A DNA stretch of 64,000 nt from Asanoa ishikariensis (GTDB lineage Bacteria > Actinomycetota > Actinomycetes > Mycobacteriales > Micromonosporaceae), in assembly GCF_900107455.1 (NCBI RefSeq), contig NZ_FNQB01000003.1, forward strand, positions 434,001 through 498,000, written 5' to 3'. A model generated the notes under the pieces. That model searched no databases, had not been told where the DNA came from, and was given only the letters and a program-made list of their open reading frames with translations. Below are positions 1 through 64,000 of this stretch, piece by piece (within the stretch, counting starts at the first letter, position 1; each line of letters opens with the position of its first letter). The translations under genes and the position numbers were made by a program.

Positions 1-213
1 GTAGCCGGTCACGCTGGTGTCGGCCCGTTCCGGCGCGGGCGCGGCCACCATGTCCGGGACACGACCCAGCACGGTGATGACGTGGCCGACGACGTCGCGC
101 ACCTGCCAGGGCGTGCACCGGGTGGGGCGCTCCCAGCCCGCCGCGGGCAGCGCGGCGACGAACGCGTGCGCCTCGGCGCGGAACGCGGACAGCACAGACT
201 CGCTCGACTCCAT
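1..213 (-). CDS. Mycothiol-dependent maleylpyruvate isomerase/DinB-type protein, N-terminal part
   Basis: The gene runs off the left edge of the window, leaving only the first 71 residues. Reading leftward from ATG at 213, the protein contains WERPTRCTPWQVRDVVGHV, the hallmark of the four-helix DinB/maleylpyruvate isomerase N-terminal fold, whose D-x-x-x-H element helps bind a divalent metal in mycothiol-dependent transferases. The substrate cannot be inferred. The frame is open without a stop from 213 to base 1. Confidence 0.72.
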   Translation of the reverse strand, partial: MESSESVLSAFRAEAHAFVAALPAAGWERPTRCTPWQVRDVVGHVITVLGRVPDMVAAPAPERADTSVTGY

Positions 214-271
214 CCCATGCACGCTAATTGATCATGGCAAGGGCAGGGGAGAGGCCAGGGAGTGTCCGAAA

Positions 272-715
272 TCAGGCGATATTACTGACGGGCTTGGCTA
301 CGTACGCCGTCTTGGCGTCCGGGTCGAAGCCGCAGGCGCGGTAGAAGGCGTGCGTGGCGGGGGTGCGGGACCCGGTCATCAGCATGACCTTGTAGCAGCC
401 GGCGTCCCAGGCGGCCTGGAGTGTGCCGGCCATGATCTGGCGGCCGAGCCCGGTGCCACGCACCGAAGCGTCGACGACGACGTTCTCGACGACCGCATAG
501 GGAGCCGCGCCGCGGGTCAGGTTCGGGATCACGTTCAGGTAGGTCGTCGCGACGACGACACCGGAAACCTCGAGCACGAACAGATCCAGTCCGGGCGTCG
601 CCAGGATCCGCCGGAACGTCTCCGCCGCGCCGGCCGGCAACGGGTCGGCGGGGTGCAGCTGCCGGTACAGGCCGAGGATCGCTTCGAGGTCGCCCTCCCG
701 GGCCACACGGAACAT
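272..715 (-). CDS. GNAT family N-acetyltransferase
   Basis: This 147-residue cytosolic protein is a complete single-domain GNAT acyl-CoA-dependent acetyltransferase. Motif A is visible near residues 78-96 (VVVDASVRGTGLGRQIM, with the R-G-x-G-L-G acetyl-CoA pyrophosphate loop), followed by the motif B segment ATHAFYRACGF near residue 120. Length is normal for the family. The substrate is unknown. It is transcribed leftward, and a 6-2-6 inverted repeat at 748-761 lies just upstream and may be its control site. Confidence 0.85.
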   Translation of the reverse strand: MFRVAREGDLEAILGLYRQLHPADPLPAGAAETFRRILATPGLDLFVLEVSGVVVATTYLNVIPNLTRGAAPYAVVENVVVDASVRGTGLGRQIMAGTLQAAWDAGCYKVMLMTGSRTPATHAFYRACGFDPDAKTAYVAKPVSNIA

Positions 716-747
716 GCCAGGACACCCCCGGGATAACTGGTTGTTCG

Positions 748-761
748 ATAATGCACATTAT
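748..761. promoter_or_regulatory. AT-rich inverted repeat upstream of the GNAT gene
   Basis: ATAATG-CA-CATTAT forms a 6-2-6 inverted repeat, 33 bases before the GNAT start at 715. It is the most AT-rich stretch of this very GC-rich neighbourhood, so it is probably a promoter element or an operator. No regulator can be named. Confidence 0.4.
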
Positions 762-791
762 GTAAACCTGCGAGCTGAACCGGAGCCCCGC

Positions 792-1580
792 TCACATCGT
801 GAGGTCGACCACCAGCGGGCGGTGGTCCGAGACCCCGACCGCCGGAGTGGTCGCCGACACCGTGTGCGGCCACCGGCCCCACCCGCGCGGGTCCGCCAGC
901 ACATGGTCGAGTTGCACGCGCGGCCCCGACGACGGGAACGTCGGCAGTCTCCCCAGCGGACGCCACCCCGACGCGAGCGCCGCCGGACCGGCCGGCAGGT
1001 TCAGGTCGCCGAGCAGCACCCGCGGCGCCGGGAACGTGCGCAGGAGCCGGACCACCTGGCGGAGCTGCCACAGGTTCCAGCCCGGTACGAACGACAGGTG
1101 CGTCGCACCCACCGTCACGTCGCCCCACGGCGTGTCCAGGACCGCGACCACCAGCACGCGTGGCTCGTCGCGCAGCAACATCGGACGGCCCCGGCCGCCC
1201 GGTCCCAGCGCGTAGATCGGGCCCGGCACCGGCGACGGTGAGAGCCGCAGCGTCCGCCACGACCGCGCCGGGTAGCGGCTCACCAGGCCGATGCCGTAGT
1301 TGGGCTCGTCGGCCCCGTCGTCGTCGAAGGACAGTGGACGGTACGTCTCCCCCGGCGTGCCGACCACCGCCGCCACGAACCGGTGCGCGACCGCCCCGGA
1401 CGCCTGCGCCGCCAGCACCGTCAGGTCCAGCGAGCCGGACCGCGGCTGGAGGCGGTCCACCTCCTGTAGGGCGAGCACGTCGGCGTCGATCGTCGCCACC
1501 GCGTCCGCGAACCGTGTCCGGTCGACGATCCCGTCGTCGATGGACCTGCCATGGAGCACGTTGAAGGTCGCCAACCGCAC
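792..1580 (-). CDS. Endonuclease/exonuclease/phosphatase family protein
   Basis: A 262-residue metal-dependent phosphoesterase of the DNase I-like superfamily. The N terminus VRLATFNVLHGRS supplies the metal-binding Asn, LALQEVDR the catalytic Glu, LLGDLNLPAG (the GDxN motif) the Asp/Asn pair, and VGVSDHRPLVVDL the C-terminal SDH motif, so all core elements are intact. No signal peptide is visible, so the substrate may be nucleic acid, a phospholipid or an inositol phosphate. Start is GTG at 1580, and the gene diverges from the small membrane peptide at 1618. Confidence 0.85.
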   Translation of the reverse strand: MRLATFNVLHGRSIDDGIVDRTRFADAVATIDADVLALQEVDRLQPRSGSLDLTVLAAQASGAVAHRFVAAVVGTPGETYRPLSFDDDGADEPNYGIGLVSRYPARSWRTLRLSPSPVPGPIYALGPGGRGRPMLLRDEPRVLVVAVLDTPWGDVTVGATHLSFVPGWNLWQLRQVVRLLRTFPAPRVLLGDLNLPAGPAALASGWRPLGRLPTFPSSGPRVQLDHVLADPRGWGRWPHTVSATTPAVGVSDHRPLVVDLTM

Positions 1581-1617
1581 CTATGCACCCTACGGGGTCG
1601 TGTGACAGGGTGGCCGC

Positions 1618-1707
1618 GTGATCTTCAAGCTCCTGGTGTGCGCCGCGCTCGTCTTCATCCTGATCGGAATGGCCGGCATCTACCTGCGGCGCTCCCGGGA
1701 CCGCTGA
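1618..1707 (+). CDS. Small single-span membrane peptide (29 aa)
   Basis: A GTG-started open frame encodes 29 residues: a hydrophobic stretch (LLVCAALVFILIGMAGIYL) followed by the basic tail RRSRDR. This is the layout of a single-pass inner-membrane microprotein with its C terminus in the cytoplasm. It sits in the 199-bp gap between two well-supported genes. No function is proposed. The sequence looks protein-like, but its small size keeps confidence moderate. Confidence 0.5.
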   Translation: MIFKLLVCAALVFILIGMAGIYLRRSRDR

Positions 1708-1747
1708 GCTTCCCGGAGGCCGTGGGGCGCGTGCGAGCCCCGGGGTC

Positions 1748-1766
1748 AGAGGTAAGGCTGCCCTTA
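1748..1766 (+). promoter_or_regulatory. IdeR/DtxR-type iron box at the siderophore operon promoter
   Basis: AGAGGTAAGGCTGCCCTTA fits the actinobacterial iron-box consensus TTAGGTTAGGCTAACCTAA, including the central AGGCT and the outer AGGT/CCT arms; internally it reads TAAGG-CTGC-CCTTA. It immediately precedes TAGGCT (1768-1773), a good -10 hexamer six bases before the GTG at 1780, so iron-loaded IdeR/DmdR bound here would block the promoter. The match is seen; repression under iron sufficiency is inferred from the family. Confidence 0.75.
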
Positions 1767-1779
1767 GTAGGCTGGTGCG

Positions 1780-3189
1780 GTGAGTGGCACGACGGCGGAG
1801 CCCCTCGACGGGCCCGACCCGTCGACGACCACGCGATGGCTGGAACGCCACCGCCCTGACCTGCACGCCGCCTACCTTCGCGAGCTACCGGCCGCGCGCG
1901 CGGCGATCCGGCACCGCCTGGTCACCGCGATCGCCCGCGAGCACCTCGACGGCCCGCGATCAACGGGCGAAGACCCCGCCGAGCTCCTGCGCGCCATGGG
2001 CCACGACGGGTTCGCCGCCGAGGTCGACAACAGCGTCGCCAACCTCGCCCTCGCGCAGGCCACCCAGCCCCACCCCGACGGCGGTCCCCCGGCCATCACG
2101 AGAGCGACCCCGCCGCACTGGGAGCAGCTCGTCGTCGACGGGCATCCGCTGCACCCCGGCTGCCGCACCCGCACGGGGATGACCACGGCGGACGTCCTCG
2201 CGTACGCCCCCGAGCACCGCACCGTCGTCGACCTCGTCCAGGTCGCCGTGCCCCCGGACCGCTGGCACACCACCGGCGCCGGCCTGCCCCCACTGCTGCA
2301 CCTGCACCCCTGGCAGGCCGAGCGGGTCGAAGAACTGCGCCGCGTCGGCACCCGCCCCGCGCGGCCGCTGATGTCGCTGCGCACCCTGGCCCCGCTCGAC
2401 GACCCGACCCTGCACCTCAAGACCGCGATCGACGCCCAGCTCACCAGCGCCGTGCGCACCGTGTCCCCGGCCGCCGTCGAAAACGGACCGAACCTGACCG
2501 GATTGCTGGCCAGCCTCAGCACGGACGTCACGATCCTGCGGGAGTACGCCGCCGGCGCCGTCCTCACCGACGGCCGACCCGACAGGCGCCTCGCCGTCGT
2601 CCACCGCCAGGCACCACCACCGGACGCGATCCCCGTCGGCGCGCTGTCCGCGCCCTCACCGGCCGACGGCGCCCCTCTGGCCCGTGAGGCCGTCCGCCTC
2701 GCCTACGGCGGCGACCCCCGGCCGTTCCTGTCCGACCTAACCCGCCTGCTCGTCAAAGGCCCTCTCGAACTGCTCGACCGCGGCATCGGCCTCGAGGCAC
2801 ACGGCCAGAACACCCTCGTCACCCTCCACCACGGACGCCCGGCCACCCTCTACTACCGCGACGTCGGCGGCATCCGGATCAACCCGGACAAGCTCGGGAC
2901 CACGCTGCCGCCCCTGCACGGCGACCTGACCGCCGCCGACCCCGACGAGCCCGAGACCACCCTGTTCGCCGCCCTCACCGTCGTGTTCGGACAACTCGTC
3001 GGCACCCTCGCCGGCGCCACCGACACCCCACCCGACGAGCTATGGGCCGCCGTCGCGAAGACCGCCGGCGAACGCCTCACCCGTCGCGACACCTTGCCGA
3101 TCAAAGCCACCACCACCATGCGCCTGGCCCCGGACCCACTGGAACCCCGCTGGGCGTACGTCCCGAACCCGCTCCTGGAGCACCGGTGA
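1780..3189 (+). CDS. IucA/IucC family NIS siderophore synthetase (first of two)
   Basis: A 469-residue NRPS-independent siderophore synthetase. These enzymes adenylate a carboxylate, usually citrate, and condense it with an amine or alcohol. The ATP-binding HPGCRTRTG motif is near residue 125, VENGPNLTGLL near 233, and GIGLEAHGQNTLV with YYRDVGGIRI near 337-365. It is shorter than the usual ~600 residues, mainly at the N terminus. GTG at 1780 gives a probably leaderless mRNA. Its stop overlaps the start of the next synthetase (GTGA), so the two are translationally coupled. The substrate pair cannot be read from sequence. Confidence 0.88.
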   Translation: MSGTTAEPLDGPDPSTTTRWLERHRPDLHAAYLRELPAARAAIRHRLVTAIAREHLDGPRSTGEDPAELLRAMGHDGFAAEVDNSVANLALAQATQPHPDGGPPAITRATPPHWEQLVVDGHPLHPGCRTRTGMTTADVLAYAPEHRTVVDLVQVAVPPDRWHTTGAGLPPLLHLHPWQAERVEELRRVGTRPARPLMSLRTLAPLDDPTLHLKTAIDAQLTSAVRTVSPAAVENGPNLTGLLASLSTDVTILREYAAGAVLTDGRPDRRLAVVHRQAPPPDAIPVGALSAPSPADGAPLAREAVRLAYGGDPRPFLSDLTRLLVKGPLELLDRGIGLEAHGQNTLVTLHHGRPATLYYRDVGGIRINPDKLGTTLPPLHGDLTAADPDEPETTLFAALTVVFGQLVGTLAGATDTPPDELWAAVAKTAGERLTRRDTLPIKATTTMRLAPDPLEPRWAYVPNPLLEHR

Positions 3190-4778
3190 ACAGCGATCTC
3201 GACCACGCCGCCCAGCACACCGCGCAACGCCTGACCCGGGTAGCGCCCGCGCTCGTCGGGCCGTTCCGGGCGGCCCTCCCGCACGCCGCCGCCACCGTCG
3301 GGCGCCGCCTCGCCGGCGCCCTCTACCGGGAGGACATCGGCGACGCCCGGGAACGGTTCGCCGGTGTCGGCCGCCGCCACGGCTTCGACCGCCTGGAGGT
3401 CGACAAGCTCGACGACCTGCCCGCCGGCCCCGCCGCGCTGCTCCCGCCCGGCCTGCCGGGCGCCGACGGCCTCGCCGAGGAGCTCACCGACGCGACCGTC
3501 AACCTCGCCCTCGCGTACGCCCGGCCCCAGCCGCCCGACCCCGGCCAGGACCCCGACGCCCGCGCCCTCGCCTACGAGCGCCTCGCGATCGACGGACACA
3601 ACCTGCACCCGTGCGGCCGCACCCGCCTCGGCTGGGACACCGCCGACACCCTCCGCCACGACGTCGAGGCCGGCAGCACCACGGTCGCGTTCGTCGCCGT
3701 GCACCCGGACCTGCACGTCGGCGACGACCTCGGCGCCACCCTCGCCGACCTCTACGACGACGTGCCACGCGGGCACGCGGTCATACCCGTGCACCAGTGG
3801 CAGCGCGACACCGTCCTGCGCCACCGCTACGCCGACCTCTACCGCGACGGACTGATCCGCGACCTCGACGGCACCCTGGACGCCGCACCCACCGCCGCCG
3901 TGCGCACCCTGCTGCTCCCACCGGCGAGTGACGGCCACCGCCGCTACCTGAAGGTCTCCCTCGACATCCAGGTCACCTCAACGCGCCGCAGCATCTCCAC
4001 CGCCAGCACCCGCAACGGCCCGGCGATCTCCACGCTCTTACACCGGCTCCTGGCCACAGACCCGACCGTCCTGCTGCTCGCCGAGACCGCCGGGACCGCC
4101 CTGACCGCCGGCGCCGGACGCGACGGCTCCGCGATCCTGCGCGCCGGCCTCGACGGCCATCTGAGCCCGGACGAGACCGCCATCCCCGGAGGCGGCCTGA
4201 CCGCCGGAGACACCCTCGACCGGCTCGTGCCAGCCGGAGCGGGGAATGCTCTCCGCTTCGTCGGCGACTACGGCCGGCTGCTCCTGCCCCCAGTGGTCAC
4301 CCTCGCCGCCCGGCACGGCATCGCCCTCGAAGCCCACCTCCAGAACTGCCTGCCCACCTTCGTCGACGGCCGCCCACACCGGATCGTCTTCCGCGACTTC
4401 GCCGGCCTGCGCATGTACCTGCCGCGCCTCGCCGACCCGCCGCCGCTGTGGCCCGGCTCCGTCATCGCCACCGACGACGTCGACGTCATGCGCGCCAAGC
4501 TCGGCTACACCGCCCTGCAGGCCCACCTCGGCGAAATCGTGGTGCGCCTCACCGGCTCCCACGACCTCGACGAGGACAGCGCCTGGCGGGCCATCCGCGA
4601 CGCCCTCGACGAGGCGTACGAGCCGCTGCTCGCCGACCCCGCCACCGCCGCCGCGGCCCGCGCCGACCACGCCGCCCTGACCGCCCGCACCGTCCCGCAC
4701 AAAGCACTCGTCCGGATGCGGCTCGCCGGACACGGCGACCGCTACGTGCCGGTGCACAATCCGCTACATGATCCCTGA
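3186..4778 (+). CDS. IucA/IucC family NIS siderophore synthetase (second of two)
   Basis: A 530-residue second NIS synthetase. The start is taken as GTG at 3186 because it overlaps the preceding TGA by four bases; upstream extension only reads through the previous gene. Family motifs: DGHNLHPCGRTRLGW near residue 140, STRNGPAISTLL near 275, and GIALEAHLQNCLPTF with FRDFAGLRMY near 377-405. Two synthetases in tandem suggest successive, asymmetric acylation of a citrate-type core. The next gene begins 11 bases before this one ends. Confidence 0.88.
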   Translation: MNSDLDHAAQHTAQRLTRVAPALVGPFRAALPHAAATVGRRLAGALYREDIGDARERFAGVGRRHGFDRLEVDKLDDLPAGPAALLPPGLPGADGLAEELTDATVNLALAYARPQPPDPGQDPDARALAYERLAIDGHNLHPCGRTRLGWDTADTLRHDVEAGSTTVAFVAVHPDLHVGDDLGATLADLYDDVPRGHAVIPVHQWQRDTVLRHRYADLYRDGLIRDLDGTLDAAPTAAVRTLLLPPASDGHRRYLKVSLDIQVTSTRRSISTASTRNGPAISTLLHRLLATDPTVLLLAETAGTALTAGAGRDGSAILRAGLDGHLSPDETAIPGGGLTAGDTLDRLVPAGAGNALRFVGDYGRLLLPPVVTLAARHGIALEAHLQNCLPTFVDGRPHRIVFRDFAGLRMYLPRLADPPPLWPGSVIATDDVDVMRAKLGYTALQAHLGEIVVRLTGSHDLDEDSAWRAIRDALDEAYEPLLADPATAAAARADHAALTARTVPHKALVRMRLAGHGDRYVPVHNPLHDP

Positions 4779-5904
4779 ACGGGTCGCCGCGGCCCTGCGC
4801 GAAGCCCGCCGCCCCGTCTGCGCCTACGTCTACGCCCCGGCCGTCGCCATAGGTCGGATCGCCGCCCTGCGCGAAGCCCTGCCCACCGGCACCCGCGTCC
4901 TCTACGCCGTCAAGGCCAACAGCAACCCCGACCTCGTACGCGCCATCTCCGCCCACGCCGACGGCCTCGAGGTCGCCTCCGGCGGAGAGCTCGCCTTGGC
5001 CCGGGAGACCGGCGCCAAGGAGATCGCGTTCGCCGGCCCCGCCAAGACCGACGACGAGCTAGCCGCCGCCGTCACCGCCCACGCCATGATTCACGTCGAG
5101 AGCGCCCACGAGCTGCGCCGCCTGGCCCACATCGCACAGGGAAGAGCGGTCCGCGTCGCCCTGAGGGTCAACCGGGCCGCCGACACACCCAGTGGCAGCC
5201 ACCGCATGACCGGCACACCCACCCCGTTCGGCATCGCCGAGGAAGACCTCGACACCCTGCCCCGCGACCTGCCGATCAGCGGCTTCCACCTGCACGCCGT
5301 CTCCAACAACCTCGACGCCGCCGCCCACGCCGCCTTCATCAACGACGCACTCACCTGGTCGGAGCACACCGCCGCGCGCCTGGGCATCACCCTGCGGTAC
5401 GTCAACGCCGGCGGCGGCTTCGGCATCGACTACACCGGCGACACCACGTTCGACCTGAGCCGCCTCCAGATCCGAACGCCGCCAAAAGGCGTCACCCTCG
5501 CCGTCGAACCCGGCCGGTGGATCGCCGCCGACACCGGCTGGTACGCCGCCGAAGTCATCGACCTCAAACGCAACCACGGCCGCTGGTTCGCCGTCCTCCG
5601 CGGCGGCACCCACCACTTCCGGCTACCCGCCGCCTGGGGCTACAGCCACCCCTTCACCGTCCTGCCCATCGACGACTGGCCCCACCCGTTCCCCCGTCCG
5701 GAGGTATCCGACGTCCCCGTCGACGCCACCGGCGAACTGTGCACACCCCGCGACGTCCTCACCCGCGGCCAACACGTCGACCGGCTCCGCGTCGGCGACG
5801 TGCTCGTCCTCGCCCGCACCGGCGCCTACGGCTGGGACATCTCCCACCACGACTTCCTCCGCCACCCGTACCCGGAGGTAAAGGTCCTCAGGCACGTGGG
5901 TTAG
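4768..5904 (+). CDS. Type III PLP-dependent decarboxylase (SbnH-like)
   Basis: A 378-residue fold-type III (alanine-racemase/DAP decarboxylase) enzyme. LYAVKANSNPDLV carries the PLP Schiff-base lysine (about residue 49), GGGFGIDY and EPGRWIAADTG bind the cofactor phosphate, and GELCTPRDVL near residue 325 supplies the second-subunit catalytic Cys. Beside IucA/IucC genes such enzymes, for example SbnH of staphyloferrin B synthesis, decarboxylate an amino-acid part of a siderophore intermediate or supply a diamine. That role is inferred from context. It overlaps the upstream gene by 11 bp. Confidence 0.82.
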   Translation: MIPERVAAALREARRPVCAYVYAPAVAIGRIAALREALPTGTRVLYAVKANSNPDLVRAISAHADGLEVASGGELALARETGAKEIAFAGPAKTDDELAAAVTAHAMIHVESAHELRRLAHIAQGRAVRVALRVNRAADTPSGSHRMTGTPTPFGIAEEDLDTLPRDLPISGFHLHAVSNNLDAAAHAAFINDALTWSEHTAARLGITLRYVNAGGGFGIDYTGDTTFDLSRLQIRTPPKGVTLAVEPGRWIAADTGWYAAEVIDLKRNHGRWFAVLRGGTHHFRLPAAWGYSHPFTVLPIDDWPHPFPRPEVSDVPVDATGELCTPRDVLTRGQHVDRLRVGDVLVLARTGAYGWDISHHDFLRHPYPEVKVLRHVG

Positions 5905-5913
5905 CGTCGGCCC

Positions 5914-6714
5914 GTGACGACGCCAACCAGCCTGCGCTCCGGCCGCCGGGTCCACACCGGACGCCGCCTCGGCCAGGTGATCGGCCGCAAACCCACCGGC
6001 GTCACCGCCGGCCAGTGGAACACCGCCGCCAACGTCGTCGTCGACTACCTGATCACCGACCCCGACACCGACCGGCCCGACTTCGCCCTGCTCTTCACCG
6101 ACACCGCGGACACAAAAGTCGCCCGGATGACCACCAACGTCTGCGACGCCGTCGGCCTGCCCCTGCTGCGGATCACCTCACCGACCCTGACCGCGGCCGA
6201 GAACGGCACCCAGATCCTCGGCTACATCCTCGACGCGCGCGCCTTCGGCGCCGACGCCGACTTCGGCGGCTACCGCGACATCGTCGGCCGCCTCCCCGAC
6301 GGCCGCACCGGCTACGTCAACGACCTCTCCTCGGTCGCCCGCGCCACCGCCGTCGACGCGTACGCCGCCCGCCAGCTCTTCGACCCCATCATCCGCGGCA
6401 TCCGCGTCCACTGGACCGGCGGACCCGCCGAAGGATGGGCCTGGGTCCAGCTACACGAAGGCGGCTACGTCTTCGAACGCGTCCAGCTCGCTGAACACCG
6501 CACCACCTGCGGCGTGCCCGCCGACCGGCTCGCCGAGGACCTCGCCGGCGCCGCCATCGGCCAACGCCTCAAACTGCGCCACAGCGCCCAGCCGGACCTC
6601 GTCGACCTCGCACACATCGAGGCCCGGCTGAGGGAGCTGTCGACCCGCCGCGAAGAGCTGGTCGACGGCTTCCCCTACGAACACCTGCTGGTCGATCAGC
6701 CCGCCGCTCGATAG
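5914..6714 (+). CDS. Uncharacterised protein at the end of the siderophore operon
   Basis: A 266-residue soluble protein starting with GTG at 5914, nine bases after the decarboxylase. I do not recognise it firmly. The segment PDFALLFTDTADTKVARMTT and then AVGLPLLRI resembles the core of DUF2726-type nuclease-fold proteins, but the expected catalytic E-x-D-G and His are absent. It has no export signal, no membrane span and no ParB/SbnI signature. Tight spacing suggests a part in siderophore assembly or its control. It ends 19 bases into the convergent sigma/GH128 gene. Confidence 0.7.
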   Translation: MTTPTSLRSGRRVHTGRRLGQVIGRKPTGVTAGQWNTAANVVVDYLITDPDTDRPDFALLFTDTADTKVARMTTNVCDAVGLPLLRITSPTLTAAENGTQILGYILDARAFGADADFGGYRDIVGRLPDGRTGYVNDLSSVARATAVDAYAARQLFDPIIRGIRVHWTGGPAEGWAWVQLHEGGYVFERVQLAEHRTTCGVPADRLAEDLAGAAIGQRLKLRHSAQPDLVDLAHIEARLRELSTRREELVDGFPYEHLLVDQPAAR

Positions 6715-8732
6715 GCCGTACCCATCGGCGTCAACGCGCCACTCTCCTTGTACAGGCCGGTGTGGCTGTCACTCGTCGACGGCAACCCGAACCACGAGTA
6801 GCGCTCCACGTACGACAGGCCCTCCAGCATGTCCGTCGCCCCGTTGATGAACGCCACCTGCTGCGCGTCCGTCGGATAGTGCGCACCCGACCCGTCGAAC
6901 CGGATCAACGCGAACTCCGTCAACCAGATCGGCAGCTTGTACTTCGCGTACACCTGCTGGATGTAGCCCCGCAGCTGCCCGACGGCCGCCGCCGAGAAGT
7001 CACCCCCGTACCAGTGCAGGGTGATGAAGTCGACCCGGTAGCCCTTGTCCTTCGCACCCTTCATGAACTGGTCCAGCCACTTGCCGCTGTCCGCCGCACC
7101 GAACGCCACCGACGGGCTGCCCAACCGCATCCCCGTCGCCTGCAGCTTCGGCCACAGCTCCAACGCCTTCGCCGGCGTCATGTTCGCCTGCTCCGCCATG
7201 TCCGGCTCGTTGAACCCCAGCAGCGTGTCACCCTCGCGCTTGGCCTGCGCCAACGTCGAGTCGGTGGCGTTCGCCGTGCCCCAGATCATCGGTACGAACT
7301 CGACACCCGACGCCGGCATCCGGTCGTTGTTCGCACCCCAGTTGTAGTACCAGGACGCGCCCACCGCCTTCAGGCCCGCGCTCACCTTGGGGAAGTCCCA
7401 GACCGCGGCACCCTTCTTCTCCGTCGTGCCGGTAGGCGGCAACGGCGCCCGCTGCGTCTTCTTCACGGTCGGCTTCGCGGTGGGCGAGACCGTCGCCGAC
7501 GGCACGGCCGTCGGACTCGGCGTCGCATCAGGGGATACGAGCGACGACGCACTGGCGCTCACCGGAGGCAACACGGCCGCGGCGGGCACCGCGTCCCCGT
7601 TGCGGACCACGCCGAACGTGACCACCGCCGTCGTCGCCACCGCCACCGTGGCGACCGCGGCCGCCACCGGCTTGCTGATCAGGAACCCCTTCACCAACCA
7701 GCCCGCGCTCTTGGCGGCCGTACTCGCGGCACCCACCGCACCGGAGCCGCCTGCCCCCGTGGCGGCGGCTCCCACGGTCGAGGCTCCACCGAGGCCCGGC
7801 ATCGCCGCCGTCGTGCCCGCCACCTCAGCGCCCCACGCGCCGGCCGCCGTGCTCCCCGTGCCTGTCCACGCGGCCGCGCCACTGGTCGCCGCGGTCCAGC
7901 CCGCGCCACCGACGGCACCGCCGGCCACCGCACCAGCGGCCGAGCTCACCATCGCCGCCACCAGACCCGCCGCCGGCGCCACCAGGCCGATACCGGCCAG
8001 CAGCCGCTCCGCCGCGACGAGCTGCTCCGACGCCGGCCCGCAGTACGCGCACTCCCGGATGTGCCGGGAGAGCCGCTTGCGCCACAGCGCGTCCGGATGC
8101 CCGGACCAGCCCGCCAGCACCCCGATCAGCTCCGGGCAACGCGGCCGGCTGGACAACGCCCGCACCACCGCCCGGGCCGTATCGAGGGTCGCCTTCATCC
8201 GCTGGACGCGTACCGCCGCGTGCTGGTTCGTCACCCCCAACGACTGCGCCAGCTCGTCACGGGTCAGCTCGCCGGAGGCCTCCAGCCACCACAGCGACAG
8301 CAGCTCCTGATCGTCCTGGTCGAGCCAGCGGGTCGCCTCGACGACCTCACGCCGCTGACCGGACAGCTCCAACCGCAGAATCGTCAGGTTGGCGAAGTCC
8401 GCACCCGGGTCGGTGACGTCGTCGCTGCCCGGGTAGCCGAGCTGACCGGCCTGCCGCGCCCGGTAGGGGTCCGACTGCCGATCCCGCACCTGCCGCACCG
8501 CGATCGCGACCAGCCACGCCCGGAAGCTCGCCGGATCGCGCAGCCCCCGCAGCCCCGTGACACAGCGAAGCATCGTCTCCTGAACGACGTCGTCGACGTC
8601 GGCGTGCCCGTCGAGCGCTCGACCGACGACGTTGTAGACCAGTGGTAGGTATTCCGCCACGAGCCGTTCGACCGCCCGCGGATCACCGTCCTGAGCGGCG
8701 AGCACCAACGCCCGCTCATACCCTTCGCGCAT
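6696..8732 (-). CDS. ECF sigma factor fused to zinc-finger, membrane span and GH128 glycosidase
   Basis: A 678-residue multidomain protein. Residues 1-190 are sigma-70 regions 2 and 4 (VDDVVQETMLRCV; QSLGVTNQHAAVRVQRM). Near 224, HIRECAYC matches the HxxxCxxC zinc motif of anti-sigma factors. An Ala/Gly-rich stretch, a transmembrane helix (about 347-370) and a Pro/Ser/Thr linker follow. From about 442 to the end is a GH128 (Asl1-like) glucanase domain with GFNEPD (acid/base) and IWLTEFA (nucleophile). ATG at 8732 was chosen over an ATG 36 bases upstream because AAGGAG lies six bases before it. The architecture implies an intracellular regulator tethered to an extracellular glycan-active sensor; proteolytic release is possible but not shown. 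Confidence 0.9.
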   Translation of the reverse strand: MREGYERALVLAAQDGDPRAVERLVAEYLPLVYNVVGRALDGHADVDDVVQETMLRCVTGLRGLRDPASFRAWLVAIAVRQVRDRQSDPYRARQAGQLGYPGSDDVTDPGADFANLTILRLELSGQRREVVEATRWLDQDDQELLSLWWLEASGELTRDELAQSLGVTNQHAAVRVQRMKATLDTARAVVRALSSRPRCPELIGVLAGWSGHPDALWRKRLSRHIRECAYCGPASEQLVAAERLLAGIGLVAPAAGLVAAMVSSAAGAVAGGAVGGAGWTAATSGAAAWTGTGSTAAGAWGAEVAGTTAAMPGLGGASTVGAAATGAGGSGAVGAASTAAKSAGWLVKGFLISKPVAAAVATVAVATTAVVTFGVVRNGDAVPAAAVLPPVSASASSLVSPDATPSPTAVPSATVSPTAKPTVKKTQRAPLPPTGTTEKKGAAVWDFPKVSAGLKAVGASWYYNWGANNDRMPASGVEFVPMIWGTANATDSTLAQAKREGDTLLGFNEPDMAEQANMTPAKALELWPKLQATGMRLGSPSVAFGAADSGKWLDQFMKGAKDKGYRVDFITLHWYGGDFSAAAVGQLRGYIQQVYAKYKLPIWLTEFALIRFDGSGAHYPTDAQQVAFINGATDMLEGLSYVERYSWFGLPSTSDSHTGLYKESGALTPMGTAYRAAG

Positions 8733-8803
8733 CGCACCTCTCCTTGAAGCCGCCCCATCGTGGCTCACAGGAGACGACCAAGGCGACCGCCGGATAACAC
8801 AAT

Positions 8804-8817
8804 TAAGGCAGCCCTAG
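8804..8817. promoter_or_regulatory. Possible second iron box, upstream of the sigma/GH128 gene
   Basis: TAAGGCAGCCCTAG differs at two positions from the corresponding 14 bases of the box at 1753-1766 and matches about 9 of 14 positions of the IdeR core. It lies 72 bases upstream of the sigma/GH128 start. Its left arm is weaker than that of the first box, so iron control is only a possibility. Confidence 0.35.
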
Positions 8818-8872
8818 GACTTCCGCGACCGTCCGTAGCGCCATCGGCGCTGACTTGTCATCGCGACTGGCC

Positions 8873-8898
8873 GCACACCCTGTAAACCGTCCTAGGAT
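8873..8898 (+). repeat. 26-bp intergenic element, copy 1 of 3
   Basis: The sequence starts GCACACCCTGTAAAC and ends CGTCCTAGGAT. It matches the copies at 10575-10600 and 24474-24499 at 21 of 26 columns shared by all three, with an invariant 11-base end containing the palindrome TCCTAGGA. The stop codon of the leftward arginase-family gene lies inside it. Read leftward, it is 140 bases upstream of the sigma/GH128 start. Confidence 0.7.
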
Positions 8899-9677
8899 AG
8901 AAGATTGGCAATCAGGTTGGCGCGGATGGCCGCGTCCTCGTCGGAGGCCGCGGGATGCCAGGGGCACGCCACGTCGACAGCGACGACCCGGCCGGTGGAC
9001 AGGACCCGCTGGACCGCCTTACGCACGGCGGCCGCGGACGGACCGTGTGGCGCCGGGAAGAGCAGACCGGGTAGCTCGCCGGCATCGACCACATCCACGT
9101 CGACGTGCAGCACCAGCGGCCCGTCAGGCAGCACCAGGTCGTCGGCGCCCTCACGCGTCCTGTCGGGCGACGCCAGGTCGTCGACGCTCACTCGGGCCGG
9201 GCCGTCGGCAGACAGGTAGGCCGCCTCGGCCGGGTCGAGGTCTCGGGCGTCCACGAGCAGCGCCCGGTCCGGTGTCAGCGGCCGCAGGCCGAGCGGGTCG
9301 GCCACCAGGTCCGGGTGCGCGCCCAGGATCAGCCGCAGCGACAGGCCGCCGAGGTAGCCGGAGGTCGTGGTCTCGAGGGTGTGCACGTCACCGTGCGCGT
9401 CGAACCACACGATGCCCGCGTCGATCCCGGCCCGCTGCACGCCCGCGACTGTGCCGAGGGCGACCAGGCAGTCCCCCGACACGACGGTCGGCACGACACC
9501 CGCCCGGACGTCGTTCGCGACCCGCTGCGCAACAGCGTCGTGCAAGGCGGTGAGCCGCTCCCAGATCGTGCCGTCGGGCAGGGCCGGCTCGACGGTCTCC
9601 GCAGGGCCAGCCGGGACCGCGAGGTGCCGGTCGGAGAGTCGCTCGTCCTGGTGGAAGGGAACGTGAAGGGTCGTCAC
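8892..9677 (-). CDS. Arginase/ureohydrolase family protein
   Basis: A 261-residue ureohydrolase-fold protein. The binuclear metal motifs WFDAHGDVHT (about residues 88-97) and LHVDVDVVD are present. The first motif reads VVSGDCLVALG rather than GGDHS, so one usual metal-ligand His is a Cys, a variant also seen in other actinobacterial members as I recall. Amidinohydrolase activity on arginine or agmatine therefore cannot be assumed. GTG at 9677 is chosen because homology-like sequence begins there and upstream codons overlap the neighbouring gene. It follows two other leftward genes. Confidence 0.8.
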   Translation of the reverse strand: MTTLHVPFHQDERLSDRHLAVPAGPAETVEPALPDGTIWERLTALHDAVAQRVANDVRAGVVPTVVSGDCLVALGTVAGVQRAGIDAGIVWFDAHGDVHTLETTTSGYLGGLSLRLILGAHPDLVADPLGLRPLTPDRALLVDARDLDPAEAAYLSADGPARVSVDDLASPDRTREGADDLVLPDGPLVLHVDVDVVDAGELPGLLFPAPHGPSAAAVRKAVQRVLSTGRVVAVDVACPWHPAASDEDAAIRANLIANLLS

Positions 9678-9705
9678 GCGCCGCAGCGTACCCACGTCGG
9701 CGGGC

Positions 9706-9999
9706 TCAGGGCTGGTTCGCGGCCTCCCAGCGGCGCAGTCGCTCGCGGGCCTTGTCGAGGTAGCTCGCACCGCGGACCGTTCCTCCACCGCGTTCCTCGG
9801 CGAGGTACCGCTGCTCGGCGCTGACGACCGCCAACAGTGGATCGGGCCCGCGCATGAACAGCGGCCACACCACCGTGCCGTCGGGCCTGCCCAGGTCAAC
9901 GCGGTACGCGTCGCCGTCGAGGCTGACGAGGAACACCAGCCCGTCCTCCGCCACGACAGCCTGCGCTTCCGACGCGAGGGGATGACGCTCGATGCCCAC
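9706..9999 (-). CDS. Conserved-looking hypothetical protein (97 aa)
   Basis: A small soluble protein starting GTG at 9999. It has an N-terminal beta-rich half (AVVAEDGLVFLVSLDGDAYRV) and a charged helical C terminus (YLDKARERLRRWEAANQP). I do not recognise the family. It lies between peptide deformylase (23-base gap) and the arginase-family gene (28-base gap) on the same strand, so the three may be one transcript. Codon use matches its neighbours. Confidence 0.65.
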   Translation of the reverse strand: MGIERHPLASEAQAVVAEDGLVFLVSLDGDAYRVDLGRPDGTVVWPLFMRGPDPLLAVVSAEQRYLAEERGGGTVRGASYLDKARERLRRWEAANQP

Positions 10000-10022
10000 A
10001 GCTCAAGAGTGCCGCAGACCCG

Positions 10023-10538
10023 CTACGGGCTGCGGCGCAGCCAGGATGTCGCGCGGATCTCGCGCAGCGCTTCGCGGCGGGTCTGGCCGCGCAGGCCGTC
10101 CACGTACAGGCGGCCGTTCAGGTGGTCGGTCTCGTGTTGCAGCGCCCGCGCCAGGAAGCCGGTGCCGGACACCGTCAGCGGCTCGCCGTGCTGGTCGAAG
10201 CCGGTCACCGTCGCGTGCAGGGCCCGCGGTGTCGGGAAGAACAGCTCCGGGATGGACAGGCAGCCCTCGTCACCGTCCTGGAGCTCCTCGGACACCGTGA
10301 TCGTCGGGTTGACCACGTGGCCGCGCTGCCCTTCGGCGTCGTAGACGAAGACCCGGGCGCTGACGCCGATCTGGTTGGCCGCGACGCCGGCCCGGCCGGG
10401 CTCGCCGAGCAACGTGTCCATCAGGTCGGTGACCAGCGACCGCAGCTCCGCGTCGAAGGTGCGGACAGGGTCACAGTCGGCGCGCAGCACCGCGTCTCCG
10501 ATGAGCCGGATCGGCCGGATGGTCATGCGCCGAACCAT
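10023..10538 (-). CDS. def: Peptide deformylase
   Basis: A 171-residue metalloenzyme that removes the formyl group from nascent N-formylmethionine peptides in the cytoplasm. All three catalytic motifs are intact: GVAANQIG (about residue 48), EGCLSIPE (about 90, metal-ligand Cys) and QHETDH (about 136, the HExxH pair). ATG at 10538 is preferred because GGGGGAG lies just upstream; an in-frame ATG at 10526 is possible. The organism may carry another deformylase outside the window. Confidence 0.93.
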   Translation of the reverse strand: MVRRMTIRPIRLIGDAVLRADCDPVRTFDAELRSLVTDLMDTLLGEPGRAGVAANQIGVSARVFVYDAEGQRGHVVNPTITVSEELQDGDEGCLSIPELFFPTPRALHATVTGFDQHGEPLTVSGTGFLARALQHETDHLNGRLYVDGLRGQTRREALREIRATSWLRRSP

Positions 10539-10574
10539 ATCGCTCCCCCGCCGCCGGTTGATCTCCGTACCCCG

Positions 10575-10600
10575 GCACACCCCCTAAGGCGTCCTAGGAT
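10575..10600 (+). repeat. 26-bp intergenic element, copy 2 of 3
   Basis: The sequence starts GCACACCCCCTAAGG and ends CGTCCTAGGAT. It lies in the 100-bp gap between divergent def (start 10538) and the phosphatase gene (start 10639 or 10648). Read rightward, TAGGAT would make a -10 hexamer 38 bases before the phosphatase start at 10639, but no TTGACA-like -35 is present. Confidence 0.75.
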
Positions 10601-10638
10601 GATGATTCGGTCAGCGGGAGGCGGCCGGAAACGGTTGG

Positions 10639-11220
10639 ATGGACGGCATGGCGGAGATCGTCCTGGTCCGGCACGGGCAGACCGAGTGGAGCCTGGGCGG
10701 GAAGCACACCTCGTACACGGATATCGAGCTCACGCCCGATGGTGAGCGGCAGGCCCGCGAGATCGGCGAGCGGGTGGCCGATCGCGCCTTCGCCGCGGTG
10801 ATCAGCAGTCCGCGGCTGCGGGCGGTACGCACCGCGGAGCTGGCCGGCCTCGACGTCACCGAGTTGGACGACGACCTGGCCGAGTGGAACTACGGCCGGT
10901 ACGAGGGGATCACGTCCGCCGAGATCCACGAGAACCACGACCCGAAGTGGTCGTTGTGGACCGACGGTGCTCCCGGAGGCGAGCAGCCGGCCCAGGTGGG
11001 TGCCCGGGTCGACCGGGTGATCGCCAAGGCGGCCAAGCTGCTCGACCAGGGTGACGTCGCGCTGGTCGGCCACGGCCACCTGCTGCGGGTCGTCGGCGCC
11101 CGGTGGATCGGGCTCGGCCCGGACGGCGGCGGTCTGCTCAAGCTGGACACCGCGACCCTGTCCGTGCTCGGTCACGAGCACGGAGCGCGGGTCATCCAGC
11201 AGTGGAACTCGGGTCGCTGA
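10639..11220 (+). CDS. Histidine phosphatase family protein (phosphoglycerate mutase-like)
   Basis: A 193-residue branch-1 histidine phosphatase. LVRHGQTEWS near the N terminus holds the phospho-accepting His with its RHG motif, SSPRLRAVRTAELAG the second Arg, and VGHGHLLRVVGARW the second catalytic His. Such proteins dephosphorylate small metabolites, and mutase activity is unlikely without more evidence. Starts at 10639 and at the in-frame ATG 10648 are both possible. Its 3' end overlaps the convergent Lrp-type regulator by 29 bases. Confidence 0.88.
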   Translation: MDGMAEIVLVRHGQTEWSLGGKHTSYTDIELTPDGERQAREIGERVADRAFAAVISSPRLRAVRTAELAGLDVTELDDDLAEWNYGRYEGITSAEIHENHDPKWSLWTDGAPGGEQPAQVGARVDRVIAKAAKLLDQGDVALVGHGHLLRVVGARWIGLGPDGGGLLKLDTATLSVLGHEHGARVIQQWNSGR

Positions 11221-11662
11221 GCGACACCTTCGGCGAGCGGCCCTCGTACGGCGTGGACAGCACGACGGTGGTCCGGTGCGTGACGTTGGCCGCGGTCCGG
11301 ATCTCCTGGAGCACCCGCTCGAGGTCGGCCGGGCCGGCGACCCGCACCAGCAGCAGGTAGAAGTCGTCGCCGGCGACCGAGTAGCAGGACTCGATCTCCG
11401 GGATATGCGCCAGCCGCTCGGGCGCGTCGTCGGGCTGGGACGGGTCGAACGGCCGGATCGCCACGAACGCGGCCAGGGGCAGGTCGATCGCGTCGTACGC
11501 CACCTTGGCCGTGTAGCCCTTGATCACCCCGCGCTGCTCGAGTCGGCGGACGCGCTGGTGCACCGCCGACACCGACAGTCCCACCCGTTCCGCTAGGTCG
11601 GTGTAGGACAGCCGGCCGTCGGCGGTCAGGGCTGCGACGATGGCGCGGTCAATGTCCTCCAC
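11192..11662 (-). CDS. Lrp/AsnC family transcriptional regulator
   Basis: A 156-residue one-component regulator. The N-terminal winged HTH spans about residues 1-60 (DIDRAIVAALTADGRLSYTD; LAERVGLSVSAVHQRVRRLE) and the C-terminal RAM ligand-binding domain about 68-145 (AFVAIRP; CYSVAGDDFYLLLVRV). Members bind amino acids or related metabolites and form octamers. The regulon is unknown. It converges on the histidine phosphatase gene with overlapping ends. Confidence 0.9.
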   Translation of the reverse strand: MEDIDRAIVAALTADGRLSYTDLAERVGLSVSAVHQRVRRLEQRGVIKGYTAKVAYDAIDLPLAAFVAIRPFDPSQPDDAPERLAHIPEIESCYSVAGDDFYLLLVRVAGPADLERVLQEIRTAANVTHRTTVVLSTPYEGRSPKVSLSDPSSTAG

Positions 11663-11767
11663 GGCAGAGAAACTACCGGTCCGACGCGCCCGGCGGCGAT
11701 GTCGATCCCGTCATGGTGCCGTTCGTCATCCCAGGACACAGCCGTACGAAGCCGGAAAGGCGAGCAG

Positions 11768-12118
11768 ATGCGCTACGTGATGATGATTTGCGGACCCGAG
11801 TCCAACTGGACCGGGCCGGGGACCGACGAGCTGATGGCGACCGTCGGCACCTGGTGGGAGAAGTGGCACGCCGCGGGCGTGATCGTCAAGGGCGGCGCCG
11901 AGCTCCAGCCGGTCAGCACCGCAAAGACCGTCCGCCGGGGCCGCGACGGGAAGGCCGTGGTCACCGACGGGCCGTACATCGAGCTCAAGGACGTGGTCGG
12001 CGGCTTCATGCTGCTGGAGGCCGACACGATCGAGGACGCGGTCGCCGTCGCCGCGACCTGGCCCGGGATCGAGGCGGTCGGTGACCAGGTCGAGGTCCGC
12101 CCGACCACCGGGCGCTAA
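11768..12118 (+). CDS. YCII/DGPF domain protein, likely ECF42 partner
   Basis: A 116-residue protein with the YCII-related ferredoxin-like fold. MRYVMMICGPES and the hallmark VVTDGPYIELKDVVGGFMLL (D-G-P-Y/F) are present. Proteins of this type are typical genomic partners of ECF42 sigma factors, and one is encoded immediately next door. ATG at 11768 follows GGAAAGGCGAG. Unusually, it converges on the sigma gene, with stop codons overlapping by four bases, instead of sharing its operon. Biochemical function unknown. Confidence 0.85.
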   Translation: MRYVMMICGPESNWTGPGTDELMATVGTWWEKWHAAGVIVKGGAELQPVSTAKTVRRGRDGKAVVTDGPYIELKDVVGGFMLLEADTIEDAVAVAATWPGIEAVGDQVEVRPTTGR

Positions 12119-13287
12119 CCCCCGAGTGCGGCGAGGCGGCGGCGCAGCAGGTCGCGTTCGGCATCGTTGGTGGCCAACGCCAGCGCGCGCCGGGTGGCGT
12201 CCGCCGCCTCGCCGGCGCGGCCCAGTTTGACCAGCAGGTCGGCCCGGGTCGCGTGCCACATCCGGTAGCCGGAGAGCTCGAGCGCCTCGACCTCCGCGAG
12301 GGCCACCGCCGGCCCGTCGACGAACCCCGTCGCCACCGCCCGTCCCAACGCCGCCACCGGCGACGGACGCAGCTCCAGCAGCCGGTCGTAGTGTCCGCGC
12401 ACGGCAACCCAGTCGGTGTCCGCGTAGGACGGCGCCAGCGCGTGCTGGACCGCGATCGCCGCCTGGAGCTGATAAGGCCCCGGTGCGCCGAGGGCCACAG
12501 CGCGCCCGAGCCGGCGTACACCGGACAGGATCATGGACCGGTCCCACCGCGACCGGTCCTGGTCGGCGAGCAGAACCAGGCGCCCGTCGGCGTCGACCCG
12601 GGTCGCGGCGCGGGCCTCGTGCAGGGTGAGCAGCGCGGCGAGGCCGGCCGCCTCGGGCTCGCCGGGCATCAGGTCGGCGAGCTGGCCGGCCAGCTCCAGG
12701 CCTTCGCGGGCAAGGTCCCGCCGGACGGCGTCATAGCCCTGGTTGAACACCAGGTACACGGTGGCCAACACGGCCGGCAGCCGTTCCGTGCGCTCGTCCG
12801 GCCCCGGCACCGTGAAGGCGGCGCCGCGCAGGGTCCGCTTGGCCCGCACGAGCCGCTGGGCCATCGTCGCGGTCGGCACGAGGTACGCGGCGGCGATCTC
12901 GTCGGTGGCCAGCCCGCTGACCGCGGAGAGGGTCAGCGCCACCTGGGACGGCTCGCTCAACGTCGGGTGGCAGCAGGCGAAGATCATGGCGAGCCGGTCG
13001 TCGCCGGTCGGTGCGGCCGGCGGGTCGAGGGCCGACAGCTTCGCCCGGCCGGTCGCCTCCCGGCGCAGCACGTCCAGCGCCTTGCGCCAGGCGGTGGTGA
13101 CCAACCAGCCGGCGGGGTTGTCCGGGATGCCCTCTGCCGGCCAGCGCCGCAACGCCGAGCCCACCGCGTCCTGCAGCGCCTCCTCGGCCCGGTCGAGGTC
13201 GCCGCCGAGCCGCCGCGCCAGCACGGCTCGCATCCCGGCGGCGTCGGTGCGCCAGACGGCGTCGAGGGTGGCAGCCGCGTCAGCCAC
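12115..13287 (-). CDS. ECF42-type RNA polymerase sigma factor with C-terminal helical repeat domain
   Basis: A 390-residue sigma factor. Sigma region 2 (about 20-90: EEALQDAVGSALRRWP; NPAGWLVTTAWRKALDVLRR) and region 4 (about 120-170: VSGLATDEIAAAYLVPTATM) are followed by a ~200-residue helical TPR-like extension (YLVFNQGYDA; AIAVQHALAP; AEVEALELSGYRMWHATRADLL). This extension is diagnostic of ECF42, where it replaces an anti-sigma factor and is needed for activity. GTG at 13287 lies inside the end of the upstream WYL gene (8-bp overlap), so the two are co-transcribed. Confidence 0.9.
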   Translation of the reverse strand: MADAAATLDAVWRTDAAGMRAVLARRLGGDLDRAEEALQDAVGSALRRWPAEGIPDNPAGWLVTTAWRKALDVLRREATGRAKLSALDPPAAPTGDDRLAMIFACCHPTLSEPSQVALTLSAVSGLATDEIAAAYLVPTATMAQRLVRAKRTLRGAAFTVPGPDERTERLPAVLATVYLVFNQGYDAVRRDLAREGLELAGQLADLMPGEPEAAGLAALLTLHEARAATRVDADGRLVLLADQDRSRWDRSMILSGVRRLGRAVALGAPGPYQLQAAIAVQHALAPSYADTDWVAVRGHYDRLLELRPSPVAALGRAVATGFVDGPAVALAEVEALELSGYRMWHATRADLLVKLGRAGEAADATRRALALATNDAERDLLRRRLAALGG

Positions 13288-14221
13288 AGCCGGCCCCCTT
13301 GAGTGCTCGCCCGCCGAGGTCGGCCAGGTGGGCGATCAGCTCCGGCGGCTCGTGGACCTCGAACTCGCAGCCGAGGCTGAGCAGCCGCCACGCCAGGTAC
13401 TCCAGGGTGTCGCTGTGGCCGCGCAGCAGGCACCGGTCCGGCCCGAGCGGCGTGAGGTCGCCGATCCGGCCCGCCAGCCGTTCGGCCGGGGCGTGCAGGG
13501 TCGCCACCGCCTCGTAGACCGGGGCGAAGTCCGTCAGGGAGGCGGTCACGTACGCCGCGGCGTCCGGTGCGGGCAGGTCACGCGGCGCGAAACGCACCCC
13601 CGTCGGGTGCGGCTCGCCGATCCGGTCCGCCCGGAAGACCCGCCAGTCGGCGCGGTCGAGGTCGTAGGCGACCAGGTACCAGCGACGGCCCGCCGACACG
13701 AGCTTGTGCGGGTCCGCCTGCCGCTCACCGGACGTGCCGTCGTGCCGGCGGTACACGAACCGCAGCCGCTCCCGGCCGGTGATGGCCGTGGCCAGGGCCG
13801 CCAGCCGGGACGGGTCGGCCGTCGGCTGCCCCCAGGTGAGCAGCGGCTCGGTGGCCCGGCCGAGGGCGCCGACCCGCTGCCGCAGCCGGGCGGGCAGCAC
13901 CTGTTCGAGCTTGGCCAGGGCGCGCACCGAGGCCTCCTCGACGCCGGCGGCCGCGTGCGCGCGCAGCCCGACCGCGATGGCCACCGCCTCCTCGTCGTCG
14001 AGCAACAGCGGCGGCATGGCCTTGCCCGCGACGAGCCGGTAGCCGCCGACGGCGCCCATCGTCGCGTGCACCGGGTAGCCGAGGTCGCGCAGCTTGTCGA
14101 CGTCGCGGCGGATGGTGCGCAGGCTGACGCCGAGCCGGCCGGCTAGCTCGCTGCCCGGCCACTCGCGCGGGGTCTGCAACAGCGACAGCAGGCTCAGCAG
14201 CCGGGCCGGGGTGTTCGACAT
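13280..14221 (-). CDS. HTH/WYL-domain transcriptional regulator
   Basis: A 313-residue DeoR/YafY-like regulator. The N-terminal HTH_11 is at about residues 5-55 (LAGRLGVSLRTIRRDVDKL), the WYL domain at about 140-215 (RWYLVAYDLDRADWRVFRADRI) and a WCX-like C terminus follows. WYL proteins often sense nucleic acid or nucleotide ligands. ATG at 14221 is adopted; an in-frame start 21 bases upstream is also open. It diverges from the epoxide hydrolase gene 63 bases away, a likely target, and is translationally linked to the ECF42 gene. Confidence 0.88.
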   Translation of the reverse strand: MSNTPARLLSLLSLLQTPREWPGSELAGRLGVSLRTIRRDVDKLRDLGYPVHATMGAVGGYRLVAGKAMPPLLLDDEEAVAIAVGLRAHAAAGVEEASVRALAKLEQVLPARLRQRVGALGRATEPLLTWGQPTADPSRLAALATAITGRERLRFVYRRHDGTSGERQADPHKLVSAGRRWYLVAYDLDRADWRVFRADRIGEPHPTGVRFAPRDLPAPDAAAYVTASLTDFAPVYEAVATLHAPAERLAGRIGDLTPLGPDRCLLRGHSDTLEYLAWRLLSLGCEFEVHEPPELIAHLADLGGRALKGAGCG

Positions 14222-14284
14222 GACCCCAAGAATGCCAGCCATGTGTGACAGCAGTTGACCTACATGGCTCCTAGCGTGGTCCGC

Positions 14285-15412
14285 ATGACGCCTTTCCGGA
14301 TCGAGATCCCCCAAGCCGACCTCGACGACCTGCGCGACCGGCTCGTGCGCGCCCGCTGGCCCCGCCAGCTTCCCGGCGACGGCTGGAGCCGCGGGGTGCC
14401 GGTGGACTACCTGCGCGACCTGGCCGAGCACTGGGCCACGAAATACGACTGGCGGGAGCACGAGGCCCGGCTCAACGAGTTCCCGCAGTTCATGACCGAG
14501 CTCGACGGCCTGGCGGTGCACTTCCTGCACGTCCGCTCCCCCGCGCCCGACGCGCTGCCGTTGCTGCTGACGCACGGCTGGCCGAACTCGTTCGTCGAGT
14601 TCCGCGACCTGATCGGCCTTCTCACCGACCCGGATGAAGGACAGCCCTTCCACGTGGTCGTGCCGTCCGTGCCCGGGTTCGCGTTCTCGGAGGCACCGGC
14701 GTCGGGATTCGGTGTCGAGCGGGTGGCCCGCATGTGGGCGTCGCTGATGGACCGGCTCGGCTACGACCGCTACGGCACCCAGGGCGGCGACCTCGGCGCG
14801 TACGTGGCTCCCGAGGTGGCCAAGGTCGCGCCCGAGCACGTGGTCGGCGTGCACATCGACGGCGGGTTCGGCTTCCCGACGGCGGCCGACGTGCCGGGCA
14901 TGGACGAGGCCGAACGGGCGGAGTGGGCCCAGATGCAGCAGTGGATGAGCGGCGGCGTCGACCATCACGCGCTGCTGCGGGCGGCTCCGCAGACCATGGC
15001 GTACTCCTGGAACGACTCTCCGGTGGGGCTCCTGGCCTGGCTGACCCACAAGTTCAAGGAGTTCGCGTTCATGGCCGAGACCCCCGACCAGGTCATCGAC
15101 CGGGACCTGATGCTCACCAACGCGAGCGTCTACTGGTTCACCGGCACGGCGGGGTCGTCGTCCTGGCCGATGTACGAGCGCCTCACGCTGGCCGCCGACG
15201 GCGGTTTCGCCTGGCCGAAGGGACAGAGGCAGGTCCCCTCCGGCGTGTACGGCGGCGGCTCGCCGCTGATGCGTCGCCTCGCCGAGCGGGACAACACGAT
15301 CGTGCACTGGCCGGAGGGGAACCCGGGCAACCATTTCGTGGCGATGGAGCAGCCGCGGGCGCACGCGGCCGACATCCGGGCGTTCTTCGGGAAGCTAGCC
15401 CTTGGCCAGTGA
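14285..15412 (+). CDS. Epoxide hydrolase (alpha/beta-hydrolase with EHN domain)
   Basis: A 375-residue cytosolic epoxide hydrolase. The N-terminal EHN lid segment (FRIEIPQADLDDLRDRLVRA) precedes an alpha/beta-hydrolase core with the oxyanion motif THGWPNSF, nucleophile Asp in TQGGDLGAYV, and late catalytic His in EGNPGNHFVAMEQP. The usual family motif is GGDWG; here Leu replaces Trp after the nucleophile. ATG at 14285 fits the domain start. The end overlaps the convergent acyl-CoA dehydrogenase gene by 18 bases. The physiological epoxide is unknown. Confidence 0.88.
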   Translation: MTPFRIEIPQADLDDLRDRLVRARWPRQLPGDGWSRGVPVDYLRDLAEHWATKYDWREHEARLNEFPQFMTELDGLAVHFLHVRSPAPDALPLLLTHGWPNSFVEFRDLIGLLTDPDEGQPFHVVVPSVPGFAFSEAPASGFGVERVARMWASLMDRLGYDRYGTQGGDLGAYVAPEVAKVAPEHVVGVHIDGGFGFPTAADVPGMDEAERAEWAQMQQWMSGGVDHHALLRAAPQTMAYSWNDSPVGLLAWLTHKFKEFAFMAETPDQVIDRDLMLTNASVYWFTGTAGSSSWPMYERLTLAADGGFAWPKGQRQVPSGVYGGGSPLMRRLAERDNTIVHWPEGNPGNHFVAMEQPRAHAADIRAFFGKLALGQ

Positions 15413-16534
15413 CCGGGCGACGACCATGCGCTGGATCTGGTTCGTGCCCTCGACGATCTGGAGCACCTTGGCCTCGCGCATGTAGCGCTCGACCGGGTGG
15501 TCGGCGACGTAGCCGTAGCCGCCGAGGACCTGGACCGCGTCGGTGGTCACCTTCATCGCGACGTCGGTGGCGAACAGCTTGGCCTTGGCGGCCTCCACGG
15601 AGTAAGGCCGGCCGTGGTCGCGCAGCCGGGCCGCCGACAGGGTCAGCGCGCGGGCGGCGGACACCTGGGTGGCCATGTCGGCGAGCATGAACCCGAGCCC
15701 CTGGAACTCGATGATCGGCGACCCGAACTGCTCGCGCTCGCGGGCGTAGCCGGCCGCGTAGTCGAGCGCCGCCTGGGCCAGCCCGACGGCGCAGGCGGCG
15801 ATGCCGAGACGGCCGGAGTCCAGCGCCCGCAGGGCGATGCCGAAGCCGGTGCCCTCGTCGCCGACCAGCCGGTCGGCGGGCACCCGGACACCGTCGAACG
15901 CGATCTGCGAGATCGGAGAGGCGTGCAGGCCCATCGTGCGCTCCGGCGCCTGCGGCACGATGCCCGGCGTGTTGGCGTCGACCAGCAGGCAGGAGATGCC
16001 GCCGGCGCCGGGGCCGCCGGTGCGTGCGAACACGTTGAAGAAGTCGGCGTCGTGCGCGTGGGTGATCCACGCCTTGGTGCCGTCGACCACGTACGCGTCG
16101 CCGTCCCGGACCGCCTTCGTGGTCAGCGAGGCCGCGTCGGAGCCGCCCTGGGGCTCGGACAGGCAGTAGGCGCCGAGCAGCTCGCCGCCGAGCATGTCGG
16201 GCAGCAGCTTGCGAAGCTGCTCGCTGCCGGAGCTGGCCACCGGGTAGCAGGACAGGGTGTGCACGCTGACCGCCTCGGCGGCGACCAGCCAGCGCGACGC
16301 GAGGATCTCCAGGACCTGGAGGTAGACCTCGTACGGCTGCCCGCCGCCACCGACCTCCTCCGGGTAGGGCAGGCCGAGCAGCCCGGCCCGGCCCAGCGTG
16401 CGGATCAGCTCGCGCGGGAACTCCCGGCGCGCCTCGTATTCCGCGGCCCGGGGCGCGAGCTCGCGGTCGCCGATCTCGGTGGCGAGGTCGAGGAGATCTC
16501 CGGCTTCCTCTGTGGGCAGGATGCGGTCGGTCAT
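15395..16534 (-). CDS. Acyl-CoA dehydrogenase
   Basis: A 379-residue FAD-dependent acyl-CoA dehydrogenase of normal length. YCLSEPQGGSDAASL forms the substrate/FAD loop and KAWITHAHDADFFNVFA the second; the C-terminal domain has REREQFGSPIIEFQGL and YMREAKVLQIVEGTNQIQR, where the Glu (about residue 363) is the catalytic base position of short/medium-chain enzymes. It would catalyse the first step of fatty or branched-chain acyl-CoA beta-oxidation with an electron-transfer flavoprotein. ATG at 16534 overlaps the stop of the upstream M24 peptidase gene by four bases. Confidence 0.92.
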   Translation of the reverse strand: MTDRILPTEEAGDLLDLATEIGDRELAPRAAEYEARREFPRELIRTLGRAGLLGLPYPEEVGGGGQPYEVYLQVLEILASRWLVAAEAVSVHTLSCYPVASSGSEQLRKLLPDMLGGELLGAYCLSEPQGGSDAASLTTKAVRDGDAYVVDGTKAWITHAHDADFFNVFARTGGPGAGGISCLLVDANTPGIVPQAPERTMGLHASPISQIAFDGVRVPADRLVGDEGTGFGIALRALDSGRLGIAACAVGLAQAALDYAAGYAREREQFGSPIIEFQGLGFMLADMATQVSAARALTLSAARLRDHGRPYSVEAAKAKLFATDVAMKVTTDAVQVLGGYGYVADHPVERYMREAKVLQIVEGTNQIQRMVVARSLAKG

Positions 16535-17634
16535 AGTTCGGCCAACTCCGTGGGTGTGGTGTTGAAGACGTCTACGCCCCGGTCGGTGCAGACGACGATG
16601 TCTTCGATGCGGGCGCCGTGCCGGCCCGCGAGGTAGATGCCCGGCTCGATCGAGAACGCCATGCCGGGTTCGAGGGGCCGGTCGTTGCCGGCCACGATGT
16701 AGGGCTCCTCGTGCGTGTCGAGGCCGATCCCGTGCCCGGTGCGGTGCAGGAACGCGGGCCCGTAGCCGGCGTCGGCGATCACGTCGCGGGCCGCGGCGTC
16801 GACCTGCGCGCAGGTGATGCCGGGACGCACGGCGTCGACCGCGGCGCGCTGGGCGGCATGCAGCACCGCGTACCAGTCAGCCGCGTCCGCAGGAGGTGCA
16901 CCGACCACGTAGGTGCGGGTCGAGTCGGAGCAGTAGCCGGACGGCATCATCCCGCCGATGTCGACGACCACGAGCTCGCCGGCCCGGATCACCCGGTCGG
17001 CGGTGGCGTGGTGCGGGCTCGCGCCGTTGGGCCCGGACGCGACGATCACGAAGTCGACGCTGGTGTGCCCGGACTCGATGATCGCCTCGGCGATGTCGGC
17101 ACCGACCTGGCGCTCGGTGCGGCCCGGCAGCAGCCAATCGGCCATCCGGGCGTGCACGGCGTCGATCGCGGCGCCCGCTTCGCGCAGTGCCCCGACCTCG
17201 GCGGGCGACTTGCGCATCCGCAGCTCGTCGAGGATCTCGCCGGCCAGGCGCTGCTCGGTCCTCGGAAGCGCTTGGCGGAGCCCGAGCACCTGGGCGGCCC
17301 ACATGCGGTCGCTGAGGGCCAGGACGCTGGGCGGTCCGTCGAGCGCGTTCACGACCAGGGGGTACGGGTCGTCGCCGTCCTGATGATCAACGATCTTGAG
17401 GCCGTGCGTGGCGACCTCGGCCGCGGGCCGCTCCAGGGTCGGCACTACGAGGGTCGGCTCGCCCCGGGCCGGCAGCACCAGGCAGGTCAGGCGTTCCTGG
17501 GCGTGCGCGTCGTAGCCGGTCAGGTAGCGCAGGTCGGAGCCCGGCGTGACGAGCAGCGCGTCGAGGCCGACCGCCGCCGTCGCACGCTGGGCGGCCACGA
17601 GCCGCTCGGGTGGGTAGAGCTCCGCATTGAGCAC
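16531..17634 (-). CDS. M24 family Xaa-Pro aminopeptidase-like protein
   Basis: A 367-residue creatinase-N plus pita-bread metallopeptidase. All five dinuclear-metal ligands are visible: Asp in VVVDIGG, Asp in CSDSTRTY, His in LHRTGHGIGLD, Glu in FSIEPGIYL and Glu in ARIEDIVV. It most likely cleaves N-terminal residues next to proline in the cytoplasm. It is translationally coupled to the acyl-CoA dehydrogenase gene downstream, although the two activities have no obvious metabolic link. Confidence 0.92.
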   Translation of the reverse strand: MLNAELYPPERLVAAQRATAAVGLDALLVTPGSDLRYLTGYDAHAQERLTCLVLPARGEPTLVVPTLERPAAEVATHGLKIVDHQDGDDPYPLVVNALDGPPSVLALSDRMWAAQVLGLRQALPRTEQRLAGEILDELRMRKSPAEVGALREAGAAIDAVHARMADWLLPGRTERQVGADIAEAIIESGHTSVDFVIVASGPNGASPHHATADRVIRAGELVVVDIGGMMPSGYCSDSTRTYVVGAPPADAADWYAVLHAAQRAAVDAVRPGITCAQVDAAARDVIADAGYGPAFLHRTGHGIGLDTHEEPYIVAGNDRPLEPGMAFSIEPGIYLAGRHGARIEDIVVCTDRGVDVFNTTPTELAEL

Positions 17635-17643
17635 ACCCCAAGC

Positions 17644-18645
17644 TTAACGGTCGTTCGGGCCGAGTCCCGCCCGGTTGAGTCCGCGCGCCGCGGCCCGGGC
17701 GCGTCCGACAAGTGACAGCACGTCCGTGCTGTCCACCCACTGGTCGACGGCGCCCGTCATTGGTCGCTCGGGTTCGAGTGCTCTGGCGAACCGGGCCGCG
17801 CCCAGGACCATGATCGGCCGGTCGTGGAACGGCCTCGGGGTGGGGTCCTCGGCGGTGCCGAAGACCTCGTTGGTGCGCTCCCCCGCCCTGGTCGCCGCTT
17901 CGAGGAGGTGGTGCTCGCGCTGGCGCCAATCGTCTGCCCGCACGGCCTTGCGCAGCGCCTCGTGCGGAGCCGTGCTGATCTTGGCGACAGCGGTGCCGAG
18001 CCATTTGCTGTACGGCGGGTAGCGGCGCTCCAGCAGCAGGAACAGCCGCATCAGGTCGCGGGCCAGCCGGGCGGCGACGATCCGGCTGCCGAGGTCGTCT
18101 CCGAGCTCGCCGCACCGGCCGACGAAGGGCTCCTCCTGGTCGATCCTCATCCACTGGGCGGCCACGACATAGCGCCACACGTCGTCCGGGTACCAGCGCA
18201 GTGCCTCCCGGGCGGCGGTGAGGCCGCCGAGGTCGTCGCGGAAGACCGCGCCGCCGGTGAACTCGGCCAGCCGCTGGGTCGGCAGCGCGAGCCAGTCGTC
18301 GGTGGTCGGGTTCGCCGGGTCGGGCAAGGCCAGGCTGGCGGTGAGGTAGTCGTCGAGGGCGTCGACCGTGACGCCGATCTGCTCGCCGTGGTCCCTGGTG
18401 GGGATGCCGTGGAAGGTCTCGGGGAGCACGATTCCTGCCCTGGCCGCTGCCGCGGTGGCGCGGTCCCGGACGAACACCTGGAGCCGGGGACCCCAGTCGT
18501 GGTCCATGGACCGTGCGGTGTCGAAGCCGAGGACGTCGGAGCCGCTGTCGACCCGGCCGGCCGCGTGCGGGACGGCTCCTAGAGCCGGCGCCACCACCTC
18601 GTCGTACAGCCGGCGGCTGACCGCCAGGCCCGGCGTGAACTCCAC
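17644..18645 (-). CDS. DUF4037 (nucleotidyltransferase-like) protein
   Basis: A 333-residue protein of the DUF4037 type. DSGSDVLGFDTARSMDHDWG carries the Gly-Ser and Asp signature that resembles a minimal nucleotidyltransferase active site, and the C terminus is helical and charged. The reaction is unknown. The start at 18645 lies only 29 bases from the divergent DUF899 gene, so the two share a promoter region. Confidence 0.78.
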   Translation of the reverse strand: MEFTPGLAVSRRLYDEVVAPALGAVPHAAGRVDSGSDVLGFDTARSMDHDWGPRLQVFVRDRATAAAARAGIVLPETFHGIPTRDHGEQIGVTVDALDDYLTASLALPDPANPTTDDWLALPTQRLAEFTGGAVFRDDLGGLTAAREALRWYPDDVWRYVVAAQWMRIDQEEPFVGRCGELGDDLGSRIVAARLARDLMRLFLLLERRYPPYSKWLGTAVAKISTAPHEALRKAVRADDWRQREHHLLEAATRAGERTNEVFGTAEDPTPRPFHDRPIMVLGAARFARALEPERPMTGAVDQWVDSTDVLSLVGRARAAARGLNRAGLGPNDR

Positions 18646-18674
18646 GTCCGCCCTCCCGGCGATAGGGTTGGTTG

Positions 18675-19322
18675 ATGGCCCAGCCCGAGATCGTGTCCCG
18701 CGAGCAGTGGCAGACCGCTCGCGACGCCCTGCTGGTCAAGGAGAAAGAGGCTACCCACGCTTTGGACGCTCTCGCCGCCCAACGGCGGCGGCTGCCGATG
18801 GTGCGGATGCCGGGTTCCTACGCTTTGGCTGGTCCCGAGGGACCGGTCGACCTGCGGGACCTGTTCGAGGGCCGCTCTCAGCTTGTCGTCTACCAGTTCA
18901 TGGACAACGGGCCCGACGACATCTGCTCGGGCTGCGCCAGCTTCACCGACAACGTCGGCCGCCTTGAACACCTGCACGCACGCGGCGTCTCGTACGCGGT
19001 GGTCTCGAACATGCCGTTGCCGCAGCTTCTTGACGTGCGGCACCGGATGGAGTGGACGGTGCCGGTGTACTCGTCGCGCGGCACCACCTTCAGCACCGAC
19101 ATCGGCGCCGGGGGCGGCTTCGCGTTGGCCGCGTTCGTCAGCGACGGCGTCGACGTGTTCCAGACCTACCTGACCAGCGGCCGCGGCGTCGACCGGCTCA
19201 GGTTCGACTTCAACCTCCTCGACCTGACCGCGTACGGGCGGCAGGAGAACTGGGAGGACTCACCGCTGGGCTGGCCGCAGACGGAGCCGTACAGCTGGTG
19301 GCGCCTGCACGACGAGTACTGA
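18675..19322 (+). CDS. DUF899 family thioredoxin-like protein
   Basis: A 215-residue DUF899 protein with predicted thioredoxin-like fold. A helical N terminus (REQWQTARDALLVKEKEATH) is followed by LVVYQFMDNGPDDICSGCAS, where a C-x-x-C-like CSGC sits at the position of the redox motif. The C-terminal WWRLHDEY is typical. ATG at 18675 is preferred over the adjacent TTG. The GNAT gene begins at the base after its stop codon, suggesting an operon. Confidence 0.82.
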   Translation: MAQPEIVSREQWQTARDALLVKEKEATHALDALAAQRRRLPMVRMPGSYALAGPEGPVDLRDLFEGRSQLVVYQFMDNGPDDICSGCASFTDNVGRLEHLHARGVSYAVVSNMPLPQLLDVRHRMEWTVPVYSSRGTTFSTDIGAGGGFALAAFVSDGVDVFQTYLTSGRGVDRLRFDFNLLDLTAYGRQENWEDSPLGWPQTEPYSWWRLHDEY

Positions 19323-19844
19323 GTGTTCACCGTCCGCCCGGCGACTGCCGACCACCTCGACGGTCTCGTCGCGCTGCTCGGCCAGCGGGAGTTCTTCACC
19401 GTCCACCTCTCCCGGTCGCCCAACGACGGGGTTCTGCTCGTCGGTCTGCTCGACGGCCAGCCGGTCGGTGACGTGTGGGTGTCGTTCTCCCCCGCGCCCG
19501 AGGCCGAGGTCAACCAGCACCTGTCCGGCCTGCCGATGCTGGTCCACCTCGAGGTGGTCTCGGTGCTGCGCGGCCGGGGCTACGGCACGGCGCTCATCCG
19601 CGCGGCCGAGGACCTGGTGCGCTCGCGCGGCCATTCGCGGGTCGTCCTCGGCGTCGGAGTGACGAACCCCGACGCCCGACGTCTCTACGAACGGCTCGGG
19701 TACGTGGAATGGCCGCACGGTCACATCGCCACGGGCTACCACGCGATCGGCGACGACGGCGTACGCCGCTGGTTCCCGGAGACGATCACGATGCTGGTCA
19801 AGGCACTCACGGCTGGAAGCGGTAACCCATCCCCGGTTCGGTGA
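19323..19844 (+). CDS. GNAT family N-acetyltransferase
   Basis: A 173-residue GNAT enzyme. The acetyl-CoA loop is VLRGRGYGTALI (R-G-x-G-Y-G) near residue 82, with motif B NPDARRLYERLGYVEWP near 118. The start GTG at 19323 directly follows the DUF899 stop codon, so translation is probably coupled. Its last 38 bases overlap the convergent kdpE end. Substrate unknown. Confidence 0.85.
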   Translation: MFTVRPATADHLDGLVALLGQREFFTVHLSRSPNDGVLLVGLLDGQPVGDVWVSFSPAPEAEVNQHLSGLPMLVHLEVVSVLRGRGYGTALIRAAEDLVRSRGHSRVVLGVGVTNPDARRLYERLGYVEWPHGHIATGYHAIGDDGVRRWFPETITMLVKALTAGSGNPSPVR

Positions 19845-20490
19845 GCAGGTGCCTAGGGTGGCCGGGGTCGGCCTCCAACTTGCGGCGTAGCTGCGCCATG
19901 TACTGGCGGAGGTAGTTGGTCTCCGTCTGGTACTGCGGCCCCCACACGTCCTGCAGCAACTGCCGCTGGCTGACGAGCTTGCCCGGGTTGCGCAACAGGA
20001 TCTCGAGCAGGTGCCACTCGGTCGGGGTGAGCCTGACCTCGGCGGTGCCCTCGGGTGGCTCCACCGTGCGCGCCGACAGGTCCACGTTGAACCCGCCGAC
20101 CTTGACGACCGGCGTGGCGTCGGAGGTGGCACCCATGCGTCTCGTGACCGCGCGGATGCGGGCGAGTAGCTCGTCGACGCCGAACGGCTTGGTCACGTAG
20201 TCGTCGGCGCCGGCATCCAGGGCTGCGACCTTGTCGGCGCTGTCCGCGCGTCCCGACAGGACGATGATCGGGACGGTGGTCCAGCCCCGCAGGCCGCGGA
20301 TGACCTCTGTTCCCTCGATGTCGGGCAGGCCCAGGTCCAGGACGACCAGATCCGGCGGCCGTGCTGCCGCCGACTTCAACGCCGTGCCACCGTCCGCGGC
20401 GACGTCCACGTCGTAGCCGCGTGCCCGCAGGTTGATCCGCATCGCCCGCAGGATCTGCGGCTCGTCATCGACCACCAGAATCCTGGTCAC
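19807..20490 (-). CDS. kdpE: OmpR-family response regulator KdpE
   Basis: A 227-residue response regulator. The receiver domain has the acidic pair VVDDEP, phospho-acceptor Asp in LVVLDLGLPDIEGTEVI (about residue 52), Thr/Ser in IIVLSGRAD and Lys in DDYVTKPFG. The winged-helix domain is at about 130-227 (LTPTEWHLLEILLRNPGKLV; ETNYLRQYMAQLRRKLE), with KdpE-like sequence. GTG at 20490 overlaps the kdpD stop by four bases. No kdpFABC potassium-pump genes lie nearby, so its target must be elsewhere. Confidence 0.92.
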   Translation of the reverse strand: MTRILVVDDEPQILRAMRINLRARGYDVDVAADGGTALKSAAARPPDLVVLDLGLPDIEGTEVIRGLRGWTTVPIIVLSGRADSADKVAALDAGADDYVTKPFGVDELLARIRAVTRRMGATSDATPVVKVGGFNVDLSARTVEPPEGTAEVRLTPTEWHLLEILLRNPGKLVSQRQLLQDVWGPQYQTETNYLRQYMAQLRRKLEADPGHPRHLLTEPGMGYRFQP

Positions 20491-23400
20491 CGCCCACCAC
20501 CCCGCGACGGCGGTGTGTCGTCGCCGTCGCGCTCGTTCGCCCGCACCTGGTCCCTACCACCTTCAGTTGCGCCCGTCCCCGGGCTTTCTGTCTTGCTGGT
20601 CGCTTCGTCGCCCGGCGGGCCGGAACCCTCACCGTGGCGCATGCCCCGGCTTCGGCGGGGACGATCGCGACCGCTCACGTGACTCTCGCCCGTACCGACT
20701 CCGTCGTGATCGCCCACGGTTCCCTCACCACCCTCGAAGCGGCTCCGGTCAGCATCACCGCCGTCGCCCGCATCGTGCTCGGCGCCGGCGCTGCCCGCCG
20801 TGGGGGCGTCGCTGTCTGCGTCCTGACGGCTGCGATCGGCCCGCACCGCGCGGCCCAGCCACGAACGGCGCTCCGCACCATCCTTGCCGGCACGGTCCTT
20901 GCCGGCGCCGTGCTTGCCGGCACTGTCCTTGCCCGCGCCGTCCTTGCCGGCGCCGTCCCTGCCGGCACGGTCCTTGTCCGCACCGCGATCGGCGCCGGCG
21001 CCAGGCGCCGTGCCTCCGTCCCCGTCCGCTTGACCGTCGGCTCCGCCATCCGGTCCCGCACCGCGCGCCGCGCGAGCGGCAGCGTCGCGCTCAGCCAGTC
21101 GCGACGGATGCACCGGCTCAGGGACCAGGCCGCGATCCACCCGGGCGGGCTCGCCGACCGCGAGGTCCGGCGTAGCCACCTCACCGAGCCGCGACGACAA
21201 CTGCCCGTCCCGGGGCCAGCGCCGCAGCCGCTCGCGGATCGCCTGGTCGGCAAGCTCCGTCGCGCGGGTCTCGGTCGGCTCCACCTCGGCCTCCGTCGAG
21301 GGCAGGGCCAGCACCATCGTCAGCCCGCCGCCGGGCGTCGTCTCCGGCACCAGCGAGCCGCCCATCGCCTCCGCCAGCCCGCGGGACAGCGCCAGCCCGA
21401 GCCCGACCCCCTCGTGGTTGGTGCGGTCACCGAGCCGCTGGAAGGGCTGGAACACCCGGTCCCTTGCGGAATCGGGAATGCCAGGCCCCCAGTCGATCAC
21501 TCGCAGCTCGACCTGCCCCGCGTGCTCACTCGCCGTGATCTTCGGCGGCCGGTCGGTCGGCGAGTACCTGATCGCGTTCCCGATCACGTTCACCAGGATC
21601 CGCTCCAGCAGCCCCGGGTCCGCGTGCACGAGCGGCAGGTCGTCCGGCATCCGGAGAACCACCGGGCGCGCGGGAACGCCGAGCTCGTCCAGCGCGCGCG
21701 GCACCGCCTCCTCCAGACCCAGCGACGCGGCCATCACACCCAGCGCGCCGGCCTGCAGGCGGCTCATGTCGAGCAGGTTCGCCACCAGCCGGCTCAGCTT
21801 GTCCAGGGACTCGTCGGCCGTGGCCAGCAGCTCGTCGCGGTCGTCCGGGGAGAACTCCACCTCGTCGCTGCGCAGGCTGGTCACGGCCGCTTTCGCGGAC
21901 GCCAGCGGCGTACGCAGGTCGTGGCTGACCGCCGCCAGCAACGCGGTGCGCATCCGGTCGGCCTCGGCCAGCGGCAGCGCCTCGGCGGCCTGCTCGGCCA
22001 GCCGCTCCTGGCGCAGCGCGACGGCGGCCTGGGCGGCGAACGCCTCGATGATCCGCCGGTCGCTGGCCTCCAGGGTGCTGCCCTTCAACACCAGCGCGAG
22101 GTCGTCGCCGATCGGCACGTCGCTCGTACCGTCGGCCGGGGTGCGGCTCGGTTCTGCCCCATCGCTGGCAGCCACCCGCCAGGCGGTCGGGTCACGCCGG
22201 CGGTCCGGCACGTCGACCGCGCCGGGCGCACGCTCCAGCAGCGTCACCGAGTCGAGGCCGAACATCTCGCGGAGCTGACGCAGCAGCGCCTCGAGCGGCC
22301 GGGCGCCGCGCAGCACGCTACCTGCCACGGTTGCCAGGGTCTGTGCGTCGGCACTCGCTCCCGCCGCCTCCCGGGTCCGCGTGGCGGCGGTGTCGACCAC
22401 GGCGCTCACCGCTATCGCGACGACGACGAAGACCGCGAGCGCGAGCAGGTTCTCCGTCTCGTTGACCGTGAACCGCCGCAACGGCGGCGTGAAGTAGTAG
22501 TTGAGCAGCAGGAAGCCGGCCACGGCGGCCGCGATCGCCGGCCAGCGGCCACCCACCAGCGCCACCACCACGATCGCCAGCAGGAACAGCATCATGTCAC
22601 TGGCCAGTGACAAGTTGTCGGTGAACGGCACCAGGATCGCGGTCAGCGCCGGCAGCCCGATCAGCGCGACAAGGAAGCCGGCGATCCGCCGGCTCCGCGA
22701 CAGGGCAGCACCGCCGCGTCGAAATCGCCGCCGGCCGAGGCCGATCTCCTCGTGGGTGACCAGGTGCACGTCGATCGGCCCGGACTGCGCGGTCGTGGTC
22801 ACCCCGACACCTGCCGAGAAGATCTGCTGCACGCGCCCACGCCGGCTGGCGCCGAGCACGAGCTGGGTGGCGTTGACGCCGCGGGCGAAGTCCAGCAACG
22901 CGCGGGAGACGTCGGCGCCGACCACCTGGTGGTACGTGCCGCCGAGGCTCTCCACCAGCAGCCGCTGCCGGGACAGTAGGGCCGGGTCGGCATCGACCAG
23001 CCCGTCGCTGCGCGACACGTGCACGGCCAGCAGGTCGGCGCCCTTGCTTCGGGCGGCGATCCGCGCAGCGCGGCGGATCAGCGTGTCACCCTCGCGCCCA
23101 CCGGTCACGGCGACGACGACCCGCTCGCGCGTCTCCCAGGTGGTGCCGATGCCGTGTTCCTCGCGGTACCGGTCGAGCTGCTCGTCGACCTTGTCCGCCA
23201 ACCAGAGCAAGGCCAGTTCCCGCAGCGCGGTCAGATTGCCGACCCGGAAGTAGTTGCCCAGCGCCGCGTCGATCTTCTCCGGCGGGTACACGTTGCCGTG
23301 CACCATCCGCCGCCGCAGCGCCTCGGGCGTCATGTCGACGAGCTCGACCTGATCAGCGCCGCGTACAACGCTGTCCGGAACTGTTTCTCGTTGCACCACC

Positions 23401-23819
23401 CCGGTGATCTGCTCGACCACGTCGTTGAGTGACTCCAGGTGCTGGATGTTGACCGTGGAGAGCACGGTGATCCCGGCGTCCAGGAGCTCCTGAATGTCCT
23501 GCCAGCGCTTCTCGTTGCGCGAGCCCGGGACGTTGGTGTGGGCAAGCTCGTCGACGACGGCGACCTGGGGGTTGCGGCGCAGGATGGCGTCGACGTCCAT
23601 CTCGGTGAACCGGGCGCCGCGATAGCTCATCTCCCGGCGGGGCGTGATCTCGAGATCATCGAGCATCTCAGCGGTATGCGGCCGCCCGTGCGTCTCGAGG
23701 AACCCGATCACCAGATCGGTGCCCCGCCCGGCCCGCCGCTGAGCCTCTTCGAGCATGGCAAAGGTCTTCCCGACACCGGGCGCGGCGCCGAGATAGATCC
23801 GCAACTGTCCACGAGCCAT
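20487..23819 (-). CDS. kdpD: Sensor histidine kinase KdpD with long C-terminal extension
   Basis: A 1110-residue turgor/K+ sensor kinase. The N-terminal KdpD domain has Walker A GAAPGVGKTFAMLEEAQRR and VAVVDELAHTN; a universal-stress-type segment and four membrane helices follow; then HisKA with phospho-His in AAVSHDLRTPLASAK (about residue 631) and an ATPase domain ending near 842. The last ~268 residues are an Ala/Gly/Asp/Arg-rich tail with seven 5-residue repeats such as AGKDG, well beyond normal KdpD length. The stop overlaps the kdpE start, so the tail is genuinely in frame. Confidence 0.92.
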   Translation of the reverse strand: MARGQLRIYLGAAPGVGKTFAMLEEAQRRAGRGTDLVIGFLETHGRPHTAEMLDDLEITPRREMSYRGARFTEMDVDAILRRNPQVAVVDELAHTNVPGSRNEKRWQDIQELLDAGITVLSTVNIQHLESLNDVVEQITGVVQRETVPDSVVRGADQVELVDMTPEALRRRMVHGNVYPPEKIDAALGNYFRVGNLTALRELALLWLADKVDEQLDRYREEHGIGTTWETRERVVVAVTGGREGDTLIRRAARIAARSKGADLLAVHVSRSDGLVDADPALLSRQRLLVESLGGTYHQVVGADVSRALLDFARGVNATQLVLGASRRGRVQQIFSAGVGVTTTAQSGPIDVHLVTHEEIGLGRRRFRRGGAALSRSRRIAGFLVALIGLPALTAILVPFTDNLSLASDMMLFLLAIVVVALVGGRWPAIAAAVAGFLLLNYYFTPPLRRFTVNETENLLALAVFVVVAIAVSAVVDTAATRTREAAGASADAQTLATVAGSVLRGARPLEALLRQLREMFGLDSVTLLERAPGAVDVPDRRRDPTAWRVAASDGAEPSRTPADGTSDVPIGDDLALVLKGSTLEASDRRIIEAFAAQAAVALRQERLAEQAAEALPLAEADRMRTALLAAVSHDLRTPLASAKAAVTSLRSDEVEFSPDDRDELLATADESLDKLSRLVANLLDMSRLQAGALGVMAASLGLEEAVPRALDELGVPARPVVLRMPDDLPLVHADPGLLERILVNVIGNAIRYSPTDRPPKITASEHAGQVELRVIDWGPGIPDSARDRVFQPFQRLGDRTNHEGVGLGLALSRGLAEAMGGSLVPETTPGGGLTMVLALPSTEAEVEPTETRATELADQAIRERLRRWPRDGQLSSRLGEVATPDLAVGEPARVDRGLVPEPVHPSRLAERDAAARAARGAGPDGGADGQADGDGGTAPGAGADRGADKDRAGRDGAGKDGAGKDSAGKHGAGKDRAGKDGAERRSWLGRAVRADRSRQDADSDAPTAGSAGAEHDAGDGGDADRSRFEGGEGTVGDHDGVGTGESHVSGRDRPRRSRGMRHGEGSGPPGDEATSKTESPGTGATEGGRDQVRANERDGDDTPPSRGGGR
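20881..20985. repeat. 15-bp minisatellite inside kdpD (7 units)
   Basis: Seven contiguous 15-base units, for example TCCTTGCCGGCGCCG on the + strand, cover exactly 105 bases. Unit changes are mostly single substitutions and there are no indels. On the coding (-) strand each unit gives five residues of the AGKDG type. A multiple-of-three unit lets the tail vary in length without frameshift. Confidence 0.85.
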
Positions 23820-23882
23820 CGCGTTCAATACTCGCGCGTCATCGGGGTGCCCCGGGCCGATCTTGACACGATTTCTACGCCC

Positions 23883-24410
23883 TTATGCGTCACCCAACGC
23901 GAACCGTGCCACCGTGCGCCACGCGTCCGGTTCCGGAGCGCCGACCATCAGCAGCACCTCGCGCGGCGCCGCCCGCAACGGCAACCGCGCCGCCACCGCG
24001 TCGGCCGCGGCGGTCAGGTCCGCGGGCGGCACGTCGTGCCCAACGGTCAGATGGGGTACGACGTCGGCGAACTCGCCCCGGTACGGCGGGTAGTCGGGAA
24101 ACCGCGCCCACAGCGCGGCGGTGAGCGCCCGGAACGGCTGGTCGGGCGAAGGCGCGAGCCAGACGACCTGCTCACCGAACCAACGGACCTGCGCGAACTC
24201 GATCTCGAACCGCGGCATGCCGGCCACCGTCTCCCGCACGGCGTCCAACAGTTCGTCGGTCACCGCCTCGGGCGGAACGAACGGATAGAGCACGGTCACG
24301 TGCGCCGGCACTCCCCACCGCGCGGCCTGGTCGAACCTGGCGCGGTGCACGCCTACGACGTCCTCGGCCTCGGGCACCGGAACGATCAACGCGGTCTCGA
24401 TCGCTTGCAC
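23883..24410 (-). CDS. 2H phosphoesterase (2'-5' RNA ligase family)
   Basis: A 175-residue LigT-like protein. The two catalytic H-x-T motifs are intact: HVTVLYPF in the first half and HLTVGHD in the second. The family includes cyclic phosphodiesterases and 2'-5' RNA ligases; which activity applies cannot be told. GTG at 24410 (VQAIETALIVPVPEAE) begins the recognisable domain; longer starts up to 24479 add non-conserved sequence and would run into the 26-bp element. Confidence 0.83.
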   Translation of the reverse strand: MQAIETALIVPVPEAEDVVGVHRARFDQAARWGVPAHVTVLYPFVPPEAVTDELLDAVRETVAGMPRFEIEFAQVRWFGEQVVWLAPSPDQPFRALTAALWARFPDYPPYRGEFADVVPHLTVGHDVPPADLTAAADAVAARLPLRAAPREVLLMVGAPEPDAWRTVARFALGDA

Positions 24411-24473
24411 GCCGCCAGTGTCGATGCCCCCGCCCCGAAGATCAAGAACCGCCCGCCCACGACCTGACGCAGC

Positions 24474-24499
24474 ACACACCCCCTAAAGCGTCCTAGGAT
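24474..24499 (+). repeat. 26-bp intergenic element, copy 3 of 3
   Basis: The sequence starts ACACACCCCCTAAAG and ends CGTCCTAGGAT, 14 kb from copy 2. It lies between the divergent 2H phosphoesterase (start 24410) and the hypothetical gene at 24630. As with copies 1 and 2, it is also upstream of a leftward gene, here by 64 bases. Confidence 0.75.
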
Positions 24500-24629
24500 G
24501 TTTCTTGCGGCCCCATCCCGAGCGACCACGTGCGCGCCACCGCGCCGGTGGCGGCCTCGTCGGCCAGCCGCGCGCGGCCGTCTGCCAAGGGATGGCGCAG
24601 GGTCGCATTTCGGCCATAGGGAGGTAATG

Positions 24630-25577
24630 ATGAGCGTCGTGGGCGCAGTCGCTCCTCCGTTCGCGTTCGCGTTGGCTGACCTGGCGAGTTCGTCTCCGCG
24701 CCGGTCGGCTTCTCTCCTCCTCAAGATGATCGACGCTGACGGCGCCCTCGCCGTGGTGCAGGACGCCGACTCCGGTGAGTTCTCGAGACCACCCGCGTTG
24801 CAGTTCTCCTTGGGCAGTGACGTCCTCTGCCTGTCAGGGGACGGAGCTTCCGCCCTGCTCATGAGCCCGACCGGAAGCGTCTGTCGGATCGGTCGGCACG
24901 ATTTCGCGAGCGGTCGTGAGCAGTGGGTATCGGTGCCGTCCTCCACCTGGGTCCCGCGCGCCGCGGCGATGGTCGATCCCGGGATGGCCGCGGTGCTGGC
25001 GGAGACCTGGGACGCCTCGGACCCCGAGGATGCCGACGGCGCCGCGGTGATCACGATGGTGAACCTCGAGACCGGCCATTGCGAGGCCATCTATTCCGCC
25101 CCGGGTTGGCCCGCGGCGGAAAGCACGGTCACGGTCTCTCCCGACGCGCTGTACATAGCGGCCACCTACGCGGCGCTACCCGATGATCCCGACGAGGTCT
25201 ACTCGCACACGATCGTGGTGGATCTACGAGGACGACTTCTGCGGCACCTCCGCGGTGCGCAGATAGTCCCGCAGGGCAACACCGGTTGGCTGAACAGGTC
25301 GCACGTGGCTTGTGAGCTCTCTACCGCAGACGGCATGCCGGAGCCCGAACTGGCCGCGATCGACGTCTTCTCCGGGAGGCGCCGCCCATTGCGCTCATCA
25401 TGGCGGCGCCCGATAGCCCGGATCGGCGACCGGTTCCTGTTCGAGCCGACTCAGCCAACAGGCACAGGCCCTCGCCTCGAGACGGTCGCGTTGCGGGGTG
25501 AGGACTGGACGCCCTTCCTCACCGTTGAAGAGCCCAGCCTGATCATGCACGTCGACGTCGCAGCGGTGAACCGGTAG
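24630..25577 (+). CDS. Uncharacterised protein, possibly beta-propeller-like
   Basis: A 315-residue soluble protein. ATG at 24630 is chosen because GGGAGG ends five bases before it; the adjacent ATG at 24627 is too close. The sequence is beta-rich with repeated short strands and turns (LCLSGDGASALLMSPTGSVCRI; VTVSPDALYIAATY; HTIVVDLRGRLLRHLRG), which recalls WD40/TolB-like propellers, but no blade signature is clear. It has no signal peptide or membrane span. Function unknown. Confidence 0.7.
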   Translation: MSVVGAVAPPFAFALADLASSSPRRSASLLLKMIDADGALAVVQDADSGEFSRPPALQFSLGSDVLCLSGDGASALLMSPTGSVCRIGRHDFASGREQWVSVPSSTWVPRAAAMVDPGMAAVLAETWDASDPEDADGAAVITMVNLETGHCEAIYSAPGWPAAESTVTVSPDALYIAATYAALPDDPDEVYSHTIVVDLRGRLLRHLRGAQIVPQGNTGWLNRSHVACELSTADGMPEPELAAIDVFSGRRRPLRSSWRRPIARIGDRFLFEPTQPTGTGPRLETVALRGEDWTPFLTVEEPSLIMHVDVAAVNR

Positions 25578-25784
25578 CGGCCCGTCCGCGTGACCCTCGT
25601 TCCGACAGGACGACAGTCGGATGCCCCCGATCAGCGCCGCCGCCCGCCGACCGAGCTGCTCGCCGCCAGGGCCGCCTCGACCCAGGCCACCGCAGCGGTC
25701 TGGCAGTGACTGGGGCGGCCCGGTGTCAACCGTCCAGCAGTCAGTGCTCGGCTTCGCGGACCTCGCCCTGCCTGATCCGCTCAG

Positions 25785-27239
25785 TCAGCCACGGGCCGCC
25801 CCCCACCCGAGGAGCGCGGCGATGCCCAGCGCGCTCCGCGGCGCGTAGGCGCAGCGCCACAACCCGCCGTGTGCCGCGAACTCCGCCTCCTCGTGCCAGA
25901 CCTCGGCCGCGGGCTGCGGTGGGTTGCGTAGGTCGTGGACCAGGAGCGCCGCCATCAGCGTGTTGCTCGTCGCCGGTTCGAAGACCTCGACGCCGAAGCG
26001 GTGCGCGCCCGCGTAGGCCGCCGCCAGCGCCCGGTTCTTGACCACTGACCGGGTGCGGGTCGGTGGTGCCACGTTCATGCTGACCGTGACGCCCTCGGAG
26101 CGGGCCACTGTCGCCCGCCAGCGGTGGATGCGCTTCGCGAGGGCGTAGTTGGGACCCTGCTGCGCCACCAACGCGTCGCAGATGCCCGGGTCGTCGCCCG
26201 GCGCGTAGTTGCGCCGCAGCATCCGACCCCCCGACAACAGCCGCAGTGGCCGGCGTAGTCGCCCCACACCGGCCGGCGACCCGTAGGCGCGTTCGCTGTG
26301 TGCCACCGCGTCGCCCGGCACCGCGAACACGTCCGTCGGGGTCGCCAGGAACGCCAGCGCCGTGTCGGGGCGGGACTGCCTCAGGTGGCCGGTCAGGGCG
26401 TCGACCGCGGTGCTCAGCCGCACGTTGATCGCACCGTCGGCGTAGACGTAGTTGCCCAGCACCAACCGGCCGTCGAAGCCGTCGAGCCACTCCGCGATCG
26501 ACCCGATGCCGTGCAGCAGGTCGGCACCGGCCCGCTGGGCGAGGTCGCCGTCGCCCTTGACCGCCGGGACGTGCAGGCGCCCGCCGTAACGGTCCGCGGT
26601 CTCGATCAGCCGCGACCACAGCGCGGGCCGCGCCAGGTCGACACCGACGACCGGGTTGCCCCAGCGCAGCAGGGACGGCACCGGTCCCATCTCGGCGCCG
26701 GCGCCGAGCGCGACGACCGTCGTGCCTCCGAGGTCGAGCCAGTCCGGGTTGGCCTGCACCGTGCGGATGGCCTCCGCGCACGACGGCTCGATGATGCCGG
26801 CCGCCAGCCAGGCGTCGAGCCGGCGCTTGATGCCGTCGCCGCGTAGTCGCTCCCCCCGGTAGGGCAGCGTCAGCTCCTTGTCGACCCGCCCCTGCCCACC
26901 GACCGTCGCGGTCGAGAGCGGCTCGACCGGCCCCGTGAACGCCGCCGCCAACGGCTCGACGGTGCCCTCGGCCGTGCGGAACCGCATGCGCTCGTGGACC
27001 GAGGCGAGCCCGCCGGCGGCGATCTGCCGGGCCGCCTCGCCGCTGCCGAGACCCGCCTCGACCAGCCGGCGGAAATGCATCAGGTAGCCGCGCCGCCAGT
27101 CGGTCTCGCGCTGCGCCGCCGCCGCGCCGATCGGGTCGACGGCGCGCAGCGCGTCACCGACCACCGCCCGCCCCAGCGACGAGGTCAGGCCGGTGCCGCT
27201 GGCGGTGGGCGGGAAGATCACGCCGCTCGGTTCAGTCAC
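25785..27239 (-). CDS. Uncharacterised protein with SAM/Rossmann-like core
   Basis: A 484-residue protein starting GTG at 27239. The centre contains TTVVALGAGAEMGPVPSLLRWGNPVVGVDLARP, written here as one stretch only to residue groups VVALGAGAEMGPV and NPVVGVDLARP: a glycine-rich loop plus acidic strand end as in class I methyltransferases. LVLGNYVYADGAINVRLSTA follows. The N-terminal half has no signature I recognise, and the protein is too long for a simple methyltransferase. It is monocistronic. The 207 bp between it and the upstream + gene hold only weak short open frames. Confidence 0.7.
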   Translation of the reverse strand: MTEPSGVIFPPTASGTGLTSSLGRAVVGDALRAVDPIGAAAAQRETDWRRGYLMHFRRLVEAGLGSGEAARQIAAGGLASVHERMRFRTAEGTVEPLAAAFTGPVEPLSTATVGGQGRVDKELTLPYRGERLRGDGIKRRLDAWLAAGIIEPSCAEAIRTVQANPDWLDLGGTTVVALGAGAEMGPVPSLLRWGNPVVGVDLARPALWSRLIETADRYGGRLHVPAVKGDGDLAQRAGADLLHGIGSIAEWLDGFDGRLVLGNYVYADGAINVRLSTAVDALTGHLRQSRPDTALAFLATPTDVFAVPGDAVAHSERAYGSPAGVGRLRRPLRLLSGGRMLRRNYAPGDDPGICDALVAQQGPNYALAKRIHRWRATVARSEGVTVSMNVAPPTRTRSVVKNRALAAAYAGAHRFGVEVFEPATSNTLMAALLVHDLRNPPQPAAEVWHEEAEFAAHGGLWRCAYAPRSALGIAALLGWGAARG

Positions 27240-27663
27240 GGGCACATCATCGCGCGACCCACCGACACTCGCACCGTCCACGTCCCGCGCTCGGGCTACC
27301 GCCACGTTACGAATCGATATAGCAACCCACCGTTTACCGGGAAACCGTGGCCTGGCTTGAAAAACGCCGCTACCGCCACCCGAGAGCCGTCGGTACGTTC
27401 GATCCGGCGGCGCAATCGCAACGACGGGCAGCGGCGGGCTCGCGAACCAACTTTCCGACGGGTGACGGTCTGCGAACAATCCCGTCCTCACGGCGACTCC
27501 TCTGGATCAGCCTCCAGAGGCGCGCCCGACTCAGCACCATCCTGACAACGCCTTGATGGAGGTCGCCCAGGTCAGACCGGCTCAACCTTCGCGAAGCCAA
27601 GCGCGCAGCCGAGCGCGCAGCCATGAAGAACGCCGTGCACTGACCGGATTGCGCCAGGAGGCC
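27240..27663. other. Gene-poor stretch, no convincing gene
   Basis: The first ~110 bases are less GC-rich (AATCGATATAG) and probably hold the promoter of the leftward gene starting at 27239. The rest has only short frames with arginine/serine-rich, non-conserved-looking translations. One stop-bounded stretch ending at 27645 reads LNLREAKRAAERAAMKNAVH without an upstream start and could be a gene remnant. Confidence 0.5.
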
Positions 27664-27731
27664 GCTCGCCCGCTACCTCCGACGACACGAGAGACATGCC
27701 TTCCGCGGGGCATCGTGTCGAGCGGGCGAGC
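27664..27731 (+). other. Nested hairpin followed by a strong ribosome-binding site
   Basis: Outer arms GCTCGCCCGCT (27664-27674) and AGCGGGCGAGC (27721-27731) pair perfectly. Inside, CGACACGA (27683-27690) pairs perfectly with TCGTGTCG (27713-27720), stacked on the outer stem on one side, and TGCC/GGCA can extend it. About 10 bases later AAAGGAGGTGA is a near-perfect Shine-Dalgarno sequence. This could be a regulatory RNA leader or small RNA. The only frame after the SD is a short GTG reading through the terminator hairpin. Confidence 0.5.
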
Positions 27732-27758
27732 CGGCCACGACGAAAGGAGGTGAGGTGC

Positions 27759-27793
27759 GGTGGGCGGTCCGCCGCCTGAGCGGACCGCCCACC
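27759..27793. terminator. Strong hairpin, likely terminator of the xylanase gene
   Basis: GGTGGGCGGTCCGC (27759-27772) and its exact complement (27780-27793) form a 14-bp stem with a 7-base loop. It begins 15 bases after the stop codon of the leftward xylanase gene. There is no U-tract, as is common in actinobacterial terminators. Confidence 0.75.
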
Positions 27794-27808
27794 GCGCGAG
27801 AGACGAGC

Positions 27809-29536
27809 TCAGACCACCGTGCAGGACGAACCGCCCACCGTGAAGGTGGTGGGCTCGCTGGTTCCACCGGTGTGTGTGCCGTTGAAGCCGATCGTCGTGG
27901 AGCCGCCCGGCGCCAGCGTCGAGTTCCACGACAGCGGGGTCGCGGTCACCGCCTGGCCGGACTGCGACCACGTCGCCGACCAACCCGGAGGCGTGATCGC
28001 CTGGCCGCTCGGCAGCGAGAACGCGAGTGTCCAACCCGAGAGCGAGGAGGTACCCGTATTCGTCAGTACGAGACCCGCCGTGAAGCCGGGTGATCCGCCC
28101 CAGGGGCTGATCGTGTACGCGACCCGGCACGACGACGGGCCTGGGCCGCCACCGCCGGCCGTCGTCGTCACCGAGGCGACCGACGACAGGGACGACACGT
28201 TGCCGGCGGCGTCTCGGGCACGCACCTGGTAGCGGTACGTGGTCGAGGCGGCCAGGCCACTGTCCACGAAGGACGCCGAAGACGGCGTGCCGACCACCGC
28301 GAACGAGCCGCCGCTCGCTCCCGTCGCCCGCAGCACGTCATAGCCCGCGACACCGACCGCATCCGAGGAGGCAGTCCATGACAACGAGAGACCGGACGAG
28401 GTCACCCCCGAGGCGGCCGGTGTGCCCGGCGTGGTTGGTGGCGTGGTGTCCGGGGCAGGCCCGGATCCGTCGTCGAGGGCGTCATGGATGGCGGTGTACG
28501 CCGGCTTCGTCGAGTAGTTCGCGTCCCACGGCAGGGCCGCGCCCTCACCGGAGAAGACGTCCGGCACCCACGAGTACTTGTCCGTGAAGCCCCAGATCGT
28601 GACGCCCGCGCACGCGGTCACGGCCAGGCACCCCTGCACCACGTTGCGGTAGTAGGTGGCCTGGGTGGCGTCCTTGGTGCTGTCCCGAGGCATCTGCATA
28701 CGTATGTCGAGCTCGGTGATCCGGACCTGCACACCGAGCGCGGCGAACCGATCCAGGTTCTCGCGGAACTGCGACGGGAACCCGTACTGGATAGCGAGGT
28801 GACCCTGGAAACCCACACAGTCCACCGGCACGCCGTCGGCGCGTAGCTGGCGCACCAGGTTGTACATCGCGGTGCTCTTGGCGTTGATGCCCTCGACGTT
28901 GTAGTCGTTGATGCACAGCCGGGCGTTGCTGTCGGCTGCGCGGGCGTAGCGGAACGCGTCGGCGATGTACGACGAGCCGAGGGTGTTGTACCAGAAGCTG
29001 CTGCGCAGGTTGCCGTTCTCCTCGAACACCTCGTTGACGACGTCCCACGAGACGAGGGAGGCGTTGTTGGCGTAACGGCCGACCACGGTCGCGATGTGGT
29101 CCTGCATCGCGGTCCGCATCGCGCTGGCCGACAGGCCCTGCACCCAGCCGGGCGTCTGGCTGTGCCAGACCAGCGTGTGCCCGTGCACCTGCTGGTTGTT
29201 GGCGGTCGCGAAAGCGACCACCTGGTCGGCGCCGGAGAACGTGTAGTTGCCGTCCGAGGGCTCGGTCGACTCCCACTTCATCGCGTTCTCGGCGGTGACC
29301 TGGTTGAACTCCGACGCGGCGACAGATCGGTACGCGGCCTCGTTGGCGAGCGGGCTGGTGCCGGCGGCGTAGCCGATGAACTTGCCGCGCGCGGCGGCGT
29401 GCACGCGCAGCGGCGCGTCGGCCGCGGCGGGCGGCGCGGCGACGATCGGCGCGACGACCAGCGGGACCGCGAGCGCCGCGACGACGGCAAGCACGGCCGT
29501 CCGCTCCGGGCGGGCGCCCCGGGCAGGAATGATCAT
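27809..29536 (-). CDS. Secreted GH10 endo-1,4-beta-xylanase with Fn3 and CBM2
   Basis: A 575-residue exported xylanase. A signal peptide (basic start, hydrophobic core VLAVVAALAVPLVV, ending AAADA) precedes the GH10 domain (about 45-345) with acid/base Glu in WDVVNEVFEE (about 163) and nucleophile Glu in VRITELDIRM (about 275). An Fn3 module (about 360-450, TTPGTPAASGVTSSGLSLSW) and a CBM2 (about 470-575, paired Cys, conserved surface Trp) follow for cellulose/xylan binding. A CebR-like operator is upstream at 29666-29679 and a hairpin terminator at 27759-27793. Confidence 0.95.
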   Translation of the reverse strand: MIIPARGARPERTAVLAVVAALAVPLVVAPIVAAPPAAADAPLRVHAAARGKFIGYAAGTSPLANEAAYRSVAASEFNQVTAENAMKWESTEPSDGNYTFSGADQVVAFATANNQQVHGHTLVWHSQTPGWVQGLSASAMRTAMQDHIATVVGRYANNASLVSWDVVNEVFEENGNLRSSFWYNTLGSSYIADAFRYARAADSNARLCINDYNVEGINAKSTAMYNLVRQLRADGVPVDCVGFQGHLAIQYGFPSQFRENLDRFAALGVQVRITELDIRMQMPRDSTKDATQATYYRNVVQGCLAVTACAGVTIWGFTDKYSWVPDVFSGEGAALPWDANYSTKPAYTAIHDALDDGSGPAPDTTPPTTPGTPAASGVTSSGLSLSWTASSDAVGVAGYDVLRATGASGGSFAVVGTPSSASFVDSGLAASTTYRYQVRARDAAGNVSSLSSVASVTTTAGGGGPGPSSCRVAYTISPWGGSPGFTAGLVLTNTGTSSLSGWTLAFSLPSGQAITPPGWSATWSQSGQAVTATPLSWNSTLAPGGSTTIGFNGTHTGGTSEPTTFTVGGSSCTVV

Positions 29537-29665
29537 GGGGATGGTTCCTCCTCACGAGAGGTATGGGCGACAGCGCGCCACGGACGACCGCCGGGTCCCG
29601 TTCGCGCCGTGCCCGCCCGGAGGACACCAACCCGCCACGGACGCCCATCCGTAGAGCAACGTGAA

Positions 29666-29679
29666 TGGAAGCGCTCCCA
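29666..29679. promoter_or_regulatory. CebR/LacI-type operator for the xylanase gene
   Basis: TGGAAGCGCTCCCA differs in one base from the palindromic CebR box TGGGAGCGCTCCCA and lies 130 bases upstream of the xylanase start. CebR-type LacI regulators release such sites on cello-oligosaccharide binding, which fits a plant-polysaccharide hydrolase. No LacI-family gene is in the window, so the regulator is encoded elsewhere. Confidence 0.8.
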
Positions 29680-29763
29680 TCCTGGGTCGCGGAACAGGGC
29701 TCCGTCAACACCTTTCGATATTTTGCTGTGATCCTGATTAACCGATAAAAGTCCATGCTCGGG

Positions 29764-29793
29764 GTGACTTATGGCAAAATGACCAGCTACGGT
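29764..29793 (+). promoter_or_regulatory. Promoter of the GGDEF-EAL gene, leaderless
   Basis: GTGACT (29764-29769), an 18-base spacer and TACGGT (29788-29793) form a recognisable -35/-10 pair. The -10 ends seven bases before the ATG at 29801, so transcription is expected to begin at or next to the start codon. Confidence 0.5.
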
Positions 29794-29800
29794 TTACGGG

Positions 29801-31870
29801 ATGTTCAGGGTCGAGGCACCCCCGGCACTCCTGACCCCACGTGTCGGCGCCGCCGCACAGGGGTTCGCGCGCAGCCGGCCTCGCGCTCTGGCCGCCTACG
29901 CCGTCGGTGTCGTGCTGCTCGGCCTGCTCGGCCTCGCGTTGTCCGCGTTCGCCGGCGAGCTCTCCGACGGGTTCGGACATCCCGAGTTCTGGTTGATGGC
30001 CGGGCTCGCGCTGGTGGCCGACGCCCGGGCGTTCATCGCGCTCGGCCGCCACGGCAAGCCGGTGATGATCTGCCCCTCCCTGTGCTTCACCTTCGCGATC
30101 CTGCTCTGCTGGGGGCTGGGACCGGCGATCCTCGTGCAAGCGGCGGCGGCCGGGGTGGTCGCCTGGCGGATGCGCTACCCGGCCGGTCGCGCCGCGGTCA
30201 TGGCCGGGCAGTTCGCCGTGGCGACAGCCGCCGCGTTCGGGGTGCTCGTGATCGGGCGCCCGGACCCCTTCAACTCGATCGGCACCGTCGACGCCGTGCG
30301 CGACGCCGTGTCCGTCATCGCTGCCGCCGCGGTCTGGCTGATCGCTTACCAGCTCCTGCGGACCGCCGCCGGGCTCGCCTCCCGGGGCCGCACCGGCGTG
30401 CAGATGCTCCGCCCGGCGCCGGCGTACGAGCTGCTCTCCATCGCCGCGTTGTTGCTGCTGAGCCCGCTGCTGGCCGTGGCCGCACACGTCAGCGCCGCGT
30501 TCGTGCCGCTCGTGTTCGTCCCGCTCTACGCGTTCGAGCGGATGGCCCGGCTGTCCGCCGAGCGCGACCTGACGGCCCGCCGCGACCCGCTGACCGACCT
30601 GGCGAACCGCACCGGGCTGCGGGCCGCGTTCGGCCGGCTCCGCCGGGAAGGCCGCGACCCGGCGCAGGAGCCGCCCCTGGCGATGCTGCTGCTGGATCTC
30701 AACCGCTTCAAGTACGTCAACGACGCGCTCGGCCACGAGGTCGGCGACCGGCTGTTGATCGCCGTCGGCCACCGGCTGCTGGCCGCGCTGCCGACGGGCG
30801 CCACCGCCGCCCGCCTCGGCGGTGACGAGTTCGCGGTCGTCGCACCGGTGAGCACCGAGACCGAGGCCCGCCGCCTCGCCGAGAAGGTCACCGAGGCGAT
30901 GGCGACGCCCGTCATCCTCGACGGCCTCCAGGTCGACATCACCGGCTCGATCGGCATCGCGATGGCACCGCGGGACGGCACAGACTTCGCGACCGTGATG
31001 CGACACGCCGACGTCGCCATGTACCTCGCCAAGCAGCGCGGTTGGCCCATCCAGGCCTACCGGGCCGAGGACGACCACAACTCCCCCGAGCGCCTCGCCC
31101 TGCTCACCGACTTCCGGCGCGCGCTGGACAGCGGCGAGGACGCGGTCGCGCTGCACTACCAGCCACAGATCGACCTGGCCACCGGCAAGGTCGTGGGCTT
31201 CGAGGCGCTGCTGCGCTGGAAGCACCCGAGCCAGGGCGCGATCCCGCCCGCCGACCTGCTCCGGATCGCCGAGCACACGCCGGTCATGGGCATGATCACG
31301 CAGCGGGTGATCGACGAGGTCGTCGCCCAGCAGGCCCGCTGGCTGGCCGCCGGCGTCTCGTTGCGCACCTCCCTCAACGTCAGCATCCGCGACCTGCACG
31401 GCGACGAGATCATCACCCAGCTCACCGAGCGGCTCGCCGAGCACAAGGTGCCACCGGAGCTGATCCAGGTGGAGATCACCGAGAGCGCGCTGACGGCGGA
31501 CCTGGCCCAACTGCGCGACACCATCGAGAAGCTCGCCGCCGCCGGGGTCGCCATCTCGCTCGACGACTTCGGCACGGGATACTCGTCCCTGCAGCACCTC
31601 CGCCGCCTGCCGCTGCGCGAGATCAAGATCGACCGGTCGTTTGTCGCCGGCATCGCGCACAACGCCGACGACGCCGTCATCGTGCGGTCGACCGTCGATC
31701 TGGCCCGCGCGCTCGGCCTGCGGGTCGTCGGCGAGGGCGTCGAGAACCGCTACACGGCCCGCCTCCTCACCGAGGCCGGCTGCGACCTGGCCCAGGGTTA
31801 CCTGTACGCGCCGGCCATGCCGGGCGACTCGGTCGTCGCCTGGCTCGGCCGCCACACGACCCACGCCTGA
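29801..31870 (+). CDS. Membrane-bound GGDEF-EAL protein (c-di-GMP synthesis/degradation)
   Basis: A 689-residue protein with about 6-8 membrane helices in the first ~245 residues (AAYAVGVVLLGLLGLALSAF; AYELLSIAALLLLSPLLAV). The diguanylate cyclase domain (about 260-420) has an intact GGDEF in AARLGGDEFAVV but no RxxD product-inhibition site before it. The EAL domain (about 435-680) has FEALLRW, the Asn in LNVSIRD, VEITESAL, DDFGTGYSSL, IKIDRSFV and EGVE, all needed for phosphodiesterase activity. It is monocistronic; dual or switchable activity is inferred. Confidence 0.93.
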   Translation: MFRVEAPPALLTPRVGAAAQGFARSRPRALAAYAVGVVLLGLLGLALSAFAGELSDGFGHPEFWLMAGLALVADARAFIALGRHGKPVMICPSLCFTFAILLCWGLGPAILVQAAAAGVVAWRMRYPAGRAAVMAGQFAVATAAAFGVLVIGRPDPFNSIGTVDAVRDAVSVIAAAAVWLIAYQLLRTAAGLASRGRTGVQMLRPAPAYELLSIAALLLLSPLLAVAAHVSAAFVPLVFVPLYAFERMARLSAERDLTARRDPLTDLANRTGLRAAFGRLRREGRDPAQEPPLAMLLLDLNRFKYVNDALGHEVGDRLLIAVGHRLLAALPTGATAARLGGDEFAVVAPVSTETEARRLAEKVTEAMATPVILDGLQVDITGSIGIAMAPRDGTDFATVMRHADVAMYLAKQRGWPIQAYRAEDDHNSPERLALLTDFRRALDSGEDAVALHYQPQIDLATGKVVGFEALLRWKHPSQGAIPPADLLRIAEHTPVMGMITQRVIDEVVAQQARWLAAGVSLRTSLNVSIRDLHGDEIITQLTERLAEHKVPPELIQVEITESALTADLAQLRDTIEKLAAAGVAISLDDFGTGYSSLQHLRRLPLREIKIDRSFVAGIAHNADDAVIVRSTVDLARALGLRVVGEGVENRYTARLLTEAGCDLAQGYLYAPAMPGDSVVAWLGRHTTHA

Positions 31871-32260
31871 CCAACCCGAGGTTCCGCAGCGGGCGCGGCC
31901 CCGGTGCCCGACAGTCCCCGGCGACCTGCGCGATCGGCCCGCGAACTGCCTGGGCCGACGGCCGCGGCCACCCGCAACCACCGCTCTCGCCTCAGAGCGA
32001 CCCGCAACGCGCCGGCCGAAAGGCCGGCCACCATCTCGAATCGCCGCCACCCAGGTTGGCGGTCGGGCGGACTGGGCGGGTGGGGTCGGGGATCCTGTCC
32101 CGCGCGCACTTTCGCAGCGACACAAGACCGCCGACCCACGCGCGCAGACAGCCTGACCGCGAACTCCCGCGCGGCGGAACACCCCCGCGCACAACAGCCT
32201 GACCGCGAACTCCCGCGCCGGAACACCCCCGCGTTGACCTTCGCCGCGTATGGTCGGCCA
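31871..32260. other. 390-bp non-coding stretch with direct repeats
   Basis: No convincing gene. The stretch is GC-rich and contains a 46-base direct duplication at 32148-32233. Long antisense frames here are by-products of base composition. No strong terminator hairpin for the upstream gene was recognised. Confidence 0.5.
32148..32233. repeat. 46-bp-period direct repeat, two copies
   Basis: Two adjacent copies share ACAGCCTGACCGCGAACTCC followed by CGCG and GGAACACCCCCGCG. The first copy has a few extra bases (GGC) in the middle. It lies in the gap before the hypothetical gene at 32261 and looks like a simple tandem duplication. Confidence 0.7.
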
Positions 32261-32704
32261 ATGACGCCCGCCGACGCCATGGGTCATGCGGTTGCCGCTG
32301 TCGCCGCCGGCCTTCGTAAGGATCGGGAGGGGCTCGGCGTTCTGTTGAACATGACTCCCGATGACGCCGTCGATGTCGCCGGTGGGATGGTCGATCTGGT
32401 CGGGACGCTCGCGCGCATCGTCGGCGATCGCGAGGACCGCACCCCGACCGAGGCGATCACCGCCGCCGCCGCAGGCCGCTCCGATCTGGTCCAGAAGATG
32501 GCGTCGTTCGCGATCGGCGTGATCAACTCCGACCCCACACGGTCCACCACGGTCGACGCCAGCGACGTCATCGTCGGCCTGGGCGCGCTGGCCGGAAGGC
32601 TGGCCGAACAGGTGGCCGAGTACGAGGGCGAGTCCCCGCTGGAGCTCCTGGGCAGGATCGGCACCGGAGTCGCCGAGCTCGAGGCGTTCGAGCCACCGGA
32701 ATAG
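32261..32704 (+). CDS. Hypothetical helical protein (147 aa)
   Basis: A soluble, alanine-rich, mostly helical protein starting at ATG 32261 (MTPADAMGHAVAAVAAGLRK) and ending in an acidic tail (AELEAFEPPE). It has no recognisable domain, signal or membrane span. Third-position GC and the absence of stops across the frame support coding. No operon partner lies within 190 bases on either side. Confidence 0.65.
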   Translation: MTPADAMGHAVAAVAAGLRKDREGLGVLLNMTPDDAVDVAGGMVDLVGTLARIVGDREDRTPTEAITAAAAGRSDLVQKMASFAIGVINSDPTRSTTVDASDVIVGLGALAGRLAEQVAEYEGESPLELLGRIGTGVAELEAFEPPE

Positions 32705-32856
32705 GGCGAAAGCGCGGCTGACCTGCGCAGACCCTCCGGCGTGGCGTGACCTCCGCGACCGAAGGGCCAGGAAGGCTCGACATCGCGACTGGGGCGAAAC
32801 CTCGTACGCAGCCATTGATATCGATCTCACACCGAGTTAACGTGCGTTCACTTGCC

Positions 32857-32872
32857 GTTACTCGGCGGTAAC
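32857..32872. promoter_or_regulatory. Inverted repeat upstream of the SGNH esterase gene
   Basis: GTTAC-TCGGCG-GTAAC is a 5-6-5 inverted repeat ending 22 bases before the GTG start at 32895; related half-sites (CGAGTTAAC, TAACTCG) lie on both sides. It could be an operator. No regulator is suggested by the neighbours. Confidence 0.35.
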
Positions 32873-32894
32873 TCGTGCACCTTTGGGAGGTCGC

Positions 32895-33746
32895 GTGAGT
32901 ACTTCCACATCCCCCCGTCGCCGGCTGGTCACCCTGCTAGCCGCAGCCACGCTGACAGTCGGCACGGTCACCGCGGTCAGCGGACCCGCCCAGGCCGACC
33001 CCGGACCCCCGCCCGGCTCCATGGCCAGCATGGGCGACTCGATCACCCGGGGCTTCAACGCCTGTGGCTTCTACTTCGACTGCACCTCGCGGTCGTTCAG
33101 CACCGGAAGCGAGTCCGGCGTCAACAGCCACTACCTGCGGATCCGCGCGAAGAACAGCGCGATCAACGGGAAGAACTACAACCAGGCCGCGTCGGGCGCC
33201 AAGGCCGACGACATGCCCGGCCAGGCCACCGCGACCGTCGGCCGCAACCCCGCGTACGTCACGATCCTCATCGGCGCCAACGACGCCTGCACCAGCTCCG
33301 AGAGCTCGATGACCGCCGTCAGCACCTTCCGCGGCCACATCGACACGGCCCTCGCCACCCTCAAGAGCGGCCTGCCGAACGCGCGGGTCGCCGTGATCAG
33401 CATCCCGGACATCAAGCGGCTCTGGGAGGTCGGCCGGACGAGCGGCACCGCCCGCACCGCGTGGTCGCTGTTCGGCATCTGCAAGTCGATGCTGGCCAAC
33501 CCGACCTCGACCGCCGCGGCCGACACCCAACGACGCGATCGGGTACGCCAGCGCGTCGTCGACTTCAACACGCAGCTCGCCCAGGCCTGCGCCGCCTACG
33601 GGCCGAACTGCGACTTCGACGGCAACGCGGTCTTCAACTACCCGTTCGCCTTCAGCCAGGTCTCCGGCTGGGACTACTTCCACCCCAACACCGCAGGCCA
33701 GGCGGCCCTCGCCCAGGTGAGCTACGCCGCCGGCTTCAACTGGTAG
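32895..33746 (+). CDS. Secreted SGNH/GDSL-family hydrolase
   Basis: A 283-residue exported esterase/lipase. GTG at 32895 is chosen because GGGAGG lies four bases before it. The signal peptide (RRRLVTLLAAATLTVGT, cleavage near AQA-DP) is followed by SGNH block I SMGDSITRGF (nucleophile Ser), the Gly block NQAASGAKADDM, block III ILIGANDAC and block V DYFHPN (catalytic Asp/His). Six or more Cys suggest disulfides, as in Streptomyces lipases of this type. A palindromic terminator-like repeat follows immediately. Confidence 0.92.
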   Translation: MSTSTSPRRRLVTLLAAATLTVGTVTAVSGPAQADPGPPPGSMASMGDSITRGFNACGFYFDCTSRSFSTGSESGVNSHYLRIRAKNSAINGKNYNQAASGAKADDMPGQATATVGRNPAYVTILIGANDACTSSESSMTAVSTFRGHIDTALATLKSGLPNARVAVISIPDIKRLWEVGRTSGTARTAWSLFGICKSMLANPTSTAAADTQRRDRVRQRVVDFNTQLAQACAAYGPNCDFDGNAVFNYPFAFSQVSGWDYFHPNTAGQAALAQVSYAAGFNW

Positions 33747-33751
33747 CGCAC

Positions 33752-33806
33752 GTTAACAAGGGCCCCTTATACCGCGGAAAGCGTTAATAAGGGGCCCTTC
33801 CTTAAC
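33752..33806. terminator. Palindromic Micromonosporaceae-type repeat, probable bidirectional terminator
   Basis: A left arm with GTTAACAAGGGCCCCTTAT and a right arm with ATAAGGGGCCCTTCCTTAAC form an imperfect long stem, differing by a few bases and one insertion. It fills the space between the convergent SGNH esterase and glgB genes and belongs to the same family as the perfect copy at 48044-48092. Confidence 0.75.
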
Positions 33807-33809
33807 AGC

Positions 33810-35915
33810 CTAGGCCGGCCGCAGCCACAACGCGCCCAGCGGCGGCACACGCAGCCGGGCCGACACCGGCATCCCGTGCCAGTGCACCTCTTCCGTCGTC
33901 ACCGCGCCCAGGTTCCCGACACCAGAACCCCCGTAGTCCGCCGCGTCCGTGTTGAGCACCTCGGTCCACGAACCGGCCCGCGGCAACCCGACGCGATAGT
34001 TCTCGTGCGGCACGGCCGCGAAGTTCACGACACACACCAGCGGCGACCCGTCCGGCGCCAGCCGGATGAACGCGAGCGTGTTGTTGGCCGCGTCGTCCGA
34101 CACGATCCAGCGGAACCCGGCCGGCGTCGTGTCCTGCGACCACAGCTCAGGCGAGGACCGGTAGACACCATTGATGTCCCGCACGAGCCGCTGCAGGCCC
34201 GACCGCTGCGGATCGTCGGTCAGCCCCCAGTTGAGCCCCCGCTCCTCGTTCCACTCCTCGTCGTCGCCGAGCTCACACCCCATGAACAGCAACTGCTTGC
34301 CGGGATGCGCCCACATGAACGCGAGCAGAGCACGGACGTTGGCCAGCCGCTGCCACAGATCGCCGGGCATCTTGGAGAGCAACGACCGCTTCCCGTGTAC
34401 GACCTCGTCGTGCGAGATGGGCAGCACGTAGTTCTCCGACCACGCGTACACCATGGAGAACGTCACCTGGTTGTGGTGGTACTGGCGGTGGATCGGCTCC
34501 TTCGACGCGTACAGCAGCGTGTCGTGCATCCAGCCCATGTTCCACTTGAAGCCGAACCCGAGGCCGCCACCGGAGGTGGGCCAGGTGACGCCCGGATAGG
34601 CCGTCGACTCCTCGGCGATCATCACGACGCCGGGGTGGTGCTTGTAGACGGTCGCGTTGGTCTCCTGGAGGAAGCCGATCGCGTCGAGGTTCTCGCGCCC
34701 GCCGTACTGGTTGGGCTCCCACTGCCCGTCCTCGCGCGAGTAGTCGAGGTAGAGCATCGAGGCGACCGCGTCGACCCGCAGGCCGTCGATGTGGAACTCG
34801 GCGCACCAGTAGAGCGCGTTGGCGACCAGGAAGTTGCGCACCTCGCGGCGCCCGTAGTCGAAGATGTACGTACCCCAGTCGGGGTGTTCTCCCCGCCGCC
34901 AGTCGCCGTGCTCGTACAAAGGCGTTCCGTCAAAACGAGCGAGGGCCCACTCGTCGCGCGGGAAGTGCGCCGGCACCCAGTCGAGCAGCACGCCGATCCC
35001 CGACTGGTGCAGCCGGTCGACCAGATAGCGGAAGTCGTCGGGCGATCCGAACCGGGCGGTGGGCGCGAAGTAACCGGTGACCTGGTAGCCCCACGAGCCG
35101 CCGAACGGGTGCTCCATCACCGGCAGGAACTCGACGTGGGTGAAGCCCAACTCGACCACGTACTCGGTGAGCTGGTCGGCGAGCTCCCGATAGCTGAGGC
35201 CGGGCCGCCACGAGCCGAGGTGCACCTCGTAGACGCTCATCGCCTCCTGGTGCGGCTTGGCCGACACCCGGCGGGTCATCCACTCGGCGTCCTTCCAGTC
35301 GTACGACGACTCGTCGACGACGGAGGCGGTGCGCGGCGGGATCTCGGTGCGCCGGGCCATCGGGTCGGCCTTCTCGCGCCAGACGCCGTCGCGGCCGAGG
35401 ATGCGGTACTTGTAGCGGTGGCCGACCTCGGCGTCGGGCACGAAGATCTCCCAGACGCCGCTGCTGCCCATCGAGCGCATCGGGTAGCCGTCGTGCGGAC
35501 CCCAACCGGCGAAGTCGCCGATCACGCGTACGCCCTGGGCGCTGGGTGCCCAGACGCTGAACGACACACCGCCGTCGCGGGCGTGCGCCCCGAGCGCCTC
35601 CCAGAGCTTCTCGTGCCGGCCCTCGTTGATCAGGTGCAGGTCGAGCTCGCCGATCGTCGGCCCGTGCCGGTAGGGGTCGTCGAAGACCCGCCCGTCGGCG
35701 TCGACCCGGTAGTCGAGGACCTCGCCGGGCACGACCGCTTCGAAGATCCCTTCCGGGTGTACGCGCGACGCGGGGTGGCGTTCGTCGCCGACGACGATCG
35801 CGACCGTGTCGGCACCCCGGCGCAGCGTCCGGATGGTGGTGCTCCCGGCGTGTGGGTGCGCGCCCAGGTAGGCGTGCGGGTCGTGCTCCGCGCCGGAGAT
35901 CAGCTGGTCGGTCAT
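33810..35915 (-). CDS. glgB: 1,4-alpha-glucan branching enzyme GlgB
   Basis: A 701-residue GH13_9 enzyme that adds alpha-1,6 branches to alpha-glucan. A CBM48 lies near 110-190 ([20 protein letters not shown]). The catalytic barrel has nucleophile Asp in [13 protein letters not shown] (about 378), acid/base Glu in [11 protein letters not shown] (about 433) and transition-state Asp in [15 protein letters not shown] (about 501). Length is typical. It follows glgE by 49 bases in the same direction, consistent with co-transcription. Confidence 0.96.
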
Positions 35916-35964
35916 CTGGTCAGTCCCTACCTCACCCCGCGCCTCCCGGCGCGGTTCCTCGCCC

Positions 35965-38607
35965 TCACCGACGCGGTCGCACCGAGAGGATGTGGGCCGG
36001 CTCGAGGAACGGGTCGAGCCGGACCGCGTTGCGCTGGCCCCAGTCGTACGTGCCCCCGGTGAGCTGGTCGGTCACCACGAACCGTTCGTGCCAGTCCAGC
36101 CCGAGCGCCGGCATGTCCAGTGTGGTGTTTCCCCACTGGTCCCCGCTCGAATCGAACGAGCAGATGACCAGAACGGTGTTGTCGGCGCGCGGGTCGCGTT
36201 TCGACCAGCACAGCAGCGCCGGGTTGTCGATCTCGTGGAAACGCAGGTTGCGCAGCCAGTGCAGGGCCGGGTTGGCGCGGCGGATCGCGTTGAGCCGGCC
36301 CAGGAAACCGGCCAGCGAGCGGCCCGCCGCCTCGGCGCCGGCCCAGTCCCGCGGGCGCAGCTCGAACTTCTCGTTGTCGAGGTACTCCTCCGCGCCGGGA
36401 CGGGCGACGTGCTCGAACAGCTCGTAGCCGGCGTAGACGCCCCACGAGGGCATCAGCATGCTGGCCAGCACCGCCCGGATCTTGAACATCGGCGGGCCGC
36501 CGTGCTGGAGCGTCTCGTGCAGGATGTCCGGCGTGTTCGGCCAGAAGTTCGGCCGCATGTGGTCGGCCGACGCGACGAGCTGCTCGCAGTACTCCCGCAT
36601 CTCCCAGGCGGAGGTCCGCCAGGTGAAGTAGGTGTAGGACTGGCTGAACCCGACCTTGCCGAGCCCGTTCATCATCGCCGGCCGGGTGAACGCCTCGGCG
36701 AGGAACAGCACGTCGGGATCGACGTCCTTGACCTCCGCGATCAGCCAATGCCAGAAGTTGACCGGCTTGGTGTGCGGATTGTCCACGCGGAAGATCTTGA
36801 CGCCTTGGGCCACCCAGTGCAGGACGACCCGCCGAATCTCCTGGCGGATCCCTTCCGGGTCGTTGTCGAAGTTCAGCGGGTAGATGTCCTGGTACTTCTT
36901 CGGCGGGTTCTCGGCGTACGCGATCGTGCCGTCGGCCCGGGTGGTGAACCACTCCGGGTGCTCCTTGACCCACGGGTGGTCCGGAGCGCACTGGAGCGCG
37001 AGGTCCATCGCGACCTCGAGGCCGTGCTCGGCGGCCGCCGCGACAAAGGCGCGGAAGTCCTCGAGCGTCCCGAGGTTCGGGTGGATCGCGTCGTGGCCGC
37101 CCTCCTCGGCGCCGATCGCCCAGGGCGAGCCGACGTCGCTGTCCTCGGCGACCAGGGCGTTGTTGCGGCCCTTGCGGTTGACCCGGCCGATCGGGTGGAT
37201 CGGCGGCAGGTACAACACGTCGAAGCCCATCTTCGCCACGCCGGGCAGGCGGTTCTGGGCCGTCGCGAAGGTGCCCTGCTGGCTGTGGCCGTCGCCGACC
37301 ACGGCGCCCTCGGAGCGCGGGAAGAACTCGTACCAGGCCGAGAACAGGGCCTTCTTGCGATCGACCCAGACGGGGTACGCGTCGCTGCGCGTCACGAGCT
37401 CGCGCACCGGATAGCGCCAGAGCAGGTCGAGCAGGCCGAGCGCGGGCGAGACCCGGATGCCCAGGGCCAGGTCCTCCGCGCGCAGGGCCTCCGCCGCCTT
37501 GGTCACCCTTGATTTTTGATCATCGGGTACGCCGGTGGCCGCTCGATCGAGCAGCGCGGCTCCCTCGACGAGGTCGTTGGCCAGGTCGGTCACGCCCTGC
37601 CCGGCGGCGATCTTCTTCTCGACGGCGTCGCGCCAGCTCAGGTACGGATCGCTGAACGCTTCGACGACGAAGCTGCCCGCGCCGACGGACTGCGGCTCGA
37701 AGGTGGCGTGCCACCGGTCGGTGCCGGGGTCGCCCGCGGTCATCCGGGTGAAGGGGCCTTCGGTGCCGTCGTGGTCGCGCCAGACGACGTTGCAGCCGAC
37801 GGCGTCGTGGCCCTCGCGGTAGACGGTGGCGGAGACGGGGATGATCTCGCCCACGACGGCCTTGGCCGGGTACTTGCCGCCACTCACCGACGGCCCGACC
37901 GCGTCGATCGGGATCCGCCCGTCGGCGGGGTCCGGCTCGACCGGAGCCTGCCGCCCGGCCTTCGGCGCCCGCGCCGGATCGGCAGAGGTGGCCTGCTCGG
38001 GCTTGGGCGCGGCGGTCGTCTGCGGCGCGTGTACTGGCGCCGGCGCGGGCGCGGCACTGCCCGCAGGCCGCGCGGACTCCGGAGAGGGGGTCGATGTGGG
38101 TTTGGCCGCTTCGGCAGCGGCCGGCTGCCCCGGCTTCGGCACTTCCGCCGAAGGCGATGGCGTTGGCTTCGCGGACTCGACGGGGGGCGGTGGCGTTGGC
38201 TTCGCCTCATCCGCCGCAGCTGCCGGTGCGGGTTTCGGAGCCTCCGCCACAACGGGCGGCCCTGGCTTCGGCACCTCCGCCGAAGGCGATGACGCCGGCT
38301 TCGCGGCCTCCGCCGCAGGGGGTGGCGTGGGCGTCGGAGCCTCCGCGGCAGGGGCCGGCTTCGCCGGCTCCACGGCGGGTGGTGGCGTGGGCTTCGGGGC
38401 CTCTGCCGCAGGCGGTGGTGCGGGCTTCGCGGGTGCGGGGCCGGGCCTGGGCGCGGCGGGTTTGCCGTTGACCGGGCCGGGCCTGGGCGCACCCGGCTTC
38501 GCCGGGGGCGGGCCGGGCTTGGGTGGCGCCGGCCGGGTGCTCTCGGACGGCGGCCCAGCGGCCCCGGAGGGGGCGGTCTTGGGCGGCACGGGATCGACCT
38601 CAGCCAT
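35965..38607 (-). CDS. glgE: Alpha-1,4-glucan:maltose-1-phosphate maltosyltransferase GlgE, with Pro-rich N-terminal extension
   Basis: An 880-residue GH13_3 enzyme that extends alpha-glucan using maltose-1-phosphate. The conserved domain starts at [13 protein letters not shown] (about residue 228). Catalytic residues: Asp in [14 protein letters not shown] (about 605), Glu in [12 protein letters not shown] (about 634) and Asp in NTPDIL. Before it lie ~225 residues of Pro/Ala/Lys repeats ([22 protein letters not shown]), which standard GlgE lacks. ATG at 38607 has GGTGGAG just upstream. It sits between glgC and glgB in the Glg locus. Confidence 0.94.
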
Positions 38608-38695
38608 GATCTCCACCGTAGTCGGGTCACCGGGTCTCGTCGCGTCGAGGACGAGGATTGTTCGTCTGCGGCGGTTCCACCCCCGGATGTCGGGT

Positions 38696-39928
38696 TCAGG
38701 CCTCGACCCGCTGGCCCTTCCCGATCACCACGATCCCGTTGTCGGAGACCGTGAACCGGCGCCGGTCGCGTTCCAGGTCGACGCCGATCTCCGCGCCCTC
38801 CGGGACGACCACGTTCTTGTCCAGGATCGCGTTGCGGACCACCGCGTGGCGGCCGATGTCGACGCCTTCCATCAGGACCGAGCCGGCCACGTGCGCCCAC
38901 GAGTGGACCTTGACGTTGGGCGAGATCACCGAGTTCTCGACCAGCGAGCCGGAGATCACCGCGCCCGGGGAGACCATCGAGGCCACCGCCCGGCCGACCC
39001 GCTCCTGCCAGCCGTGCACGAACTTGGCCGGCGGCCACGGGTTGTAGTCGGTGTAGATCGGCCAGTCGAAGTTGTAGAGGTTGAACACGGGGTGGATCGA
39101 GATCAGGTCCATGTGCGCCTCGTAGAACGAGTCGAGCGTCCCCACGTCGCGCCAGTAGCCGCGGTCGCGCTCGGTCGAGCCCGGCACCACGTTGTCGGCG
39201 AAGTCGTACACGCTGGCGGCCTGCCGCTCGACCAGCATCGGGATGATGTTGCCGCCCATGTCGTGCTTGCTCGACGGGTTCTGCGCGTCGCGGGTGACCG
39301 CGTCGATCAGCGCCTCGGCGGTGAACACGTAGTTGCCCATCGAGGCGAAGATCTCGTCGGGCGAGTCCGGCAGCCCGCGGGCGTCGCTGGGCTTCTCCCG
39401 GAACGCCTGGATGCGCTTGCCATCGCCGGCCACCTCGATGACGCCGAACTGGTCGGCCATCGAGATCGGCTGGCGGATGCCGGCCACGGTCACGTCGGCG
39501 CCCGAGTCGATGTGCTGCTTGACCATCTGCGCCGGGTCCATGCGGTAGATGTGGTCGGCACCGAACACGATGACGTAGTCGGGCTTCTCGTCGTGCACCA
39601 GGTTCAGGCTCTGGTAGATCGCGTCGGCCGAGCCCGCGAACCAGCGGGGCCCGAGCCGCTGCTGCGCCGGCACCGGCGTCACGTAGTTGCCCAGCAGGTT
39701 CGACATGCGCCAGGTCTTGGTGATGTGCCGGTCCAGCGAATGCGACTTGTACTGGGTCAGCACGACCATCTTGAGATAGCCGGCGTTGGCCAGGTTCGAC
39801 AGGACGAAGTCGATCATCCGGTAGATACCGCCGAACGGGACGCCTGGCTTGGCGCGGTCGGCGGTCAGCGGCATCAGGCGCTTGCCCTCACCACCGGCGA
39901 GAACCATCGCGAGGACTTTGGGTGCCAT
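38696..39928 (-). CDS. glgC: Glucose-1-phosphate adenylyltransferase GlgC
   Basis: A 410-residue ADP-glucose pyrophosphorylase making the glucosyl donor for glycogen and maltose-1-phosphate synthesis. [19 protein letters not shown] is the nucleotide/activator loop, [10 protein letters not shown] and FREKP the sugar-phosphate site, and a left-handed beta-helix C terminus follows ([20 protein letters not shown]). It is divergent from glgA across an 80-bp promoter region and upstream of glgE and glgB on the same strand. Confidence 0.95.
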
Positions 39929-39995
39929 GAGCAGACGCTAGCCACCGAGCGGGCCGCGCACCAGCGGAGGGGGCCGCTCTTCGTGAAAGGCCGTC

Positions 39996-40001
39996 TAAGG
40001 T
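39996..40001 (+). promoter_or_regulatory. -10 element of glgA, leaderless start
   Basis: TAAGGT fits TANNNT and is followed by exactly seven bases before the GTG at 40009, placing the transcription start on or beside the start codon. No convincing -35 hexamer is visible. Confidence 0.45.
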
Positions 40002-40008
40002 TTCCGCT

Positions 40009-41202
40009 GTGGACAGGATTCGAGTCGATCTCCTCACGCGCGAGTACCCGCCGGAGGTGTACGGCGGCGCCGGCGTACACCTCGAGTATCTGGCCCGTGA
40101 CCTGCGGCGGCTCGCCGATGTCCGGGTCCACTGCTTCGGCGGGCCGCGCACCGAGCCGGGCGTGACCGCCTACGCCGACCCGCCCGGCCTGAAAACCGCC
40201 AACCCGGCGCTGCGCACCCTGGGCATCGACCTGGAGATGGCCGCCGGCACCGAGGGCACGGACGTCGTGCACAGCCACACGTGGTACGCGAACCTGGCCG
40301 GCCACACCGCCAAGCTGCTGCACGGCGTGCCGCACGTGGTGACCACGCACAGCCTGGAGCCGCTGCGCCCGTGGAAGGCCGAGCAGCTCGGCGGGGGCTA
40401 CCGGCTCTCGTCGTGGGCTGAGCGCACCGCCATCGAGGCCGCCGACGCGGTCATCGCAGTGTCCGCGGGGATGCGCCGCGACGTGCTGACCGCCTACCCC
40501 GGGGTCAACCCCGACCGCGTACGCGTGGTGCACAACGGCATCGACACCGTCCAGTACCAGCCGGACCCGGGCACCGACGTCTGGGACCGGATCGGCGCCG
40601 ATCCGGGCCGCCCGACGGCGATCTTCGTCGGCCGGATCACCCGGCAGAAGGGGCTCCCCTATCTGCTGCGGGCGGCCCGCGAGCTGCCCGCCGAGGCCCA
40701 GCTCGTGCTGCTGGCCGGTGCGCCCGACACGCCCGAGATCGCCGCCGAGGTCCGCGAGCTGGTCGACGAGCTGCGGCAGCGCCACGACCGGATCTTCTGG
40801 GTCCCGGAGATGCTGCCCAAGCCCGACGTCATCCAGTTGCTCACGCGCAGCACGGTGTTCGTGTGCCCGTCGATCTACGAGCCGATGGGCATCGTCAACC
40901 TGGAGGCGATGGCCTGCGAGACCGCGGTGGTGGCGACCGCGACCGGCGGCATCCCGGAGGTGGTCGACGACGGCGTGACGGGCCTGCTGGTGCCGATCGA
41001 CCAGGCCACCGACGGCAGCGGCACGCCGCTGGACCCGGACCGGTTCGTCGCCGACCTGGCCGCCGCCATCAACACGCTGCTCGCCGACTCGGCCCGGGCG
41101 ACCCGGATGGGCGCCGCCGGCCGCGAGCGCGCGGTCACCCACTTCTCGTGGGCGTCCATCGCCGAGCGCACGATGGCGGTCTACCAGGACGTGCTCTCCT
41201 AG
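40009..41202 (+). CDS. glgA: Glycogen synthase / ADP-glucose-dependent maltose-1-phosphate synthase (GlgA/GlgM)
   Basis: A 397-residue GT4 (GT-B fold) glycosyltransferase. [17 protein letters not shown] is the acceptor-side Gly-rich loop and [17 protein letters not shown] the C-terminal nucleotide-sugar motif. The actinobacterial member paired divergently with glgC corresponds to mycobacterial GlgM, which makes maltose-1-phosphate from ADP-glucose and glucose-1-phosphate, the substrate of the adjacent GlgE; that assignment is from context. Its end overlaps the convergent alcohol dehydrogenase by four bases. Confidence 0.92.
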
Positions 41203-42218
41203 GGCACCAACACGGCGACGCCGTCGACGCGGTCACCGGCCAGGTCGGCGAGGGCCTGGTCGGCGGACGCCAGCGGATACTCCTGGAGGTGCACGGCCGG
41301 CGGGTGGGCCTGCGCCGCCGCGAGGTAGGCCCGGCCGTCGGCGCGGGTGTTGGCGGTGACGCTGCGCAGGGTGCGCTCCTCGAAGAGGTGCTTCTCGTAG
41401 TTCAAGGCCGGGATGTCGGTCAGGTGGATGCCGGCGACGGCCAGGGTCCCGCCGCGGTCGAGGGCGGCCAACGCGACCGGCACCAGCGTGCCGACCGGCG
41501 CGAACAGGATCGCCGCGTCGAGCTTGCCCGGCGGCAGGTCCCGGTCGCCGCCGGCCGACGCCGCGCCGAGCTCCACCGCCAGCCGCTGTGCGGCCATGGA
41601 CCGGGTCATCACGTGCACGGTCGCGCCCTGCGCGATGGCGATCTGGGCGGTCAGGTGCGCCGAGCCGCCGAAGCCGTAGATGCCGAGGGTGCCGCCCGGG
41701 GGCAGTTCGGCGCGCAGCAGCGCGCGGTAGCCGATGATCCCGGCGCAGAGCAGCGGGGCCAGTTCGCGGGCGTCGCGGTCGGCCGGCAGCGGGTACACGT
41801 ACGCCTCGGGCGCGACCGCGTACTCCGCATAGCCGCCGTCGGCGTCCCAGCCGGTGTAGCGCGAGTCCGGGCACAGGTTCTCGCTGCCCCGCTCGCAGTA
41901 CACGCAGGTGTTGTCGGTGTGCCGCAGCCAGGCGACCCCGACCCGGTCGCCGGGCACGTAGGCCGTCGCCTGGGCGCCGCGTGCGACGACCCGGCCGACG
42001 ATCTGGTGCCCGGGCACCACCGGGCTGCGGTGCGGCGGCAGGTCACCCTCGGCGATGTGCAGGTCGGTCCGGCACACCGCGCACGCCTCGACCCTGACCA
42101 GCACCTCGTCGGCGCCGGGCTCGGGCACCGGCAGCTCGGCGCGGCGCAGCGGGTGGTCGGCCAGCGGACCGGGTGCGACCACCTGCCACGCCGTCATCGT
42201 CTCGGGAAGATCGGTCAC
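41199..42218 (-). CDS. Zinc-type alcohol dehydrogenase, AdhA-like
   Basis: A 339-residue medium-chain dehydrogenase. The catalytic zinc site ([22 protein letters not shown]) and NAD(P) loop ([10 protein letters not shown]) are present. In the structural zinc lobe the usual four Cys are reduced to three: [15 protein letters not shown] has Asp where the first Cys is expected. GTG at 42218 overlaps the upstream methyltransferase stop (GTGA), so the genes are coupled; ATG at 42197 is an alternative. It would oxidise a primary alcohol or reduce an aldehyde. Confidence 0.88.
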
Positions 42219-43042
42219 CCACCCATCTTGACCGCTTGGAGGGTGTACGAGAGCGGAACGCGCTCGCGACCCTCGGGGAGCCGCCACTCGTCGTCGTCGC
42301 CGCGGACCATCCGGCCGGGCAGCCCCTCCCAGGGCACGCTGTCGTGCTCGACCAGCATCGTCAGCCGCAGCCCGTGGGCCAGCAGCGCGGTGACGATCTC
42401 ACCGAGCCCGTGGTTCCAACTGTGCGTCTCGTTCTGGGTGAAGACGGCGTCGGTGGCGACATAGGTGCCGTCCTCGACGAAGACCAGCGGGTCGGGGGTC
42501 TCGAAGTAGGGATAGCGCACGATCAACTGGTCCGCGGCGTCGTCGAGCGACCAGAGCACCGGGTGGCCCTCGCGGATGAACAGCCGGCCGCCGGGCTTGA
42601 GCAGCCGGGCCACGACCGCGGCCCACTGGTCGACCGACGGCAGCCAGCACAGCGCGCCGATGCCGGTGAAGACGAGGTCGTAGGTGCCGGCCTCGAGCAC
42701 GTCCGCGGCCGCGTACACGTCGGACTCGACGAAGTCGGTCGGGTCGCCGAGGCGCTCCGCGAGCCGACGCGCCTCGGCGACGGCGGCCGGCGAGAAGTCC
42801 AGGCCGGTCATCCGCGCGCCGAGGCGGGACAGCGAGATCGTGTCGGTGCCGATGTGGCATTGCAGGTGGACACCGCGCAGCCCGGTCAGGTCGCCGAGCC
42901 GGGGCAGGTCGAACCGGACGACGGGGTGCAGGTGCGCCGGGTCGGCGACGAACCTGTCGAGGCCGTAGTCCGGCGACGCGGCGTGCGCCGGCGCGCGCTC
43001 GTCCCAGTTGGCGCGGTTGACGGTGCGATAGTCAGCGGTCAC
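42215..43042 (-). CDS. Class I SAM-dependent methyltransferase
   Basis: A 275-residue methyltransferase. [17 protein letters not shown] leads the domain, motif I is [19 protein letters not shown] (with C-H-I-G-T in place of the typical E-x-G-x-G), motif [13 protein letters not shown], and motif [17 protein letters not shown]. Small-molecule methylation is likely; the target is unknown. GTG at 43042 begins the recognisable sequence. It is translationally coupled to the dehydrogenase downstream. Confidence 0.87.
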
Positions 43043-43067
43043 GACCGCGGAAGCTATCAGCGGACCC

Positions 43068-43307
43068 CTACCAGACGTAACCGAAATACAGCTCGGTGCC
43101 GGCGGCGCCGCTGCAGCGGTAGACGTCGGCGTCGCCGGTGCGGACGGCGGCCGTGCCGGCCGCGACGCAGTCGGCGTTGCTGGCCTGGCTGCCCTGGAAC
43201 TTCCAGGTGTAGATGCCGGCCTGGGCCGGTGCCGCGGCGATCGCGGTGACCGCGGCGGCGACGGCGCCGACGACGGCGAGCCGGGCGGTGATGGTGCGTC
43301 CGGACAT
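43068..43307 (-). CDS. Small secreted protein (79 aa)
   Basis: ATG at 43307 is preceded by GGAGG. Residues 1-30 form a signal peptide (RLAVVGAVAAAVTAIAAAPAQA) with a clear A-x-A cleavage site, leaving a ~49-residue mature peptide with two Cys that can pair and an aromatic C terminus (ELYFGYVW). It resembles the many small exported actinobacterial proteins of unknown role; inhibitor or cell-wall functions cannot be told apart. Confidence 0.75.
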   Translation of the reverse strand: MSGRTITARLAVVGAVAAAVTAIAAAPAQAGIYTWKFQGSQASNADCVAAGTAAVRTGDADVYRCSGAAGTELYFGYVW

Positions 43308-43350
43308 GGTGGAGCCTCCCCGTAGATATTGATCAACGTCGGTCTCGACG

Positions 43351-43776
43351 CTAGCCAGGGGGCGGCTCCCCGGTCAAGTCCTTCGATGCGGCGACGCGCG
43401 ACCGGCGCAGCTCGTACCCGATGATGGCGACCGCGTAGAAGACGACGTCCGCGGCCAGCTTGCCCACGACCACCCCCGTGGTGGTGGTGCCCAGCGCGCG
43501 CGTCGCGAGGTACATCGCGCCCGGCCGGACCAGCAGCGTGTCGAGCAGCTCGGCCGGGCCGAACTCCAGCACCATGTCGCGGACCACCGCGGCGGGCCGG
43601 CCCCCGGCGCGGACGTCCCGGGCGAAGATCATCGCGTAGAAGCCGACCGTCTCGCCCACGGTGCCGGCGATCGCGGCGGCCGCCGGCTCGTCGAGCGGGG
43701 CGGTCGCGAGCAGCGCGCCGGTGATCCCGGCGGCCTCGGCCGGGGCGTACCGGGACAGCCACGCTCGAACACCCAT
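43351..43776 (-). CDS. Small integral membrane protein (141 aa)
   Basis: ATG at 43776 follows GGGAG with five-base spacing. Hydrophobic stretches occur at about residues 15-60 (AAAAIAGTVGETVGFYAMIF) and 95-130 (TTTTGVVVGKLAADVVFYAVAIIGYELRR in two parts), giving three or four spans and a basic C terminus. The paired G-x-x-x-D-x-x-F-Y pattern suggests an internal repeat. No known family is assigned. Confidence 0.72.
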   Translation of the reverse strand: MGVRAWLSRYAPAEAAGITGALLATAPLDEPAAAAIAGTVGETVGFYAMIFARDVRAGGRPAAVVRDMVLEFGPAELLDTLLVRPGAMYLATRALGTTTTGVVVGKLAADVVFYAVAIIGYELRRSRVAASKDLTGEPPPG

Positions 43777-43863
43777 CGCACTCCCACCAGCGGTCCACAC
43801 AGGACCGCCGTGGCCCGGGGTGGTCAACGACGGTGTCGACGCCGGGTGGTGTGCGGTAACCCG

Positions 43864-46551
43864 TCAGTGGCGCAGGTCGCGGCGGGAGCTGATGCCCAGC
43901 TTGGCGAAGATCTTGCGGAGGTGCCATTCGACGGTACGCGGGCTCAGGAACAGCCGTTCGCCGATCTCCGGGTTGGACAGCCCCTCCCGGGCCAGCCGGG
44001 CGATCTGGGCCTCCTGCGCGGTGAGCCGGCCGGTGGGCACCGGCGCCCGGCGCTGCGTGGTCTCACCGATCTCCTTCAACGCGCGCGCGGCCCGCTCCGC
44101 GAAGGCGTCCATCCCCCGCTGGCCGAACTCGTCGTGGGCGAGGCGGAGCTGCGTGCGGGCGTCGGCGCCGCGGCCCGTGCGGCCGAGCCACTCCCCGTAG
44201 ACCAGCCGGGACCGCGCCAGCTCACCGGTCAGCCGGGTCTGCGCCAGCCGCTCCATCGCCTCCCGGTAGTGCGTCTCCGCCTCCGGGCCCGGCGTGGTCA
44301 GCGCCCGGCTGCGCGCGGCCAGGCCCCGTGCCCACGGGGTGCCGGCGGCGTCGGTGGCCACGGTCAGCCGGCGCAGCGCCGCCTCCGCGCGGTCCGGCTG
44401 GCCGGCCAGGACCGCCGCCTCGACCAGCTCGACCAGGATGCCCCAGGGCGGGAACCCGAGCACCGCGACCTCCTGGTCGCCGGCCTCGGCCGCCGCGATC
44501 GCCTCCTCGTGCTCGCCGCGGCTGTTGTGCACGATCGCCAGCGCCCACGCCGGTGCTACCAGGCCGGCGCCCTCGCCACGGCTGCGCGCCTCGGTGGCGG
44601 TGCCGTCCGCGAGCACCGCCGCGTCGCTCGCGACGCCGCGCCACGCGGCCAGCAGGAGGTCGCCGAGCGGCAGGAACGGCCGGACGGTGGTGGCCTCGGT
44701 GGCCGCCCGCAACTCCCCACGCAGGGCGGCCGCCGCCGTGAGGTCGCCGGCCAGCACGTGGGCGGACATCCGGGCGTTGAGCGCGGCCGGCAGGCTGGCC
44801 AGCGCGCCGGTGTCCCGGGCCAGCAGCACGAACCGGTCGGACAGCACCACCCAGGAGTCGTAGTCCCAGACGTGGGTCGAGGCGGTGCAGGCCAGCCAGA
44901 GCCAGCGCACGGCCTCCGGACCGGCGGTGCCCGGATCGCGGAACGCCTGCACCGCCTGGCGCAGCAGGGGCACGCCGGCCGCGTACCCGTCGGTGAACCG
45001 CACGGCGAGGCCGTCCAGCAGGAGGTCCTCGGCCCGCGCCGGCAGCGGGGCGATCGGACCCGCCCGCGCCGCCCGGGCCGCCTCGGTGAGCTGGTCGCCC
45101 ACCAGCCCGGCGGCGAACATCGCGGCCGAGATCGCCTCGAGGTACGTGGTCCGCGCCAGCTCAGGGGCGAACGGCTCGAGCTCGGCGGCGGCCGCGCGCA
45201 GCAACGGTGACGCGGTCGCGTCGCGGTTGACGGCGAACACCGCGCGCGCCCGGATCAGGTGCGCCCCGGCCCGCCGCGCGTCGTCGAGCCGGTCGGCCTC
45301 GGCCACCGCGACCAGGCCGAGGGCGTCGTCCGTCGCGCCGGCCTCCAGGCTGCGCTTGGCCGCGGCCAGCGTCCGGCGGGTCCGGCGGGCCGGGTCGCCG
45401 GTCAGCTCGGCCGAGCGGCGCAGGAAGCTGGCCGCGGCGGCGAGCCCACCACAGGCCAGAGCCAGGCCGGCGGAGTGCTCCAACCGCTCGGCGATGTCGT
45501 CGTCGGGACCGTCCACGGCCTGCCCGGCGTGCCAGGCGTGGCGGGCCGTGTCGGCCTCCGGGTCGGTGGCCGCCGCCAGCGCGGCGTGTGCCCGGCGGCG
45601 CTCGTCGGCCGGCGCGGCCTGGTAGATCGCCGAGCGGACCAGCGGGTGGCGGAAGCGGACCTGGGAGCCGACCTCGATCAGGCCGGCGGCCGCCGCCGGC
45701 GCCAACGCGCTGGCGGGAATGCCGAGGCGCTGCGCGGCTCGCCAGAGCAGCACGGGGTTGCCGGTCGGGTCGGCGGCCGCGACCAGCACGAGCAGCCGGG
45801 TCGACTCGCCGAGCGTGGCCAACTGGTTGCGGTAGTGGTGCTCCATCCGCGCGGGCAGGGGTGCCTCTCCGTAGTTGCCCGGCGCCGGCCGCAGCTCCAG
45901 CAGGGCCAGCGGGTTGCCGCGGGCCTCGGCGACGATCCGGTCCCGGACGGGGTCGTCCAGCGGGCCGGGCAGGACGGCGCGCAGCAGCACCCGGGCATCG
46001 TCCTCGGCCAGGCCCGTGAGGTCGAGCACCGGCAGCCCGGCCAGCTCCGCCGGCCCCGGCGGGCGGGTGGCGAACACGATGGCGACCGACTCGGCCCGCA
46101 ACCGGCGGGCGGCGAACGCGAGCGCCTGGAGCGAGGCGTGGTCCACCCAGAGGGCGTCGTCGACGACGCAGACCAGCGGCCGCTCCATCGCCACCTCGGC
46201 GAGCAGGCTCAGCACGGCGAGGCCAACGCGGAAGCGGTCCGGCGGCGGGCCGGCGCGCATCCCGAGCGCGGTCGACAGGGCGTCGCGCTGTGGCTCGGGC
46301 AGGTCGTCCACGCGGTCCACGAACGGCGCGCAGACCTGGTGCAGGAGCGCGAAGGCGAGCTCCATCTCCGATTGGATGCCGGCGGCGTGCACCATCCGGC
46401 AGCCGGTCGCCCGCCCGGTCAGGTAGTCGAGCAGAGCGGACTTGCCGATGCCCGGGTCACCGTGGACCACCAGCGCCCGGCTCTCACCCGCGCGGACCGC
46501 TTCCACCAAACGGTCGAAAACGGCCCGTTCGGGGCGCCTCCCTAGCAACAT
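43864..46551 (-). CDS. LuxR-family ATPase transcriptional regulator (LAL type)
   Basis: An 895-residue STAND-type activator. The N-terminal P-loop VHGDPGIGKSALLDYL and Walker B region PLVCVVDDALWVDH form the ATPase, a long TPR-like helical middle follows, and the last ~65 residues are a LuxR HTH (LTAQEAQIARLAREGLSNPE; FLSPRTVEWHLRKIFAKLG). ATG at 46551 follows GGGGGAG; a start seven codons upstream is possible. It is divergent from the secreted hydrolase at 46698, and a palindrome lies between them, so that hydrolase is a likely target. Confidence 0.92.
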   Translation of the reverse strand: MLLGRRPERAVFDRLVEAVRAGESRALVVHGDPGIGKSALLDYLTGRATGCRMVHAAGIQSEMELAFALLHQVCAPFVDRVDDLPEPQRDALSTALGMRAGPPPDRFRVGLAVLSLLAEVAMERPLVCVVDDALWVDHASLQALAFAARRLRAESVAIVFATRPPGPAELAGLPVLDLTGLAEDDARVLLRAVLPGPLDDPVRDRIVAEARGNPLALLELRPAPGNYGEAPLPARMEHHYRNQLATLGESTRLLVLVAAADPTGNPVLLWRAAQRLGIPASALAPAAAAGLIEVGSQVRFRHPLVRSAIYQAAPADERRRAHAALAAATDPEADTARHAWHAGQAVDGPDDDIAERLEHSAGLALACGGLAAAASFLRRSAELTGDPARRTRRTLAAAKRSLEAGATDDALGLVAVAEADRLDDARRAGAHLIRARAVFAVNRDATASPLLRAAAAELEPFAPELARTTYLEAISAAMFAAGLVGDQLTEAARAARAGPIAPLPARAEDLLLDGLAVRFTDGYAAGVPLLRQAVQAFRDPGTAGPEAVRWLWLACTASTHVWDYDSWVVLSDRFVLLARDTGALASLPAALNARMSAHVLAGDLTAAAALRGELRAATEATTVRPFLPLGDLLLAAWRGVASDAAVLADGTATEARSRGEGAGLVAPAWALAIVHNSRGEHEEAIAAAEAGDQEVAVLGFPPWGILVELVEAAVLAGQPDRAEAALRRLTVATDAAGTPWARGLAARSRALTTPGPEAETHYREAMERLAQTRLTGELARSRLVYGEWLGRTGRGADARTQLRLAHDEFGQRGMDAFAERAARALKEIGETTQRRAPVPTGRLTAQEAQIARLAREGLSNPEIGERLFLSPRTVEWHLRKIFAKLGISSRRDLRH

Positions 46552-46614
46552 GCCGGCTCCCCCTCTGGCCACGTTAGGCGGCTGGACTCGGGCGCGTGGC
46601 CGGACGGAGTTTTC

Positions 46615-46627
46615 GCACTGTCAGTGC
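46615..46627. promoter_or_regulatory. Palindromic operator candidate between LAL regulator and hydrolase
   Basis: GCACTG-T-CAGTGC is a perfect 6-1-6 palindrome ending four bases before the -35 hexamer of the hydrolase promoter. That is the expected position for an activator such as the adjacent LuxR-type protein. Binding is inferred. Confidence 0.5.
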
Positions 46628-46631
46628 AGCA

Positions 46632-46661
46632 TTGACACCTGTCATCCGGCGTGCCTACCGT
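46632..46661 (+). promoter_or_regulatory. Promoter of the secreted hydrolase gene
   Basis: TTGACA (46632-46637), an 18-base spacer and TACCGT (46656-46661) make a near-consensus primary-sigma promoter. The 5' leader is about 30 bases and carries GGAGGAG before the ATG at 46698. Confidence 0.75.
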
Positions 46662-46697
46662 CGGCTTCCCTGCCCCCCTTTTCGGAGGAGCGCGTCG

Positions 46698-48044
46698 ATG
46701 CGCCGTACCCTCCTGTTCCGCGTCCTGGCCTGCACGGTGGCGGCCGCCACCGCCGTGACCGCCATCCCGACGACCGCGGCGGCCGGTGGCACCCCCGGCA
46801 ACCAACCCCTGCCCGGCTACACGATCGTCAACCCGCCGCTGACCCCGGCCACTGTGGACGGTCGCACGACCACGGTGCGCCAGGGCACGCACCGGCACGC
46901 CGCGTACATCATCGAGGTGCCCGCCAGGTGGAACGGCGACCTGGTGATGTGGGCGCACGGCTACCGCGGTCAGGGCACCGTGCTGACCGTCGATCCACCC
47001 GCCTACGGCCTGCGCCAGCGGCTGCTCGACCAGGGCTACGCCTGGGCGGCGTCGTCGTACTCCGGCAACGGCTTCGACATCCGTGCCGGCGTGGTCAGCA
47101 CCAAGGAGCTCACCGACCACTTCGGCAAGGTCGTCCGCCGGCCGCACCGGACGTACATCGCCGGTGTCTCGATGGGCGGCTACGTCATCGGCCGGTCGCT
47201 GGAGGAATATCCAAAGCTGTACGACGGCGGGCTGCCGATGTGCGGCGTCATGGGTGACCAACGGCTGATCGACTACTTCCTCGACTACCAGCTCACGTCC
47301 GAGGCGCTCAGCGGCATCACCAGCTACCCGGCCGGCGCCGACTACCTGACCACCGTCGTGCCGGCGGTGCAGCAGAAGCTCGGCATCGCGGCGATCACGC
47401 CGGTCGCACCGGAACCGGCCAACGCGCTGGGCCAGCAGTTCCGCGACATCACCGTCAACCAGAGCGGCGGCCAGCGGCCGGGCGCGGTGGCGGCGTTCGC
47501 GTACTGGAAGAACTTCCTGTTCTCGCTCAGCGCACCCGCGGCCTCGTCGGACACGCCCGCGCAGGACCCCGGGCTGATCTCGACCAACCTGTTCACCCGC
47601 TACACGCCGAACTCGCCGGTCGACGTCAACCGGTCGGTTCGGCGGGTCGCGCCCGAGGAGCCGCGCCAGCGGCTGTCGAGCCGGCTCACCCAGGTGCCGA
47701 AGATCGAGGGCCGGCCGCGCGTCCCCGTGCTGTCCCTGCACGGGCTCGGCGACCTGTTCGTGCCGTTCGGCAACGAGCTCCAGTACAAGGCCGACGTCGA
47801 CCGCAACCACCGCGGCCGGCTGGTGGTCCAGCGGGCGATCCGGAGCACCGAGCACTGCGAGTTCAGCCCGACCGAGGTCGGCACCGCCTGGGACGACCTC
47901 GTCAACTGGGTGCGCCACGACCGCAAGCCGGCCGGCGACCGCCTGGACCCGAAGTCCGTGGCGGCCCCCGACTACGGCTGCCGGTTCAGCGACCGCGCGG
48001 CGTACGCCACCGGCACGCGGCGGCTCTACGCCGTCTGCGTTTGA
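46698..48044 (+). CDS. Secreted alpha/beta-hydrolase
   Basis: A 448-residue exported enzyme. The signal peptide (RRTLLFRVLACTVAAATAVTA, cleaved after AAA-G) precedes an alpha/beta-hydrolase core: MWAHGYRG oxyanion strand, nucleophile elbow YIAGVSMGGYVIG, Asp region LSLHGLGDLFVPFG and a late His in STEHCEFSP. This points to an esterase, lipase or peptidase acting outside the cell. It carries its own promoter and ends in a perfect 23-bp-stem terminator, so it is monocistronic. Confidence 0.88.
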   Translation: MRRTLLFRVLACTVAAATAVTAIPTTAAAGGTPGNQPLPGYTIVNPPLTPATVDGRTTTVRQGTHRHAAYIIEVPARWNGDLVMWAHGYRGQGTVLTVDPPAYGLRQRLLDQGYAWAASSYSGNGFDIRAGVVSTKELTDHFGKVVRRPHRTYIAGVSMGGYVIGRSLEEYPKLYDGGLPMCGVMGDQRLIDYFLDYQLTSEALSGITSYPAGADYLTTVVPAVQQKLGIAAITPVAPEPANALGQQFRDITVNQSGGQRPGAVAAFAYWKNFLFSLSAPAASSDTPAQDPGLISTNLFTRYTPNSPVDVNRSVRRVAPEEPRQRLSSRLTQVPKIEGRPRVPVLSLHGLGDLFVPFGNELQYKADVDRNHRGRLVVQRAIRSTEHCEFSPTEVGTAWDDLVNWVRHDRKPAGDRLDPKSVAAPDYGCRFSDRAAYATGTRRLYAVCV

Positions 48045-48092
48045 AGGAAGGGACCCTTATTAACGCATAGCGTTAATAAGGGTCCCTTCCTT
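48044..48092. terminator. Perfect 23-bp-stem palindrome, bidirectional terminator
   Basis: Arms 48044-48066 and 48070-48092 are exact complements separated by only three bases (ATA); the core reads GGGACCCTTATTAACGC and its reverse. It starts on the last base of the hydrolase stop codon and ends six bases before the stop of the convergent gene, the same context as 33752-33806. Confidence 0.88.
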
Positions 48093-48098
48093 TCGCGG

Positions 48099-48389
48099 TC
48101 ACCGGGAGGGGTAGCGGGGAAGGCTCCGCTGCCCCTCGCGGCGGCGGCTGACCAGCGACACGCCGCCGGCGGCCAGGGCGACCTGCAGGGCCAGCTCGAT
48201 CCAGTCGATGCCGTCCGTGTCGGCCACGCCGAACACCGAGGCGATGCCGGTGCCGACGAGGGCCGCGGCGATGCCGATCAGCAGCATCAGCCAGATCGGG
48301 ATGCGCTGGCGGCCCGGCAGCGCGAGCCGGCCCAGCGCGCCGATGACGAGTCCGATGACGATCGCGCTGATGACGCCGTCGATCTGCAC
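48099..48389 (-). CDS. GlsB/YeaQ/YmgE family membrane protein
   Basis: A 96-residue membrane protein. Glycine-rich helices (VISAIVIGLVIGALGRLALPG; IPIWLMLLIGIAAALVGTGIA; ALQVALAAGGVSLV) and the RLALPG turn are typical of the transglycosylase-associated/GlsB stress family. Function is unknown, though family members are often induced by envelope or general stress. GTG at 48389 has AAGGAG six bases upstream; the longer frame merely continues antisense or through the neighbour. Confidence 0.87.
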   Translation of the reverse strand: MQIDGVISAIVIGLVIGALGRLALPGRQRIPIWLMLLIGIAAALVGTGIASVFGVADTDGIDWIELALQVALAAGGVSLVSRRREGQRSLPRYPSR

Positions 48390-48451
48390 AGCGTGCTCCT
48401 TATGGGTCCGGCCGCGTACGTGCCTTCCATTGTCCGTACCCCCGCAAGGCG

Positions 48452-50080
48452 CTACTTCCGCCCGGCCGGCTCCTCGGCGTCGGCGACGCCGTCGATCGCG
48501 CCGGCTGCCGTGGAGATCGACCGCTCGGTGTCCGCCAGGTCGAGGCTGGTGCGCAGGGTGACCGGGCGCAGCAGCAGCGCCGCGATCACGCCCACCACGG
48601 CGATGGCGGCCGAGATCAGGAAGATGTGCCCGGTGGCGTCCCCGTACGCGGCCCGCACGATGTGCTGCACCGCGTCCGGCAGCGCGTTGAGGTTGAGCGC
48701 GCTGGTGCCGGACGACGAGCCGCCGGCCGGGACGCCCGCCGCGGCCAGGTCGTGGGTGATCTGGCCGGTCACCCGGTGGGCCAGCACCGCACCCAGGACG
48801 GAGACGCCGATCGTGCCGCCCAGCGAGCGGAAGAACGCCACGGACGCGCTCGCGGCGCCGATGTCCCGCAGGTGCACGGTGTTCTGCACGGCGAGGACCA
48901 GGTTCTGCATGGTCATGCCGACGCCGATGCCGACCAGCAGCATGCCCGCGCCGACGAAGACCAGCGAGGTCGCGTGGTCGATGGTGCCGAGCATCGCGAA
49001 GCCGGCGACCAGGACGACCGCGCCGGTCACGATGTACGGCTTGAGCTTGCCGGACTTGGAGATCATCCGTCCGGCGATGATCGAGGACAGCAGCACGCCG
49101 GCCATCATCGGGATGGTCAGCAGGCCCGCCTCGGTCGGCGAGTAGCCGCGGCCGATCTGGAAGTACTGGCCGAGGAAGACGGCGCCACCGAACATCGCCA
49201 TGCCGACCGCGAGGCTGCCGAGGATCGACAGGGCGGTGGTCCGCTGCTTGACGATGGTGAGCGGCACGACCGGCTCCGCCGCCCGGGACTCGACCAGCAC
49301 GGCCAGCGCGAGCAGCACCACCGACGCACCGACCAGCGCGAAGGTCTGCCAGGACAGCCAGGCGAACGTGCCGTCGACGAAGGAGATCCAGATCAGCAGC
49401 ACGCTGACTCCGGCGGCGATCAGCGCGGCGCCCAGGTAGTCGATCTTCACGTTGTCGCGGCGGATCGTCGGCAGGCGCAGGGTGGCCTGGAGCAGCACCA
49501 GCGCGATGATCGCGATCGGCACGCCGACGAAGAAGCACCAGCGCCAGCCGAGCCACGAGGTGTCGACGATGAGACCGCCGAGCAGCGGGCCGCCGACCGT
49601 CGCGACGGCCATCACGCCGCCGAGGTAGCCGTTGTAGCGGCCGCGCTCGCGGGGCGGGATCATCGCCGCGATCGCGACCTGGACGAGCGCCTGGAGGCCG
49701 CCGACGCCGATGCCCTGGAACGCGCGGGCGGCGATGAGCTGGCCGGCGCTCTGGCTGATGCCCGCGATCGCCGAGCCGACCACGAAGATCACGATCGAGA
49801 TCTGGATGAGCTGCTTCTTGTTGAACAGGTCGGCGAGCTTGCCCCAGATCGGAGTGGTCGCCGTCGCGGTCAGCAGGGTGGCCGTGACCACCCAGGTGTA
49901 CTGGGTCTGCGACCCGTTGAGCTCGCCGATGATGCGGGGCAGGGCGGTCGAGACGACCGTGCTGCTGACCAGGGCGACGAACAGCACGAGGAGCAGCCCG
50001 CTGAGGGCCTCCAGGGTCTGCCGATGGTTCATGGTCCCCGGCTCGCTGACGGGCCCGGCGGTGGTCGTGGTGGTGCTCAT
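48452..50080 (-). CDS. DHA2/EmrB-QacA family MFS drug transporter
   Basis: A 542-residue, roughly 14-span proton-driven efflux protein of the major facilitator superfamily. The first helix contains LLLVLFVALVSSTVVSTALP, motif A-like WGKLADLFNKKQLI, and GAFxG/DHA2-type AFQGIGVGGLQALVQ; a long cytoplasmic tail follows. ATG at 50080 has an upstream GGAGGG, rather distant at about 11 bases. No TetR or MarR regulator is adjacent. Confidence 0.92.
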   Translation of the reverse strand: MSTTTTTAGPVSEPGTMNHRQTLEALSGLLLVLFVALVSSTVVSTALPRIIGELNGSQTQYTWVVTATLLTATATTPIWGKLADLFNKKQLIQISIVIFVVGSAIAGISQSAGQLIAARAFQGIGVGGLQALVQVAIAAMIPPRERGRYNGYLGGVMAVATVGGPLLGGLIVDTSWLGWRWCFFVGVPIAIIALVLLQATLRLPTIRRDNVKIDYLGAALIAAGVSVLLIWISFVDGTFAWLSWQTFALVGASVVLLALAVLVESRAAEPVVPLTIVKQRTTALSILGSLAVGMAMFGGAVFLGQYFQIGRGYSPTEAGLLTIPMMAGVLLSSIIAGRMISKSGKLKPYIVTGAVVLVAGFAMLGTIDHATSLVFVGAGMLLVGIGVGMTMQNLVLAVQNTVHLRDIGAASASVAFFRSLGGTIGVSVLGAVLAHRVTGQITHDLAAAGVPAGGSSSGTSALNLNALPDAVQHIVRAAYGDATGHIFLISAAIAVVGVIAALLLRPVTLRTSLDLADTERSISTAAGAIDGVADAEEPAGRK

Positions 50081-50182
50081 GGCAGGGGGATCCCTCCGAG
50101 ACTGGTCGATCTCCCTCAGCATCCTCCGAATCTTGCGCGTTGGGCAAGTTTTCCCACTGAGAAACGAGTCACGTCGATCGCG

Positions 50183-50383
50183 TCACGCCGCGATGAGGTG
50201 CTCCGGATCGATGCCCCGGTCGACCAGCCAGCCACCGAGCTCGTACAGGTCGCGCGGGTGCCGCAGCGGGGCGTTGCCGACCCGTCCGCCGGTGCGACGG
50301 AAGACGCTGACCCGGTCCGCGTCCCGCACCTCGATCCGCCACTGCAGCCCGAGCCGGTCACGCGGCGTGTTCCACACCTGCAC
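50183..50383 (-). CDS. Hypothetical protein (66 aa)
   Basis: A small soluble protein with beta-strand pattern WRIEVRDADRVSVFRRTGG and a C-terminal helix (DLYELGGWLVDRGIDPEHLI). The translation looks protein-like, with codon bias matching neighbours. GTG at 50383 is preceded directly by GGTGAG; GTG at 50377 is also possible. No family is recognised. It lies between the MFS gene and the divergent alpha-mannosidase gene. Confidence 0.55.
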   Translation of the reverse strand: MQVWNTPRDRLGLQWRIEVRDADRVSVFRRTGGRVGNAPLRHPRDLYELGGWLVDRGIDPEHLIAA

Positions 50384-50445
50384 CTCACCGACGCTAGGCC
50401 GGCTTACCCGACAAAGAAGGCAAATCAGCCGGGGTACGAGATCGA

Positions 50446-50451
50446 TAAGCT
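50446..50451 (+). promoter_or_regulatory. -10 element of the alpha-mannosidase gene, leaderless start
   Basis: TAAGCT fits TANNNT and is six bases before the GTG at 50458. No Shine-Dalgarno sequence is present, consistent with a leaderless transcript. Confidence 0.4.
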
Positions 50452-50457
50452 ACCCGC

Positions 50458-53433
50458 GTGCATGACGACCGGACCGTTGTCGAGGATCGGCTGACCCGCC
50501 TGCTGACAGACCGGCTCCGGCCCGCGGTGCACCGCGTGGTCGCCGGCCTGGACGTGGCCGCTTGGCACGTGCCGGGCGAGCCGGTGCCACCCGCCGTCGC
50601 GCTCGCCGACGGCGACTTCCAGCCGTTCCCGGTCGGCGGCGCCTGGGGGCCGCCGTGGGGCACGACCTGGTTCCGGCTGACCGGCACCGTGCCCGACCTG
50701 CCCGCCGGCACCCGCGTCGAGCTCGTGGTCGACCTCGGCTGGAACGCTTCCTCCCCCGGCTTCCAGGCCGAGGGCCTCGTCTACCGGCCGGACGGCTCTG
50801 TCCACAAGGGAATCCATCCGCGCAACGACTGGGTGCCGGTCACCGGGTCCACCGTCGACCTCTACGTCGAGGCGGCCAGCAACCCGACCATGCTGGAGGG
50901 GTTCCGGCCCACCCCGCTCGGCGACCTGGCGACCGCCGGCGACGCGCCGCTCTACCGGCTCGCCCGCGCCGACGTCACGGTCCGCGACGAGCGGCTGGCC
51001 GAGCTGGTCCACGACTTCGAGGTGCTGGCCGAGCTGCGGGCCCAGCTTCCGGCCGGCGAGCCGCGCGGGCACGAGATCCTGCGGGCGCTCTCCCGCGCGA
51101 TGGACGCGCTCGACCCGGCCGACCTGTCCGGGACCGCGCAGGCCGCCCGGGCCGCGCTGGCCGGCGTGCTCGCGCGGCCCGCGCACGCCAGCGCGCACCG
51201 GATCACCGCCGTCGGGCACGCCCACATCGACTCGGCGTGGCTCTGGCCCCTGCGGGAGACCGTGCGCAAGGTCGCGCGCACCGCCTCGAACGTCGTCGAC
51301 CTCCTCGACACCCATCCGGACCTCGTCTACGCGATGTCCTCCGCGCAGCAGTTCGCGTGGCTGGAGGAGCACCGGCCGGAGGTGTTCGCGCGGGTCGCCG
51401 CGCACGTCCACGCGGGACGCTTCGTGCCGGTCGGCGGGATGTGGGTCGAGTCGGACACCAACCTGCCCGGGTCCGAGGCGATGGCGCGCCAGTTCGTACA
51501 CGGGAAGCGGTATTTCCTCGAGAAGTTCGGCATCGAGACCCGGGAGGCGTGGCTGCCCGACTCGTTCGGCTACTCGGCCGCGCTGCCGCAGATCGTCGCG
51601 CTGAGCGGGACGCGCTGGTTCCTGACCCAGAAGATCTCCTGGAACCAGACCAACCGCTTCCCGCACCACACGTTCTGGTGGGAGGGCATCGACGGCACCC
51701 GGGTGTTCACGCACTTCCCGCCGGCCGACACGTACAACGGCGAGCTGACCGGCGCGGAGCTCGCCCACGCGGTCCGCAACTTCCGCGACAAGGGCGACGC
51801 CACCCGGTCGCTGCTGCCCTTCGGCTACGGCGACGGCGGTGGCGGGCCGACCCGCGAGATGCTCGCCCGCGCCCGGCGGCTGGCCGACCTGGAGGGCTCG
51901 CCGCGCGTCGCGCTCGAGGCGCCGGCCACGTTCTTCGCCGCCGCCGAACAGGAGTACGGGTCGACCGCGCCGGTCTGGGTCGGCGAGCTCTACCTGGAGC
52001 TGCACCGGGCCACGTACACCTCGCAGGCGGCGACCAAGCAGGGCAACCGGCGGGCCGAGCACCTGCTGCGCGAGGCGGAGCTGTGGTGCACGACGGCGTC
52101 CGTGCGGCTCGGCGTGCCCTATCCGCACGAGGAGCTGGACCGGCTCTGGAAGACCGTGCTGCTGCACCAGTTCCACGACATCCTGCCGGGCTCGTCGATC
52201 GCCTGGGTGCACCGCGAGGCCCGCGCGACCTATGCGGCGGTCGCGGTCGAGCTGTCGACGTTGATCTCCACCGCGCTCGCGCGACTGGCCGGGACCGGCG
52301 GACGGCACGAGGTGTCGTTCAACGCCTCCCCGTTCGCCCGCGACGGTGTGCCCGCGCTGGGTGCCGCTCCCCCGCCTCCGGTCTCGGGCGTCGTGCGGGT
52401 CTCCGACCGCTTCCAGCTCGACAACGGCCTGTTGCGGGTCGAGGTCGACGCGCGCGGGCTGGTCGTGTCGGTGCTCGACCTGGTGGCCGGGCGCGAGGTG
52501 CTGGCCGGGCCGGGCAACTTGCTCCAGCTCCACCGCGACGAGCCGAACCGCTGGGATGCCTGGGACGTCGACCCGTTCTACCGCTCACTCGTGTCCGATG
52601 TGGATGGCGTCACGGAACTGTCGGTGGCCGGGGATACAGTGCGGGTCTCGCGGGCGTTCGGGGCGTCCACGGTGCTCCAGGAGATCACCCTCGCCGCCGG
52701 TGCGCGGCGGGTCGACTTCAGGGTGGAGCTGGACTGGCACGAGCAGGAGAAGTTCCTCAAGGTGGCGTTCCCGGTCGACGTGCACACGGACCGGGCGCAG
52801 TTCGAGACGCAGTACGGGCACCTGACGCGGGCCACGCACGAGAACACGTCGTGGGACGCGGCCCGCTTCGAGGTGTGCGCGCACCGGTGGGTGCGGGTCG
52901 CCGAGCCGGGCTACGGCGTGGCGGTGGCCAACGACTCCACCTACGGGCACGACATCCGGCGGGTTCCGCGTCCCGGCGGTGGCACGGCCAGCGTGGTGCG
53001 GCTGTCGCTGCTGCGGGCGCCGCGGTTCCCGGACCCGGCGACGGACCAGGGACGGCACGTCTTCCAGTACGCGCTGGTGCCCGGCGCTTCCGTCGCTGAC
53101 GCCGTGCGGGCGGGCTACGAGCTCAACCTGCCGGTGCGTACGGTCCTCGGTGCCCCCGTGGCTCCGCTGGTGCACGTGGTCTCGTCGCCGCCGGAGGCGG
53201 TGGTGGTCGAGGCGGTCAAGCTGGCCGACGACCGGTCCGGCGACGTGGTGCTGCGGGTCTACGAGGCGCTCGGCGGCCGGGCCACCGCGACCATCGCACC
53301 GGACTTCCCCGTCGTCGGTGCGGTGGAGACCGACCTGCTGGAGCGCGAGCTGGAACGGGACGCCCTCGGCGAGGGTCTGACGCTTCGGCTGCGCCCGTTC
53401 CAGATCGCGACCATCAGGCTGCGCCTGGCCTAG
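50458..53433 (+). CDS. GH38 alpha-mannosidase
   Basis: A 991-residue cytosolic (no signal peptide) alpha-mannosidase. The GH38 catalytic domain has the zinc motif GHAHIDSAWLWPLRET (about 255), WVESDTNLPGSEAM, nucleophile Asp in AWLPDSFGYSAALPQI (about 367) and LLHQFHDILPGSSI; middle helical and C-terminal beta-sandwich domains follow. It would release mannose from imported oligosaccharides or recycled mannan. Normal length. It is monocistronic and converges with the NmrA gene with a 4-bp overlap. Confidence 0.94.
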   Translation: MHDDRTVVEDRLTRLLTDRLRPAVHRVVAGLDVAAWHVPGEPVPPAVALADGDFQPFPVGGAWGPPWGTTWFRLTGTVPDLPAGTRVELVVDLGWNASSPGFQAEGLVYRPDGSVHKGIHPRNDWVPVTGSTVDLYVEAASNPTMLEGFRPTPLGDLATAGDAPLYRLARADVTVRDERLAELVHDFEVLAELRAQLPAGEPRGHEILRALSRAMDALDPADLSGTAQAARAALAGVLARPAHASAHRITAVGHAHIDSAWLWPLRETVRKVARTASNVVDLLDTHPDLVYAMSSAQQFAWLEEHRPEVFARVAAHVHAGRFVPVGGMWVESDTNLPGSEAMARQFVHGKRYFLEKFGIETREAWLPDSFGYSAALPQIVALSGTRWFLTQKISWNQTNRFPHHTFWWEGIDGTRVFTHFPPADTYNGELTGAELAHAVRNFRDKGDATRSLLPFGYGDGGGGPTREMLARARRLADLEGSPRVALEAPATFFAAAEQEYGSTAPVWVGELYLELHRATYTSQAATKQGNRRAEHLLREAELWCTTASVRLGVPYPHEELDRLWKTVLLHQFHDILPGSSIAWVHREARATYAAVAVELSTLISTALARLAGTGGRHEVSFNASPFARDGVPALGAAPPPPVSGVVRVSDRFQLDNGLLRVEVDARGLVVSVLDLVAGREVLAGPGNLLQLHRDEPNRWDAWDVDPFYRSLVSDVDGVTELSVAGDTVRVSRAFGASTVLQEITLAAGARRVDFRVELDWHEQEKFLKVAFPVDVHTDRAQFETQYGHLTRATHENTSWDAARFEVCAHRWVRVAEPGYGVAVANDSTYGHDIRRVPRPGGGTASVVRLSLLRAPRFPDPATDQGRHVFQYALVPGASVADAVRAGYELNLPVRTVLGAPVAPLVHVVSSPPEAVVVEAVKLADDRSGDVVLRVYEALGGRATATIAPDFPVVGAVETDLLERELERDALGEGLTLRLRPFQIATIRLRLA

Positions 53434-54290
53434 TTGAGCTTTGCCAGGTCTTCGGCGATCGTCTCGGCGATCGGGGTGGTCGGGCGGCCGATCAGGGTGG
53501 CGAGGTCGCCCGGCGTGCCCGCCAGCGCGCCCTTGTTGATGGCGTCGTCGACCTCGACGAGGATGTCGACGAAGCCCTCGGGCAGGCCGACCCCCAGCAG
53601 GATCGCCGTGAGCTCCGCCGGCGTGACGGTGGCGTGGGCGACCGGCTTGCCGCTCTGCCGGCTGACCTCGGCCGCGAACTCGCCGAACGTCCAGGCGGTG
53701 TCGCCGCTGAGCTCGTACGCCCGGTTGAGGTGGCCCTCCCCGGTGAGCACGGCCGCGGCCGCCGCGGCGAAGTCCCGGCGCGGCGCGGTGGCGATGCGGC
53801 TGTCCGGGTCGACGGCGTTGGCCACCGCGCCACGGGCGATCGCGCCGGCGACGTCGCCCGTGTACATCTCGGAGTACCAGTTGTTGCGCAGGAACGTGTG
53901 CGGCAGCCCGCTCGCGCGGATCAGCTCTTCAGTGCCGCGGTGGTCGGCGGCGAGGGCGAACCACGCGTCCGGCCCACCGAAGACGCCGGTGTAGGCGAGC
54001 TGGGCCACGCCGGCCGCCGCCGCGGCGTCGATCACCGCCCGGTGCTGCGGCACGCGTCGGCCGGGCTCGCTGCCGGAGATCAGCAGGACCCGGTCACCGG
54101 CCGCGAACGCACCCTTGAAGGTCTCTGGCTGGTCGTAATCGGCGACGTGCAGCCGTACGCCGAGGTCGGCGCCCTTCTCCGCACTGCGCACGACGGCCGT
54201 GATCTCCTCGGCCGGAACACCGCGGGCCAGCAGGTCCGCGATGACGAGGCGGCCGAGCTGCCCGTTGGCGCCGGTGATGACGATGCTCAT
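53430..54290 (-). CDS. NmrA/QorB-type NAD(P)-binding oxidoreductase
   Basis: A 286-residue atypical SDR. The Rossmann loop is VITGANGQLGRLVIADLL, and the sequence YTGVFGGPDAWFALAADHRG with FLRNNWYSEMYTGD resembles quinone oxidoreductase QorB. NmrA-like members lack the usual Tyr-Lys catalytic pair. It is divergent from an HxlR regulator, the arrangement known for qorR/qorB-type redox-sensing pairs, so a quinone or electrophile-stress role is likely. Confidence 0.9.
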   Translation of the reverse strand: MSIVITGANGQLGRLVIADLLARGVPAEEITAVVRSAEKGADLGVRLHVADYDQPETFKGAFAAGDRVLLISGSEPGRRVPQHRAVIDAAAAAGVAQLAYTGVFGGPDAWFALAADHRGTEELIRASGLPHTFLRNNWYSEMYTGDVAGAIARGAVANAVDPDSRIATAPRRDFAAAAAAVLTGEGHLNRAYELSGDTAWTFGEFAAEVSRQSGKPVAHATVTPAELTAILLGVGLPEGFVDILVEVDDAINKGALAGTPGDLATLIGRPTTPIAETIAEDLAKLN

Positions 54291-54363
54291 GGTGGTGTTC
54301 GTCCCTTGTTGTCTGTTCGGTTGGGCCTCCGGTAACGCTACGTGCGGTACCAGCCCTTTCGTA

Positions 54364-54388
54364 AGTACCCACCTTGAAGTAAGGTACT
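54364..54388. promoter_or_regulatory. Operator between the NmrA and HxlR genes
   Basis: AGTACC near the left end and GGTACT at the right end, with CCTT/AAGG nested inside, form a broken palindrome. It overlaps TAAGGT (54380-54385), the probable -10 of the HxlR gene six bases before its GTG, so binding by the HxlR protein would repress its own promoter. HxlR proteins bind such sites. Confidence 0.6.
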
Positions 54389-54391
54389 GAT

Positions 54392-54766
54392 GTGGCCGTA
54401 AGCGAAGTCCAGGTGCCCAACGTCTACCGTGTCGACTGCCCGTCCCGGGCGGTGCTCGAACATGTCACCAGCCGCTGGGGCGTGCTCGTGCTGGCCGAGC
54501 TGCGCTCGGGTTCACATCGGTTCAGCGAGCTGCGCCGGGCCGTGGGCGGGGTGAGCGAGAAGATGCTCGCCCAGACCCTGCAGACCCTCGAGCGCGACGG
54601 TTTCGTCGACCGCGACGCCAAGCCGGTCATCCCGCCACGGGTCGACTACTCCCTGACCCCGCTGGGCCGCGAGGTGGCCGACCAGGTCTGGACCCTCACC
54701 CGCTGGGTCGAGGCCAAGCTGGACGACGTCTTCGTGGCCCGGGAGGCGTACGACAGCCGCCGTTAG
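54392..54766 (+). CDS. HxlR family transcriptional regulator
   Basis: A 124-residue winged-helix regulator. It has the N-terminal Cys in YRVDCPSRAVLEHVTSRWG, the typical redox position in HxlR/QorR proteins, the recognition region FSELRRAVGGVSEKMLAQTL and the wing DYSLTPLGREVADQV. It is divergent from the NmrA-type oxidoreductase, its likely target. GTG at 54392 gives a probably leaderless mRNA. Confidence 0.92.
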   Translation: MAVSEVQVPNVYRVDCPSRAVLEHVTSRWGVLVLAELRSGSHRFSELRRAVGGVSEKMLAQTLQTLERDGFVDRDAKPVIPPRVDYSLTPLGREVADQVWTLTRWVEAKLDDVFVAREAYDSRR

Positions 54767-54769
54767 GCC

Positions 54770-55270
54770 CTAGGGAACGACCACCACGGGCCAGTGGGCC
54801 AGGCGGACCAGGCGGGTGGCGATCGAGCCGACGAACCGGTGGCCGGCCTGCGCGGACGCGCCGACGAAGACGAAGTCGGCCTTGATCGAGTCGGCGACGG
54901 CGGCGAGCTCGGAGAACGCGTCGCCGCGTCGGGTGACCAGGGTGATCGGCACTCCGTATTCCTCGGCCGCCCGGTGCGCCTCGGCCCGCAGCTCGGCGGC
55001 GACCTCCTCGAACGCCTCCTGCTGCGCGTAGCCGACCTGCGGCGCGAGCGAGGCCAGCAGCCCCGGCGCCGCGACGAAGACCATGGTCAGTCCGCAGCCC
55101 TGGCGCCGGGCGACCCCGAACGCCGACGCGGCCGCGCGCAGGGAGGTCTCGGTGCCGTCGACACCGACCATCACCACGCGCGGGCCGTCGGTGCCGCGTT
55201 CGAACTTCATCGCGCGTACGGCCGGACCGTAGTGTTCCTCGTCCGGGTGCCGCGCCACCGAGGTACCCAT
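54770..55270 (-). CDS. Universal stress protein family protein
   Basis: A 166-residue UspA-fold protein. VVMVGVDGTETSLRAAASAF begins the domain and the C-terminal FVGASAQAGHRFVGSIATRL with WPVVVV corresponds to the ATP-binding G-x2-G-x9-G-(S/T) motif, here with Ser and Gly spacing slightly changed. ATG at 55270 begins the compact protein; longer frames upstream are low-complexity. Role in stress survival is inferred from the family. Confidence 0.85.
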   Translation of the reverse strand: MGTSVARHPDEEHYGPAVRAMKFERGTDGPRVVMVGVDGTETSLRAAASAFGVARRQGCGLTMVFVAAPGLLASLAPQVGYAQQEAFEEVAAELRAEAHRAAEEYGVPITLVTRRGDAFSELAAVADSIKADFVFVGASAQAGHRFVGSIATRLVRLAHWPVVVVP

Positions 55271-55404
55271 CCCGCTTCGATCCTTTCGGGGCCTGGTCCC
55301 ATCCTTGCCGCCCCGTGCCGCCGCCGCCAGGGGCGGCAATTCTCGCTCGCGAGCGTCGTTCGCGTTCAGCTTGCCATCAGATTTCTCGATGCGCAAAGTT
55401 GCAC

Positions 55405-55420
55405 ATTGAGCAATACTCAT
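55405..55420. promoter_or_regulatory. Operator candidate upstream of the TetR gene
   Basis: TGAG-CAATA-CTCA is an inverted repeat inside a relatively AT-rich region upstream of the TetR start; a wider TTGCAC/GTGCAA pair (55400-55405 and 55435-55440) brackets it. TATCGT at 55431-55436 is a -10 candidate seven bases before the GTG at 55444. Autoregulation is likely for TetR proteins. Confidence 0.45.
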
Positions 55421-55443
55421 CAACGCGCGATATCGTGCAAGGC

Positions 55444-56037
55444 GTGGAGACAGCGACGGCGGAGGCCCAGACCCTTCGCGAACGCAAGAAGGCGGCGACC
55501 GCCGACGCACTCCATCGCGCCGCGATGGAGTTGGCAATCGAGCGGGGCCTGACCGAGGTCACGGTGGAAGCGATCGTGGACGCGGCCGAGGTGTCCCGCC
55601 GCACGTTCTCGAACTACTTCGCCAACAAGGAGGACGCCCTCCTGCACGGCGAACGCGAACGCCTGAACCGCTTCCTGCTCGCCCTGCACAACCGCCCCAC
55701 GTCGGAGCCGGCCTGGCAGGCGATCCGGCTGAGCACCCGCGCCCTGTTCGACGCGGAAGGCGAGCCCGACCCGGAATGGGTCGCCCAGAGCCGCCTGGTC
55801 CGCCGCCACCCGTCGCTGACCGGCCAGCAGTTGGCCCGGCACGCCGCGTTCGAGGAGGACGTGGCCGCGGACCTGGCCCGCCGGGTCGGCGACCCGCTCC
55901 GGGCCCGGCTGATGGCGGCGGCGTTCACGGCCAGCCTCCGCGTCGGCACGGACATCTGGCTGGAACGCCGCGGCGAAGGCTCACTGAGCGACCAGATCGA
56001 CCAGATGCTCGCGACCATGGGCGAACGCTTCGACTGA
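55444..56037 (+). CDS. TetR family transcriptional regulator
   Basis: A 197-residue repressor. The N-terminal HTH spans about residues 12-58 (LTEVTVEAIVDAAEVSRRTF; SNYFANKEDAL), followed by a helical ligand-binding domain. GTG at 55444 is chosen because it lies seven bases after a -10 hexamer; GTG at 55435 is in frame too. The SDR gene starts seven bases after its stop, so the regulator and enzyme form an operon. Confidence 0.9.
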   Translation: METATAEAQTLRERKKAATADALHRAAMELAIERGLTEVTVEAIVDAAEVSRRTFSNYFANKEDALLHGERERLNRFLLALHNRPTSEPAWQAIRLSTRALFDAEGEPDPEWVAQSRLVRRHPSLTGQQLARHAAFEEDVAADLARRVGDPLRARLMAAAFTASLRVGTDIWLERRGEGSLSDQIDQMLATMGERFD

Positions 56038-56044
56038 TTCCGCC

Positions 56045-56761
56045 ATGGACTCCACGCGGAAGGTCGTCGTCGTCACCGGTGCCTCGGGAGGCATCGGCGC
56101 GGGAGTGGTCGCCGGCTACCGCGGGCTCGGCTATGCCGTCACCGCGACCGGGCGCTCCATCGAGCCGTCGGCCGATCCCGAAGTGCTCGCCATGCCGGGC
56201 GACGTGGCGGAGTTCGGCACGGGAGCACGGATCGTGGACGCGACCATGGCGCGCTTCGGGCGGGTCGACACCTTCGTCAACTGCGCCGGGCTCTTCGTCT
56301 CCAAGCCGTTCACGGAGTACACCGACGCCGACTACGAGACGGTCGTCGGGGTGAACCTGCGGGGTTTCTTCGACATTGCCCGCAGTGCGATCACGGCGAT
56401 GCTCTCCCGCGACGGCGGCGGGCACGTGGTGAACATTTCCACCACCCTGGTCGACAACGCCGACGCCAACGTGGCCGCGGGCCTCACCGCCCTCACCAAA
56501 GGCGGGCTGAACGCCGTCACCAGGTCACTGGCGATCGAGTACGCCACCCGCGGCATCCGGGTCAACACCGTCGCCCTCGGCGTCATCCGCTCTCCGATGC
56601 ACCCCGACGACCCGGGCGGCACGCAAGCGGCGCGCCACCCGGTCAACCGGATGGGCGAGGTCGACGACGTGGTGCGGGCGATCCTCTACCTGGAGCAGTC
56701 GCCCTTCGTCACCGGCGAGATCTCCCATGTCGACGGTGGACAGAGCGCCGGGCATCGTTAG
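56045..56761 (+). CDS. SDR family oxidoreductase without the catalytic Tyr
   Basis: A 238-residue short-chain dehydrogenase. TGASGGIGAGVVAGY binds NAD(P), NCAGLF is the NNAG-like motif, and HVVNISTTLVDN holds the Ser. Where YxxxK is expected the sequence is LTALTKGGLNAVTRSLAIEY: the Lys is present but Tyr is replaced by Thr, so classical proton transfer is unlikely unless another residue substitutes. It is co-transcribed with the TetR gene and overlaps the convergent DJ-1/PfpI gene by four bases. Confidence 0.9.
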   Translation: MDSTRKVVVVTGASGGIGAGVVAGYRGLGYAVTATGRSIEPSADPEVLAMPGDVAEFGTGARIVDATMARFGRVDTFVNCAGLFVSKPFTEYTDADYETVVGVNLRGFFDIARSAITAMLSRDGGGHVVNISTTLVDNADANVAAGLTALTKGGLNAVTRSLAIEYATRGIRVNTVALGVIRSPMHPDDPGGTQAARHPVNRMGEVDDVVRAILYLEQSPFVTGEISHVDGGQSAGHR

Positions 56762-57450
56762 AGGAGTTGCAACATTCGGTCGCCCAGAACCGCGGCGGAA
56801 TGCGGGTTCTGGCCGGTGACGAGGTTGCCATCCTCCACCATGTACGGTTCCCACTTCGGGCCGCGACTGTACTTGACGTGGACCTTTTCCTTCAGGTCCG
56901 TCTCCAGCAGCCAGGTCGCCCGCGATGCCAGGCCGACCTCGTCTTCTTCCTCATTCGTGAAGCCCGTGACGTTCTTGCCCTTGAAGGGCGATTCGCCGTG
57001 GATTCTCGTCGCCAGCATCGAGGCCGGTGCGTGGCACACGATGAACAGCGGGTCGCCCGAGAGCAGTTGCTGCGTGAGCAGCCGGCCGGCGTCGGCGTCG
57101 AAGGCCAGGTCCGCCATGGGGCCGTGGCCACCGGGAAGGTAGACAGCGTCGTAGTCCTCCAGGCGCACATCCGAGAGCTGGAGCGGTCGGCGCATCACCT
57201 CGGCGTCGCGGATGATCTCCTCCAATTCCAGGGCGCCCTTCTCGCCGCCCGCCATGGATGGCCGCAAGCTCATCATGTCGACGTTCGGCGTGGTCCCACC
57301 GGGAGTGGCGACCACGACGTCATGGCCGGCATCCGTGAGCATCTTGTACGGGTTCGCGAACTCCTCGGCCCAATAGCCGGTCGCATACCTCGTGCCGTCC
57401 TTGAGCACCCAATACGTTGCTCCGCTCACGATGAAAAGTACCTTCGCCAT
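56758..57450 (-). CDS. DJ-1/PfpI (Hsp31-like) glutamine amidotransferase-fold protein
   Basis: A 230-residue class I amidotransferase-like protein. The nucleophile-elbow Cys is in LFIVCHAPASML, the preceding acidic strand is DYDAVYLPGGHGPMADL, and GFTNEEEDEVGL matches the Hsp31/chaperone-glyoxalase group. Likely roles are methylglyoxal detoxification or protein deglycation. ATG at 57450 follows AGGAGG/AAGG; the longer frame adds unconserved residues. Confidence 0.9.
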   Translation of the reverse strand: MAKVLFIVSGATYWVLKDGTRYATGYWAEEFANPYKMLTDAGHDVVVATPGGTTPNVDMMSLRPSMAGGEKGALELEEIIRDAEVMRRPLQLSDVRLEDYDAVYLPGGHGPMADLAFDADAGRLLTQQLLSGDPLFIVCHAPASMLATRIHGESPFKGKNVTGFTNEEEDEVGLASRATWLLETDLKEKVHVKYSRGPKWEPYMVEDGNLVTGQNPHSAAVLGDRMLQLL

Positions 57451-57659
57451 TACCTTCGTCCTCCTCGTACCCATATGGAAAATGGGATCTGAATCGGTCA
57501 ATCACGCGACCGTGCCCACGCTACGCAGCGACCCAACGTGGGTCAGGGGTTCTTATGAACCGGGCCTGAATTACGTTCCGGGCTGTGATGTTTCCGACGG
57601 TGCGACCATCTACTGCGAAGTAATACGGCGTGTTCAATTACCGCCGGTACGGTCCAACC

Positions 57660-59789
57660 GTGTCCGACGCGCCCCAACAGGTGATCGCCAACCGTTACCG
57701 GCTCATCGCACCACTCGGACAGGGTGGAATGGGGCGGGTCTGGCTGGCGCACGACGAGTTGCTGCGGCGGGACGTAGCCCTCAAGGAGCTCGTGCCCCCG
57801 CCCGGGTTGACGCAGGACGAGCGGCGCGAGATGCGTGAGCGTTCGATGCGCGAGGCGCGTGCCATCGCGCGGCTCAACCAGGTCAACGTCGTCCGCGTCT
57901 TCGACGTCCTGCACACCGGCGACGATCCGTGGATCGTGATGGAGCTCGTGCACTCCCGCTCGCTGCACGGGGTGCTGGCCGCCGAGGGGCCGTTGCCGCC
58001 GACCCGGGTGGCCGAGATCGGGCTGTCCGTGCTCGCCGCGCTGCGGGCCGCGCACCAGGCCGGTGTGCTGCACCGGGACGTCAAACCCTCGAACGTGCTG
58101 CTCGCCGACGACGGCCGGATCGTGCTCACCGACTTCGGCCTGGCGACCGTGCCGGGCGACCCGAACGTCACCCGCACCGGAATGGTGCTCGGCTCCCCCG
58201 CCTACCTGGCCCCGGAACGGGCCACTGACGGGCACACCGGTCCCGCCGCTGACCTGTGGTCGCTCGGCGCCACGCTGTACGCGGCCGTGGAGGGGCGGTC
58301 GCCGTACGCGCGGTCCTCGTCCATCGCGACGCTGGCGGCGCTCGCCACCGAGTTGCCGCCGCCGCCCCAGCGCGCGGGACCGCTCACCGAGGTGCTGGAC
58401 GGGTTGCTCCGCAAGGATCCGGAGCAACGCATCGACGCCGAGACCGCGGAGCGGTTGCTGCGCCGCGCCACGATGTCAGGACCGACGGTCAGGCCGTACG
58501 GTCCGATCGAGGTGCGGCACATCGTGGTGGACGAGAAGCTCCCGCCGGAGAGCCCGGCCCTCGCCGCGGCCGGTCCGGACGCTCCGGTCGCGGGCCGGAT
58601 GCCGGCTCCGCCCGGTCCCAGGACGGACGCCGCCGGCTCGTCGACCGGCGGCCGCGGCCGGCGACGACGGTTGGTCGCGGTCGTGTCCGCGGTCGCGGTG
58701 ATCGTCATCCTGGCCGGCCTGCCGCTGATCGGCCGGGGCTTGCGCGACGGCGGTCCGGAGGGCGGCGGTGACGACGCCGGCCTGGCGGAGGCCGCGGCCG
58801 CCCGTACGTTGCCGCCGGTCACCGCCGGCTGGCGCTACTACCAGGACCCGAGCGGCTATGCGGTGCCGGTGCCGGAAGGCTGGTCGCCCCGGGCCGCCGG
58901 CCAGCGGGTCGAGTTCCACCCGCCGGACGGCGCCGAGGTGCTGACCGTCGAACGGGTCGAGCCGGCCAGGGCGGACCCGCTCGCGGAGCTGGCCGCCCAG
59001 GAACGCGCCGACCGGTACGCGGGTTATCGGCGGATCCGGCTCGCCGCGGTGAGCTACCAGATGCGGGCGGCCGACTGGGAGTGGACGTACGACGGTCCGG
59101 ACGGGGAACGCCGCCACCGGCTCCGCCGCTCCTTCCTCACGGGCGCGAACCAGGCGTACGTGATCGGCTGGTCCACACCGGAGTCGACCTGGGCGGCCCG
59201 ACGCGCGTCACTCACGCTGGTCATCGACGGTTTCCGGCCGGCGACGGCTTCGGGACCGCCGACCCGGGCCAGCGGCACACCCGGTCGGCCGATCGGCGGC
59301 ACACCCAGCTCACCTGTGAGCGGAAAACCCGGTCAGCAGCCGGTGACGGGTGCGCCGGGCCGAGGAGCCCCGCCCTCACCGACGAAGACAACCGGCGCAG
59401 CCGACAGCGGGCGGCAGATCGTCGGGCACGGCAGCAACCGGTGCATCACCATCCCGTCCGGGAACGCGACCGCGGGGCAGCAGATCCAGATCGCCGACTG
59501 CCGCAACGCCTCCGGTCAGCGGTGGACCTTCGGTGGCGACGGCACGGTCCGGTCGCTCGGCATGTGCCTCGACGTCGCCGGCGGTTCGACGGCGGACGGC
59601 GCGAGGGTGCGGCTGGCCACCTGCAACGGCCGGTCGTCGCAACGGTTCAAGCTGAACACGGCACACGACCTGGTCAGCATCCCGGCCGACAGGTGCGTCG
59701 ACGTGGTCGAGATGAACACCGCGAACGGGGCACCGCTGCAGATCTGGCAGTGCAGCGGCACCGACAACCAGAAGTGGTCACTCGGCTAG
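57660..59789 (+). CDS. Receptor Ser/Thr protein kinase with C-terminal ricin-type lectin domain
   Basis: A 709-residue Hanks-type kinase. Residues ~10-275 contain the glycine loop GQGGMGRVW, VALKEL, HRDVKPSNVLL and DFGLA; a transmembrane helix (VVSAVAVIVILAGLPLI) lies near 340-358. Outside are a ~110-residue domain ending VIDGFRP and, after a Gly/Pro/Thr linker, a ricin B beta-trefoil (about 580-709) with GQRW, SQRF and NQKW repeats. This suggests direct sensing of extracellular sugars. GTG at 57660 is taken as start; GTG at 57630 is in frame. Confidence 0.93.
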   Translation: MSDAPQQVIANRYRLIAPLGQGGMGRVWLAHDELLRRDVALKELVPPPGLTQDERREMRERSMREARAIARLNQVNVVRVFDVLHTGDDPWIVMELVHSRSLHGVLAAEGPLPPTRVAEIGLSVLAALRAAHQAGVLHRDVKPSNVLLADDGRIVLTDFGLATVPGDPNVTRTGMVLGSPAYLAPERATDGHTGPAADLWSLGATLYAAVEGRSPYARSSSIATLAALATELPPPPQRAGPLTEVLDGLLRKDPEQRIDAETAERLLRRATMSGPTVRPYGPIEVRHIVVDEKLPPESPALAAAGPDAPVAGRMPAPPGPRTDAAGSSTGGRGRRRRLVAVVSAVAVIVILAGLPLIGRGLRDGGPEGGGDDAGLAEAAAARTLPPVTAGWRYYQDPSGYAVPVPEGWSPRAAGQRVEFHPPDGAEVLTVERVEPARADPLAELAAQERADRYAGYRRIRLAAVSYQMRAADWEWTYDGPDGERRHRLRRSFLTGANQAYVIGWSTPESTWAARRASLTLVIDGFRPATASGPPTRASGTPGRPIGGTPSSPVSGKPGQQPVTGAPGRGAPPSPTKTTGAADSGRQIVGHGSNRCITIPSGNATAGQQIQIADCRNASGQRWTFGGDGTVRSLGMCLDVAGGSTADGARVRLATCNGRSSQRFKLNTAHDLVSIPADRCVDVVEMNTANGAPLQIWQCSGTDNQKWSLG

Positions 59790-59858
59790 CCGGTAAAGCA
59801 TCGGTAAAGCGATCCCACGAAGAATCGGCGGCGGAACTCGCGGCGGACGGGGGACGCG

Positions 59859-61220
59859 GTGGGCTGCTGGCCGGTGTGGCGTCAGGCGAGCGCGGCAACG
59901 GTCACGGGTGTGGCGGTGTTCGGCACCGCGCCGATCTGGCGAGCCGCGCCGTTGATCAGTGCCGCCGCCGTTCTGGCGAGCGCCGGTTTGATGGCGACGG
60001 CCGCCGCGCTGGCCCGTGACGAACGCCAGCGCGGCACCTCCGTCCTCTTCGGACTCGTCGGGCTGGCCTGGGCCGTGGGATGGCTCGACAACTGGCACGC
60101 GGGACCGTTTCCGCTCCTCGCGTACGTCATCGGTCCCTGCTGTGTCCTCCTCGGCGCGCTGGCGGTGCGGCGCGGGCTGGCCGTCGTCCTCGCGGTATGG
60201 CTGCTGGCCGCCCGCTGCGGCATGGCGCTGACGTCGGATTCGAGCCGGTTCGGCTACGGCCCGGACGCCTGGTGGCCGACCTTGAGGTCCGACGACGCCC
60301 TCTACCAGCGCTTCTCGGCAGCCTTCTGGACCTGCGCCGCCGTGCTCGCCACCGTCGGGCTCGTGCTCGTGGCCCGCCGCGTCGGCCGTACACCCCGGCT
60401 CGACCGTTGGATGTTGGCACCCCTCACGGCGTGTCTGGGCATTGTGGGCGTCATCGCGGCGGCGTGGATACCGTGGCGGTTGTTCACCGCCGGCGCTACG
60501 ACGCCCCCGGTCCTGGTGGCGGCGCAGAGCGTCGGATTGCTGCTCGTGCCGGTGGGCGCGTTCGCCAGTGCGGCGCGCCGGCTGCTGGCCCGGCTCGCGG
60601 TGGTCGACCTGACGATGCTGCAGCTCGCCGCCGCACGCGAGGAGATCCGGCGCCAGCTCATGACGGAGCGCCGCCGCATCGAGCGGGACCTGCACGACGG
60701 CGTCCAGCAACGCCTCGTGGCGCTGACGCTGCGGTTGGCGGCGGCGGAGCAGAGCCTCGATCCGGCGGGCCGGTCGCTGGTCGCACAGGCCCGCCTGGAG
60801 GTGCACACCTCGCTGCGCGAGCTGCGGGACCTGGTCCACGGGATCTACCCCGCCGCGCTCAGCGGTGGGCTGCGCCCCGCGCTCAGCGACCTCGCCGAGG
60901 CGCTGCCGCTGCCGGTCGTTCTCGACGTGCCGGACCTGCGGTGGGCGCCGGGCGTGGAGGCGACCGCCTTCTTCGTCGTCGCCGAGGCGCTGACGAACAC
61001 GATGAAGCACGCCGGTGCCACGACGGCGCGGGTACGCGTCCGCGTGGCCGGCCGGCGACTTCGCGTGGAGGTGGCGGACGACGGGAACGGCCGGGTCGAC
61101 CCCGCCGCGGGCGCGGGTCTGGCCGGCCTGAAGGAGCGCCTCATCGCGGTCGGCGGCGACCTGACGGTCGGCGGAGGCGACGACGGCGCACGCCTGGTCG
61201 CCGACATCCCGCTGTGCTAA
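59859..61220 (+). CDS. NarL-type sensor histidine kinase (HisKA_3)
   Basis: A 453-residue kinase. About six to eight membrane helices fill residues 1-245; the dimerisation/phospho-acceptor site is RRIERDLHDGVQQRLVAL with the H-D-x-V pattern; the ATPase has EALTNTMKHAGA and VADDGNGRVDPAAGAGLAGL. GTG at 59859 has GGGGGA upstream. The probable partner response regulator is encoded convergently, with stop codons overlapping by four bases, rather than downstream in the same direction. The stimulus is unknown. Confidence 0.92.
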   Translation: MGCWPVWRQASAATVTGVAVFGTAPIWRAAPLISAAAVLASAGLMATAAALARDERQRGTSVLFGLVGLAWAVGWLDNWHAGPFPLLAYVIGPCCVLLGALAVRRGLAVVLAVWLLAARCGMALTSDSSRFGYGPDAWWPTLRSDDALYQRFSAAFWTCAAVLATVGLVLVARRVGRTPRLDRWMLAPLTACLGIVGVIAAAWIPWRLFTAGATTPPVLVAAQSVGLLLVPVGAFASAARRLLARLAVVDLTMLQLAAAREEIRRQLMTERRRIERDLHDGVQQRLVALTLRLAAAEQSLDPAGRSLVAQARLEVHTSLRELRDLVHGIYPAALSGGLRPALSDLAEALPLPVVLDVPDLRWAPGVEATAFFVVAEALTNTMKHAGATTARVRVRVAGRRLRVEVADDGNGRVDPAAGAGLAGLKERLIAVGGDLTVGGGDDGARLVADIPLC

Positions 61221-61873
61221 CCGGACGGGGCCGCCCGCAGCCACGCGAGGACCGCGAGCACCCGCCGGTTCTCGTCCTCGGCGGCGTGCAGGCCGAGCTT
61301 GGCGAAGACGGCGCTGACGTGTGACTCGACGGTCTTGGCGTTGAGGTGCAGCCGCTGGCCGATGCCCTTGTTCGACCGCCCCTCGGCCATCAGCCGCAAC
61401 ACCTCCCGCTCGCGCCCGGTCAACCGTTCGAGGCCGCGGAACCCGTTCTGGCGGTCCAGGAGCCGGGCGACGATCTCGGTGTCGACCACGGACTCCCCGC
61501 GGACCACCCGGTCGAGCGCGTCGCGGAGCGTGGCGACGTCGTCGACCCGGTCCTTCAGCAGGTAGCCGAGCCCGGACATCCCGTTGCCCAAAAGCCGCGT
61601 GGCATAGCTGCTCCGCGCGTAGGTGGACAGCACGAGGACGCCGACCCGAGGGTGCCGCAGGCGCACCTGCTCGGCGACCACAAGACCTTCGTCGGTGTAC
61701 GACGGTGGCATGCGCACGTCGAGCAGGACGGCGTCGGGCTCGTCGGCCGCGATGGCAGCGAGCAGGCTCCGGCCGTCACCGGCCTGGGTGGTGACCTCGA
61801 CCCCGGCGGCACCGAGCAGCAGCACGAGTCCGGTGCGGAACAACGCGGAGTCGTCCGCGAGTGCGACGCGCAT
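61217..61873 (-). CDS. NarL/LuxR-type response regulator
   Basis: A 218-residue regulator. The receiver has LADDSALFR, phospho-acceptor Asp in AVLLDVRMPPS (about residue 52), Ser in LVLSTYA and Lys in GYLLKDRV; the LuxR HTH is LTGREREVLRLMAEGRSNKG with NAKTVESHVSAVFAKLGL. It pairs by type with the HisKA_3 kinase next door. Its promoter region is shared with the divergent secreted lectin gene (117-bp gap), a candidate target. Confidence 0.92.
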   Translation of the reverse strand: MRVALADDSALFRTGLVLLLGAAGVEVTTQAGDGRSLLAAIAADEPDAVLLDVRMPPSYTDEGLVVAEQVRLRHPRVGVLVLSTYARSSYATRLLGNGMSGLGYLLKDRVDDVATLRDALDRVVRGESVVDTEIVARLLDRQNGFRGLERLTGREREVLRLMAEGRSNKGIGQRLHLNAKTVESHVSAVFAKLGLHAAEDENRRVLAVLAWLRAAPSG

Positions 61874-61990
61874 AGCGGAAGTAGGCGGGAAAACCCTGAC
61901 GACGTCAAGGGATCACCCGCTGTCGATACGCATGGCCGGCCACGCACCCTGAATCTGGCGCCGGACGGCGCGACACGAGGGGAGAACGAC

Positions 61991-62440
61991 ATGAGACGGA
62001 CGATCAGTACGCTGATCGCGCTCCTGACCGTGGCAGCGGGGTTGCTGGTCGCGGCGCCGGCGGCGAACGCGGCCGATCCCATCTACGGCTACCGCAACCA
62101 GGGCACGAACAAGTGCCTCGACGACACCTCGGCCGGCTTCCGGACGTACTCCTGCAACGGGACGAACCCGCAACGCTGGCGGGTGACCGACCTGGGCGGC
62201 GACAACGTCCGGCTCCAGAACGTCAACACCGGCCGCTGCATGGACGACTCCAACGTCCAGGGCCTGCGCACCGTCGACTGCAACGCGGGCAGCTACCAGA
62301 AGTGGCACGTCGTCTACTGGGCCGACAACACACGCCGGTTCCAGAACCTGGCGACGGGCGCGTGCCTGGAGGACAGCATCCTCGGTCTGCGCACCCCGGA
62401 CTGCGACAGCAGCACATGGGAAAGCTGGTTCCGCGTCTAG
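61991..62440 (+). CDS. Secreted ricin B-type lectin
   Basis: A 149-residue exported beta-trefoil protein. The signal peptide (RRTISTLIALLTVAAGLLVA, ending ANA-AD) is followed by a single ~120-residue ricin domain whose three sub-repeats are marked by CLDD...QRW, CMDD...QKW and CLED...ESW. It probably binds galactose- or xylose-type sugars outside the cell; there is no catalytic domain. ATG at 61991 has GGAG six bases upstream. The same fold occurs in the kinase ectodomain encoded 2 kb away. Confidence 0.9.
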   Translation: MRRTISTLIALLTVAAGLLVAAPAANAADPIYGYRNQGTNKCLDDTSAGFRTYSCNGTNPQRWRVTDLGGDNVRLQNVNTGRCMDDSNVQGLRTVDCNAGSYQKWHVVYWADNTRRFQNLATGACLEDSILGLRTPDCDSSTWESWFRV

Positions 62441-62535
62441 CAACACCCGATCCGGCCCGCCGCAACCGCCGGCGGGCCGGACTCATCCGTTACGACGCCA
62501 AAGAGACACGCGGCGTTGCCGTAGCGTGTGCGGGC

Positions 62536-63150
62536 ATGGGTGCCAAGACCGCACTGCTGGTGTATGCCGACGGCGATGTGGCTCAGGCGCTGCGAGACCC
62601 GGGCGAGCTGGATCGTGCGGCGACCCAGGCGCTAGTCGCGCGGGTGATGCCCGGGCTCGAGGTGGTCGCGGTCGAGGACGAGGAGCCCTACCCCCTGCCG
62701 TTCCACCCGTTGGACCTCGGCGAGGACGCCTTGGCGGCATTGTGTGGGTTCGTCATCGAGGACTTGCCGCCTGAAGGGATGCCCGAGTTGGACCAGGTGC
62801 CGTTGGCCGGGTTCCGGTTGGGCGCACCGAAGCTGACCCTGAAGCGATCACACGGCCGCCTGATCGCCCAGCCGTCCCCCTTCGACGTGGAGTCGCAGGT
62901 CGGCCGGCTCGGCAACGGGCTTGATCACCTGATCCTCGACCTGGGTGGCGAGAACTACCTGCAAGCGGCGGCCGGGGGCCAATACGACATCCCGGCCGGC
63001 ATGTTCCAGGTCGAACGGCGCGAGGGCAGCGCAGACCTGCACTTCCGGTGCGAGGTCGATTCGCTCGAGGAAGTCGCCGAGATCTTCCGCGGCTACCTCG
63101 CGAACCAGGACGGTTGGGGCAGCCGCGAGTGGGACCAGATCTGGCTGTAG
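62536..63150 (+). CDS. DUF6928-like N terminus joined to an uncharacterised C-terminal domain
   Basis: A 204-residue protein. The N-terminal ~95 residues begin MGAKTALLVYADGDVAQALR, which I recall as the DUF6928 signature. The second half (LDHLILDLGGENYLQAAAGG; FQVERREGSADLHFRCEV; FRGYLANQDGWGSREWDQIW) looks like a separate alpha/beta domain of the kind seen in toxin-immunity-type actinobacterial proteins. That comparison is from memory only. A TAGCGT -10 lies eight bases upstream of the ATG, suggesting a leaderless mRNA. Confidence 0.72.
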   Translation: MGAKTALLVYADGDVAQALRDPGELDRAATQALVARVMPGLEVVAVEDEEPYPLPFHPLDLGEDALAALCGFVIEDLPPEGMPELDQVPLAGFRLGAPKLTLKRSHGRLIAQPSPFDVESQVGRLGNGLDHLILDLGGENYLQAAAGGQYDIPAGMFQVERREGSADLHFRCEVDSLEEVAEIFRGYLANQDGWGSREWDQIWL

Positions 63151-63151
63151 T

Positions 63152-63928
63152 TCAGCGCAGGAGGTCGTCCTCCCTGGTACGTAGCGACTGGGATGGGTCG
63201 CTGGCTTCGACGGCGCGTAGCTGGGCGGCAACGGCCTGTTGTTCGTCGGACAAGCCATCCGGCTGGTCCAGCCACCACCCGGGTCCCCAGCGCATGACCT
63301 TGCCGTAGAGCGTCAAGACCAGCCCGGCCTCGAAGTCTGGCGCGGGGCGGCGGACCGCTCGCACCAACGGATCCTCGGTCCATCGCCACTCGTAGCGGCC
63401 CGCACCCGGTACGTACTCTCCGGTTCCGTGGTCTTCAAAGCAGTCGAAGAAGAGCCAACCAGGGCCGTCGGCGCGGGCATAGCAGAGCACACGCTTCTCG
63501 ATGACGAGGCTCGGCGACCCGTAGCAGGCTTCGACCTCACTGCGACGAACGTCCTTGCCGTCGAATCGCCGCAGGAGGTCCGCGTTGAGCTGGTCCCACT
63601 CGTCCGCGTCGAGCAGCCGCGCCACCTGGAGGTAGCCCAGGCGGTGGAACTGTTCCGCGAAGACCGAGGCGACCTCGGCCACACAGGAACGGTCCTTGCC
63701 GAACATGGCAATGAAGGGACCAGCAACGCCCAGCTTCCCGTACGACCTGAGCACCAACTCGACGGCGTCCTGATCGGCCTCACGTTCGTCGAGGAAACAC
63801 AGGTCCGCGAGGAGCCCCCTGGCCATCGCGTCGAACGCCTGCCCTCTGCTCGCCCACATCCCGGGCCTCGTCACCATCGCTGGCAACCGGTCGAGCCAGC
63901 GTCGCCGAATGTCTGCCGCTGAACGCAC
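63152..63928 (-). CDS. Hypothetical protein (258 aa)
   Basis: A soluble protein starting GTG at 63928 (RSAADIRRRWLDRLPAMVTR). The N-terminal half is helical and acidic; the C-terminal half has aromatic-rich strands (GPGWLFFDCFEDHG; RYEWRWTEDPLV). It has no signal peptide, membrane span or recognised motif. It converges on the DUF6928-like gene with one base between stop codons, so expression of the two may interfere. Confidence 0.68.
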   Translation of the reverse strand: MRSAADIRRRWLDRLPAMVTRPGMWASRGQAFDAMARGLLADLCFLDEREADQDAVELVLRSYGKLGVAGPFIAMFGKDRSCVAEVASVFAEQFHRLGYLQVARLLDADEWDQLNADLLRRFDGKDVRRSEVEACYGSPSLVIEKRVLCYARADGPGWLFFDCFEDHGTGEYVPGAGRYEWRWTEDPLVRAVRRPAPDFEAGLVLTLYGKVMRWGPGWWLDQPDGLSDEQQAVAAQLRAVEASDPSQSLRTREDDLLR

Positions 63929-64000
63929 CGGCTCACGCTACCCATCCCACGCCCTGATGGGTCGACCCGACCCGTGTGCCGCCGCCAGGCGGCGCGACGG

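Follow-up and report, generated by a model that had tools for sequence, protein, structure and literature searches.

A predicted membrane-anchored ECF sigma factor carrying a GH128 domain in Asanoa ishikariensis and a putative promoter conserved with it

A single gene of Asanoa ishikariensis, located in a 64,000-nucleotide stretch of contig NZ_FNQB01000003.1 (the window), encodes an ECF sigma factor, a zinc-binding motif resembling that of ZAS anti-sigma domains, a predicted membrane segment, a linker and a GH128 glycoside hydrolase domain, in this order. The set of catalytic residues is intact, the fusion is conserved within and beyond the genus, and a promoter sequence is conserved together with it. 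The features are collected in Table 1. A preliminary description, made from the letters of the window, had placed the sigma factor, zinc motif, membrane segment and GH128 enzyme in one polypeptide. Profile searches, motif inspection and hydropathy bore out this composition as well as the order of the domains. The putative promoter adjoining the gene is new in this analysis.

Table 1. Features of the fusion gene and of the region upstream (positions in the window)
Feature	Position	Strand	Remarks
Fusion coding sequence, 678 amino acids plus stop (ECF sigma, ZAS-like motif, membrane segment, linker, GH128)	6696..8732	minus	
Shine-Dalgarno-like AGGAGAGG	8737..8744	minus	Precedes the ATG at 8732; kept in the six-genome upstream alignment
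Sigma-70 region 2 (residues 24-85)	8478..8663	minus	Pfam PF04542, E 1.3e-12
Sigma region 4 (residues ~139-183)	8184..8318	minus	TIGR02937 coverage; helices in the predicted model
ZAS-like anti-sigma motif C199, H224, C228, C231	8040..8138	minus	Invariant in 26/26 rows (25 distinct)
Second hydrophobic stretch, residues 244-262	7947..8003	minus	Strongly hydrophobic only in Asanoa among 26 rows
Predicted transmembrane segment, residues 358-376 (19 residues)	7605..7661	minus	Hydropathy
Pro/Ser/Thr-rich linker (residues 381-437)	7422..7592	minus	Sequence; low pLDDT
GH128 domain (residues 438-678), subgroup I-like, E509 and E606 intact	6699..7421	minus	
Putative autoregulated ECF promoter: TGTTATC (-35, 8793-8799), 17-base gap, GTCTCC (-10, 8770-8775)	8770..8799	minus	

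The coding sequence runs on the minus strand from an ATG at 8732 to a stop codon ending at 6696. An in-frame GTG at 8768 is an unlikely start because the putative -10 element ends at 8770, and the codon would sit at or before the start of the transcript. A frameshift or an assembly join of two genes, which the preliminary description had raised as a reason to abandon its reading, was ruled out because the fusion occupies one open frame in all six Asanoa genomes and likewise in 19 named strains from other genera.

The sigma part consists of regions 2 and 4 only, and its residues 20-183 score 71 bits with the curated sigma70-ECF model TIGR02937, whose cut-off is 42.9, as is characteristic of an ECF sigma factor (the numbering of the Pfam run begins 12 residues earlier than the ATG-based numbering used here). 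Its best PDB profile matches were ECF factors, and chains from ECF sigma/anti-sigma complexes made up six of the seven best fold matches (1or7, 8z6g, 4cxf, 6in7). Across the 19 fusions from other genera the sigma region is 60-75% identical to that of the window protein, and identity drops to 26-38% in the linker region.

Behind the sigma domain, H224xxxC228xxC231 is joined by C199 as a fourth candidate ligand, so that the HxxxCxxC motif and the further ligand expected of a ZAS domain are both present. The four residues are also invariant across the 55 sequences of a second alignment (A4), and the pattern C-(12..26)-WRKR...HxxxCxxC was found in all 80 named relatives. Searching with profiles for each domain, as the preliminary description had proposed, recovered sigma-70 region 2, TIGR02937 and PF11790; no curated anti-sigma zinc-finger model appeared in the six Pfam families listed or among the NCBIfam matches listed (25 of 44). 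Because of this, it is from motif and position that we infer a ZAS-like action of the segment. The predicted model (pTM 0.53) leaves the packing of the segment on the sigma domains unfixed. None of the seven neighbouring ORFs scanned matched an anti-sigma family, in agreement with the earlier proposal of a system without a separate anti-sigma factor, and none of the seven was recognized as a glucan-use gene.

The Ala/Val-rich segment at residues 358-376 has a hydrophobic counterpart in all 26 aligned GH128 fusion rows. Since the AlphaFold model contains no helix at this place (pLDDT 25-29), the assignment of a membrane span depends on hydropathy. In Asanoa the stretch at residues 244-262 is about as hydrophobic, and two membrane passes, one by each stretch, would place the enzyme on the inner side. 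Insertion of the chain into the membrane, with the GH128 domain outside, is accordingly a prediction.

The GH128 domain matched Glyco_hydro_cc (PF11790) with E 1.3e-54. Its best structural match was AmGH128_I (PDB 6uaq), with a TM-score of 0.95 by target and 56% identity, and its sequence, fold and catalytic pair are those of GH128 subgroup I. The acid/base E509, the nucleophile E606, N508 and H573 are invariant in the 26 fusion rows, which represent 25 distinct proteins (L013 and L034 are identical), and Y575 is present in 25 of the 26 rows; these five residues agree with those named for CBM6E. The domain is apparently an intact enzyme that would cut beta-1,3-glucan. Of the earlier interpretation, the domains, their order and the comparison with groups ECF52 and ECF53 stood, and insertion into the membrane, activity as a glucanase and a link between these two are predictions.

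The sequence TGTTATC-N15..18-GTCTCC occurs exactly once in each of the six Asanoa genomes, just upstream of the fusion gene, and the reversed pattern used as a control gave zero exact matches in these genomes. Allowing at most one mismatch in the 12 bases of TGTTATC-N15..18-GTCTC, it was found upstream of 55 of 80 relatives, compared with 0.05 of 80 expected from first-order random sequences; the remaining 25 have two or more mismatches. It precedes 36 of the 60 relatives in which no GH128 domain was recognized, and is spread across different outer domains. The fusion L212, which was not used for defining the pattern, has the exact promoter; in the upstream stretch examined for the fusion L208 it was not found. 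This co-conservation suggests that the sigma part is probably functional and drives its own gene.

Looser versions of the pattern provided candidates for further targets. TGTTATC-N15..17-GTC occurs at 25 sites in the six genomes versus six for the reversed control. One set has the spacer GAGGGTGACC and recurs in five genomes; in all five it lies antisense within a long coding frame, which we take to encode the Lon protease, and it was therefore attributed to coding conservation and set aside. A pair shared by genomes G001 and G003 lies inside a frame of the opposite strand, as inspected in G001. The A. ishikariensis genome has two one-mismatch sites with a 17-base gap, one of them overlapping an opposite-strand coding frame. 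With two mismatches, 17-31 sites per genome were found for a 17-base gap (10-16 in the reversed control) and at least 45-65 for a 16-base gap (9-17 in the control), an excess that is perhaps due to coding bias. Three recurrent sets among the two-mismatch matches listed were inspected through their copies in A. ishikariensis. One site, at C2:354452 of the A. ishikariensis genome, is identical in all six genomes and lies about 130 bases ahead of an unnamed ORF, making it a candidate target; the other two sets, from four and three genomes, have no clear gene start close by. Rfam gave no match in the 3-kb stretches around the three inspected sites. No second target of the sigma part was established by these searches, and the looser sites are candidates.

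Searching 31 relatives with PF11790 showed how widely a GH128 gene is shared. Thirteen have a match, strong in 12, and the strong matches comprise eight sigma fusions (six in Asanoa, the others in G011 and G015) and four free GH128 proteins. Apart from the fusion, no gene of the six Asanoa genomes matches PF11790 strongly; one of these genomes has a second, weak match. The record titles of all 80 relatives are those of actinobacteria, and other members of the sigma family bear an AbfB binding module, a CAP domain or an unnamed domain in the outer position, as sorted by small profiles each built from 2-6 sequences. The sigma-domain tree suggested that GH128 was gained separately more than once; we say no more than this because support is weak for the branches that separate the two groups of GH128 rows, and nine rows cut at contig ends, two of which sit among the GH128 rows, were labelled separately and inflate the count of changes. 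A gene resembling F420-dependent glucose-6-phosphate dehydrogenases begins 10-70 bases downstream at 15 of the 20 named GH128 loci, so that the transcript there may also carry a sugar-oxidizing enzyme.

We consider it rather probable that the fusion unites a signalling system of the ECF52/ECF53 type in one protein. In it, the sigma factor at the N-terminus would be kept inactive by the zinc-finger segment directly behind it, and one membrane helix would anchor the chain with GH128 outside. There, the enzyme would meet beta-1,3-glucan from fungal, plant or algal material and cut or bind it, upon which membrane proteolysis would cleave the anchor. The freed N-terminal part, with RNA polymerase, would then act at TGTTATC-N15..18-GTCTCC promoters, that of its own gene first. 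We infer all of these steps, namely orientation, inhibition, signal, proteolysis and autoregulation in the cell. Published parallels are the release of Pseudomonas putida IutY by Prc and RseP (PMC8999054) and the truncation of SCO4117 (PMC5826349). Homologues of site-2 proteases are encoded in the genome, as they are in all 14 control genomes.

Another possibility, which we find doubtful, is that GH128 is a binding sensor whose fold was kept for ligand recognition while catalysis became irrelevant or was lost. The GH10 domain of RsgI6 is described as binding carbohydrates with very low catalytic activity despite 57% similarity to the active Xyn10D, so that similarity is no guarantee of activity (PMC4711584), and the AbfB and CAP modules of other family members fit the same idea. 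Against it, the two glutamates are retained in the fusions together with the residues of the -1 subsite, and in a small tree their GH128 domains intermix with the four free GH128 proteins. It is likewise unlikely, in our view, that the protein acts chiefly as a glucanase anchored in the membrane, with a sigma part that only amplifies its own gene by positive feedback and governs no wider regulon. The single exact promoter and single strong PF11790 gene of the Asanoa genomes, together with the dehydrogenase-like gene downstream at 15 of the 20 named loci, speak for such a device; the excess of two-mismatch sites over the control, among them the one identical in six genomes, leaves room for weaker promoters, and the ECF52 factor SCO4117 is reported to affect transcription broadly (PMC5826349). 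That the sigma part is a relic devoid of promoter activity is hardly credible given its conservation relative to the linker and a promoter co-conserved across genera and outer-domain types.

More speculatively, and with low expectation, we hypothesized that GH128 catalysis rather than mere binding is the input and that the released sigma factor chiefly re-activates its own gene, while sister proteins swap the outer module (GH128, CAP or the unnamed domain) on the same sigma factor, zinc motif and promoter. Such a protein would be a self-contained glucanase module that senses, cuts and amplifies, and across the family a single switch would serve many different enzymes or sensors of the cell surface. 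If the one-protein signalling system operates as outlined above, glycan processing outside the cell would be wired to promoter choice within a single molecule, and the family would already contain a series of outer modules exchanged by nature. Because the promoter is conserved and the active site apparently intact, the circuit lends itself to direct testing. With the promoter as a simple reporter one can ask if the fusions act as enzymes, as sensors or in both roles, and how a sigma factor inhibited by its own chain gets free.

The ECF52/ECF53 class, some members of which have predicted glycosyl hydrolase catalytic domains (PMC10766802), is already in print; the Asanoa fusion belongs to it by its layout and is therefore not a new kind of protein. 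As described for these Actinobacterial groups, it has in one chain an ECF domain, a zinc finger, a predicted membrane helix, a stretch rich in proline and, on the outside, a domain related to carbohydrates, and proteolytic activation has been proposed for them (PMC8999054, PMC5826349). The comparison in the preliminary description was right in this respect: the layout published for them, a C-terminal extension with a zinc finger, one or two membrane helices and an extended outer portion, is found here, with the helix taken from hydropathy and the group matched by description (PMC8999054, PMC5826349). SCO4117 of Streptomyces coelicolor, the studied ECF52 case, carries a carbohydrate-binding module outside where the fusion has GH128, and its proposed motif, CSGYN-17-SRHA, differs from TGTTATC-N15..18-GTCTCC (PMC5826349). 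AmGH128_I, an endo-beta-1,3-glucanase of Amycolatopsis mediterranei, resembles the Asanoa domain and has both catalytic glutamates, but its crystallized chain is the GH128 domain alone. In Clostridium thermocellum an outer glycoside hydrolase (GH10) of RsgI6 also controls an inner sigma factor, SigI6, which is autoregulated (PMC4711584, PMC12203970). However, sigma and anti-sigma are separate proteins in that system, and sigma-I resembles ECF factors only partly (PMC4711584); in Asanoa there is one polypeptide with an ECF-type sigma factor in place of separate sigma-I and RsgI proteins. IutY (ECF243) of P. putida is, like the fusion, a sigma factor joined to its own membrane anti-sigma part, although it answers to a siderophore, aerobactin, and the fusion carries an attached enzyme (PMC8999054).

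The preliminary description had placed a sigma factor, an anti-sigma-like zinc finger, a membrane span and a GH128 enzyme in one polypeptide. The joining of sigma factor and enzyme was confirmed by the profile searches it proposed: a single frame holds Sigma70_r2 and Glyco_hydro_cc (Pfam), and residues 20-183 are matched by TIGR02937 above its cut-off. The sigma domains are followed by C199 and H224xxxC228xxC231, then by a stretch rich in Ala and Gly, the hydrophobic segment 358-376, a linker rich in Pro, Ser and Thr, and finally the GH128 domain. The surrounding genome measures 9.09 Mb. A sequencing or assembly artefact joining two genes was ruled out because the fusion is one open frame in all six Asanoa genomes (own genome counted); the other five proteins share 83-95% overall identity with that of the window. 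In one Asanoa genome the match came in pieces, yet the frame is single, with 672 codons.

Coordinates of the features (L, loci of relatives or of the own genome; C2 and C5, contigs of the own genome)
Feature	Position	Strand	Remark
Sigma-GH128 fusion gene	window 8732 to 6696	minus	678 aa
Putative promoter TGTTATC-N15..18-GTCTCC	window 8770-8799		exact pattern match
Residues 244-262	window 7947-8003		hydrophobic stretch
Convergent 266-aa protein	window 5914-6714	plus	downstream neighbour
Two-mismatch promoter-like site	L215 ~1487-1516 = C2:354452-354481		identical in 6/6 Asanoa genomes
Sigma + zinc-motif paralogue	L002:1219-2604 = C5:369819-370895		AbfB outer domain (Pfam)
Members with undefined outer domain	L041:2529-4199, L080:3983-5620, L111:4025-5722		no Pfam match in that domain
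F420-dependent glucose-6-phosphate dehydrogenase-like genes	L039:5948-6955, L045:5864-6859		also at 13 other GH128 loci
HATPase (RsbW-like) gene	L040:3339-3755	minus	divergent, upstream of fusion
SpoIIE-type phosphatase gene	L040:2078-3241	minus	divergent, upstream of fusion

Profile and fold searches with the sigma part returned ECF factors, and six of the seven best fold matches came from complexes with anti-sigma domains. Superposition on the best full-length fold matches was poor overall (rmsd 13-25 Å), as expected if the domains sit in different relative positions, and the predicted model consequently gives no packing of the zinc segment on the sigma factor. The zinc-finger claim stood as far as the residues go, HxxxCxxC and C199 being present, and gained no family assignment, no anti-sigma zinc-finger model being among the families listed by Pfam and NCBIfam; from its motif and place in the chain we infer that the segment is anti-sigma-like. 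Each of the 26 aligned fusions has a segment corresponding to the proposed span at 358-376. In the Asanoa rows residues 244-262 are almost as hydrophobic and possibly form a second span or a membrane-lying helix; this stretch is clearly less hydrophobic in the 19 rows of other genera, where prolines break it, so that the simplest common topology, judged from hydropathy only, would be one membrane span with the GH128 domain outside.

The DNA upstream of the gene is conserved in the six Asanoa genomes around TGTTATCC-N16-GTCTCC. The exact pattern TGTTATC-N15..18-GTCTCC occurs once per genome in all six, every time before the fusion gene, and its reversed control has no match in any of them. To collect relatives, named genomes were scanned with the sigma and zinc part as query; the best 80 of at least 399 were kept, a top slice and not a census. 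Within 250 bases upstream of these 80, TGTTATC-N15..18-GTCTC was found with at most one mismatch in 55 and with at most two in 65, against 0.05 and 0.8 per 80 in first-order random sequences with matched composition; the counts run over related genes and are hence not independent events. By outer domain, the one-mismatch matches were distributed as GH128 19/20, undefined 8/9, CAP 23/38, other 2/2, contig-cut 3/9 and AbfB 0/2. Since the motif was first spotted before GH128 members, the 36 of 60 non-GH128 members are the fairer test. Two further fusions differed: L212 carries the promoter exactly, and the stretch covered for L208 contains no exact match. Autoactivation is common among ECF factors, and the simplest reading is thus that the pattern is a putative promoter recognised by the sigma part of the window's protein. 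Another motif may serve the exceptions, which are the AbfB members and, among the CAP members, a Streptomyces group (L056, L059, L065, L067, L069, L070, L078, L081). Looser patterns gave many sites in the six Asanoa genomes; the two-mismatch site on C2, which lies some 130 bases upstream of an unnamed ORF, is a candidate second target, or chance.

Asanoa siamensis is the closest of the best 80 named relatives (83% identity across the sigma-plus-zinc part) and one of the 20 in which our own small profiles assigned a GH128 outer domain. The same profiles assigned CAP to 38, an undefined domain to nine, AbfB to two and something else to two (one of these, L110, contains masked bases); the remaining nine end at a contig edge with the outer domain cut. 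Pfam bore out the types in the nine of the 80 checked and gave no outer-domain match in three undefined-domain members scanned, nor in L086. The CAP members, including L047, L063 and L066 (Pfam-checked) and 35 others, carry CAP instead of a glycosidase. The nine undefined domains share a motif like LFHVASGGGRRMDD and are candidate sensors or enzymes. The own-genome AbfB paralogue is 43% identical over the matched part; similar paralogues, their outer domain judged by likeness, occur in four other Asanoa genomes (L015, L016, L017, L019), and an exact-pattern search of the six genomes found no promoter copy at any of the five.

The best solved relatives of the GH128 domain are structures of the endo-beta-1,3-glucanase AmGH128_I (56% identity, TM 0.93-0.96 by target); E509 and E606 are the counterparts of its catalytic glutamates. 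In CBM6E, another GH128 enzyme, N167, E168, H245, Y247 and E272 are described around the -1 subsite (PMC10956234). With the correspondence read from motifs, N508, E509, H573 and E606 are invariant in all 26 aligned fusions and Y575 in 25 (25 distinct proteins, L013 and L034 being the same). A strong PF11790 match was found in 12 of 31 relatives searched: eight sigma fusions (six Asanoa, two others) and four free-standing GH128 proteins. No Asanoa genome has a strong PF11790 gene besides the fusion, and one of the six has a second, weak match. Fused and free domains are intermixed in the 12-row tree (three of nine inner branches well supported); one free protein shares 74% identity with a fused one, which is itself only 58% identical to the window's. 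The free proteins (L209, L210, L211, L213; other genera) have, by eye, a hydrophobic segment on the N-terminal side and a linker rich in Pro, Ser and Ala, resembling the outer half of the fusion minus the sigma part.

Upstream come an arginase-family gene on the same strand as the fusion and, beyond it, a peptide deformylase. The convergent neighbour has no Pfam or NCBIfam match and is followed by an amino acid decarboxylase-like gene and an IucA/IucC siderophore synthase gene; the seven neighbouring ORFs scanned included no recognised glucan or anti-sigma gene. In 15 of the 20 named GH128 loci among the best 80, all of the Actinoplanes group, a start motif of F420-dependent glucose-6-phosphate dehydrogenase lies 10-70 bases past the stop codon, with a gap of 10-23 bases in 14; both genes scanned match TIGR03554 above its cut-off. 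This closeness suggests a two-gene transcript in that group, possibly linking glucan-derived glucose to F420 reduction. An RsbW-like HATPase start motif is present in 13 of the 20 loci.

For ECF48, ECF52 and ECF53, release by proteolysis has been proposed (PMC8999054), and truncation data exist for the ECF52 factor SCO4117 (PMC5826349). In RsgI6, an anti-sigma protein with a GH10 domain, self-cleavage is reported to be followed by RseP and then ClpXP, which recognises XAA motifs within the membrane helix (PMC12203970). The window's membrane segment starts PVAAAVATVAV, which makes similar handling conceivable by analogy; a fused sigma factor would have to avoid complete degradation. Site-2 protease homologues occur in the own genome and likewise in 14 of 14 control genomes. 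The GH10 domain of RsgI6 is reported to be nearly inactive despite 57% identity to an active xylanase (PMC4711584), whereas the window's GH128 domain keeps the catalytic set. A literature search, mostly without subscription papers, did not turn up any description of a GH128-sigma fusion; the one paper naming both "GH128" and "sigma factor" appears to concern a microbial consortium. The comparison with ECF52/53 in the preliminary description agrees with a review (PMC10766802, which cites Huang 2015 and Pinto 2019) stating that glycosyl hydrolase catalytic domains are predicted in some of these proteins. For these reasons the fusion belongs to an already known class, ECF52/ECF53 with glycosyl hydrolase domains, to which the conserved promoter and the intact active site are the additions.
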